Source: a virus. Taken from it: 33,057 nt of DNA. Positions 1-33,057 of the stretch are shown here, in pieces. The notes under the pieces are model-generated. The model was not told where the DNA came from. It saw nothing but the letters and a program-made list of their open reading frames with translations, and searched no databases. The DNA lies in the IMG/VR virus record IMGVR_UViG_3300036944_000085, positions 1-33,057 of that record; one strand, given 5' to 3'. Position 1 is the first letter of the stretch. Each line of letters opens with the position of its first letter. A program made the translations under genes and the position numbers.

Positions 1-67
1 CTCCTGAAGCAGCGGATTGCTGCAAAATTATCGTAAACACAAAAAGTGACAACAACAAGTCGTTGCT

Positions 68-253
68 TTATTTTTTTAGCAGACTGATTGGAATATAGGC
101 ACAAGCCTCTGATGCGCTTGTTTCTACGCTCACAATAGGTGTTCTTGGCCCAAGCACTTGTTCAGGGTGTTGGAGCCATCTCTTGCAGTTCTTGCAGTAA
201 TTGTCGGGCAATTCTGGATCGCACCGACACACATCAAACAGCAGTGGAGTCAT
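68..253 (-). CDS. Small cysteine-containing hypothetical protein
   Basis: A 61-residue protein, last gene of the leftward operon inside this window. It has four cysteines near the N-terminus in a CxC then CxxC arrangement (residues 9, 11, 20 and 23), which suggests a small metal-binding fold. The ATG at 253 overlaps the stop of the upstream gene by four bases (ATGA), so translation is probably coupled to it. No known family is recognised. The 67 bases beyond its stop, up to the window edge, hold only a weak 5-bp hairpin (9-23) without a T-tract. Confidence 0.7.
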   Translation of the reverse strand: MTPLLFDVCRCDPELPDNYCKNCKRWLQHPEQVLGPRTPIVSVETSASEACAYIPISLLKK

Positions 254-582
254 TCTGCTAACTCATATGTCAGTTCAAAAATGTCGGGCTTGCATGGGTA
301 ATGCTCACCTTGTACCCCCGTAATGATCCAATCGCCGGGGCAAGCAATGTGACCGCCTTCAAGTGTGTCGATCCAGCCGTGGTTGTGCATGATGTCATCG
401 CAGTGCTTGCACCGCGATCGACCATTAACATCGGGGTGTCGGTAGTACCGCACGACCTTGCCCTCCGAAAGGAATGGCTCACCCACCGACCCGTAAACGG
501 TTCGCGTGTCATCAAGCGGGTGATCGCCGTTCTTAAACCACTGCACGGCCTCAATGACTACGGGTTTTTTACGAAACTTCAT
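250..582 (-). CDS. PGDYG-domain-like phage protein
   Basis: A 110-residue protein opening MKFRKKPVVIEAVQW and carrying HGWIDTLEGGH, PGDWIITGVQGEHYP and CKPDIFE. This pattern is widespread in phage proteins of unknown role (PGDYG-type, where PGDW replaces PGDYG). An in-frame TTG at 600 would lengthen it by six residues, but the ATG at 582 has GGAG nine bases upstream and gives the family's usual first residues. An insertion with CKHCDD plus two histidines around residues 57-64 could bind metal. It overlaps the upstream gene by 14 bases. The function is unknown; the family resemblance is clear. Confidence 0.85.
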   Translation of the reverse strand: MKFRKKPVVIEAVQWFKNGDHPLDDTRTVYGSVGEPFLSEGKVVRYYRHPDVNGRSRCKHCDDIMHNHGWIDTLEGGHIACPGDWIITGVQGEHYPCKPDIFELTYELAE

Positions 583-862
583 TTTTATACTCCAACTCAA
601 GCAGCAGTTCTAGGTAGTGGATTGCCTTCTTAATGTCGGCTGCGCCGCCTTTGGTTTTGTACCTAGTCACATACTTCACTACGTTGCCAGCGCAGAAACC
701 CAGATTGTTGGCGTGAATGTAGACAATGGGTTGGATGCCTTTGTCTTTGTAGTGACTGCCTGAGACTTGTTTATCAAGTGCGGATGGTGGGGTTGTATAG
801 ACAACTGTTGTGCAGCCATGTTGCAAGCAAGCCTCTGGTGTTGGACAGGTATCGCAAAGCAT
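569..862 (-). CDS. DUF3310 protein (T7 gp1.7-like)
   Basis: A 97-residue protein. The C-terminal two thirds carry the DUF3310 signature: SHYKDKGIQPIVYIHANN, then GFCAGNVVKYVTRYKTKGG, then DIKKAIHYLELLLE. T7 gp1.7, in the same family, is reported as a nucleotide kinase affecting dTMP metabolism, so a nucleotide-related role is plausible but inferred. The N-terminus has three to four cysteines (CDTC, then C and C), which are extra to the core. The ATG at 862 overlaps the upstream stop (TGATG); a GTG one codon earlier is the alternative. It sits next to the MazG-like gene, consistent with nucleotide metabolism. Confidence 0.88.
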   Translation of the reverse strand: MLCDTCPTPEACLQHGCTTVVYTTPPSALDKQVSGSHYKDKGIQPIVYIHANNLGFCAGNVVKYVTRYKTKGGAADIKKAIHYLELLLELEYKNEVS

Positions 863-1167
863 CACGCTGCCTTCACAAAGATGCCTTCTGGAGTCAGATA
901 ACCCTTGCGGTCTTTGATCTGCCCATAGGCGTGGTTAAAACAAGTCACAAGGTCAAGATCAGCAGTGGCGCAACCCATCACAAGGGTAACAAGAATATCG
1001 CCGTATGCGTCAATCATGGCATCTCGATCATTGGCCTCAATTGCATCAAACAACTCTTGCACTTCTTCAAGTGTTTTCTTGGCTTGTGCTTTGGGGTTGC
1101 TGTTTTGGACAATGCCTCTGGCCTCGCCCCACTGTATGACCTTTATTTCGGTGCTTGCGTAACTCAT
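862..1167 (-). CDS. MazG-like nucleotide pyrophosphohydrolase
   Basis: A 101-residue, all-alpha protein. The helix pair EEVQELFDAI and DAYGDILVTL matches the metal-binding EExxE...ExxD pattern of MazG and dUTPase-like all-alpha NTP pyrophosphatases, with D in place of one E. Such enzymes hydrolyse NTPs or dNTPs to monophosphates. Phage versions are thought to tune host nucleotide or alarmone pools. The ATG at 1167 gives a four-base ATGA overlap with the gene before it; a GTG at 1176 is the alternative start. The substrate cannot be read from sequence. Confidence 0.82.
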   Translation of the reverse strand: MSYASTEIKVIQWGEARGIVQNSNPKAQAKKTLEEVQELFDAIEANDRDAMIDAYGDILVTLVMGCATADLDLVTCFNHAYGQIKDRKGYLTPEGIFVKAA

Positions 1168-1475
1168 ACCGTCCACTCTCTTTCATTGCGTCCTGAATTG
1201 GACTTTACTTTGTTGCCAGTTAATTGGATAAGGCCCAAGACTTTCATTTCGTTTAAGCGTCTTGCTACCTGATTGCTTTCAAGTCCAGTGAGCTTTGCAA
1301 TGCCATCTTTTCCAAGAGGACCATTGTTTTGCAAGCACTCAAGAATGATCTTGTGATGTTTGGATGCAGCTTCTACAATTGAGTCCGCTGCTTCAAACGA
1401 TGTGATGGGATCGTCTTTCCTAACCCGTGGAAAAAGGTTCAAAGGATGACCGCCGAAAAAATCAGATAATTTCAT
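1164..1475 (-). CDS. Winged-helix DNA-binding protein
   Basis: A 103-residue protein. Residues about 35-95 form a MarR/wHTH-like pattern: HHKIILECLQNNGPLGKDGIAK, LTGLESNQVARRLNEMKVLGLIQ and a wing ending in REWTV. The first part contains DPITSFEAAD, a motif often seen before such domains in phage proteins. It probably binds DNA as a small transcription regulator, and is the best candidate in this operon for acting on the divergent control regions. The ATG has AAGGA seven bases upstream. Confidence 0.8.
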   Translation of the reverse strand: MKLSDFFGGHPLNLFPRVRKDDPITSFEAADSIVEAASKHHKIILECLQNNGPLGKDGIAKLTGLESNQVARRLNEMKVLGLIQLTGNKVKSNSGRNEREWTV

Positions 1476-1477
1476 GT

Positions 1478-1564
1478 TTATTCCTTGTAGGTGGGGTACT
1501 CGCTACGTCTGCAAAGCTGCTGGCTGGCTTGTGGCCGCACTAGTGGGAATCCAACCCACAGCAT
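1478..1564 (-). CDS. Possible 28-residue peptide
   Basis: A 29-codon frame reading MLWVGFPLVRPQ at its start and SEYPTYKE at its end. It fills the gap between the SSB-like gene and the winged-helix gene. A GGGGGA run eight bases upstream is a strong ribosome site, and the stop lies two bases before the next ATG while its last codons form that gene's ribosome site. The stretch is more GC-rich than its neighbours. It could be a real microprotein, a leader peptide or chance. The sequence also forms a 5-bp hairpin (GTGGG/CCCAC), so an RNA role is possible. Confidence 0.4.
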   Translation of the reverse strand: MLWVGFPLVRPQASQQLCRRSEYPTYKE

Positions 1565-1581
1565 CCGCTTTCCCCCGTTAA

Positions 1582-1836
1582 TCAAAATGGAACGTCTGAG
1601 TCCATATCATCAAACCCGCCAGAAGGCTTAGAAGCCTTTTTAACGGGCGCTGCTTCCTTTGGCTTAACTGACAGGCTCATAAACTTTTTACCAGTCTTCT
1701 CGCTTGTTTTAAGCCATCCTGACACCCACAGGTCAACGCCATTGACGTTCAAGCTGCCTTTGTAGTCTGGATGATTGTCTTGCTGTTTATCGTCATTCTT
1801 GAAGATTGCGCCTCGATTGCTGTTGTCGTATTGCAT
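1582..1836 (-). CDS. SSB-like small protein with acidic PF tail
   Basis: An 84-residue protein. The core NRGAIFKN, HPDYKGSLNVNGVDLWVSGW and KFMSLSVKP reads as a short beta-rich OB-like fold. The C-terminus, DDMDSDVPF, resembles the acidic tip by which bacterial SSB recruits partners. It lies two bases downstream of the ERF annealing gene, the usual pairing of annealing protein and single-strand binder. It is shorter than canonical SSB (about 110-180 residues), so it may be a reduced phage form. ssDNA binding is inferred, not proven. Confidence 0.7.
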   Translation of the reverse strand: MQYDNSNRGAIFKNDDKQQDNHPDYKGSLNVNGVDLWVSGWLKTSEKTGKKFMSLSVKPKEAAPVKKASKPSGGFDDMDSDVPF

Positions 1837-1838
1837 GG

Positions 1839-2441
1839 TTATTCCTTTGCTTTCTTGATTTCACTTCTTACTTTGCTTGGAAGCATTGACCACAAAGCTA
1901 CTTTTTGTTCTGCTTCTAGGTTTTCTACTTCCATCCTCTCAAGACCTTGTTTTCCATCCAAGGCCATGATTTCCATTGCCAGTTCTTGCAGATACTGTTG
2001 CTCCTCTGGTGGCAGAGAATCAGCAATGCCTTGCGCTGGCGTAATAACTACTTTCTTTGATTCAACTGGCTTAGATGAATCCAGAGCATCATGCTCAACG
2101 ATTTCAAGCGCAGCAACCCACAAATAGCGGCGCAGGTATGTCTGCACTGCCCCAAGGTTTTGCACCTCATGGCAGCCCTTTAAAGCTGCTGTAGACATGG
2201 GTGATTCAATGACAATTATTTCCTCTGGCTTGTCAGTATTAATGATCCGCAGATCAGCGGTTTCTTTGCCAAAGCTGATGATGCCTGTCAATCCAACTTC
2301 CTTAAAGATTTCCAAGGCCGGGATGATGAAGTCGCCCAGTTCAAAGTATTTGTAACCAGCAAACTTGTTGTGGCCCGACTTCTTCAGTTCGATGCTGTGG
2401 AACTTAGCCCGAGCAGCGTTGAGTTTTTGATAGACATTCAT
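1839..2441 (-). CDS. erf: ERF-family single-strand annealing protein
   Basis: A 200-residue protein matching the ERF superfamily. The N-terminal core contains RAKFHSIELKKSGHNKFAGY, YFELGDFIIPAL, an ISF strand, the SPMSTAALKG segment and the GAVQTYLRRYLWVAALEI helix typical of ERF proteins. ERF (P22) anneals complementary single strands, circularising or recombining phage DNA. The C-terminal 70 residues are charged and probably variable. It is translationally coupled to a 39-residue gene upstream (ATGA overlap) and followed by the SSB-like gene. Confidence 0.92.
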   Translation of the reverse strand: MNVYQKLNAARAKFHSIELKKSGHNKFAGYKYFELGDFIIPALEIFKEVGLTGIISFGKETADLRIINTDKPEEIIVIESPMSTAALKGCHEVQNLGAVQTYLRRYLWVAALEIVEHDALDSSKPVESKKVVITPAQGIADSLPPEEQQYLQELAMEIMALDGKQGLERMEVENLEAEQKVALWSMLPSKVRSEIKKAKE

Positions 2442-2557
2442 TTTGATTCCTTAAATTGTGGTGGGTATGGGATGTTAAACGCTTTGCACAGTTCTTGTAT
2501 CTTTGACCATGCTGTTGGGCTTTCCATGCCCATTGCGTAGAGATCGTTTTCAGTCAT
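2438..2557 (-). CDS. 39-residue hypothetical protein
   Basis: A 39-residue frame starting MTENDLYAMGMESP and ending PQFKESK. It has a clear ribosome site (AAAGGAATGAT before the ATG) and its stop overlaps the ERF start by four bases (ATGA), so it is probably translated and coupled to erf. The helix AWSKIQELCKAF is amphipathic. No family is recognised. Confidence 0.7.
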   Translation of the reverse strand: MTENDLYAMGMESPTAWSKIQELCKAFNIPYPPQFKESK

Positions 2558-2566
2558 ATCATTCCT

Positions 2567-2716
2567 TTAGAAAAACCACAGATAAAAACCATGCAAGATT
2601 CCAATCGGGAACAACAATGCTCCAGCGATAAGAAAGCCCCACAAGCCTTCTGAAAAGCAAGTGAAGATGTGTGTCACCCATGCTGCAAATAACAGCCAAA
2701 CAATGATGACTCCCAT
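2567..2716 (-). CDS. Small two-helix membrane protein (49 aa)
   Basis: A 49-residue protein with two hydrophobic segments (about residues 2-19 and 25-48) separated by a short SEGLWG turn, so it should be an inner-membrane hairpin. Its start overlaps the preceding stop in TAATG. A longer frame on the same strand (2559-2822) is a shadow: it lacks the coupling and has no sensible composition. The role is unknown; small early membrane proteins may act in exclusion or host takeover. Confidence 0.72.
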   Translation of the reverse strand: MGVIIVWLLFAAWVTHIFTCFSEGLWGFLIAGALLFPIGILHGFYLWFF

Positions 2717-2871
2717 TACTTAACTCGCTCAACTTTGCTGGCAAGAAGCCACTTGTCACCAAGGAAGCGAATGGACTTAACCCATTCTCTACAGTTGTGC
2801 CGCTGTGTGCTAACTGGCACACCTTTGACGCAGAACAGGCTGCGTACTTGTTTGAGGGCTTGTGTGTTCAT
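2716..2871 (-). CDS. 51-residue basic hypothetical protein
   Basis: A 51-residue basic protein (MNTQALKQVRSLFC to KWLLASKVERVK). GGAGGA lies just upstream of its ATG. The start overlaps the previous stop (ATGA) and its own stop overlaps the next ATG (TAATG), so it is locked inside the leftward operon. No family is recognised. Confidence 0.7.
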   Translation of the reverse strand: MNTQALKQVRSLFCVKGVPVSTQRHNCREWVKSIRFLGDKWLLASKVERVK

Positions 2872-3029
2872 TCTTCCTCCTTTGATTCTTCCTTGGATAA
2901 TTCAATGCTTGAGGGGAGGTCACGGTAAGCACCGCTGATAACTTGATTAAAGCCATAGCCCTTGACCAAGTTGTTTGCATAGTCAATCAAGATTTGCTCG
3001 ATTTCCTGACGGGATAAAGTGATTTTCAT
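2868..3029 (-). CDS. First gene of leftward operon, 53-residue protein
   Basis: A 53-residue protein starting MKITLSRQEIEQILIDYA and ending in an acidic tail SKEESKEEE. The ATG at 3029 has AAAGGA seven bases upstream. The frame can be extended to 3077, but that would run into the promoter-like elements and lacks a ribosome site. The helix followed by GYGFNQVISG is reminiscent of short phage proteins of unknown role. It is the first gene after the divergent control region. Confidence 0.75.
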   Translation of the reverse strand: MKITLSRQEIEQILIDYANNLVKGYGFNQVISGAYRDLPSSIELSKEESKEEE

Positions 3030-3040
3030 ATCATTCCTTT

Positions 3041-3066
3041 GGTTGTGTTGAGCCTCTATTGTTAAG
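3041..3066 (-). promoter_or_regulatory. Leftward promoter-like element, copy 1
   Basis: Read on the minus strand this holds TTAACAATAGAG followed by GCTCAACACAACC. Nearly the same string lies before the minus gene at 10331 (TTGATAATAGAG then TCATCAACAACACAAC), and a related one on the plus strand at 7532. AACAAT/GATAAT probably acts as the -10 element. No good -35 is visible, so an activator or phage-modified polymerase may be needed. It lies 12 to 37 bases before the first leftward gene. Confidence 0.5.
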
Positions 3067-3084
3067 CCAAAAAACAATCATGTG

Positions 3085-3105
3085 TATTAGGACAAACCCT
3101 AATAG
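3085..3105. promoter_or_regulatory. Operator-like motif, copy 1
   Basis: This contains AGGACAAACCCTAATAG (3089-3105), with TATTAG and CTAATA arms forming an inverted repeat around GACAAACC. The identical 17 bases recur at 10391-10407, also between divergent genes. The position between the two outward promoters fits a binding site for a dimeric regulator controlling both directions. Confidence 0.55.
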
Positions 3106-3120
3106 ACGCAACTTTTTTTT

Positions 3121-3138
3121 GGTGTAATCTTTGCGGCA
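3121..3138 (+). promoter_or_regulatory. Rightward promoter -10 region
   Basis: GGTGTAATCTTTGC ends four bases before the ATG at 3138. TGTAAT (3123-3128) is a likely -10 box. The second control region has a matching GGTGATAAAATCTATGC at 10431-10447. If TGTAAT is the -10, transcription starts at about 3135, so the first rightward gene would be leaderless or nearly so, consistent with its lack of a ribosome site. Confidence 0.4.
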
Positions 3139-3332
3139 TGAACACACATGAACTACACGAATCTATTGCCAGCGCAGACTTGGTTGCATATGCAAAAAAG
3201 TTGGTTCAGCAATACACAAACCCTGATGATGTTGAGGCGGCTACCAAGGCGCTTCTTGTTGTCAGCTTGGAACATCTTTTTAACAGGAGCATTGAAATTG
3301 AACGACTTACAAGCACAGCAGTTTTACCTTGA
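3138..3332 (+). CDS. First gene of rightward operon, 64-residue protein
   Basis: A 64-residue mostly helical protein (MNTHELHESIASADLVAYAKKLVQQY...). There is no clear Shine-Dalgarno; the putative -10 box lies only ten bases before the ATG, so the message may be leaderless. The next gene starts inside its last 35 bases. No family is recognised. It is likely the first product made after infection from the rightward early promoter. Confidence 0.65.
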   Translation: MNTHELHESIASADLVAYAKKLVQQYTNPDDVEAATKALLVVSLEHLFNRSIEIERLTSTAVLP

Positions 3333-3711
3333 CCAATTGGATGGCGGTGTATCGCATCGAACAATTGCAAATCGCATGGCATCACGCTTTTCTGAATCCC
3401 CTGCTGCCATCAAAGACAAGCTATTTGCTGGCGGTTACATTGCGCTGTCCCAAGTCAAGCGCATGGGTGAAAATCAAAAAAACAATTATTTCTTTGTCCC
3501 AACTGGAAAGTCATTGTTTGACCCCATCAAAGAGAAGAAAGCACTGAGTGACAAGTGGGAAGATGGAACGCCTAAAAGCCGTGGCAATGCCTTTGATCTG
3601 TCAACAGCAAAGGGATTGTTCACAAAGGCTGAGATTGCTAACTCCATCAACAAAGGCAAGCCAAACAACTACAACTCAACAGTGCAAGTGATTGCATATT
3701 CAAGGGCATAA
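3298..3711 (+). CDS. Hypothetical protein, probable TTG start
   Basis: A 137-residue protein from a TTG at 3298, chosen because AGGAG sits eight bases upstream. The frame stays open back to 3148, but those codons overlap the preceding gene and read as shadow sequence. Visible segments are QFYLDQLDGGVSHRTIANRMASRF, which looks like a helix-turn-helix, and AKGLFTKAEIANSINKGKPNNYNSTVQ near the end. It could be a small DNA-binding protein, but no family is recognised. It overlaps its upstream neighbour by 35 bases. Confidence 0.65.
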   Translation: MNDLQAQQFYLDQLDGGVSHRTIANRMASRFSESPAAIKDKLFAGGYIALSQVKRMGENQKNNYFFVPTGKSLFDPIKEKKALSDKWEDGTPKSRGNAFDLSTAKGLFTKAEIANSINKGKPNNYNSTVQVIAYSRA

Positions 3712-3713
3712 AC

Positions 3714-3932
3714 ATGAACGACAAAAACACAGGTGGGCCAGCGTTTGCAGTTGCAGAATTGGCAAACATCAAATGGGAAGGCATGACCCTGCGCGACTAC
3801 TTTGCAGCCAAGGCGATGCAAGGGATTATTGCATCAGAACAGCCCGGTGATGAGGAGTTTGCAACGCTTGAGATGTGTGCGCGTGATGCGTATAAGTATG
3901 CGGATTCCATGCTGAAAGCGCGAGAAGCATGA
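3714..3932 (+). CDS. Conserved small phage protein (GMTLRDYFAAKAM family)
   Basis: A 72-residue protein with the phrase GMTLRDYFAAKAMQG (residues 23-37), common in phage and prophage hypothetical proteins, then CARDAYKYADSMLKAREA at the end. The family is well spread but has no known role. It follows the previous stop by two bases and its own stop overlaps the next start (ATGA). Confidence 0.8.
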   Translation: MNDKNTGGPAFAVAELANIKWEGMTLRDYFAAKAMQGIIASEQPGDEEFATLEMCARDAYKYADSMLKAREA

Positions 3933-4123
3933 CTTACAAGACTGATCCTAAATGGCAGTGTGAGGGCAAGGACAAGCTGCCAACAAAAGAACTTGCGCAG
4001 GTCATTGTTGGTCGCCGCAGGGATAACCCAATGGAGGCTTACAAGTGTCCACATTGCGGCTGGTATCACGTTGGTCATGCAACGCCAAAGCAAAAAACTT
4101 TTAAGAGATCACCTAAAAAGTGA
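3929..4123 (+). CDS. Zinc-finger-like small basic protein
   Basis: A 64-residue, strongly basic protein. CPHCGWYHVGH (residues 40-50) has a CxxC-x3-H-x2-H arrangement typical of small zinc-binding phage proteins, and the tail TPKQKTFKRSPKK could contact nucleic acid. It overlaps the upstream gene by four bases. The likely -35 for the next promoter lies inside its last codons. Confidence 0.75.
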   Translation: MTYKTDPKWQCEGKDKLPTKELAQVIVGRRRDNPMEAYKCPHCGWYHVGHATPKQKTFKRSPKK

Positions 4124-4129
4124 TATAGT
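4101..4129 (+). promoter_or_regulatory. Sigma70-type promoter before the folded RNA
   Basis: TTAAGA (4101-4106), a 17-base spacer, then TATAGT (4124-4129) preceded by TGA, giving an extended -10. The predicted start, about seven bases on, falls at 4135-4137, exactly where the folded RNA begins. This is the best sigma70 match seen in the window. Confidence 0.55.
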
Positions 4130-4134
4130 GTTGT

Positions 4135-4200
4135 GAAACCCGGCTAGATACGAAGTCATGAGCGTATCGAAAAGCGAGCCTTCCCGCCTGCCGTAGTTTC
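4135..4200 (+). ncRNA. Candidate structured RNA (leader or sRNA)
   Basis: A 66-base element that folds as a closed multi-branch structure. P1 pairs 4135-4139 (GAAAC) with 4196-4200 (GTTTC) and, after a bulge, 4141-4144 (CGGC) with 4190-4193 (GCCG). P1 encloses P2, 4147-4152 (GATACG) with 4163-4168 (CGTATC) around a ten-base loop, and P3, 4174-4178 (GCGAG) with 4183-4187 (CCCGC) around CCTT with one mismatch. It sits right behind a promoter and 30 bases before the replication gene. There is no T-tract after it, so it looks more like a leader than a terminated sRNA. Confidence 0.6.
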
Positions 4201-4230
4201 TTTCAGTGAAGGACAGTGAATGGAAAATTT

Positions 4231-4977
4231 ATGCTTTTAAAGCCAAAGAATTGGGCCGTCTTTCAACACTACAAAGACCGCTGCCCACCATGGATAAAAC
4301 TCCATCGAGACATCCTAAATGACCGTGTGTTTATGTGCTTGCCACTTGCTAGCAAGGCGCTTGCACCTTTGCTTTGGTTGCTAGCGTCAGAGTCCAAAGA
4401 CGGCACTTTTGATGGCTCACTGGATGAGCTTGTGTTTCGGTTGCACATCACACCTAAAGAATATCAAGATGGCGTTAAGCCGTTGATTGATAAAGGTTTT
4501 TTTGTTGTTGCTAGTGGAGTGCTAGCAGATTGCTATCAAGATGCTATCCCAGAGACAGAGGGAGAGACAGAGATAGAGACAAAGAAAGAGAAGAAAACAA
4601 GCAATCGCGGTTCGCGCTTGCCAGCAGTGATTGATGATGTTGATTCTTGGTTTGAGTTTTGCGTTAAAGAACGTCCTGATCTTGTTGCATCAAAAGTATT
4701 TGCAGAGTTTAAGGATTACTGGATTGCACAACCCGGTCAAAAAGGCGTTAAGACTGATTGGACAGCAACATGGAGAAATTGGGTTCGCCGCCAATCAGCC
4801 CCGAAACAATCCTTTGCCCAACAAGCTGCTGACGTTGCCCGAACAACAGTCCCTGCCCAACACACTGGACCTGATCCTGTGCTGCTCAAGATTGAGGCTG
4901 ATCGACAAAAAGCAGCGCCAATGCCAGAGCATATTCGCCAGCAAATTAACCAAGTATTGAGGAAAGTCCAAGGGTAA
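4231..4977 (+). CDS. Phage replication initiator / replisome organiser-like protein
   Basis: A 248-residue protein. The N-terminus (LKPKNWAVFQHYKDRCPPWIKLHRDILND) and the following winged-helix-like stretch to about residue 95 resemble phage replication proteins that load the helicase. A polar linker (EGETEIETKKEKK) follows, then a second domain with WFEFCVKERPD, FAEFKDYWIAQ and TDWTATWRNWVRR, typical of the C-terminal part of DnaD or O-like proteins. The ATG at 4231 is preferred over GTG at 4216, whose AAGGA is only two bases away. The folded RNA upstream may control it. No helicase or polymerase gene is in the window. Confidence 0.72.
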   Translation: MLLKPKNWAVFQHYKDRCPPWIKLHRDILNDRVFMCLPLASKALAPLLWLLASESKDGTFDGSLDELVFRLHITPKEYQDGVKPLIDKGFFVVASGVLADCYQDAIPETEGETEIETKKEKKTSNRGSRLPAVIDDVDSWFEFCVKERPDLVASKVFAEFKDYWIAQPGQKGVKTDWTATWRNWVRRQSAPKQSFAQQAADVARTTVPAQHTGPDPVLLKIEADRQKAAPMPEHIRQQINQVLRKVQG

Positions 4978-5035
4978 ACACCAATGACAAACAACAATAA
5001 TCTGTGGACAATTACTCAAAACATGAAAGGTGGTT

Positions 5036-5914
5036 ATGAATGAGTTGGCTCTTTTCGCAGGCGCTGGTGGAGGAATACTTGGGGGAAAACTTTTTGGATG
5101 GCGAACAGTCTGCGCCGTTGAGTGGGAACCCTATCCAGCAAGCGTATTGTGCGCCCGACAAAATGACGGTCTTCTCCCGCCTTTCCCGATTTGGGATGAC
5201 GTACAAACCTTTGATGGAAAGCCGTGGCGAGGAATTGTTGACGTTGTTTCGGGTGGGTTTCCATGCCAAGACATCTCAGCAGCCGGAAAAGGCGCAGGGA
5301 TTGACGGGGAGCGATCAGGAATGTGGGCACACATGGCGCGGGTGGTTGGCGAAGTACGACCCCGATTCGTCTTTGTGGAGAACAGCCCAATGCTCGTTTC
5401 TAGAGGACTTGAACGTGTCCTTGGCGACCTTACCGCGCTCGGGTATGACACGAAATGGACTGTTATGGTAGCTGCCGATGTTGGAGCAAACCACCAAAGG
5501 GACAGAATCTGGATTGTTGCCAACACCAACAACGCAAGGATTGAACGGCGGGAGCAACAGTCGGAAAACAGCAATGGCAAGGGGAACGTGGCCGACACCT
5601 CGCAGTTGTTCAGCAATGGCGGCAACAATAACGCCAGAATTAGCATGGAACGAGAAGCGCAATCCAAATCTGGAAACGATAGTGGGGAAAAGAATGTTCC
5701 CAACACCGACTTGTCACAACAGCAAGGAAGGAGCATATCCAGCGGAATATACCCGGAACACTCCTACGCTTGCAACTCACGCTGGTGGCAAATTGAACCC
5801 GATGTGGGTCGAATGGCTAATGGGGTGGCCGCTGGGGTGGACAGACTTAAAGCCATTGGCAACGGACAAGTCCCATTGTGTGCAGCAACAGCATGGAAAT
5901 TCTTGACAGCATGA
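5036..5914 (+). CDS. C5 cytosine-specific DNA methyltransferase (orphan)
   Basis: A 292-residue, single-domain C5 methyltransferase. Motif I FAGAGGG (residues 7-13) binds S-adenosylmethionine, motif IV GGFPCQ holds the catalytic C77, motif VI is ENS (115-117), motif VIII is QRDRIWIVA (154-162), and the C-terminal GNGQVP (about 275-280) is motif X-like. The region between, about 163-245, is rich in N, S, Q and G and should be the target-recognition part; it is short. No restriction enzyme is adjacent, so it probably protects phage DNA. ATG at 5036 follows AAAGGTGG; GTG at 5030 is less likely. Its stop overlaps the next start (ATGA). A second long frame overlaps it. Confidence 0.93.
   Translation: MNELALFAGAGGGILGGKLFGWRTVCAVEWEPYPASVLCARQNDGLLPPFPIWDDVQTFDGKPWRGIVDVVSGGFPCQDISAAGKGAGIDGERSGMWAHMARVVGEVRPRFVFVENSPMLVSRGLERVLGDLTALGYDTKWTVMVAADVGANHQRDRIWIVANTNNARIERREQQSENSNGKGNVADTSQLFSNGGNNNARISMEREAQSKSGNDSGEKNVPNTDLSQQQGRSISSGIYPEHSYACNSRWWQIEPDVGRMANGVAAGVDRLKAIGNGQVPLCAATAWKFLTA
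5040..5906 (+). other. Overlapping long frame inside the methyltransferase gene
   Basis: One alternative frame runs 5040-5906 with only one internal stop, TAG at 5469-5471. Its ATG at 5040 is four bases after the methyltransferase ATG and would share its ribosome site. The first half (143 residues) includes VEEYLGENFLDGEQ and KYDPDSSLWRTAQCSFLEDL. The second half (142 residues) includes three PTP motifs and ends with NPMWVEWLMGWPLGWTD. From memory, very similar sequences occur as separately annotated phage proteins reading through the amber position with a sense codon. It may be a decayed overlapping gene, two half genes, or a constrained shadow frame. Confidence 0.4.
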
Positions 5915-6186
5915 AGCCTACTCGACAACAAGCCATACGCGAATGTTTGAGAAAACACGCACAAGGTCTGACAAGACATGAGTTATCAGAAATCTTGGGA
6001 ATTCATATTGCTAACGTCAAAACGGCCATCAAGGGTATGCCTGACGTTTATGTTGACAGGTGGTCACACGGCAAGCGAAATGCTTTCCAGAAGGTGTATT
6101 GCGCTGTTCATGTTCCTGAAGACTGCCCACACCCAAATGACCGTGTGTATGCAATTCCAAAGACTGTCTGGAGGCCATTGAAATGA
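5911..6186 (+). CDS. Helix-turn-helix-like small protein
   Basis: A 91-residue protein from ATG 5911, which overlaps the methyltransferase stop (ATGA). Residues about 4-45 (RQQAIRECLRKHAQGLTRHELSEILGIHIANVKTAI) look like a winged helix, followed by VDRWSHGKRNAFQKVYCAVHVP. The same layout, a short HTH with a beta wing, recurs in the next gene, so the two may be diverged relatives. It is probably DNA-binding. Earlier in-frame starts (5878, 5893) lack coupling. Confidence 0.72.
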   Translation: MKPTRQQAIRECLRKHAQGLTRHELSEILGIHIANVKTAIKGMPDVYVDRWSHGKRNAFQKVYCAVHVPEDCPHPNDRVYAIPKTVWRPLK

Positions 6187-6350
6187 GCAGAACACACGCA
6201 CTAAAGAAGTTGTTGGAGCATGGTCCTTTGACAAGACGCGAGATTGTCGAGATTACTGGCTGGAAAGCAAAGCAGGTCCATTTCACGCTGGCCTATCTTT
6301 CTCAGACTGGTGCAATTGTCAAACAAGAAAAAGCGTGGACATTAGGGTAA
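6183..6350 (+). CDS. Short winged-helix protein (55 aa)
   Basis: A 55-residue protein. KKLLEHGPLTRREIVEITGW, KAKQVHFTLAYLSQTGAIV and the final wing KAWTLG form a compact winged helix. Its ATG overlaps the previous stop (ATGA). A second small wHTH next to the first suggests a paired regulator or duplicated module. Confidence 0.75.
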   Translation: MSRTHALKKLLEHGPLTRREIVEITGWKAKQVHFTLAYLSQTGAIVKQEKAWTLG

Positions 6351-6355
6351 CTACC

Positions 6356-6568
6356 GTGGCGTATAGCAGAAAAACTATATCCAATGAGGGCGATAGGTAC
6401 AGGATAGAACTCGGCGAGGCTAGGGTTCTATACCGAACCTATGAATCCACAGGACAAAAGGTTTTAACTCCTGTCCGCATGGAATGGCTAGAAAAAACCT
6501 ATGGCTCTGGTGCTGTAAAGCGGATCAGAGAAATGATGATGAAATTACAAAGTGGGGAATTGGAATGA
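6356..6568 (+). CDS. Small hypothetical phage protein (70 aa)
   Basis: A 70-residue protein with a GTG start at 6356, chosen because AGGG lies eight bases upstream. GTG at 6335 is in frame but has a poor site and overlaps the previous gene. The text reads YSRKTISNEGDRYRIELGE, then VRMEWLEKTYGSGAVKRIREMMMKL. No known family is recognised. The stop overlaps the nuclease start (ATGA). Confidence 0.68.
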   Translation: MAYSRKTISNEGDRYRIELGEARVLYRTYESTGQKVLTPVRMEWLEKTYGSGAVKRIREMMMKLQSGELE

Positions 6569-6831
6569 GATACGCTGCCCGAGTGGACGCTAACCAAGCG
6601 CAAATTGTTTCAGCACTAAGAGCCGCTGGCGCTTATGTCTGGATTATTGGTCTGCCTGTTGACCTTTTGGTGGGATACAACGGGAATACCTTTCTAGTCG
6701 AAATCAAGGATGGCCCTAAAAAGCGTTTAACGAAGCTACAACAAGACTTTTTTGAAAATTGGTCTGGTAGTACGCTGGCAAGGATTGATGGCCCTGAAGC
6801 GGCTTTGAGAATGATTGGGGTTGCCAAGTGA
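6565..6831 (+). CDS. VRR-NUC-type PD-(D/E)XK nuclease
   Basis: An 88-residue protein starting MRYAARVDANQAQIV. The catalytic pattern is visible: PVDLLVGYNG with D33, then FLVEIKDG with E46 and K48, and a KLQQDFFENW helix. This is the PD-(D/E)XK core seen in VRR-NUC and small phage Holliday-junction nuclease-like proteins. It probably cuts branched or structured DNA in recombination, next to NinB and the Ref-like nuclease. A longer frame from 6484 is not supported, since ATG 6565 overlaps the preceding stop. Confidence 0.82.
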   Translation: MRYAARVDANQAQIVSALRAAGAYVWIIGLPVDLLVGYNGNTFLVEIKDGPKKRLTKLQQDFFENWSGSTLARIDGPEAALRMIGVAK

Positions 6832-7244
6832 AAGTCACCCTTCATAACGCCCAACAAGGGCATACAGTCATAACTGACATTTGGCAGAAAGCCAAGCCTT
6901 ATCTTTTGGCTGGTAACAAGCTGGTTCTGACGATTGAACAAGAAAAGCGCAGTCAAGAACAGAACGCTTTGTTGTGGGCTGTGCTGACAGACTTATCAAA
7001 ACAAGTGATGTGGCATGGCGAGAAGCTGACCAAAGACGAGTTCAAAGATTTGCTGACTGCTGGCCTGAAAAAGCAAAGGGCAATCCCCGGCATTGATGGA
7101 GGGTTTGTTGTTCTCGGAACGTCAACCAGCAAGATGACAAAGCAAGAGATGACAGACCTGATAACGCTTGCTCACGCCTTTGGTGATGAGCGCGGTGTTA
7201 AGTGGTCGCCTACAAGCATTGGTGAGTTCCATGACGAAGGATGA
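6828..7244 (+). CDS. ninB: NinB-family recombination protein
   Basis: A 138-residue protein with the NinB (lambda Orf) pattern: a short beta N-terminus, LVLTIEQEKRSQEQNALLWAVLTDLSKQV (about residues 35-63), then LTKDEFKDLLTAGLKKQ and MTKQEMTDLITLAHAFGDERGVKW. Lambda Orf binds ssDNA and SSB and helps load recombinases in place of RecFOR. Its start overlaps the nuclease stop by four bases, and the Ref-like gene begins inside its last 14 bases. Confidence 0.88.
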   Translation: MKVTLHNAQQGHTVITDIWQKAKPYLLAGNKLVLTIEQEKRSQEQNALLWAVLTDLSKQVMWHGEKLTKDEFKDLLTAGLKKQRAIPGIDGGFVVLGTSTSKMTKQEMTDLITLAHAFGDERGVKWSPTSIGEFHDEG

Positions 7245-7524
7245 GAAGGCGCATAAGAACTTGGTTGCTCAGTTGGGTTGCGCTCTTTGCTATCATTTAC
7301 ATGGGCCACACGATCCAGCACCTGTGGAACTACACCATCTAAGGGCTGGTGGTTGGGGAAAAGGCGACTACAAAACGCTGATACCACTATGTGCTGAACA
7401 CCACCGAGGCAACACAGGTGTTCACGGCCTTGGCACTAAAGGCTTTGTTAAGCACTACAACATCACACAGCAAGAACTTTTAGATTGGACACTTCTAAGG
7501 GTTTCTCCTAATGTAAAAGACTAG
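7231..7524 (+). CDS. Ref-like HNH recombination nuclease
   Basis: A 97-residue protein. C17 and C20, the HH pair at 35-36, C54 and the HH pair at 57-58 form a zinc-dependent HNH-like centre, with the family phrase LIPLCAEHHRG and later GLGTKGFVKHY. Phage P1 Ref is a RecA-dependent nuclease acting in D-loops. Small relatives without the P1 N-terminal extension are common beside ninB, as here. ATG 7231 follows GGTGAG. An earlier in-frame start at 7168 lies deep inside ninB and is unlikely. Confidence 0.8.
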   Translation: MTKDEKAHKNLVAQLGCALCYHLHGPHDPAPVELHHLRAGGWGKGDYKTLIPLCAEHHRGNTGVHGLGTKGFVKHYNITQQELLDWTLLRVSPNVKD

Positions 7525-7531
7525 AAATCTG

Positions 7532-7558
7532 TTGACAATAACTCTATCAACAACAGGA
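7532..7558 (+). promoter_or_regulatory. Promoter-like element, plus-strand copy
   Basis: TTGACAATAACTCTATCAAC followed by AACAGGAGA. It matches the minus-strand element at 10341-10370 in TTGAYAATA, ATCAACAACA and GGAGA, and more weakly that at 3041-3066. GTTGA/TCAAC also form an inverted repeat. There is no -10 at 17 bases from TTGACA, so this is unlikely to be a plain sigma70 promoter. Confidence 0.4.
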
Positions 7559-7565
7559 GATGTCC

Positions 7566-7787
7566 ATGTCAGATTTTGAGTACACCACAACATTGAACGG
7601 TGCTATCGTTTCGGTATGGCTTGATGTTTCTTGGGATGAAGGTAATGCAATCCCTTCTTTCAACGGTATTTATTACGAGTGCCAAGACATCACGCCAGTT
7701 CTGAGCAAAGAACAAATTGCGGAACTTGAGATGGAAGCTGAAAAAGGGTTTTTTGAATCTGGTTGGGAGTCTGCAAATGGCTACTGA
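7566..7787 (+). CDS. Small acidic hypothetical protein (73 aa)
   Basis: A 73-residue acidic protein opening MSDFEYTTTLNGAIVSVWLDV, a short beta hairpin seen in phage hypothetical proteins, then PVLSKEQIAELEMEAEKGFFES. ATG 7566 has AGGAG seven bases upstream; ATG 7560 is too close to that site. It follows its own promoter-like element and heads a run of accessory microproteins. No function is known. Confidence 0.72.
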   Translation: MSDFEYTTTLNGAIVSVWLDVSWDEGNAIPSFNGIYYECQDITPVLSKEQIAELEMEAEKGFFESGWESANGY

Positions 7788-7947
7788 TCTGCGAACTGAA
7801 TTGATGGAAGACACAACCACTTATTGCTGTTATTGCGGCATGGTGCAAGTTAGCTTTGGCTGCTGCGGTGAAAACCACTTTGAAACATTCGCACAGATGA
7901 ACAAAGAAACCCAAGAATCTATCTTGAGCGACATGGGGGAAGAATGA
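7777..7947 (+). CDS. Cysteine-rich microprotein (56 aa)
   Basis: A 56-residue protein with CCYCGMVQVSFGCCGENH near residues 17-34, a likely zinc-binding knuckle. GGGAG precedes the ATG at 7777, which overlaps the previous gene by 11 bases. The C-terminus is acidic and ends DMGEE. One of several zinc-knuckle-like small proteins in this stretch. Function unknown. Confidence 0.7.
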   Translation: MATDLRTELMEDTTTYCCYCGMVQVSFGCCGENHFETFAQMNKETQESILSDMGEE

Positions 7948-8165
7948 TGGATAAAGATACTGATTTGAAGCTGGAGGCGGCATACCTTGCAGGGTTTCAA
8001 GCAAGCGGTGAAGGCTACAACGGGGAATACCCGTTTGGAGATCACAACCAAAACCCGGAGCATGATCCCGTGTGGTGCAAAGACAGAGACAACAAAATCA
8101 CTGCCATCAAGCAAGCTATTGACGATGCTACGCCACTGGCGGCACAGCAGGAGAAGAACACATGA
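7944..8165 (+). CDS. Hypothetical phage protein (73 aa)
   Basis: A 73-residue protein. LKLEAAYLAGFQASGEGYNGEYPF followed by a charged C-terminus is a phrase recurrent in phage hypothetical proteins. The start is ATGATG overlapping the previous stop. The stop overlaps the next start (ATGA). No function can be assigned. Confidence 0.72.
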   Translation: MMDKDTDLKLEAAYLAGFQASGEGYNGEYPFGDHNQNPEHDPVWCKDRDNKITAIKQAIDDATPLAAQQEKNT

Positions 8166-8779
8166 CCACCAAAAAATTGGAAAAAATCCGCACTGCTTTG
8201 GTGTCGGCAAATCAAGACTTATTGAAGGGCGAGTTTGACGGCGAGATTCAGATTCTGAGCGAGTTAATTGACCAGCCTGCGCCCACAACCGACATTGCAG
8301 ACTTCATCGCTGGAGCTTTTGGCGTGAGCCGTGGCACTGCCTACGACATGATGCTGGATGCTTTGAAAGAGGCTTCACTTGTGCAGCCTGTGGCGTGGAG
8401 AACTAAAAATTTTTACGAAGGGCAACAGTCGTGGTTTTATGCAGACTGGCACAGTGATGGGCTTGTCCCACAAATTGCTGAGCTTCTTTATGCACAAGCA
8501 CAACCCGATGTCCGCTTGGTTTCGAATCTTACAAAAAACCTCTTAGAGATAAGCACCGCTGTTTCCAATAAAAACGAAGATGCTGCTCAAAAAATTCTTG
8601 GCAAAACTTTAAGGTTGCTTTTATTGGACGCCACCCCACCCGCAGCACAGCGGCAATGGGTTGGGCTGACGGATGAGGAAATACAAACGGAATGGTTGCT
8701 TACACCGCAGCACAATAAAGCAGAAGGCGTCTGGTTTGGCCGCAGACTCGAAGCCAAATTAAGGAGCAAGAACATATGA
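8162..8779 (+). CDS. Hypothetical protein (205 aa), mosaic of short modules
   Basis: A 205-residue protein. It reads as modules common at the ends of phage accessory proteins: an N-terminal helical part, PVAWRTKNFYEGQQSWFY (about 78-95), and QWVGLTDEEIQTEWLL (about 165-180), the last a recurrent phrase near C-termini. The FGVSRGTAYDMMLDALKE segment could be a helix-turn-helix. Such proteins are highly mosaic and have no known function. It is coupled on both sides by ATGA overlaps. Confidence 0.68.
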   Translation: MTTKKLEKIRTALVSANQDLLKGEFDGEIQILSELIDQPAPTTDIADFIAGAFGVSRGTAYDMMLDALKEASLVQPVAWRTKNFYEGQQSWFYADWHSDGLVPQIAELLYAQAQPDVRLVSNLTKNLLEISTAVSNKNEDAAQKILGKTLRLLLLDATPPAAQRQWVGLTDEEIQTEWLLTPQHNKAEGVWFGRRLEAKLRSKNI

Positions 8780-8916
8780 CCGCCATACTTGAATTTCTCA
8801 AGCGTTGGTTCACTCCTGTACCAAAAGCAGTCACTGACGAACACTGTCCTTATTGCCATGGCTTGGGGTACGACAGTAGCGGGTTTACTTGCACATGTTT
8901 GAGGGAGAAGAAATAA
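8776..8916 (+). CDS. Zinc-knuckle microprotein (46 aa)
   Basis: A 46-residue protein. After a short amphipathic start (MTAILEFLKRWFTP) it has CPYCHGLGYD and CTC (residues 24-27, 39 and 41), a DnaJ-like zinc-binding half. The start overlaps the previous stop (ATGA), and its stop overlaps the next ATG (TAATG). Function unknown. Confidence 0.7.
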   Translation: MTAILEFLKRWFTPVPKAVTDEHCPYCHGLGYDSSGFTCTCLREKK

Positions 8917-9251
8917 TGTTTTACGGACAATGTAACGATTGTGGACAACGCTGGGAGCTTGGCACAGCTAGAACCTGCATATGTAAGGATGAACACATGA
9001 GAGACACGATAGACATGGCCCGTGAGTCTGGATGGACAAGCTACGACTCGCAAGATGAGCGATTCAAAGCCTTTGAAGCTCTTGTTCGTGCTGATGAGCG
9101 TAACCGCACATGGACACAAGAGCATTGGACTGAATACGAGCGCAGCATTGCAGCAGCCGAGCGTGAGGCGTGTGCAAAAATGGTTGACCACATCTTGAAA
9201 GAAGGTAGCGGCACATGGGGCGATGCCATCCGAGCAAGGGGGAACACATGA
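8916..9251 (+). CDS. Zinc-ribbon plus helical protein (111 aa)
   Basis: A 111-residue protein. The first 27 residues, CNDCGQRWELGTARTCIC, form a zinc-ribbon-like unit. From M28 it continues MRDTIDMARESGW and later ERSIAAAEREACAKMVDHIL, a helical unit that usually stands alone in phages, so this looks like a fusion of two microproteins. The start at 8916 overlaps the prior stop and follows GGGAGA. Function unknown. Confidence 0.7.
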   Translation: MFYGQCNDCGQRWELGTARTCICKDEHMRDTIDMARESGWTSYDSQDERFKAFEALVRADERNRTWTQEHWTEYERSIAAAEREACAKMVDHILKEGSGTWGDAIRARGNT

Positions 9252-9349
9252 CCTGCAAACACAGATGGGAAGAAGGAACCAACAAAGACCGCCCAGCGTA
9301 TCGTTGCGCCCGTTGTGGTGATTGGAGATTTATCCATGCGGCCAGATAG
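9248..9349 (+). CDS. Zinc-knuckle microprotein (33 aa)
   Basis: A 33-residue frame with CKHRWEEG and YRCARCGDWRF, giving a CxH...CxxC metal site common to tiny phage proteins. Its ATG overlaps the previous stop (ATGA) and its end overlaps the next gene by 14 bases. It stops at TAG. Coupling and composition support translation. Confidence 0.6.
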   Translation: MTCKHRWEEGTNKDRPAYRCARCGDWRFIHAAR

Positions 9350-9530
9350 CCCATGTATTGCTGTTTGCACTACGCTCTATACAGAAACCTGTGATGGATG
9401 TGGCCGTACATACATGGAAGTTGCAGAGTGGAACTTCTTACCTGAAGAACAGCGTGAAATCATCTGGAAGCGCATTGACAAAGAAGCAACAGCTTGGCGA
9501 TATAACAGATACAAGGACAGAGTGAAATGA
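9336..9530 (+). CDS. DUF1289-like cysteine protein
   Basis: A 64-residue protein with SPCIAVCTTLYTETCDGCGRT near its start, then WNFLPEEQREIIWKRI. This is the DUF1289 signature (SPCxxxC, CxGCGR, helix), a small Cys4 domain of unknown function found in bacteria and phages. ATG 9336 has GGAG nine bases upstream. The stop overlaps the next start (ATGA). Confidence 0.82.
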   Translation: MRPDSPCIAVCTTLYTETCDGCGRTYMEVAEWNFLPEEQREIIWKRIDKEATAWRYNRYKDRVK

Positions 9531-10057
9531 GAAAGAAAAGCAAGTACAAACCCAAGGGCGTAAGACTTGATGCCTTGAACTGGGTTCTGTCTGGACTAAA
9601 GCCAATCTCAAGCGTTGGTGATGCTATTGTCGTTCTGAAGGCAAAGAATCATTCAGCCCTGACAGAAGTTGTCCAAGGCAGAGGAAACAGGGATCAGATA
9701 GATGTGCTTATTCACGCCTTAAACGTCTGTGAGGCGTTTGCAAGGCATGGCAAGGGTAAAGACTGGCTTCCAGAGATAACAGAGGCTCAAAACGCCTTGT
9801 ATGACATGGCAAAGCGTGGCGTTGAAGACGAACGGTTCTTATTTCGTGGACCAGAGATGCAAGCCGTTAACTTAGCTATGGAGGTGCATGATGTCCAGCT
9901 AGATCAAAGCACAGTCCAAGAATTGGAAAAGATGACCGACTTTGTTGTGAAGCAGATCATCTTGAAGAAGGCAAGACCCATCATTAGTACGATAGAACAT
10001 CAAAATATGCTAGAGCAAAGCAGCAAAGGATCAGGCCAAGTCCTACTGCCAGTGTGA
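9527..10057 (+). CDS. Conserved phage hypothetical protein (176 aa)
   Basis: A 176-residue, mostly helical protein with a basic start MRKKSKYKPKGVRLDALNWV, then LKAKNHSALTEVVQGRGNRDQIDVLIHALNVCEAF. Similar proteins occur late in early operons of proteobacterial phages; the role is not known to me. It is the last rightward gene before the convergent minus genes. Its final 25 codons overlap a candidate minus-strand membrane peptide. Confidence 0.72.
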   Translation: MRKKSKYKPKGVRLDALNWVLSGLKPISSVGDAIVVLKAKNHSALTEVVQGRGNRDQIDVLIHALNVCEAFARHGKGKDWLPEITEAQNALYDMAKRGVEDERFLFRGPEMQAVNLAMEVHDVQLDQSTVQELEKMTDFVVKQIILKKARPIISTIEHQNMLEQSSKGSGQVLLPV

Positions 10058-10082
10058 TGTCTGCGATTGTTTCTTTGTTCAT
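9984..10082 (-). CDS. Possible small membrane protein on the opposite strand (32 aa)
   Basis: A 32-residue frame starting MNKETIADIT, with one strongly hydrophobic helix (AVGLGLILCCFALAYF) and the end DVLSY. AGGA lies before the ATG. It follows the 70-residue minus gene after a short gap, so both may share the promoter near 10360. It overlaps the end of the plus-strand gene tail to tail by 74 bases. The clean transmembrane segment and good ribosome site support it; size and overlap argue for caution. Confidence 0.5.
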   Translation of the reverse strand: MNKETIADITLAVGLGLILCCFALAYFDVLSY

Positions 10083-10097
10083 GATGAATCCTTTTAT

Positions 10098-10112
10098 GGG
10101 GCCAAAGCCCCG
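10098..10112. terminator. Weak hairpin between convergent genes
   Basis: GGGGC (10098-10102), loop CAAA, GCCCC (10107-10111), followed on the plus strand by GTTAAATTT and preceded by CTTTTAT. The GC-rich stem between convergent genes suits a weak terminator for the rightward operon, but the T-tract is poor. Confidence 0.35.
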
Positions 10113-10118
10113 TTAAAT

Positions 10119-10331
10119 TTAAGCTGCCAATTCTGTTTTGATTCTGGTAAGTGCGCTGAAGAAGTCTCGTTCTGCTCGTTTGCCCCAACCTGTTTTCTTG
10201 AATTTTGTTTCGCCATGAATGCGATAAAAATGTGTGTATGTTCCGTCTGCATTTTTGATAAATCGCTTGATGCCAGACCAAATTGTTTCTTCAACTACCA
10301 GTGTGCCTTTGCTTGTGTAGATGCTGTTCAT
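10119..10331 (-). CDS. Minus-strand hypothetical protein (70 aa)
   Basis: A 70-residue basic protein with alternating beta-like strands (KGTLVVEETIWSG, GTYTHFYRIHGE) and WGKRAERDFFSALTRIKTEL at the end. GGAGAGCAAC precedes the ATG at 10331, and a promoter-like element lies upstream at 10341-10370. It faces away from the late genes, so it is controlled from the second divergent region. No family is recognised; a small regulator is possible given its place. Confidence 0.7.
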   Translation of the reverse strand: MNSIYTSKGTLVVEETIWSGIKRFIKNADGTYTHFYRIHGETKFKKTGWGKRAERDFFSALTRIKTELAA

Positions 10332-10340
10332 GTTGCTCTC

Positions 10341-10370
10341 CGTTGTGTTGTTGATGACTCTATTATCAAG
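10341..10370 (-). promoter_or_regulatory. Leftward promoter-like element, copy 2
   Basis: Minus-strand reading gives TTGATAATAGAG, then TCATCAACAACACAACGG, ten bases before the gene start at 10331. GATAAT is a likely -10. It matches copy 1 at 3041-3066 over the -10 and the transcribed leader. Confidence 0.5.
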
Positions 10371-10385
10371 TTATCAACAAAAAAT

Positions 10386-10408
10386 CCTATAGGACAAACC
10401 CTAATAGG
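10386..10408. promoter_or_regulatory. Operator-like motif, copy 2
   Basis: AGGACAAACCCTAATAG at 10391-10407, identical to 3089-3105, with CCTAT and AATAGG arms. It lies between the minus gene at 10331 and the plus block starting at 10462. Confidence 0.55.
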
Positions 10409-10430
10409 CAACTAGCGAAAGTTGTGTTAG

Positions 10431-10447
10431 GGTGATAAAATCTATGC
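10431..10447 (+). promoter_or_regulatory. Rightward promoter -10 region, copy 2
   Basis: GGTGATAAAATCTATGC holds TAAAAT (10436-10441) as a probable -10 and resembles GGTGTAATCTTTGC at 3121-3134. Here the transcript would start near 10448 and include the GGAG ribosome site of the next gene. Confidence 0.4.
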
Positions 10448-10461
10448 AACTGGAGAACCCT

Positions 10462-10821
10462 ATGGCTGGACTGTTAGGCACTGAACTGGAAATCTCGATT
10501 GAGATTGAAGAAGCTGAAGGCTCAAACTTTGACGAGGCTGAGAACGCCAAGACCGTCAAATACATGGAAGAAGCGCAAATGTACGGGCCTAAAGACCCGT
10601 CCAAGCCTTCTAGCGATTTCTGGCGTGACCTTGCCAACTACTGGCGCATTGCTCCAGATCAGGCCAAGCGCAAGCTGTGCAGCAACTGCGAATACGGTGA
10701 TGACAGCCCTGAAACCAAAGAGATGTATGGCGACATGGCTATTTATTGCAAGAAGTTTGAGTTCGTCTGCGGAGAGGGTAAAACCTGCAAACGCTGGGAA
10801 TCAGCAAAAGAGGAAGACTGA
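10462..10821 (+). CDS. Cysteine-cluster protein (119 aa)
   Basis: A 119-residue protein. The acidic first half (ELEISIEIEEAEGSNFDEAENAK) is followed by DFWRDLANYWRIAP and a C-terminal cysteine set: CSNCEYGDD, YCKKFEFVCGEGKTCKRWE. Six cysteines in that spacing could hold zinc or an Fe-S cluster. ATG 10462 has GGAG six bases upstream; a GTG at 10432 would overlap the promoter. It opens the block leading to the packaging genes. Similar proteins are found next to terminase regions of environmental phages, but the role is unknown. Confidence 0.72.
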   Translation: MAGLLGTELEISIEIEEAEGSNFDEAENAKTVKYMEEAQMYGPKDPSKPSSDFWRDLANYWRIAPDQAKRKLCSNCEYGDDSPETKEMYGDMAIYCKKFEFVCGEGKTCKRWESAKEED

Positions 10822-10822
10822 C

Positions 10823-10957
10823 ATGGGAACTACGAACACCACTCCAATGACCTCCAAAGAGGCTAAGAAGCTGGCTGAAAACGCCCGTAAACAGGCCGAA
10901 TCCAAGGGCTGGCAGTCAATGGCTTACAAATTCTCTGCTCCGAAAGGCAAAAAATGA
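10823..10957 (+). CDS. Small basic protein (44 aa)
   Basis: A 44-residue lysine-rich protein (MTSKEAKKLAENARKQAESKGW ... SAPKGKK). AGGA precedes the ATG; its stop overlaps the next start (ATGA). It is the first of four consecutive very basic proteins, suggesting nucleic-acid or DNA-condensing roles. Confidence 0.7.
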   Translation: MGTTNTTPMTSKEAKKLAENARKQAESKGWQSMAYKFSAPKGKK

Positions 10958-11109
10958 AAGGCTTGTACGCAAACATTGCTGCCAAACGTGACCGCATTGA
11001 AAAGCAAAAAGCTGCTGGCAAGACTCCTGAAAAGATGCGTAAACCCGGCTCTAAAGGCGCTCCTACTGCTGCTGCCTTCAAAGCCGCTGCCAAGACTGCC
11101 AAAAAATGA
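10954..11109 (+). CDS. Lysine/alanine-rich basic protein (51 aa)
   Basis: A 51-residue protein of K and A repeats (AAKRDRIEKQKAAGKTPEKM, then AAAFKAAAKTAKK), similar in composition to histone H1-like tails. It overlaps its neighbours by four bases on each side. Such short basic proteins can be packaged with DNA or bind it; this is inference from composition. Confidence 0.7.
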   Translation: MKGLYANIAAKRDRIEKQKAAGKTPEKMRKPGSKGAPTAAAFKAAAKTAKK

Positions 11110-11357
11110 TTAAGCGCGGCAAGGAGTCGTTCTCTGGCTACAACAAGCCAAAGGCAACGCCAAGTCACCCGACCAAAAGCCATGCTGTATTGGCTAAGTC
11201 TGGTGACGATGTGAAGCTGATTCGCTTTGGTCAACAAGGTGTAAAAGGCTCTCCAGATGGCTCTAAACGCAATGAAGCGTTCAAGGCCCGTCACGCTGAG
11301 AACATTGAAAAAGGTAAGATGAGCGCAGCTTGGTGGGCGGCAAAAGTTAAGTGGTGA
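11106..11357 (+). CDS. Conserved basic phage protein ending in MSAAWWAAKVKW
   Basis: An 83-residue basic protein. The segments VKLIRFGQQGVKGSP, RNEAFKARHAENIEKGKMSAAWWAAKVKW form a conserved phage motif, present in many tailed phages near the head or terminase genes. Aromatic and basic residues end the protein exactly, typical of the family. The function is not established. Translation is coupled to the preceding gene. Confidence 0.8.
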   Translation: MIKRGKESFSGYNKPKATPSHPTKSHAVLAKSGDDVKLIRFGQQGVKGSPDGSKRNEAFKARHAENIEKGKMSAAWWAAKVKW

Positions 11358-11367
11358 ACAATACCAA

Positions 11368-11550
11368 ATGGTGAACAACATGAAAATGACCAAAAAAGGC
11401 CAAGCCAAAGTCGGCAAGGTGATGGGCGAGTACAAAGAAGGCACATTGCACTCTGGTAAGGGCGGCAAGGTTGTCAAGAGCCGTGACCAAGCCATCGCAA
11501 TTGCTATGTCAGAAGCCGCCAAGAAGATGGGCCGCTACAAGGGGAAATAA
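11368..11550 (+). CDS. DUF6496-like small basic protein
   Basis: A 60-residue protein. KVGKVMGEYKEGTLHSGKGGKVVKSRDQAIAIAMSEAAKK matches the DUF6496 phrase seen in phages and bacteria. Starts at 11368 or 11380 are both possible and neither has a strong ribosome site. Function unknown; it completes the run of basic proteins. Confidence 0.8.
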   Translation: MVNNMKMTKKGQAKVGKVMGEYKEGTLHSGKGGKVVKSRDQAIAIAMSEAAKKMGRYKGK

Positions 11551-11551
11551 C

Positions 11552-12958
11552 ATGGCTGATGGAATTCGCGCAACCCCATACAGATACGCCACTGCTGGAA
11601 CAGCAAACGACATTATTGGCGGATTGCTTGGGTACTTGCGTGATCCTCGCCGTACACAGCAGATGCAAGGCTTGGCTGGATTGCTTGAAAGCACAGGGAT
11701 TCCAAAGACCGTAGAGCGTTTGGCCTACGGTGAGCCACTGACCAACCTTCAGCAAGCAAACGTGCCAACACTGCGCCCTGAGACTGCTGAAGCATTGCTG
11801 ACCTTGCTGCCTGTTCCTAGTGGCGCAAGTAAGGCCGCAAAAGCCGTTGACCCTGTTGTCCAAAAGTACGGGCCAAAGCTAGAACAAACGCTTCTGCCCG
11901 CATTTGAGGCGGCATACAACCGTGGCGGTGTTACCCGTGAGATGGTTGAGGCTATGGGCAATCAGACTGTAAGTCCATTGACTGTTTACCAAGGGAGTCC
12001 AGCAAAATTTAATCGTTTGGATGCCACAAAGATAGGTTCTGGTGAAGGCGCTCAGTCTTATGGATATGGTCACTACACGGCAGAAGCAAAACCTGTTGCA
12101 GTTGATTACCAAAAAAAACTTGCGAAAGAAAACTTTACGCAAGATTTGAACTCAAAAATGGCTCTTGTTGATGTTAATGGTAAGCAACTGACAGAGTTTA
12201 ATGTTGATGTAAATTCAGATTTAATTGATGCGGCAAAAGCTGGAAAACAACAATTTATTGACTTGGCAGATACAAAAAAAGCAAGATGGGAAGAATTGTC
12301 TAATGATGCTGAGTACCCATTTAAGGACTATGCAAAACAAAAAGTAGCCTCGTATACAAGTTTGCTTGATGAAGCAAAAAAAGGCGGTGTTGACTATACA
12401 GGTTCTGGATTTTTGTATGAAATGGACTTGCCTGATGAACAAATTGCCAAGATGCTTGATTGGGATAAGCCACTTACACAACAACCAGCAGAAGTACGTA
12501 ATGCTTTAGCACAACTTGGAATTACGGCTGATGAAAAACAAATTGGAGAGTATTCTGATGCTTTGTTAGATGCTTTGCTTGGCAGTGGTAGTACAAATCT
12601 TCCAAAGGAACCAATCAATAAAACTGGAGAAGAAATCTATCAAAAACTTGGAAGTCCAAGAGAGGCATCTCAAAAATTAAAAGAACTTGGAATTTCTGGA
12701 ATTCGCTATCTTGATCAAGGAAGTCGTGGCCCTTCAAAGATTTACAATGTTGGCTCTCCGCAAGAAAATTTTGGCCCTTATTCACCATATCAGTCTATGG
12801 AAGAAGCTGAACGACAGCTTGAAGTGCTAAGAAATTATGGTGTAAAAGACGCAGAAATAAAAGTACAAGAGATGCCGCAGACTTCAAATTTTGTAGTCTT
12901 CCCCGGCAATGAAGATTTGCTTACAATCCTCAAACGCAACGGTGGATTACTAGATTAA
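11552..12958 (+). CDS. ADP-ribosyltransferase-like polyvalent protein
   Basis: A 468-residue protein. Residues 1-140 are a helical, phage-specific start. From about 145, VYQGSPAKF, DATKIGSGEGAQSYGYGHYTAEA, then LYEMDLPDEQ, LDWDKPL, GEEIYQKLG, GISGIRYLDQGSRG and finally NFVVFPGNEDLL match the ADP-ribosyltransferase-like domain found in phage polyvalent proteins, with the Y-x-G-S and YGYGHY elements lining an NAD site. Such domains are often virion-injected and may modify host proteins. Activity is unproven, since the acceptor glutamate cannot be fixed by eye. The second half is more AT-rich than neighbours, hinting at transfer. Confidence 0.75.
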   Translation: MADGIRATPYRYATAGTANDIIGGLLGYLRDPRRTQQMQGLAGLLESTGIPKTVERLAYGEPLTNLQQANVPTLRPETAEALLTLLPVPSGASKAAKAVDPVVQKYGPKLEQTLLPAFEAAYNRGGVTREMVEAMGNQTVSPLTVYQGSPAKFNRLDATKIGSGEGAQSYGYGHYTAEAKPVAVDYQKKLAKENFTQDLNSKMALVDVNGKQLTEFNVDVNSDLIDAAKAGKQQFIDLADTKKARWEELSNDAEYPFKDYAKQKVASYTSLLDEAKKGGVDYTGSGFLYEMDLPDEQIAKMLDWDKPLTQQPAEVRNALAQLGITADEKQIGEYSDALLDALLGSGSTNLPKEPINKTGEEIYQKLGSPREASQKLKELGISGIRYLDQGSRGPSKIYNVGSPQENFGPYSPYQSMEEAERQLEVLRNYGVKDAEIKVQEMPQTSNFVVFPGNEDLLTILKRNGGLLD

Positions 12959-13015
12959 CAACCCGCAGATGTAAGTCTGCACTAACATTGACCAACCTAC
13001 GGGAGTCAAACCAAG

Positions 13016-13324
13016 ATGAATAAACAAGCCGAAAATAACAAAGGCCGCCCTAAAGGATCACCGAATAGGGCTACGGCTGACGTAAGGGCCGCTATAGCCG
13101 CTTTTGCAGAGGGCAACGCACATAAGCTCCAAGATTGGCTTGATCGCGTTGCAGACGGTTCTGGAGGCAATAAGCCTGATCCAGCCAAAGCCGCTGATTT
13201 GTATCTCAGGGCTATTGAGTACCACATCCCCAAGCTGGCACGAACTGAAGTCACTGGTGATGGTGGTGGGCCATTAGAGATTTCTGCCATTCAAATCAAA
13301 CTGGTCAAGCCGAATGAATCTTGA
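13016..13324 (+). CDS. terS: Terminase small subunit-like protein
   Basis: A 102-residue protein beginning NKGRPKGSPNRATADVRAAIAAF, a basic phrase plus helix typical of small terminase and related DUF5681-like proteins. DLYLRAIEYHIPKLARTEVTG and LEISAIQIKLV follow, the usual end. It recognises the packaging site. GGGAG lies ten bases before the ATG. It overlaps the large subunit gene by 11 bases, the classic order. Confidence 0.82.
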   Translation: MNKQAENNKGRPKGSPNRATADVRAAIAAFAEGNAHKLQDWLDRVADGSGGNKPDPAKAADLYLRAIEYHIPKLARTEVTGDGGGPLEISAIQIKLVKPNES

Positions 13325-14564
13325 ACTGGATTTCCCTGAGAAGTTGGGATTCCTGTTTGAGCCGCACCGATACAAGATTCTCTATGGTGGCCGTGGGTCT
13401 GCCAAGTCTTGGTCGGTTGCTCGGGCATTGATCGCCATTGCTGTCCAAAAGCCAACACGAATCCTTTGCGCCCGTGAGTTGCAGAATTCCATCTCTGACT
13501 CTGTGATTGCTCTGTTGGGCGACCAAATCAAGGCTATGGGTCTTGAATCCTTCTTTGACGTACAGCGTACTGCCATCTATGGAAAGAACGGTTCTGAGTT
13601 TAGTTTTGCTGGTTTGAAGCACAACGTCACCTCAATCAAGTCGTTTGAGGGTGTAGACATCTGCTGGATCGAAGAAGGTCAAGCGGTATCTAAAGTGTCT
13701 TGGGAAACGCTGATCCCAACCATTCGCAAGCCTGATTCTGAGATATGGGTGACATTTAACCCTGACTTGGATACAGATGAGACTTACAAGCGTTTTGTGG
13801 TCAACCCTCCTTCAACAGCAAAGATTGCCAAGGTCAACTGGTCAGACAACCCGTGGTTTCCTCAAGTCCTGAAGGATGAACTGGAAGACCTGAAGGCTAG
13901 GAATGTGGATTCTTACCTGAATGTTTGGGAAGGCCATACCCGCCAGATGCTCGATGGTGCTGTGTACGCTAACGAACTGCGTAAGGCTCAAGAAGAAGGC
14001 CGAATTCGTGAACTGAAAATTGACAAGTCAATCCCTGTTCAGACATTTTGGGACTTGGGGTGGGCTGACATGACCTCAATCTGGTTTGTTCAGACCATTG
14101 CTGGCGGTGAGGTTAGGGTGATTGACTTCTACCAAAACTGCCAAAAGACCATTGACCACTATGTTCAGGTGCTTCAAGATAAAGGCTATGTCTACAAGGA
14201 TTGGTGGCTACCGCACGATGCCGAGAACAAGAACATGACGGGAAAATCGGTCAAGGACATTCTTGAAGGCATGGGTAAACCAATCAGAATCACGCCAAAA
14301 CTGTCAATTGCTGACGGTATTAACGCAGCCCGTACCCTGATGGACAGGTGTTTCATTGACGAAACCCGCTGCGCTGATGGCCTCCAGAATCTGCGTCATT
14401 ACCGCTATGACGTAGACCCAAACACCAAGATGTTCAGTAATAAGCCATTGCACGACCAGCATTCACACGCTGCTGATGCTTGGCGGTATGTGGCCGTAGG
14501 ACTTGACGAAAATGTCGGGTCTTGGGGCAAATCTATCAACAAAACTCCTAAATGGGTGGTCTAA
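13314..14564 (+). CDS. terL: Terminase large subunit
   Basis: A 416-residue ATPase/nuclease that packages DNA into the prohead. Walker A is GGRGSAKS (25-32), Walker B VDICWIEEG (114-122), and the coupling motif region is WVTFNP (about 145-150). The RNase H-like nuclease shows FWDLGWAD with D247 and D252, WLPHDAE with D302 and HSHAADAWRY with D388. It resembles the PBSX/P22-type Terminase_3 group. Length is normal for the family. Confidence 0.95.
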   Translation: MNLELDFPEKLGFLFEPHRYKILYGGRGSAKSWSVARALIAIAVQKPTRILCARELQNSISDSVIALLGDQIKAMGLESFFDVQRTAIYGKNGSEFSFAGLKHNVTSIKSFEGVDICWIEEGQAVSKVSWETLIPTIRKPDSEIWVTFNPDLDTDETYKRFVVNPPSTAKIAKVNWSDNPWFPQVLKDELEDLKARNVDSYLNVWEGHTRQMLDGAVYANELRKAQEEGRIRELKIDKSIPVQTFWDLGWADMTSIWFVQTIAGGEVRVIDFYQNCQKTIDHYVQVLQDKGYVYKDWWLPHDAENKNMTGKSVKDILEGMGKPIRITPKLSIADGINAARTLMDRCFIDETRCADGLQNLRHYRYDVDPNTKMFSNKPLHDQHSHAADAWRYVAVGLDENVGSWGKSINKTPKWVV

Positions 14565-14749
14565 TGTTTATGATGAGACAAGGTGATATTTCAAGCGCCA
14601 TGCGAGTTGACGAACTTGAAAAACGCATAGAAATGCTTGAAAAGTATGTTATGGCGGTACAATCACAGGAACGCCCAAAGATCGGGCGACCCGCAAAGGT
14701 AAAAGATGAGCCAAAACAACCTGAAAGCAGCGATTCAAGCAGCGATTGA
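14564..14749 (+). CDS. Small coiled-coil protein (61 aa)
   Basis: A 61-residue protein between terL and portal. VDELEKRIEMLEKYVMAVQ forms a short coiled coil, followed by a basic and acidic tail ending in SSDSSSD. Its ATG overlaps the terL stop (TAATG), and its last 44 bases overlap the portal gene. Small proteins in this slot may help terminase or portal assembly, but that is inference. Confidence 0.65.
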   Translation: MFMMRQGDISSAMRVDELEKRIEMLEKYVMAVQSQERPKIGRPAKVKDEPKQPESSDSSSD

Positions 14750-16853
14750 CGATTCAATCGGGTTTCTGGAAACTGAGACTGTTGAACAGCGCAAATTGGC
14801 GCTTGAAGCCTACTTGCGTCAACCTTACGGCAACGAAGTTGAGGGCAAGTCGCAGATTGTCACTGGTGAAGTGGCAGAAGCCATTGATGGTGCGCTACCT
14901 GCTCTGATCCGAATCTTCACTGGCTCTGACGAGATTGTTGTTGCTGACCCTGTTGGCCCCGGTGATGAGGCTGGTGCAAAGCAAGCCACAGACTACCTGA
15001 ACTACATCTTTATGAAGGATAACCCCGGCGTTATCATTCTTCACGATTGGTTCTTTGATGCCTTGCTGCAAAAGAACGGCATTGTTAAAGCTGTTTGGGA
15101 AGACAAAGAAGACGTTGCCAAAGAGACTTATGAAGGTTTGTCTGATGACGAACTGGCAATGATGCTGCAAGACAAGGACATTGAAGTTGTTGAGCAAGAC
15201 ACTGTGTCCCTTCCAATCACAGACCCAATGGGTATGCCTGTGCTTGATGAAGTCGGCTTGCCCACTGTGTATAACGTACATGATGTTGTCGTTAAGAAGA
15301 AACTGAAGTCAGGCAAGGTTGCTATTGCTAACGTACCGCCTGAAGAATTCTTGATTGCCAAGTCTGGTATCACTGTTAAGAACACACCATTCTGCGCTCA
15401 CCGCCGAATGATTACCCGCAGCGACTTGATTGCTATGGGCTTTCCTGAAGATGTTGTGAACGGTTTGCCAACAGGTGATGCGCTTGCTTACACGCCTGAA
15501 CGTGTGGCTCGATATTCTCCGGGTGAACAGCCTTATGACGTTCAGCCTGATGACTTTGCCATGCAAGAGATTGAGGTGTTTGAGTGCTACATCTACTACG
15601 ATGGTGACGAAGATGGCATTGCTGAATTGCATCAAGTGTTCTACGCTGGCAACGACATTCTGAGTGATGAAGAAACAGACTATGTTCCCTTCTACTCCAT
15701 CTGCCCACTGCCAATCCCACACAAGTTCTTTGGCAATTCGCTGGCTGACCGCACTGTTGACCTGCAACTGATTAAGACAACTGTTACCCGTCAGATGCTG
15801 GACAATATGTATCTGACCAACAACAGCCGAGTGACTGCCATTGAAGGCCAAGTAAACCTTGATGACTTACTGACTTCTACTGCTGGTGGCGTGATCCGCA
15901 CTAAGTCGCCAAACGCTGTTCAGCAATTGACTGTGCAGAACATGGCTAATCAGTCGTTCCCAATGCTGCAATACTTGGATTCTGTCCAAGCCAAGCGCAC
16001 TGGTGTGACTGAGTTGTCTCAAGGTCTGGACCCCAACATCTTGCAGAACGTGACTGCCGCAGCCGTGGCATCCATGCAGCAAGCTGGTTCAGGCAAGATT
16101 GAACTGATCGCCCGTATCTTTGCCGAATCTGGTGTGAAAGAGTTGTTTGAAGGCATCATGCACTTGGTCAGTAAGTACCAGCAGAAAGAACGAATCATTC
16201 GTCTGCGCGGCACTTATGTGACTGTTGACCCTCGCACATGGGCCAACAAGTTTGACATCTCGATTAACGTGGGTTTGGGTAACGGCAACCGTGACCAGCA
16301 GATGGCTATGCTGCAAATGGTGATGGCAAAGCAAGAGCAAATGATTGGTCAGTATGGACCTGCCAACCCGTTTGTGAGTTTTGGTCAGTACCGTGGCACT
16401 CTTGGCCGCATGGTTGAGGCTGCTGGCTTTAAGGATTCTGCTGAGTTCTTCAAGCCGATCAGTCCAGAACTTGACCAGCAGTTGTCTGCCCCGCAACCAC
16501 CTCAAGAGCAACCAATGCCTCCTGAAGTGCAAGCGTACATGGCAAAGACACAGGCTGAGATTCAAGGCCAGCAAGCCAAGTTCCAAGCTGATATGCAGAT
16601 GCAGCAAGCCAAGATGCAAGCAGACCTTCAGTTTGAACGCGAAAAGGCTGCACTTGAATTGCAACTTCAGCGTGAGAAGGCCGCTGCTGAACTGGAAATC
16701 ATGCGCGAGAAAGAAGCGTCTAAGCTGCAACTTGAGCGTGAAAAGATGAATATGCACTTCTTGATGAAACAACAAGAGTTTGAAGCAGAAGCGCAATTGA
16801 AGGCCATGAAGGTTGGTGCTGGCATTACTTCCAATGTTGAAATTCCGGGGTGA
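14706..16853 (+). CDS. Portal protein (P22-like)
   Basis: A 715-residue protein forming the dodecameric DNA gateway at one capsid vertex. The N-terminal part (EVEGKSQIVTGEVAEAIDGALPALIRIF), the FLIAKSGITVKNTPFCAHRRMITRSDL segment and the central wing (PLPIPHKFFGNSLADRTVDLQLIKTTVTRQMLDN) follow P22-type portals. The C-terminal 120 residues are Q- and K-rich coiled coil, AKFQADMQMQQAKMQADLQF, which could form a barrel like that of P22. The order after terL is canonical. Confidence 0.92.
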   Translation: MSQNNLKAAIQAAIDDSIGFLETETVEQRKLALEAYLRQPYGNEVEGKSQIVTGEVAEAIDGALPALIRIFTGSDEIVVADPVGPGDEAGAKQATDYLNYIFMKDNPGVIILHDWFFDALLQKNGIVKAVWEDKEDVAKETYEGLSDDELAMMLQDKDIEVVEQDTVSLPITDPMGMPVLDEVGLPTVYNVHDVVVKKKLKSGKVAIANVPPEEFLIAKSGITVKNTPFCAHRRMITRSDLIAMGFPEDVVNGLPTGDALAYTPERVARYSPGEQPYDVQPDDFAMQEIEVFECYIYYDGDEDGIAELHQVFYAGNDILSDEETDYVPFYSICPLPIPHKFFGNSLADRTVDLQLIKTTVTRQMLDNMYLTNNSRVTAIEGQVNLDDLLTSTAGGVIRTKSPNAVQQLTVQNMANQSFPMLQYLDSVQAKRTGVTELSQGLDPNILQNVTAAAVASMQQAGSGKIELIARIFAESGVKELFEGIMHLVSKYQQKERIIRLRGTYVTVDPRTWANKFDISINVGLGNGNRDQQMAMLQMVMAKQEQMIGQYGPANPFVSFGQYRGTLGRMVEAAGFKDSAEFFKPISPELDQQLSAPQPPQEQPMPPEVQAYMAKTQAEIQGQQAKFQADMQMQQAKMQADLQFEREKAALELQLQREKAAAELEIMREKEASKLQLEREKMNMHFLMKQQEFEAEAQLKAMKVGAGITSNVEIPG

Positions 16854-16855
16854 GT

Positions 16856-18145
16856 ATGGACTATCAAACGCTGACCGAGGTTCTTGGGCAAAGTAAGTCT
16901 GGAGCAACACCAGCGCCATCTTTGAATGACATCATTGCTGGCATCCAAAGCCAGTACCAAGCAGTTCCATCAATGCCAGTTCAATCTGCTTTGTATGGCG
17001 CTAACAGGTATGTTTCTGGAACACCTCAATTTGGCGCTATTGAAGTGCTGCCAGAATACGGCATGACCAGTCAGCTTGCTGGTCCTCAATTCATGCCATC
17101 GGAGTTCAATCGAGAAATCTATGGCAATGTAGACACACAAGGCTTGTCTAATCTCATTTCAACCATTTCAAATGACTATGGCGGTGATGGCTCTGGAAAT
17201 TCTTCTACTGGTGTTGATGATGCTGGACTTGCTACCAGCACAAACGTAAGCCCAACAGGTGTAGGTATTGGCGCACTTGGCTTGAGTTTGGTATCTGGCT
17301 TACCAATTGGACTTATGAGCAATCTTGTTGGGAAGCAAACCATTGCAAACGCAATCAACGCTCAAAGCCATGCAGCAGCAGTAGCGCAGAACAATGCAAT
17401 GGTGGCCGCACAAATGGGGCTTGCTAACACGCCAGAAAATGCAGCAGCCATTGCTTCAGCCATTGATTCTTTGAGTGCCGCACCCGTTGGTCAAACATCG
17501 GCAACAGTAGGTCCGACTGGTACTGGAGGCAGTGCAGCCAATGCTGGTGCTGCTGCCGCCGCTGCCGCCGCTGCCGTTGGTCATAGTGATGCCGCAATTG
17601 GAGCCGCTGCACAAGCCGCCGCTGATGCTACTGTGAGTGGTGCAAGTCCAGCAGCCGCTGCTGCTGCCGCCGCTGATGCTGCAAATGCTGCTGCCGCTGA
17701 TGCTGCTGACGCTGATGGAGGTGGCATTGGCACTGCTGCAACAGGCGGTATTGGTGGCGTTGGCATTGGTGAAAGTAGTTCCGCTGGTAGTAGTGGAGGA
17801 GCAAAGATCATTTGCACAAAACTGCATGAACTTGGCCTGATGCCAAAAAGCATCTACGAAGCAGATCAAGCCTTTGGTAAGAAGCTGGTTAATGAGTCGC
17901 CTGAGACATACGATGGTTATGTTCGTTGGGCAAAGCACGTTGTTAACCTGATGGGCCGTGATGATTTGCTTGGTAAAACCGCTGTGTTTTGCGCTTATCA
18001 CATTGCCACACCTTGGTCCTTGGCTATGGCTGAAGAAATTGGTCAGCCAGTTAAAGCCTCATGGTTTGGCAAGTTCTTGATGAAACGTGGCCTTCAATTG
18101 TGCAAATTGATTGGCTCTGGTAGCAAACAAACAGCAACGGCATGA
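16856..18145 (+). CDS. Alanine/glycine-rich virion-associated protein
   Basis: A 429-residue protein. Residues 1-200 are low complexity with a hydrophobic stretch (GVGIGALGLSLVSGLPIGLMSNL); about 205-290 are mostly alanine and glycine; the last 115 form a conserved domain (ICTKLHELGLMPKSIYEAD ... PWSLAMAEEIG) found at C-termini of phage virion or tail-tip proteins. It lies between portal and scaffold, unusual for a fibre. An internal or ejected virion protein is plausible. ATG 16856 is favoured over GTG 16850. Confidence 0.65.
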   Translation: MDYQTLTEVLGQSKSGATPAPSLNDIIAGIQSQYQAVPSMPVQSALYGANRYVSGTPQFGAIEVLPEYGMTSQLAGPQFMPSEFNREIYGNVDTQGLSNLISTISNDYGGDGSGNSSTGVDDAGLATSTNVSPTGVGIGALGLSLVSGLPIGLMSNLVGKQTIANAINAQSHAAAVAQNNAMVAAQMGLANTPENAAAIASAIDSLSAAPVGQTSATVGPTGTGGSAANAGAAAAAAAAAVGHSDAAIGAAAQAAADATVSGASPAAAAAAAADAANAAAADAADADGGGIGTAATGGIGGVGIGESSSAGSSGGAKIICTKLHELGLMPKSIYEADQAFGKKLVNESPETYDGYVRWAKHVVNLMGRDDLLGKTAVFCAYHIATPWSLAMAEEIGQPVKASWFGKFLMKRGLQLCKLIGSGSKQTATA

Positions 18146-18384
18146 TGGATAAAAAACTACAGGCTGAGTGGGCAAACAACCTTCTGAACGATGACTTTTT
18201 CAATAAAGTCATGGATGATTTGAAAAATCAGCAGATTAGTGTGATAATTAACACAAATCGAGATGAGATTGAGGAGCGTGAAGCTGCTTACAGTCACATC
18301 AAGACGCTTGACCTGCTTCTTGGACATTTGCAAGGCATTGCCGCAGAAACCAAGATTCAAGAGAAAAAGTGGAAAATTCTGTGA
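18142..18384 (+). CDS. Small hypothetical protein near head genes (80 aa)
   Basis: An 80-residue protein, KKLQAEWANNLLNDDFFNKVMDDLKNQQ..., all-helical and charged. The pattern LQAEWANNLLNDDFF and YSHIKTLDLLLGHL is typical of small proteins beside portal genes in podoviruses. It starts in ATGATG overlapping the previous stop. Role unknown. Confidence 0.75.
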   Translation: MMDKKLQAEWANNLLNDDFFNKVMDDLKNQQISVIINTNRDEIEEREAAYSHIKTLDLLLGHLQGIAAETKIQEKKWKIL

Positions 18385-18434
18385 GGAAACTCACCCGCAG
18401 TCCAGACGGTTTCTGGCGAAAACTGAGATAACAA

Positions 18435-19379
18435 ATGGAAAACACCAACCCCTCGGGGAGTGAAAGCCTAAGCGTAAACCAAGCCGCTAATGCGTTTTTG
18501 GGTTTGATGGGTAGTGACGAAGGAGCCGATGAAGGCCAACCTGAAGAACAATCTGAAGAACTTGAAGCGACTAGCGAAGCTGAAGATCAGTCTGAATATG
18601 AGGACGATCAAGAGCCTGTAGAGGAAGTAAAAACCCGATACAAGGCAAAAGTCGGTGGCGAGGAAGTCGAGGTTGAACTTGACGAACTTATCAACGGCTA
18701 CCAGCGAAGCAAGGATTACACACAAAAATCTCAGGCTCTGGCTGAACAGCGCAAGGCTATTGAAGCTGAACGCAGTCATCTGGAGCAAGTAAAACAAGAG
18801 CGACAAGCATACGCCCAAAAACTACAGGCTCTCGATAGCTTCTTGAGCCAGCAGAATAAGGGTGAGGACTTAGAAGTTTTGAAAGAGACAGACCCCATCG
18901 GTTATGCCGTGAAGGTAGCGGAACAGTCTCAGCGTGAGAAGCAACTTGCAGTAGTTCGTGCCGAACAGCAACGCATTGCCCAACAGCAACAAGCGGAGCA
19001 ACAGCAGAATCTGCAAAACCATCTCAAGGCCGAGTCTCAAAAGCTAACGTCTGTTATCCCAGAACTGGCAACGCCAAAAGGTGATGCGATTCGGAAAGAA
19101 ATCCGTGAATACGCAAAATCTGTAGGCTGGTCAGATCAGGAACTCTCCTCAGTGTATGACCATCGCGCTGTGCTGACTTTGTATAAAGCAATGAAGTTTG
19201 AGCAACTTCAAAAGGGTAAGCCAGAGACTTTGAAAAAGGTCCAGCAAGCCCCAAAGATGCTCAAGCCCGGAACTTCAACGCCAAGCACTAAGTCATCACA
19301 AGAGAAACAAGTGATGCAACGGTTGCGTCAATCCGGCAAAGTCCGTGATGCTGCTGCTGCATTTGAACGATTCCTGTAA
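18435..19379 (+). CDS. Capsid scaffolding protein
   Basis: A 314-residue acidic protein. Acidic residues dominate 25-70, then VELDELINGYQRSKDYTQKSQALAEQRKAIEAE, a phrase diagnostic for scaffold proteins of SU10- and T7-like podoviruses, then glutamine-rich coiled coil and a basic C-terminus (QRLRQSGKVRDAAAAFERFL) that probably contacts the capsid protein. It is placed immediately before the major capsid gene. It directs procapsid assembly and is not expected in the mature virion. Confidence 0.9.
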   Translation: MENTNPSGSESLSVNQAANAFLGLMGSDEGADEGQPEEQSEELEATSEAEDQSEYEDDQEPVEEVKTRYKAKVGGEEVEVELDELINGYQRSKDYTQKSQALAEQRKAIEAERSHLEQVKQERQAYAQKLQALDSFLSQQNKGEDLEVLKETDPIGYAVKVAEQSQREKQLAVVRAEQQRIAQQQQAEQQQNLQNHLKAESQKLTSVIPELATPKGDAIRKEIREYAKSVGWSDQELSSVYDHRAVLTLYKAMKFEQLQKGKPETLKKVQQAPKMLKPGTSTPSTKSSQEKQVMQRLRQSGKVRDAAAAFERFL

Positions 19380-19396
19380 ATTTTTGGAGCTTAAAA

Positions 19397-20341
19397 ATGG
19401 CAACCTACCAAACCTACACGGCCATCGGCCTGCGTGAAGACCTCTCTGACGTTATCTATAACATCAGCCCCACCGACACTCCTTTCATGTCTTCCATTGG
19501 CAAGACTAAGGCAACTGCAACTTACCATGAGTGGCAGACTGACTCCTTGGACGCTGCTGCTTTGGGTGGCGCTGTTGAAGGTGCTGATGCCTCGACCATC
19601 ACAGCATCGCCAACAACCCGTATCGGTAACCGCACTCAGATTTTCACTAAGGCTGTTGCTGTTGCTGGCACTTTGGAAGCAGTTGACAAAGCTGGCCGTA
19701 AGTCTGAAAAGGCTTACCAGTTGGCTAAAGTGTCTGCTGAACTGAAGCGCAACATCGAACTGACTCTGTTGTCCAACCAAGTGGCTGCTACTGGTAACTC
19801 CAGCACTGCTCGCACTTTGGGCGGTCTGCAAGCATGGCTGAACACCAACTATGATGGCGGCACTTCTGGTGTTGCTGGTTCTGGCGGTACTACTGCCCGT
19901 ACAGACGGTACTGACCGCACTTTCACAGAAACTATTCTGAAGACTGTGGTTGCTGAAGTTTATACCGCTGGCGGTACACCAAAAGTGCTGATGGTCAACC
20001 CTGCCCACAAGCAACTGGTGTCGGCTTTCGCTGGTATCGCTGCACAGCGTTACATGGCTCCTTCCAATGAGCCAACCACCATCATCGGCGCTGCTGATGT
20101 GTACATGAGCGATTTCGGCACTATCTCGGTTGTGCCTAACCGCTTTATGAACAGCACTAACGCTGGTGACGAAACAGCCTTCTTGGTTGATCCTGACATG
20201 GCTGCTGTGGCTTACCTGCGTCCTTTCGAAACCATTGAGTTGGCTAAGACTGGCGACAGCGAGAAGACCCAACTGTTGGCCGAATTGACCTTGGAAGTGA
20301 AGAACCAAGCTGCTCACGGCATTATTGCTGACTTGAGCTGA
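19397..20341 (+). CDS. Major capsid protein (DUF5309, SU10-like)
   Basis: A 314-residue HK97-fold protein. The start TYTAIGLREDLSDVIYNISPTDTPFMSSIGK, then THEW-like YHEWQTDSLDA, and RIGNRTQIFTKAVAVAGTLEAVDKAG match the DUF5309/SU10 major capsid family, and later PKVLMVNPAHKQLVSAF with the ending VKNQAAHGIIADL fit too. GGAG precedes the ATG and a strong terminator follows. Codon use is strongly biased to GCT, CTG and AAG, as expected for a highly expressed gene. Confidence 0.93.
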   Translation: MATYQTYTAIGLREDLSDVIYNISPTDTPFMSSIGKTKATATYHEWQTDSLDAAALGGAVEGADASTITASPTTRIGNRTQIFTKAVAVAGTLEAVDKAGRKSEKAYQLAKVSAELKRNIELTLLSNQVAATGNSSTARTLGGLQAWLNTNYDGGTSGVAGSGGTTARTDGTDRTFTETILKTVVAEVYTAGGTPKVLMVNPAHKQLVSAFAGIAAQRYMAPSNEPTTIIGAADVYMSDFGTISVVPNRFMNSTNAGDETAFLVDPDMAAVAYLRPFETIELAKTGDSEKTQLLAELTLEVKNQAAHGIIADLS

Positions 20342-20357
20342 TCTAACGTAAGTTAGC

Positions 20358-20396
20358 CAAAAGCCTCCCTTGGGAAACCTTGGGGGGCTTTTTTAT
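20358..20396 (+). terminator. Strong rho-independent terminator after capsid gene
   Basis: A nine-base stem, 20361-20369 (AAGCCTCCC) with 20382-20390 (GGGGGGCTT, one G-T pair), followed by TTTTTTATTTAA. It sits 20 bases after the capsid stop, limiting readthrough into the tail genes. Confidence 0.85.
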
Positions 20397-20408
20397 TTAA
20401 CACGCCAA

Positions 20409-20417
20409 TGCTAGAAT
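20409..20417 (+). promoter_or_regulatory. Candidate extended -10 promoter
   Basis: TGCTAGAAT, a TGn-TAGAAT extended -10 box, lies eight bases before the ATG at 20425, just after the terminator. No -35 is seen. If used, the transcript has an almost absent leader. Confidence 0.35.
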
Positions 20418-20424
20418 TGCAATC

Positions 20425-20736
20425 ATGGAAAACCCTACATTTCGCAAATCTGTTGCACACGCTGATGGTGACGGTGGTTTGATTATTCAAACTGCTCAAG
20501 ATGTATCGGCAATCATTGAGCGCAACAAGCAAGAATTCAACAGCTATGACGAACGGGCCAAGTGGTCTGATGATGTTTATGGCAACAAAGTGGCTTCAAT
20601 CCCACTGACTGCAATTGATGAGTTGAACAAGCAAGGCATCATGCGTGGTTTCCATGTGCTGGATGACGCTCGATTTGCGATGTGGTTGAACGACCCGATG
20701 AACAGGGCTTGGCGCACTCGTCCGGGGAGAATCTGA
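20425..20736 (+). CDS. Hypothetical protein following capsid (103 aa)
   Basis: A 103-residue protein. PTFRKSVAHADGDGGLIIQTAQDVSAIIERNKQEFNSYDER and VASIPLTAIDELNKQGIMRGFHVLDDARFAMWLNDP are phrases common to a small protein just after the capsid in SU10/P22-like phages. It probably binds the head (cement or connector), but this is not shown. The homing endonuclease begins at its stop codon (TGATG). Confidence 0.8.
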   Translation: MENPTFRKSVAHADGDGGLIIQTAQDVSAIIERNKQEFNSYDERAKWSDDVYGNKVASIPLTAIDELNKQGIMRGFHVLDDARFAMWLNDPMNRAWRTRPGRI

Positions 20737-21215
20737 TGGCTAGACCAAGAATTCCATTTGATGTTCTGTACGAAAAGTATGCCGTTCCAATTCCTTTTTG
20801 TGGGTGCAGAATTTGGATTGGCTCATTAAATTTAGGCGGGTACGGTCGTCTTTCTGAAGGTAGAGAAAAAACAATAAGCGCCCACAAAAAATCATACGAG
20901 CATTTTGTGGCTAAAGTTCCTGATGGTATGGTTGTAATGCACGACTGTGATATTCCTTCTTGTGTAAATCCAAACCATCTTAGAATTGGCAGTACGTTAG
21001 ACAACGTGCAAGACAAAGTTGAAAAGAACAGGCAAGCCAAAGGCGTGTCTCACGGCAAATCTAAACTTACCAACGAGCAAGTACGAAGGGCAAAATTTGG
21101 CGGCGAAAACTTAAAAAATCTTGCTGTTGAGTTTGGGTGCTCTAAAATTGCTTTAAACCAGATACGAAGCGGTCGATACTGGAAGCACATCACGCAAGAT
21201 TCGGGAGTAATCTAA
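20736..21215 (+). CDS. Free-standing HNH homing endonuclease
   Basis: A 159-residue protein. FCGCRIWIGS, ISAHKKSYEHF, MVVMHDCDIPSCVNPNHL and TLDNVQDKVEKNR form an HNH_3 nuclease: the catalytic H69, N80 and H81 are in place, and C71 and C76 are likely zinc ligands. HGKSKLTNEQVRRAKFGG and the end GCSKIALNQIRSGRYWKHI resemble DNA-recognition modules of phage homing enzymes. The ATG overlaps the previous stop and the next gene follows at once, so insertion left the operon intact. It is AT-richer than its neighbours. It spreads by cutting sister phage genomes lacking it. Confidence 0.9.
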   Translation: MARPRIPFDVLYEKYAVPIPFCGCRIWIGSLNLGGYGRLSEGREKTISAHKKSYEHFVAKVPDGMVVMHDCDIPSCVNPNHLRIGSTLDNVQDKVEKNRQAKGVSHGKSKLTNEQVRRAKFGGENLKNLAVEFGCSKIALNQIRSGRYWKHITQDSGVI

Positions 21216-21833
21216 ATGAGCTTTACAAGTTACTCTGATTTGCAAACGACCATCGCTGGTTATCTTGCCCGTACAGACCTGACAACACAGATTCCAGACT
21301 TCATTCGTTTGGCTGAATTGCGTTTGCGCCGTGATCTGCGTATTCGTCAGATGCTCAAGTCTGTCACAACGGCAACTGAAGCCAATGACAATACAGTTGA
21401 ACTGCCAAGCGACTTTCTTGAGGTGCGTGACTTTGTAGTGGTGGGCAATCCTGTTCGCCCATTGAACTATTACAGCCCATCGGCCTTCAATCGAAACACC
21501 CGCACATGGGAGATTGGCAAGCCTGTTGATTACACAGTGCTGGCTAATGACTTTCAGTTGGCTCCTGTTCCAGACGCTGTATATACATTGAAGATGTTTT
21601 ACTTTGCTGCGCCAACATTCTTGAGCGACACAAACACCAGTAACGCTTTCTTGGCTAACACCCCTGATGCGCTGCTGTATGGCGCTTTGCTGGAAGCAGC
21701 CCCGTACCTTATGGATGACGCACGAATCAACACATGGGGAACTATGTTTGATCGCGCAATGTCATCTATCACACGCTCTGATGAACAAGGTCAGTATTCA
21801 GGCGTACCCCTTGTAATCCAAACAACCTTGTGA
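21216..21833 (+). CDS. SU10-type head-tail adaptor protein
   Basis: A 205-residue protein starting SYSDLQTTIAGYLARTDLTTQIPDFIRLAELRLRRDLRIR, the pattern of phage adaptor proteins in SU10-like podoviruses that bind the portal and start the tail. Later phrases VELPSDFLEVRDF and TPDALLYGALLEAAPYL also match. It begins immediately after the endonuclease stop. In uninterrupted relatives I would expect it to follow the 103-residue gene directly. Confidence 0.88.
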   Translation: MSFTSYSDLQTTIAGYLARTDLTTQIPDFIRLAELRLRRDLRIRQMLKSVTTATEANDNTVELPSDFLEVRDFVVVGNPVRPLNYYSPSAFNRNTRTWEIGKPVDYTVLANDFQLAPVPDAVYTLKMFYFAAPTFLSDTNTSNAFLANTPDALLYGALLEAAPYLMDDARINTWGTMFDRAMSSITRSDEQGQYSGVPLVIQTTL

Positions 21834-21841
21834 GGTAAATC

Positions 21842-22228
21842 ATGGCTGAAATGTCAAACTACTTGGAGAACGCACTCATTAATGCGACTCTCCGCAACAC
21901 TTCTTACACAACTCCAACGACTGTGTATCTTGGTCTGTATACCAGCGATCCAACAGATGCAGACACTGGCACTGAAGTAACTGGCAACGGTTATGCTCGT
22001 CAGTCCATCACCTTTGGTGCGCCATCTGACGGTGTGTCTACCAACAGTGCTGCAATTGAATTCCCTCAAGCCACTGGCTCTTGGGGAACTGTTGCTTACA
22101 TCGGTATTCGTGACGCTTCCACCTCTGGCAACTTGCTTTTCCACACTGCATTGGATGCGTCTAAAGCAATTGCGACTGGTGACGTTTTCCGCATTGCTAT
22201 TGGCTCTCTTAGCGTTGCCTTTGCATAA
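21842..22228 (+). CDS. Beta-rich phage virion protein (tail-fibre-like)
   Basis: A 128-residue protein. MSNYLENALINATLRNTSYTTPTTVYLGLYTSDPTDADTGTEV, GYARQSITFG and WGTVAYIGIRDA match a widely spread phage family usually labelled tail fibre protein or structural protein. It is all-beta and probably trimeric. Exact location in the virion is not known. The next gene begins at the last base of its stop codon. Confidence 0.8.
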   Translation: MAEMSNYLENALINATLRNTSYTTPTTVYLGLYTSDPTDADTGTEVTGNGYARQSITFGAPSDGVSTNSAAIEFPQATGSWGTVAYIGIRDASTSGNLLFHTALDASKAIATGDVFRIAIGSLSVAFA

Positions 22229-23115
22229 TGGCTGACTTGCTTCCACCGTGGACGATAGATAGTCTTGACCAGCTAAAGGCTAGTCTTGACGATCTGACGC
22301 TCACGCTGGATAGCGAACTCTACATCACATCGGTTACTCGGTGGGATGCTTACGGCACTGTTAACGCATCTGCAAGCGTTTCTGCACAAGCAATCAATGT
22401 GCGGACAGCAAATGCCTCTGTAACGGCTACTGGAACGGCAACGGCTGCTGCTATTCGGGTGCAGTATGGCGCTGCAAGCGTATCTGCTTCTGCATCTGTA
22501 GTTGCTGACGCTACACGGGTCCAGTTTGCCAATGCCAGCGTTACGGCAAATGCTGCTGTATCTGCTGAAGCCATCCGGGTTAGGTACTTTGCTGGAAGCG
22601 TTGATGCAACTGCAACTTGCGTGGCAAATGCTACTCGGGTGCGGTTTGGTGATGCGGCTGTTACTTGCACTGCTGAAGTTGAGGCGCTTGGCGGTATTGT
22701 TGCTAATGGTGCTGCCTCTGTGTCTGCTGTGGCAACGGTTTCTGCTGATGCGATTCGCATAAGGACTGCTGCTGGCGCTATAACTGGCACAGGCACTGTC
22801 TCGGCATTGGGCGGCATCATTGCTGATGGGGCTGCATCTGTTGAGTGCTTTGCGGATGTTCTTGCTTCTGCCAGTGCAATTTATGCTGGCATTGGTTCGT
22901 TTGTGTGTGATGCAAGCGTTTCTGCAAGTGCAAGCAATGGTAGCGATTGGATCATTGTTCCTGATTCGGAGAACACTTGGACAACAGATTCAAGCAATTC
23001 AAACACTTGGACTGAAATCAGCGTATCAGACAATACATGGGAAGATGTTGCAGCATCAAGCAACACTTGGACTCAGGCATCAAACGGGAATAACTCATGG
23101 CAACTACAAAATTAA
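22228..23115 (+). CDS. Repeat-rich tail protein
   Basis: A 295-residue protein. Residues 11-32 carry a DSLDQLKASLDDLTLTLDS module, 36-235 are ten exact 20-residue repeats, and 240-295 have five WT motifs spaced ten residues apart. The alternation of small residues with valine, serine and an R/Y marker fits a beta-solenoid or stacked beta fibre. It lies between a fibre-like gene and the beta-propeller gene, so a tail or fibre role is likely. Such proteins evolve by repeat gain and loss. Confidence 0.7.
   Translation: MADLLPPWTIDSLDQLKASLDDLTLTLDSELYITSVTRWDAYGTVNASASVSAQAINVRTANASVTATGTATAAAIRVQYGAASVSASASVVADATRVQFANASVTANAAVSAEAIRVRYFAGSVDATATCVANATRVRFGDAAVTCTAEVEALGGIVANGAASVSAVATVSADAIRIRTAAGAITGTGTVSALGGIIADGAASVECFADVLASASAIYAGIGSFVCDASVSASASNGSDWIIVPDSENTWTTDSSNSNTWTEISVSDNTWEDVAASSNTWTQASNGNNSWQLQN
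22333..22932 (+). repeat. Ten tandem 60-bp (20-residue) coding repeats
   Basis: Units begin at residues 36, 56, 76 and so on to 216, each 20 residues, with consensus (I/T)RV(Q/R)(Y/F)xxASVxAxAxVxAxA. There are no insertions or deletions between units. DNA-level similarity is partial, so the array is old enough to have diverged. Confidence 0.85.
22951..23112 (+). repeat. NTW decapeptide repeats
   Basis: NTW or NSW recurs with tryptophan at residues 251, 261, 271, 281 and 291, an exact ten-residue period, within S/N-rich text. This is half the period of the upstream array, so both may be turns of one fold. Confidence 0.8.
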
Positions 23116-24545
23116 CTTTTGGCGAATGGATGCCAGATCAGCCCGGAATCTCTGGTGCTTTGACTGATGCCAAGAATTTGGTTTCTCAGGCTATTGGTTA
23201 CGGTCCGCTGCCAACTGCTGCGACATTCTCTGCTGCTGCTTCTGAAAACCTGACAACGCTTGTTGCTGGTAAGACTCCAGCCAACACCACAAAGCTGTTT
23301 GCTGCTGGCTCCACAAAGATTTTTGAGGTGTCTGGTGTTGGTGTTGTGACAGATGTTTCCAAGTCTGGTGGGTATACACCTAACGCATCTTCTGACAGAT
23401 TCAGGTTTACTCAGTTTGGCAATGTGATTATTGGCACAAACTTCAGTGACCCGATGCAAGCCTACACATTGGGAACATCAACAGCATTTGCTGACCTTGC
23501 TGCTTCTGCTCCTGTTTGCCGATTTGTTACGGTTGTTCGTGACTTTGTTGTCACTGCCTTTACAAGCGAATCAAGCACAACATACCCTGCCCGTGTTCGC
23601 TGGTCTGGTATCAATGATGAAACAACATGGGGTACAAGCCAAGTCACACAAGCTGATTTCCAAGACATTGCTGATGGCGGTCAGATTGTCGGGATTCGTG
23701 GCGGTGAGTTTGGCTTGGTGTTCTTGGAAAAAGGCATTTCCCGCATGAGTTATGTGGGTACGCCTTTCATCTTCCAGTTTGACAACATCTCGCGTGGCAA
23801 GGGCTGCATTGCTGCTGGCTCGATTGCACAGCTTCAAGGTGTCAGCTTCTTCTTGTCTGACGATGGCTTTTATATGTGTGATGGTCAACAGATTGTGCCG
23901 ATTGGTGCTGAAAAGGTTGACCGCTGGTTCTTTGCAAACGCTGATGAAAGCGCCTTTGCGACAATGAGTGCTGCTGTTGACCCTGTTCGCAAGCTAATCA
24001 TTTGGAACTTCAAGACCACATTTGCACAACGTCAACTCATCATTTACAACTTCAAAACACAAAAGTGGACCTACGGGGATGCTGGCGCTGATTACATCTC
24101 TGATGCGTCTACTGCTGCAACAACGCTTGAGAACTTGGATTCCATTTCTTCTAGCATTGACGCTTTGACTGTAAGCCTAGACTCCATCTTGTATATGGGC
24201 GGCAAGTATTTCCTTGGCGGGACGAATGGCGCTTATGTTGTGACATACAACGGTCAGCCAGCCACAGGCCAACTGATTACAGGCGATTTGAACGCTGGTG
24301 GGCGCTCGGTGGTGACATTGGCTAGGCCGCAGGTAGATAACGGCTCTGCGACTGTTTCTGTGGCTTCTAGGACGCTTCTGAGTCAAGAGCCATCGTTTGG
24401 TTCTCAGGTTGCTGCTGATTCTGACAACCGTGTGTCTTTGCGCTCAAACGGGAATTACCATCGGTTTAAGGTTGTGCCTACTGGTGATAATTGGTCAACT
24501 GCTGTTGCTTTGGACATTGATTTGTCTGGACAAGGAACACGCTAA
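23097..24545 (+). CDS. Beta-propeller tail protein (P22 gp10-like)
   Basis: A 482-residue protein. Phrases PARVRWSGINDETTWGTSQVTQADFQDI, GGQIVGIRGGEFGLVFLEKGISRMSYVGTPFIFQFD and FFLSDDGFYMCDGQQIVPIGAEKVDRWFF are typical of the head-closure/DNA-stabilisation propeller proteins of SU10- and P22-like phages. About residues 345-368 contain ENLDSISSSIDALTVSLDS, similar to the start of the previous gene. It overlaps the upstream gene by 19 bases. Role: seals the portal after packaging, by family inference. Confidence 0.78.
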   Translation: MATTKLTFGEWMPDQPGISGALTDAKNLVSQAIGYGPLPTAATFSAAASENLTTLVAGKTPANTTKLFAAGSTKIFEVSGVGVVTDVSKSGGYTPNASSDRFRFTQFGNVIIGTNFSDPMQAYTLGTSTAFADLAASAPVCRFVTVVRDFVVTAFTSESSTTYPARVRWSGINDETTWGTSQVTQADFQDIADGGQIVGIRGGEFGLVFLEKGISRMSYVGTPFIFQFDNISRGKGCIAAGSIAQLQGVSFFLSDDGFYMCDGQQIVPIGAEKVDRWFFANADESAFATMSAAVDPVRKLIIWNFKTTFAQRQLIIYNFKTQKWTYGDAGADYISDASTAATTLENLDSISSSIDALTVSLDSILYMGGKYFLGGTNGAYVVTYNGQPATGQLITGDLNAGGRSVVTLARPQVDNGSATVSVASRTLLSQEPSFGSQVAADSDNRVSLRSNGNYHRFKVVPTGDNWSTAVALDIDLSGQGTR

Positions 24546-25348
24546 TGGCAACGATGTTCAGAACACTGCCGCCGTTTGGTCAAGACCCTCGGGCTGTTGC
24601 TGAGATTGTCAACGGCATTATGAATGGCAAGACCAACAACACAGGGACAATCACCCTTGCCACTGGAAACGCCACAACCACAACGCTTTATGATGAGCGA
24701 ATCAGCCCTGATAGCAAGATCATTCTGATTCCATTCTCTACTGCTGCGTTTACTGATTCAACGCCATACGGTGCTTTTCAAGATTCCACTGACCAGACTG
24801 CGGCATCTACAACCACTGCTTACCCTGTCAAATTCAATACGACTGATTTTGCTCTTGGGATTAGCATTGCAAGTGACAGCCGCATCACTGTGAAAAGCTA
24901 CGGCATTTACAACGTGCAATTTAGTTTGCAATTTGTAAACAGTGACACACAGATTCACGATGCTGATGTTTGGTTTCGCAAGAATGGAACAAATATTGCT
25001 AACTCAAACAGCCGTTTTTCTGTGCCAAACAGTCATGGTGGTGTTTCTGGTCACACGATTGCGGCCCTTAACTTTTGGGTTGAGTTAAGCGCAAACGACT
25101 ATGTTGAGATCGTGTGGTGTGCTAGTAACACAGCGGTTTCAATAGAGCAACTTCCAACAGCATCAAGTCCAACAAGGCCAGCAACACCATCGGCTATTGT
25201 GACTGTCAGTTTTGCATCATCAAACGGCACAAACGCTGCTGGTGATTATTCTGTGTATGCAAGCGCACAAACCAAGGGTTCGGCAACGCTAACGCACTTT
25301 GCAAATTCAGCGGCTAACAAGACATATGCGTATGTTGTCATTGGCTAA
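24545..25348 (+). CDS. Tail protein with C1q/jelly-roll-like domain
   Basis: A 267-residue protein. The N-terminus (FRTLPPFGQDPRAVAEIVNGIMNGKTNNTGTITLATGNATTTT) is a phrase common in phage tail genes. From about residue 115, GIYNVQFSLQFVNSD, DVWFRKNGTNIANS and HTIAALNFWVELSANDYVEIVWCASN form the ten-strand pattern of C1q/TNF-like domains, which often bind cell surfaces. It starts at the last base of the previous stop codon. A role at the tail tip or in receptor binding is inferred. Confidence 0.75.
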   Translation: MATMFRTLPPFGQDPRAVAEIVNGIMNGKTNNTGTITLATGNATTTTLYDERISPDSKIILIPFSTAAFTDSTPYGAFQDSTDQTAASTTTAYPVKFNTTDFALGISIASDSRITVKSYGIYNVQFSLQFVNSDTQIHDADVWFRKNGTNIANSNSRFSVPNSHGGVSGHTIAALNFWVELSANDYVEIVWCASNTAVSIEQLPTASSPTRPATPSAIVTVSFASSNGTNAAGDYSVYASAQTKGSATLTHFANSAANKTYAYVVIG

Positions 25349-25354
25349 AGTGTA

Positions 25355-25391
25355 TATAATCGGTTCCATCGGATCACCCGTCATGGAATCC
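25355..25391 (+). promoter_or_regulatory. Promoter and leader hairpin before virion genes
   Basis: TATAAT at 25355-25360 is a perfect -10; the best -35 (TTGTCA at 25335-25340) is only 14 bases away. Just downstream, TTCCATCGG (25364-25372) can pair with CCG and ATGGAA (25378-25380, 25383-25388) with a two-base bulge, giving a stable leader stem. An AGGAG ribosome site follows it before the ATG at 25412. Confidence 0.5.
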
Positions 25392-25411
25392 CAAACTTTT
25401 AGGAGTTAAAC

Positions 25412-26308
25412 ATGGCGGTCACTACCACCACACAAATTGATCCAACAATCCAGCCATTTCTGAGCTATGGATTGGGCGAGGCACAGCGTCTGTATCAGGC
25501 TGGTGGCCCTCAATACTACCCCGGCCAAACCTATGTTGCCCCATCTCAGACCACTCAAACTGGTCTGCAAGCATTGGAACAACGTGCCATGCAGGGTAGC
25601 CCTCTGATTGCTCAAGCACAGCAACAGATTCAAAACACCATTGGCGGCAACTACCTGAGTGGCAATCCATTCTTTCAAGGTGCGTTTGCCCCGGCTGCTC
25701 AAGCTGCAACACAGCAGTTTCAGACTGCTATTGGTGACATTGGCTCTGCTGCTTCTAAGGCTGGTCGATACGGCTCTGGCGCAATGGGTACGCTGCAAGA
25801 CCGCGCTTCTGGTCAACTTGCCCAACAACTGAGCAACACCGCTGGTCAACTGGCTTATCAGAACTACGCTGATGAACGTGGTCGCCAACAGGCCGCGACT
25901 ATGGCTGCACCCGGAATGGCTCAAGCTGACTACCAAGACATCCAGAACTTGCTGGCTGCTGGTCAAGCCCGTGAAGGCTACACAGGTCAACAGCTTCAGT
26001 CTGACATTGCACGATTCAACTTTGGGCAACAAGCGCCACAGCAGAACTTGGCAACATTCTTGTCTAGTGTGTACGGCAACCCAATGGCAACATTGAAGGG
26101 TACAACGCAAAGCGGATCGTCTGACACTTCAACCTTGCAAAACTTGCTTGGCACTGCTGCAACTGTTGGCGGTTTGTATAAGAATCTTGGCGGCACTAAA
26201 GGACTTAGCGACATTGGTGGCTGGCTAGGTAGCTTTGGCTCACCCGCTGTTGTTGACCCTTATGCTGGTCTTTCACAGTTTGATTATGCTGTTCTTAGTG
26301 GGTTTTAA
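25412..26308 (+). CDS. Internal virion or tail-tip protein
   Basis: A 298-residue protein rich in Q, A and G. Phrases IDPTIQPFLSYGLGEAQRLYQAGGPQYYPGQTYV, NTIGGNYLSGNPFF and SDIARFNFGQQAPQQNLATFLSSVYG recur in podovirus proteins that follow the tail genes. Composition and neighbours suggest a DNA-ejection or inner virion protein. It has its own promoter and a strong ribosome site, so it may start a separately transcribed unit. Confidence 0.75.
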   Translation: MAVTTTTQIDPTIQPFLSYGLGEAQRLYQAGGPQYYPGQTYVAPSQTTQTGLQALEQRAMQGSPLIAQAQQQIQNTIGGNYLSGNPFFQGAFAPAAQAATQQFQTAIGDIGSAASKAGRYGSGAMGTLQDRASGQLAQQLSNTAGQLAYQNYADERGRQQAATMAAPGMAQADYQDIQNLLAAGQAREGYTGQQLQSDIARFNFGQQAPQQNLATFLSSVYGNPMATLKGTTQSGSSDTSTLQNLLGTAATVGGLYKNLGGTKGLSDIGGWLGSFGSPAVVDPYAGLSQFDYAVLSGF

Positions 26309-26310
26309 TT

Positions 26311-27582
26311 ATGGCTGGATTACTTGACATTTTCGGCACTGGTGGCACTCAGACTCTTGGCCTGTTGGGTATGAGTCCAGAGGACATTCAGCGCAACCGT
26401 GATGATGCACAAGCACAAGCCTTGTATGGCTTGGCTGCTCGATTGTTCCAAGGTGGCAACACTGGCGCATCAATCGCTGAAGGCTTGCAACAAGGCCAGA
26501 AGCTGTATTCGTCTGCAATGCAAAACCAACTGCAAGAGCAATTGCAGGGCTTCCAGATGAAAGATTTGCTGGAAAAGCGCAAGCGTGAACAAGATGCTGA
26601 AGCCCGTCAAGCACTGGCAAACCGACTCTTGCCTAACTTGATGCAACCCGGACAAGCTGCAATCCCTGCACAGATGGTTGAGGAGGATGGCCGCTACATT
26701 GGTGAAACACCTGCTGTTGCTGCTCAGACTGGTGCAATCAACCAAGACGTTTTGAGAGTGTTGCGTTCTTCACCTGAAGGCCGTAAAGCGCTAAATGACT
26801 TCACATCTTTTGAAAAATCATTGCGTCCTGAGTACAAAGAAGTTGGCGGTATGCTGTATGAGATTCCAACTTTTGGCGGTGAAATCAAACAAGTTGCTGG
26901 TACAAAGAAGCGCGATACAGTGACTGTTGGCAATGTGGTTCTTGATAAAGACACCATGCAAGTTCTTTACACAGCGCCAGAGGCTCCGGCTAGTTCTGTG
27001 AAGGAATTTCAAGATTTCATGAAGTTGTCTCCACAAGAGAAAAAATCTTATCTTCAATTACAAGAAAACAAGCGTCCAGTAACAAACGTAAATATGCCCG
27101 GAGAAGGTGAGCGCAAAGCTGCAACGCTTGCAAGCCGTTTGAATTTCAGTGTTGGTCAAATGAATGAAGCAATTGGACTTGATCCAAATGCTGCAATGCC
27201 AAATACTGCCGCAGAAATTGCGCGTTTTGTATCTCGTACAGACTTTTTGCCAAACAAGCTAAATTCTGCTCAACGCCAAGTTGTTGAAGCCGCGCAAGAA
27301 GATGTGCTTGATGCTGCATTGACATTGGGTACTGGTGCGGCTTATAGCCGAGAACAGTTGGCAGGATATAAAAAATCATACTTCCCACAAGTTGGAGATG
27401 AGCCAGAAACAGTAAAAACAAAACAGGCTCGTCTGATGAACTTGTTGAAATCTGCTGAAGTTGCTTCTGGTCGTGCTGTGAGTCAAGTTACAGCGCCAAT
27501 TCCAAGACCTGCAACGCTTGTTGGATTGCCATCGGCTAGTGCCATTGATGCGGAAATTGAACGCAGAAAGGTAAATCGGTAA
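26311..27582 (+). CDS. Internal virion protein (ejection-type)
   Basis: A 423-residue protein, no signal peptide. The helical, glutamine-rich N-terminal third (AQALYGLAARLFQGGNTGASIAEGLQQGQKLYSSAM) is characteristic of phage internal virion proteins. The later part (NLKLNSAQRQ..., ARLMNLLKSAEVASGRAV) is helical too. It lies two bases after the previous gene. Likely injected with DNA, by analogy with other podoviruses. Confidence 0.75.
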   Translation: MAGLLDIFGTGGTQTLGLLGMSPEDIQRNRDDAQAQALYGLAARLFQGGNTGASIAEGLQQGQKLYSSAMQNQLQEQLQGFQMKDLLEKRKREQDAEARQALANRLLPNLMQPGQAAIPAQMVEEDGRYIGETPAVAAQTGAINQDVLRVLRSSPEGRKALNDFTSFEKSLRPEYKEVGGMLYEIPTFGGEIKQVAGTKKRDTVTVGNVVLDKDTMQVLYTAPEAPASSVKEFQDFMKLSPQEKKSYLQLQENKRPVTNVNMPGEGERKAATLASRLNFSVGQMNEAIGLDPNAAMPNTAAEIARFVSRTDFLPNKLNSAQRQVVEAAQEDVLDAALTLGTGAAYSREQLAGYKKSYFPQVGDEPETVKTKQARLMNLLKSAEVASGRAVSQVTAPIPRPATLVGLPSASAIDAEIERRKVNR

Positions 27583-29156
27583 TGGACTTAACTAAACTGT
27601 CTGATGATGATTTGATGGCGCTAAAGTCTGGTGATCTGACAAAAATGTCAGATGCTGGATTGATGGCATTAAAAGGTGGGTCCACACAAGAAACTCAAAC
27701 AAAGCCATCATTGATGGAGTCATTTGAGCGTGGACTTGGCCTTACTTATCGTGCCGCTGCCCCAACACTTGCTGGCGCTCAAATTGGTTCGTATGGTGGC
27801 CCTATGGGGGCTGTTATTGGCTCTGTGGCTGTTCCTGCTGCTGATGCTGTTAATTCTCTTATCAACTTAATTGCGTCACCATTTACAGATAAACGATTGA
27901 TCCCGGCATCTCAAGCAATTCAAAACTTGATGACAAGCGCCGGGGTTCCGGCTGCTCCAGAAACACAGAGTCCAACTGAGCGTGTATTGAGTTCTGGTGT
28001 TGAATCAATGACTGGAGTGGCTAGAACTATCCCGTCATTGATAAAAGCGTCTACAACAGCAGCTTCACCTGTTACTCGTAATGTTGCTGAACAACTTTCA
28101 ATTGCGCCAAGGACTCAGGCGGTTGTTGCTCCATCATCTGTAATGGCTGGTCAGACAGTAACAGAGGCCACTGGTAATCCTTTGTATGGTGCTGCCACTA
28201 CATTGGCAACAGGTGCTGCTGGAAGCATGAAGCGTCCACAAACTCAGCAAGCATCATCTACTGAGGTTTTGGACAGAATTGCAACTGATCGTTATGCTCA
28301 ATTGCAGCAATCTGGCATTGAACTTAAATCAGACAATTTTGTTCAGTCTATGCAAGGGATTGCCAAAGGTTTGCGTGATGAGGGCTATACGCCAAAAGCG
28401 TATCCAAAAATCTCTGGAGCTATTGAAGAACTTACTTCAACTGCCCAACCAAAAGATTGGACTGAATTGCAAGCCTTGCGGAAAATGATTCGTGCAGGTC
28501 AAAAAAGTCTTGATCCAGAAGAAAAGCGTATCGCTTCAATTCTTCTTGACGAATACGACAACTACCTCATGAATGTTCCAAAGGAAGCAATTGTTTCTGG
28601 TGATATGAAAAATGCTGGTCAATTGTGGTCTGAGGCTCGCAACGCTTATTCAAGGATGAAGAAGTCTGAAGTATTTGAAGATATGCTTTCTGAAGCAAAA
28701 TTGGACCGTAGCAAGTTTACGCAATCTGGTGAAGAAAATTCTTTAGCAAAACAATTGCGACAGCTTGCTAAAAACGACAAAAAAATGCGTTTGTTCACAA
28801 AAGACGAGCGTGATGCGATTGAAAAAGTAGCCAAGGGTGGAACAACGCAAAATATGCTGAAGTTCTTTGGTAGATTTGCTCCAACAGGACCAGTAAGCGG
28901 ATTGTTTACTGGTGGGGCTACTGTCATGGCTCCTGCTGTTGGTATTCCAATGGCTTTGGGTGCTGCTGGTTCACGAATTGCAGCAACAAATATGCGTAGA
29001 AACAGCATAGAAGACTTGGCAAACATCATGCGTATGGGGCAAACACCACAAATTTCTGGTGGCCCATTCAGGGCTGTTCCTGCAACTACTGTGCGTGGTT
29101 TACTTTCAATGCAAGACCTTGAAGAACAACAACGCAACTTAATGGGTATTCAATAA
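27582..29156 (+). CDS. Internal virion protein with LSDDDLMALKSGDL repeats
   Basis: A 524-residue protein. It opens with two copies of a short motif, LTKLSDDDLMALKSGD and LTKMSDAGLMALKGG, seen at the start of many large phage ejection proteins. Two hydrophobic stretches, about 62-95 and 440-470, are glycine- and alanine-rich, and the middle is helical and charged. It could insert into the host membrane during DNA entry. It overlaps the previous stop codon by one base. Confidence 0.75.
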   Translation: MDLTKLSDDDLMALKSGDLTKMSDAGLMALKGGSTQETQTKPSLMESFERGLGLTYRAAAPTLAGAQIGSYGGPMGAVIGSVAVPAADAVNSLINLIASPFTDKRLIPASQAIQNLMTSAGVPAAPETQSPTERVLSSGVESMTGVARTIPSLIKASTTAASPVTRNVAEQLSIAPRTQAVVAPSSVMAGQTVTEATGNPLYGAATTLATGAAGSMKRPQTQQASSTEVLDRIATDRYAQLQQSGIELKSDNFVQSMQGIAKGLRDEGYTPKAYPKISGAIEELTSTAQPKDWTELQALRKMIRAGQKSLDPEEKRIASILLDEYDNYLMNVPKEAIVSGDMKNAGQLWSEARNAYSRMKKSEVFEDMLSEAKLDRSKFTQSGEENSLAKQLRQLAKNDKKMRLFTKDERDAIEKVAKGGTTQNMLKFFGRFAPTGPVSGLFTGGATVMAPAVGIPMALGAAGSRIAATNMRRNSIEDLANIMRMGQTPQISGGPFRAVPATTVRGLLSMQDLEEQQRNLMGIQ

Positions 29157-29165
29157 GGATTAATC

Positions 29166-30494
29166 ATGGCAAAGACAAAGATTTCAGAGTGGTCGGCAAC
29201 CCCGGCAAACAATACCGATATTGACGGGATTAACATTGCTGAAGGCTGCGCTCCAAGCGGCATCAATGATGCTATTCGGGAAATGATGGCGCAGGTTAAA
29301 GACCTGTATGCTGGCACAACTGGTGATGCAACTGCTGTTGCTGGTGGTGGTACTGGTGCAACAACAGCATCTGCTGCACGAACAAACCTTGGTGTTGCCA
29401 TTGGTACTGATGTTCAAGCCTACGATGCTCAACTAAGCACATTGGCTGGCGCATCTGCTGATCGAGCAACCTTCTTGGCTTCTGAGCAAGGCTTTGGCTT
29501 CCGCAACCGCATCATCAACGGCAACATGGCGATTGACCAGCGTAATGCTGGGGCAGAGATTAACCCTGCTGTTTCTGGAAGCTATTACCTTGACCGTTGG
29601 ATTGTTCAATCATCCCAAACAGGAAAGTTCAAGATTGGTCAAAGTGCTGGAGCAGTTACGCCCCCGTCCGGGTTTACAAAATACTTAGGATGCACTTCTT
29701 TGTCGGCTTACTCCGTTGTGGCTGCGGATGCGTTTAACGTGGGTCAGCGACTTGAAGGTCTTAACGTATCTGACTTGGCTTGGGGCACAGCTTCAGCCGC
29801 CACTGTTAGATTGTCTTTCTGGGTTTACTCAAGTTTGACTGGTACTTTTGGTGGATCGGTTCAAAACAGCGCCAGCGATAGGTCTTATCCGTTTTCCTAC
29901 ACAGTCTCTGCTGCCAACACATGGGAGTTGGAGACAATCACCATTCCCGGCGACACAACAGGAACTTGGTTGACAGATAGTGGTGTTGGCATCCGTTTGT
30001 TTTTCAGCCTTGGAACCGGGTCAACTCAAAGCGGTACGGCAGGTGCTTGGGCCGCAGGAAACTTTCGATCTGTTACAGGCGCTGTCTCTGTTGTCGGCAC
30101 AAACGGAGCCACCTTCTACATCACAGGCGTACAGCTTGAAGCTGGCAGCGTTGCAACCCCATTTGAGCGCAGGGATTTTGGGCGTGAATTGATGATGGCA
30201 CAACGTTATTATCAAATCACAAATTCGTATTTCGCTATTACAGAGCCGAGCACCCAAACAAGGACAACGGGATCACCTAGCCTTAAAGTAAACATGCGGG
30301 CACAGCCCACTGTTTCTTTTATTCCGGGCACGGCTTTTCATCGACCCGCAATCGCTTTTTATAGCGTTACATCCGTGGTATCTGGGGGTTCTGCTGATGG
30401 TGGTGGGTACGTTACCGTGGATATTGCATCCGGAGCCGGTACTCTGTGCTCCGGGCAAATGAACAACGGTTTGATCTATTCAGCGGAGCTTTAA
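29166..30494 (+). CDS. Tail fibre or tailspike protein
   Basis: A 442-residue protein. The N-terminal [42 protein letters not shown] is the standard virion-attachment start of many podovirus fibres. After a G/A-rich linker, [18 protein letters not shown] (about 113-130) opens a beta-rich carbohydrate-binding-type domain ending [18 protein letters not shown]. The C-terminal 90 residues are probably the receptor-binding part. A 53-residue protein follows immediately. Confidence 0.88.
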
Positions 30495-30495
30495 T

Positions 30496-30657
30496 ATGTA
30501 CAAAATTCTTCCCGAGACACTAGAAGGTCGTCAGTTTGTTCGCCGACTTGCTGACGGTGCTTGCATCCCATTCGATCCCGCCAACACAGACTACCAAGCG
30601 TACCTGAAGTGGCTGGACGAGGGCAACACGCCATTGGCTGCTGACGAACAAGAGTAA
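30496..30657 (+). CDS. Small fibre-associated protein (53 aa)
   Basis: A 53-residue protein whose ATG comes one base after the fibre stop. [41 protein letters not shown] matches a short domain found at fibre C-termini or as separate gene just after the fibre, perhaps an assembly helper. The phrase is common, the function unproven. Confidence 0.8.
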
Positions 30658-30662
30658 CCATT

Positions 30663-30842
30663 ATGAGTACCATTGATAAAACTGATGCACGACTATCAAC
30701 CCATGAAGAAGTCTGTGCCATTCGGTATGAGCAAATCAATGCACGACTCAAGCGCATTGAAGGCATTATGATGAAGACCGCTGGTCTGATGATTATGTCA
30801 ATGGCTGGCACAATCTTTTCTGCTGTCTGGATACTCAAATGA
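30663..30842 (+). CDS. XhlA-like coiled-coil membrane protein (59 aa)
   Basis: A 59-residue protein. An N-terminal coiled coil (ARLSTHEEVCAIRYEQINARLKRIEG) precedes one membrane segment (MMKTAGLMIMSMAGTIFSAVWIL). This is the layout of hemolysin XhlA and similar lysis-associated proteins. Its stop overlaps the next start (ATGA). Probable accessory to holin action. Confidence 0.8.
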   Translation: MSTIDKTDARLSTHEEVCAIRYEQINARLKRIEGIMMKTAGLMIMSMAGTIFSAVWILK

Positions 30843-30937
30843 AAGAATTTGTCGAGGCTTTTGTCTCGGCAATTCTGATTGTCGGCATTGTTATCTGGAC
30901 AGCCAGAGTTTTGGTTGAAATGTTATGGACCCGCTAA
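30839..30937 (+). CDS. Tiny single-pass membrane protein (32 aa)
   Basis: A 32-residue protein, MKEFVEAFVSAILIVGIVIW..., with one transmembrane helix and a short end EMLWTR. It overlaps both neighbours (ATGA upstream, 13 bases downstream). Its place in the lysis block suggests a lysis or membrane-modulating role. Confidence 0.65.
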   Translation: MKEFVEAFVSAILIVGIVIWTARVLVEMLWTR

Positions 30938-31416
30938 CGGCACTCGCTGCGGTATCTGCCGCAGTAAACCTTGTTAAGAAAGCTGTCAAGACTGTTGACG
31001 ATGTTCGCAGTCTTGGCCCTGTCTTGGGCAAGTACTTTGATGCCAAGGCTGATGCGGTCAAGGTGCTTGAAGAGGCCAACAAGGGTGGCTTTGCTGGCTC
31101 CAACATGGCTAAAGCTGTTGAACTAGAGCTTGCTATTGCCGAGGCCGAAAAGTTTGAGCTTCAGGTTAAGGATTTGTTTTTTCCTCACAACATGGATGTG
31201 TGGGAAAAGATTATTAATCGCCGTGCTCAAATGGATGCAGATGACAAGGCACAGCGCAGAAGGGCTGCTGATGCTGCTGTTCAACTGCGTAAGAAGCGCA
31301 AAGCTGCATTTGAATTGTGGACCGCTATCGCATTGGCCTTGTTTGTCTTTGTCATTCTGATGTGGGTTGGCCTTGAGATCGTCTACTACTGCCGGGAAGT
31401 CAAATGTGGAAACTAA
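30925..31416 (+). CDS. Membrane-anchored coiled-coil protein in lysis region
   Basis: A 163-residue protein. Residues 1-110 are helical (MDPLTALAAVSAAVNLVKKAVKTVDDVRSLGPVLG and MAKAVELELAIAEAEKFELQVKDLFF), residues 95-125 basic, and a C-terminal membrane helix lies near 131-152 (IALALFVFVILMWVGLEIVYY). Related proteins are common before lysis genes in environmental podoviruses. Topology is C-tail-anchored, which does not suit a canonical inner-membrane spanin. Function unknown. Confidence 0.75.
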   Translation: MDPLTALAAVSAAVNLVKKAVKTVDDVRSLGPVLGKYFDAKADAVKVLEEANKGGFAGSNMAKAVELELAIAEAEKFELQVKDLFFPHNMDVWEKIINRRAQMDADDKAQRRRAADAAVQLRKKRKAAFELWTAIALALFVFVILMWVGLEIVYYCREVKCGN

Positions 31417-31613
31417 TCCCTCTGCTGTTTCTGGTTGGCTGCGATGAGTCCTACAGGTACTTTTGCCAGAACCCTGACAACTTCCAAAAGGAGCAATGTC
31501 AGAAGCCCCGCTGCCAATTTACGCAAACCTGCCCTGAATACATGATTGCGCCTGTCTTGGAGAAACAAATTGAGCAAACCAAACCAGCCGCCGAGCCAAC
31601 GCCTGTCCGCTGA
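31404..31613 (+). CDS. Cysteine-rich lipoprotein, outer-membrane spanin candidate
   Basis: A 69-residue protein. MWKLIPLLFLVGCDES is a short signal ending in a lipobox (LVGC), so C13 should be lipidated. The mature part has five more cysteines in YRYFCQNPDNFQKEQCQKPRCQFTQTCPEY, a recurrent pattern in phage lysis blocks, then a proline-rich tail. Rz1-type o-spanins are similar short lipoproteins but usually lack these cysteines. Role as spanin partner is inferred. Confidence 0.72.
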   Translation: MWKLIPLLFLVGCDESYRYFCQNPDNFQKEQCQKPRCQFTQTCPEYMIAPVLEKQIEQTKPAAEPTPVR

Positions 31614-31881
31614 ACAGATACAGGTCCGCATTTGGGCCTTTGTCGTTATTGCTGTGACGCTGATTCTGATGTTTATTGTGGGCGCTATGCTGTACTCAGT
31701 GACATTCGTGACGCAGCCAATCAAGGCAATGGCTCCAATAGATCAGGCTTACACCAAGATGCTGAACGACATTGTGCTGCTAATTGTTGGTGGCATTGGC
31801 GGCATCATGGGTAAACGTGTGGTGAGTGAAGTGACCAAACCTAAAGAGGATAAAGATGTTTCCATTGACAGCACTACTTGA
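31570..31881 (+). CDS. Holin-like membrane protein, probable TTG start
   Basis: A 103-residue protein using TTG at 31570, preceded by GGAG seven bases before it; no in-frame ATG gives a full N-terminus. Two membrane helices are clear: IWAFVVIAVTLILMFIVGAMLYSVTFV (about 22-48) and NDIVLLIVGGIGGIMG (about 66-82), with a short acidic tail. It overlaps the lipoprotein by 44 bases. A holin or antiholin role fits the location. Confidence 0.7.
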   Translation: MSKPNQPPSQRLSAEQIQVRIWAFVVIAVTLILMFIVGAMLYSVTFVTQPIKAMAPIDQAYTKMLNDIVLLIVGGIGGIMGKRVVSEVTKPKEDKDVSIDSTT

Positions 31882-32278
31882 GGTTGGCGGCAAGCTGGTT
31901 GATAAGCTGATTCCCGATCCTGAAGCCAAAGCCAAAGCGCAAATGGAATTGGCAAAGATGGCTCAAGACGGTGAGTTGGCAAAGATGGCTAACGACACCA
32001 AGTTGTTTGAGACTGAGCAAAACAACCTAACAGACCGCTTAAAAGCAGATATGGCATCTGACTCTTGGCTGTCTAAGAATATTCGCCCTATGACCCTCCT
32101 ATTGATTCTGGGAGGCTATTTCACCTTTGCCATGATGTCGGCATTTGATTACGACACCAATCGCAGTTATGTTGAACTGCTTGGGCAATGGGGTATGTTG
32201 GTGATGAGCTTCTACTTTGGTGGCCGTACCCTTGAAAAAATCATGGACATGAAATCTGACAAGAAGGACAAACAGTGA
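31856..32278 (+). CDS. Holin of the 3TM superfamily
   Basis: A 140-residue protein of the Holin_3TMs type. An N-terminal amphipathic part (LLEVGGKLVDKLIPDPEAKAKAQMELAKM) is followed by SWLSKNIRPMTLLLILGGYFTFAMMSAF and a C-terminal YFGGRTLEKIMDM, the family's ending. It controls membrane-hole timing for the endolysin. AGAGGA lies ahead of the ATG; its stop overlaps the endolysin start in GTGA. Confidence 0.88.
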   Translation: MFPLTALLEVGGKLVDKLIPDPEAKAKAQMELAKMAQDGELAKMANDTKLFETEQNNLTDRLKADMASDSWLSKNIRPMTLLLILGGYFTFAMMSAFDYDTNRSYVELLGQWGMLVMSFYFGGRTLEKIMDMKSDKKDKQ

Positions 32279-32871
32279 TTACTGCTGAACAACTCAAAGC
32301 ACTCAAGATTGATGCAGACTGGCTGGAGCCTTTGAATGAGGCCATGCAGCGTTACGAGATCAATACTCCTTTGAGGATGGCTGCTTTCATTGGTCAGTGC
32401 GCCCATGAATCTGGCAACTTCAAGACCCTGCAAGAGAACCTGAATTACTCTGCTGAAGGTCTGTGCCGTGTGTGGCCTTCACGCTTTCCAAACTTGGAAG
32501 CTGCTAAACCGTATCACCGCAACCCTGACAAGATTGCCAACAAGGTCTATGGTGGCCGTATGGGTAACGGTACTGAAGAAACAGGTGATGGAAGCCTTTA
32601 CAAAGGCCGTGGCTTGATCCAATTGACTGGCAAGGACAACTACACCCTGTGCGGTGATGCGCTTGCTGTTGACTTCATTCATTCCCCTGACCTGATTCTT
32701 GCTCCAAAGTATGCAGCACTTTCAGCAGCGTGGTTCTGGAATAAGCGAGGTCTTAACAAAGAGGCAGACGCAAAAGACTATACCGCCATGACTAAGAAGA
32801 TCAATGGCGGTGTGATAGGTTTGGATGACCGCATCAAGCATATGAAGCACGTTCTAGAAGTATTGAATTAA
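32275..32871 (+). CDS. Endolysin, glycoside hydrolase family 19
   Basis: A 198-residue enzyme that cuts peptidoglycan glycan chains. CAHESGNFK holds the catalytic E45; KGRGLIQLTGKDNY is the GH19 substrate-cleft motif, and AALSAAWFWNKRGLNKEAD, TKKINGG follow the family. There is no signal peptide, so it depends on the holin. GTG start with AAGGA nine bases before; it overlaps the holin stop. Cell-wall-binding domain absent, normal for Gram-negative phages. Confidence 0.92.
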   Translation: MITAEQLKALKIDADWLEPLNEAMQRYEINTPLRMAAFIGQCAHESGNFKTLQENLNYSAEGLCRVWPSRFPNLEAAKPYHRNPDKIANKVYGGRMGNGTEETGDGSLYKGRGLIQLTGKDNYTLCGDALAVDFIHSPDLILAPKYAALSAAWFWNKRGLNKEADAKDYTAMTKKINGGVIGLDDRIKHMKHVLEVLN

Positions 32872-32918
32872 TAGGCTAATGTCATAACCTGTTCATAATT
32901 AGCGATTTCAATAGCGCC

Positions 32919-33057
32919 ATGATAAAGCGCGTAGACATTCGAAAGCAATCTGTGCAAGACCAGTTGTCTGCACTGCAAGCAATCTGTTTGCCTTATGACA
33001 CACCTGTTGATACAAATTTTGGTTGCTGGTGGGTTGCTTGTCAAGACGGTGTTGATG
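32919..33057 (+). CDS. GNAT acetyltransferase-like protein, cut by the window edge
   Basis: A frame open to the right edge (46 codons seen), starting MIKRVDIRKQSVQDQLSALQAICLPYDTP, then GCWWVACQDGVD. The first strand and helix plus a WW-containing strand look like the N-terminal part of a GNAT acetyltransferase. There is no clear ribosome site in the 48-base gap after the endolysin; a CATAAT box at 32894 could be a -10. The acetyl-CoA motif lies beyond the edge, so the call is tentative. Confidence 0.5.
   Translation, partial: MIKRVDIRKQSVQDQLSALQAICLPYDTPVDTNFGCWWVACQDGVD

Follow-up and report, generated by a model that had tools for sequence, protein, structure and literature searches.

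A structured RNA ahead of a freshwater phage replication gene as a candidate antisense regulator related to int-alpA

What does a small structured RNA do when it is placed between a promoter and a phage replication gene? The stretch of DNA analysed here, referred to throughout as the window (33,057 nucleotides), is a 33-kb freshwater phage record with genes for terminase, portal, capsid, Erf, NinB and a C5 methylase. Its rep gene (4231..4977; all features described in the window are on the + strand) codes for a replication initiator or helicase-loader-like protein that matches PHROG 26426, replication protein, with an E value of 8.4e-33. The ATG at 4231 is kept in relatives, nearly all of which have the N-terminus MLLQPKNWA, MLLKPKNWA or MKLIPKNWA, and the reading frame is also open from a GTG at 4216. 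An earlier note on this sequence had described a promoter-driven, non-coding structured RNA just upstream of rep, assigned it to no named class, and offered a ligand-sensing leader, an sRNA and a replication primer as its possible roles.

A sigma-70 type promoter at 4101..4129 consists of TTAAGA, a 17-nt spacer and an extended -10 (TG-A-TATAGT), and because it ends at 4129 transcription should begin at the first bases of stem P1. In 73 of 86 elements the distance from the end of the -10 box to the first base of P1 is exactly 5 nt, in keeping with the earlier suggestion that a 66-base RNA starts at the position set by the extended -10. The RNA (4135..4200, 66 nt) forms a three-way junction in which the P1 5' strand (4135..4144; GAAAC, C, CGGC) pairs with the P1 3' strand (4190..4200; GCCG, TA, GTTTC) and encloses the P2 hairpin (4147..4168; GATACG-AAGTCATGAG-CGTATC) and the P3 hairpin (4174..4187; GCG-AGCCTTCC-CGC), the loop of which (4177-4184) is the proposed antisense sequence. 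RNAfold of 4135-4200 returns -16.0 to -17.2 kcal/mol, with 5+4 pairs and an internal joint in P1 and six pairs in P2, so that the nine-pair P1 with one joint and the six-pair P2 stand as first described; P3 has three clear pairs, and the five pairs claimed for it are reached only if an A.C mismatch is bridged. As the earlier note had it, 30 nt separate P1 from the conserved ATG of rep.

The folding energy is ordinary (z -1.42, with 21 of 200 shuffles folding as well), equally strong folding is seen in 24% of this genome's 70-nt windows, and with a z of only -1.4 energy was dropped as proof of structure. It is the comparison of relatives that decides, not energy, and judged by that comparison the structure is real. 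Rep relatives were confirmed in viral contigs in 324 cases and the best 80 of these were fetched; 78 of the best 80 have the element immediately ahead of rep, the other two (L125 and L134) being cut by the contig end, and 29 of 30 phage contigs carry one element each. Further elements, preceding a DUF1376 protein and an MPTRYLKPG-type protein (both presumed to act in replication), came from a scan for DNA patterns. Across inner P1, P2 and P3 in 35 distinct sequences, 94.0% of cells pair, compared with 75.9% in shuffles and 32-58% in slid structures, and double-sided changes occur in 11 of the 13 pairs, including all six of P2, with compensation in all three stems. A separate count, which extended to outer P1 and drew on 65 distinct elements chosen in advance for three or more pairs per stem (a choice that cost no complete Rep locus), agrees. 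The variants comprise GAAAC/GTTTC, GGAAT/ATTCC, CGGC/GCCG, CAGC/GCTG and TGGC/GCCA in P1, and GCG/CGC, GTG/CAC, GAG/CTC, GGG/CCC and GACG/CGTC in P3. The comparison of homologues that the earlier note had proposed as a check thus finds stems with compensatory changes rather than a pattern of unpaired substitutions. The junction bases CUAG, GAAAAG and CCUG are conserved in the relatives, and a model built from these relatives (R1), one training row of which is identical to the window, scores 86.5 bits at 4132-4203.

The centre of the P2 loop in the window (4153-4162) is the self-complementary CATG, and the P2 loops of relatives fall into a few interchangeable types, mostly with a self-complementary centre (CATG, GATC, AATT, AGCT or GGCC), the type being unlinked to that of the P3 loop. 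We speculate that P2 is a structural arm, possibly forming a kissing dimer through its palindromic loop.

A whole-window Rfam scan at the gathering threshold found no match, and a known Rfam class at that threshold was therefore rejected. In a 211-base search (4050-4260), the RNA matches int-alpA (RF02996) at 4137-4212 with 35.4 bits and an E value of 4.5e-6, covering model positions 1-71 of 71 and falling 0.4 bits below the family's gathering score of 35.8 bits. The view that the RNA belongs to no named class is therefore not sustained, and on sequence and fold it is a diverged, sub-threshold relative of int-alpA. As in that family, P1 closes two hairpins in the same fold, with CUAG after P1, CGAAAAG between P2 and P3, and CCUG before the P1 3' strand. 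The window RNA differs from int-alpA in P3, which is GCGAG/CCCGC or, elsewhere in the group, quite other sequences, and in the GAAAC/GTTTC extension of P1, and the phage elements differ in standing before replication initiators and in having a weak U-run after P1. The name int-alpA reflects a setting near integrase and alpA genes, which the window RNA lacks, as it precedes a replication gene in a window with no tyrosine integrase. Canonical int-alpA members (for example L209 and L205) are weakly detected by R1. Rfam lists int-alpA as an sRNA gene, and a 2017 paper is said to be its source. We found no published function for int-alpA, which is mentioned in a table of predicted sRNAs, and an earlier proposal is possible; the accession RF02996 was not found named in the literature searched.

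The interval from P1 to the start codon of rep contains short boxes, usually two, complementary to the P3 loop. In the window, box 1 (4208..4212; GAAGG) is the complement of CCTTC in the loop (4179-4183) and box 2 (4222..4225; GGAA), which lies at the rep ribosome-binding region, is the complement of TTCC (4181-4184). At 5 nt and 4 nt these boxes are weaker than in most relatives, which counts against an antisense reading. In most relatives box 1 begins 5-9 nt past the inner strand of P1, and the distance from the end of the last box to the start codon is most often 3-11 nt. Examples include the loop TTCGTTAC with boxes GTAACGA and ATAACG, TTCTTCAC with GTGAAG and GATGAAG, TTCACCCTTT with AAAGGG and GGTGAA, and ACTCCC with GGGAGT and GGAGT. 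At least two boxes of at least 4 nt are present in 47 of 54 distinct loop and leader pairs, compared with 19% after loop swapping. The two-box sum for a leader's own loop is 10.33, compared with 7.03 ± 0.43 for permuted loops, and none of 20,000 permutations is as high (0/20,000), the 21 loop classes used being not fully independent, since some loops resemble one another. Nine new loop types held out from this count and recovered with a second Rep query all have two boxes summing to 10-14 nt (9/9), where the means for other loops are 5.5-7.7; a smaller held-out parse, of too few loci and with three loops only, gave P = 0.33. The most frequent loops (AGCCTCCC type) are similar to the anti-Shine-Dalgarno sequence, and part of the box match is therefore expected for any ribosome-binding site, but the match is unexplained by this likeness in the loop classes TTCGTTAC, TTCATCAC and TTCTTCAC.

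Sister phages with closely similar Rep proteins have different P3 loops, each with its own boxes, despite Rep identities of 98.8% (L164 and L169), 98.7% (L193 and L200), 97.1% (L142 and L143) and 95.2% (L154 and L165), and in such loop-switched pairs the promoter is the same or nearly so and P1 is similar. In these comparisons loop and boxes co-evolve across sister phages, a finding that is new in this analysis. Interchangeable antisense specificities would be expected to show such a pattern, and a binding site for Rep in DNA would not.

A similar arrangement is seen in bacteria. Canonical int-alpA RNAs were found in Zoogloea, Rhodoferax, Duganella, Laribacter, Marinobacter, Pluralibacter and others, and the double box is present in most of those fetched (from Zoogloea, Rhodoferax, Duganella, Laribacter and Pluralibacter); most of the bacterial RNAs L204-L221 have two loop-complementary boxes, the second being at the ribosome-binding region of the next gene. 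One has the loop AACCTTCACC with TGAAGG twice, another has AAACCCTACC with TAGGG and AGGGT, and the diverged L085 has the loop TGGTT with AACCA twice. Obvious boxes are absent in L027, L056 and L218, which speaks against the antisense reading, and a few others have one box or shorter boxes only. The genes following canonical int-alpA RNAs are diverse, and the RNA therefore seems to control whatever follows.

There are four int-alpA matches in one Rhodoferax genome and three in one Zoogloea genome. Phage contig L127 has a second int-alpA-like unit (6146-6206) with a different loop, ATTCATCAC, and boxes to match, and this unit precedes an HNH-AP2 homing endonuclease gene.

We propose that the RNA at 4135-4200 is a self-encoded antisense regulator of rep that represses the replication initiator in a manner resembling C4/CI, a reading to which the sequence comparisons lead us to give a probability of about 0.66. 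Transcription would start at P1, and part of the transcripts would end or be cut after P1 to yield a free RNA of ~70 nt; since no intrinsic terminator was found directly after P1, this release is an assumption. The P3 loop of the free RNA would then pair with box 2, box 1 or both on full-length rep messages, blocking the ribosome and reducing Rep synthesis. As the number of genomes rises the level of RNA would climb and initiation would be damped, and an incoming phage would be restrained only if it shared the loop-box type. Among the roles offered originally, a promoter-driven non-coding sRNA is thus the one that gains support, and it probably sets replication.

The layout recalls that of the C4 and CI RNAs. 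Both P4 CI and phage P1 C4 match the Rfam C4 family (RF01695), to which the window region 4050-4260 has no match up to an E value of 5; C4 acts on ant. The C4 RNA of phages P1 and P7 is processed from a larger transcript by RNase P and is a trans-acting translation repressor, one loop of which covers a downstream ribosome-binding site, and the phage P1 and P7 RNAs differ in a few loop bases that give specificity (PMC5320573); P4 CI keeps replication genes off via antisense-dependent termination (PMC4825925). The RNA described here is likewise a small three-stem RNA from the leader of the gene that it would control, and as in C4 it has an exposed loop complementary to a downstream ribosome-binding region, clearly so in the phage group and weakly in the window (5 and 4 nt), with a few loop bases setting specificity; the difference between the phage P1 and P7 RNAs recalls the loop switches in the present phages. 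It differs in that C4 has two targeting sequences (a' and b') whereas here one loop faces two boxes, in that C4 needs an RNase P cut of a longer precursor whereas the present promoter starts at P1, so that no 5' processing is needed, and in that P4 CI works by transcription termination whereas the present RNA is proposed to block the ribosome. It thus has C4/CI layout and logic without a match to the C4 sequence model. Plasmid antisense RNAs of the CopA/RNAI type are also small RNAs limiting an initiator gene or primer, but they are opposite-strand transcripts fully complementary to the target, whereas the present RNA shares its strand with the target, which it matches in short boxes only.

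A search for tyrosine integrases came up empty in the window and in 14 contigs (30-41 kb) that have the element before a replication gene; the contig list also took in chance pattern matches and L060, which has a canonical int-alpA RNA and does carry a tyrosine integrase. Serine recombinases were absent from 18 contigs, the window included, and two circular records called complete (Manatee Spring), which have the same gene plan as the window, have no integrase annotated. Against the Rhodoferax order, which may not be that of the host, the Rep protein gave three matches in 399 genomes, all partial, and R1 gave none in 300 genomes in a search run without a positive control; a prophage form of these phages was rejected on these counts. 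Because no integrase was found in the window or the 14 related contigs, copy-number feedback or superinfection exclusion seems likelier than classical lysogenic immunity.

If the antisense reading is correct, logic of the C4/CI type would act on the initiator of phages seemingly without an integrase, where immunity RNAs are unexpected. Pairs of sister phages that differ in loop-box type while their Rep proteins are nearly identical would be natural specificity variants, and int-alpA would gain a concrete function, the control of whichever gene follows by an antisense loop co-evolving with its two boxes. More tentatively, and with the odds somewhat against it, these freshwater phages could be a widespread group without integrase that carries RNA-coded specificity groups. 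A self-made antisense RNA would then shut off the initiator of any genome of its own loop-box type, so that replication is fed back upon and superinfecting phages are excluded with no need for lysogeny, and int-alpA as a whole would be a second and independent kind of C4/CI-type immunity RNA.

The main rival reading, which could accommodate the same data, is a cis-acting leader. Here the P3 loop and one of the two boxes of a single transcript would form a pseudoknot hiding the ribosome-binding region, with no free trans RNA and with timing or host state shifting the balance. The boxes directly follow the RNA on its own strand, an identical co-evolution signature is expected, and neither a terminator nor a processing site was found after P1. 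However, two boxes for one loop are unneeded in cis and suit a regulator acting in trans, the concerted change of loop and boxes among phages that are otherwise nearly identical is better explained by immunity or incompatibility groups than by a purely internal switch, and the C4/CI precedents work in trans; we therefore consider a cis-acting leader unlikely, although it deserves to be taken seriously. It is highly improbable that Rep or a regulator binds boxes and loop as iterons or operators in DNA, with the loop match a DNA repeat: the boxes are indeed short direct repeats beside a replication gene with the loop as an inverted copy, but Rep proteins that are 97-99% identical go with unrelated boxes, on which account DNA iterons for Rep were rejected, and moreover the loop is always shown on a covarying RNA hairpin and the same design stands before genes without a known replication role. 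The ligand-sensing (riboswitch-like) leader and the replication primer would suit the position before the replication gene and the compact three-way junction with conserved CUAG, GAAAAG and CCUG, but we give them scarcely any credence, since what co-evolves is the boxes and the variable loop of P3 rather than a conserved pocket, the nearest named family is an sRNA gene in Rfam, nothing links the RNA to an origin, and the module is also found before an HNH homing endonuclease gene and genes without a known replication role.

The antisense reading concerns an interval that is occupied by other RNAs in related phages. In the second Rep set, 63 distinct complete promoter-to-rep slots were sorted by pattern into 29 of the int-alpA type, 24 with a double-pseudoknot RNA and T-run terminator, and 10 with neither; L275, among the last ten, has a two-hairpin type also seen in MW202710. 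The int-alpA type slot of L178 shares 39-43 identical bases upstream with the double-pseudoknot slots of L237 and L291, and the modules have therefore been swapped. The presence of the double-pseudoknot RNA there indicates that the interval from promoter to rep is a place for RNA control in these phages.

The double-pseudoknot RNA is ~105 nt long and is found at L230:890-1000 and in L234, L236-L242, L258, L263, L283, L306, L319, L327, L334, L343 and others, giving at least 26 distinct copies, mostly in the promoter-to-rep slot and also before several different genes. A CTTGGCGG loop pairs with CCGCCAAC (invariant) and a second loop pairs with its upstream strand and covaries; the RNA also has a long closing stem and, immediately ahead of the start codon, a T-run terminator. 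Pairing is seen in 99.3% of 769 cells and double-sided changes in 23 of 43 pairs, the first pseudoknot (TTGGCG/CGCCAA) being invariant in the alignment and so outside the covariation support. This RNA was not found in the window, the members tested have no credible Rfam match, and it is undescribed. In both L195 and L288 rep is preceded by the int-alpA type, and a double-pseudoknot RNA stands elsewhere, in front of a different gene.

A third type of RNA upstream of rep, in L229 (4104-4216) and L275, has two long hairpins followed by a terminator. Its 7-nt loops are mutually complementary (GGUUCAG/CUGAACC in one and GGACAAG/CUUGUCC in the other), and the L229 RNA folds with a z of -7.4.
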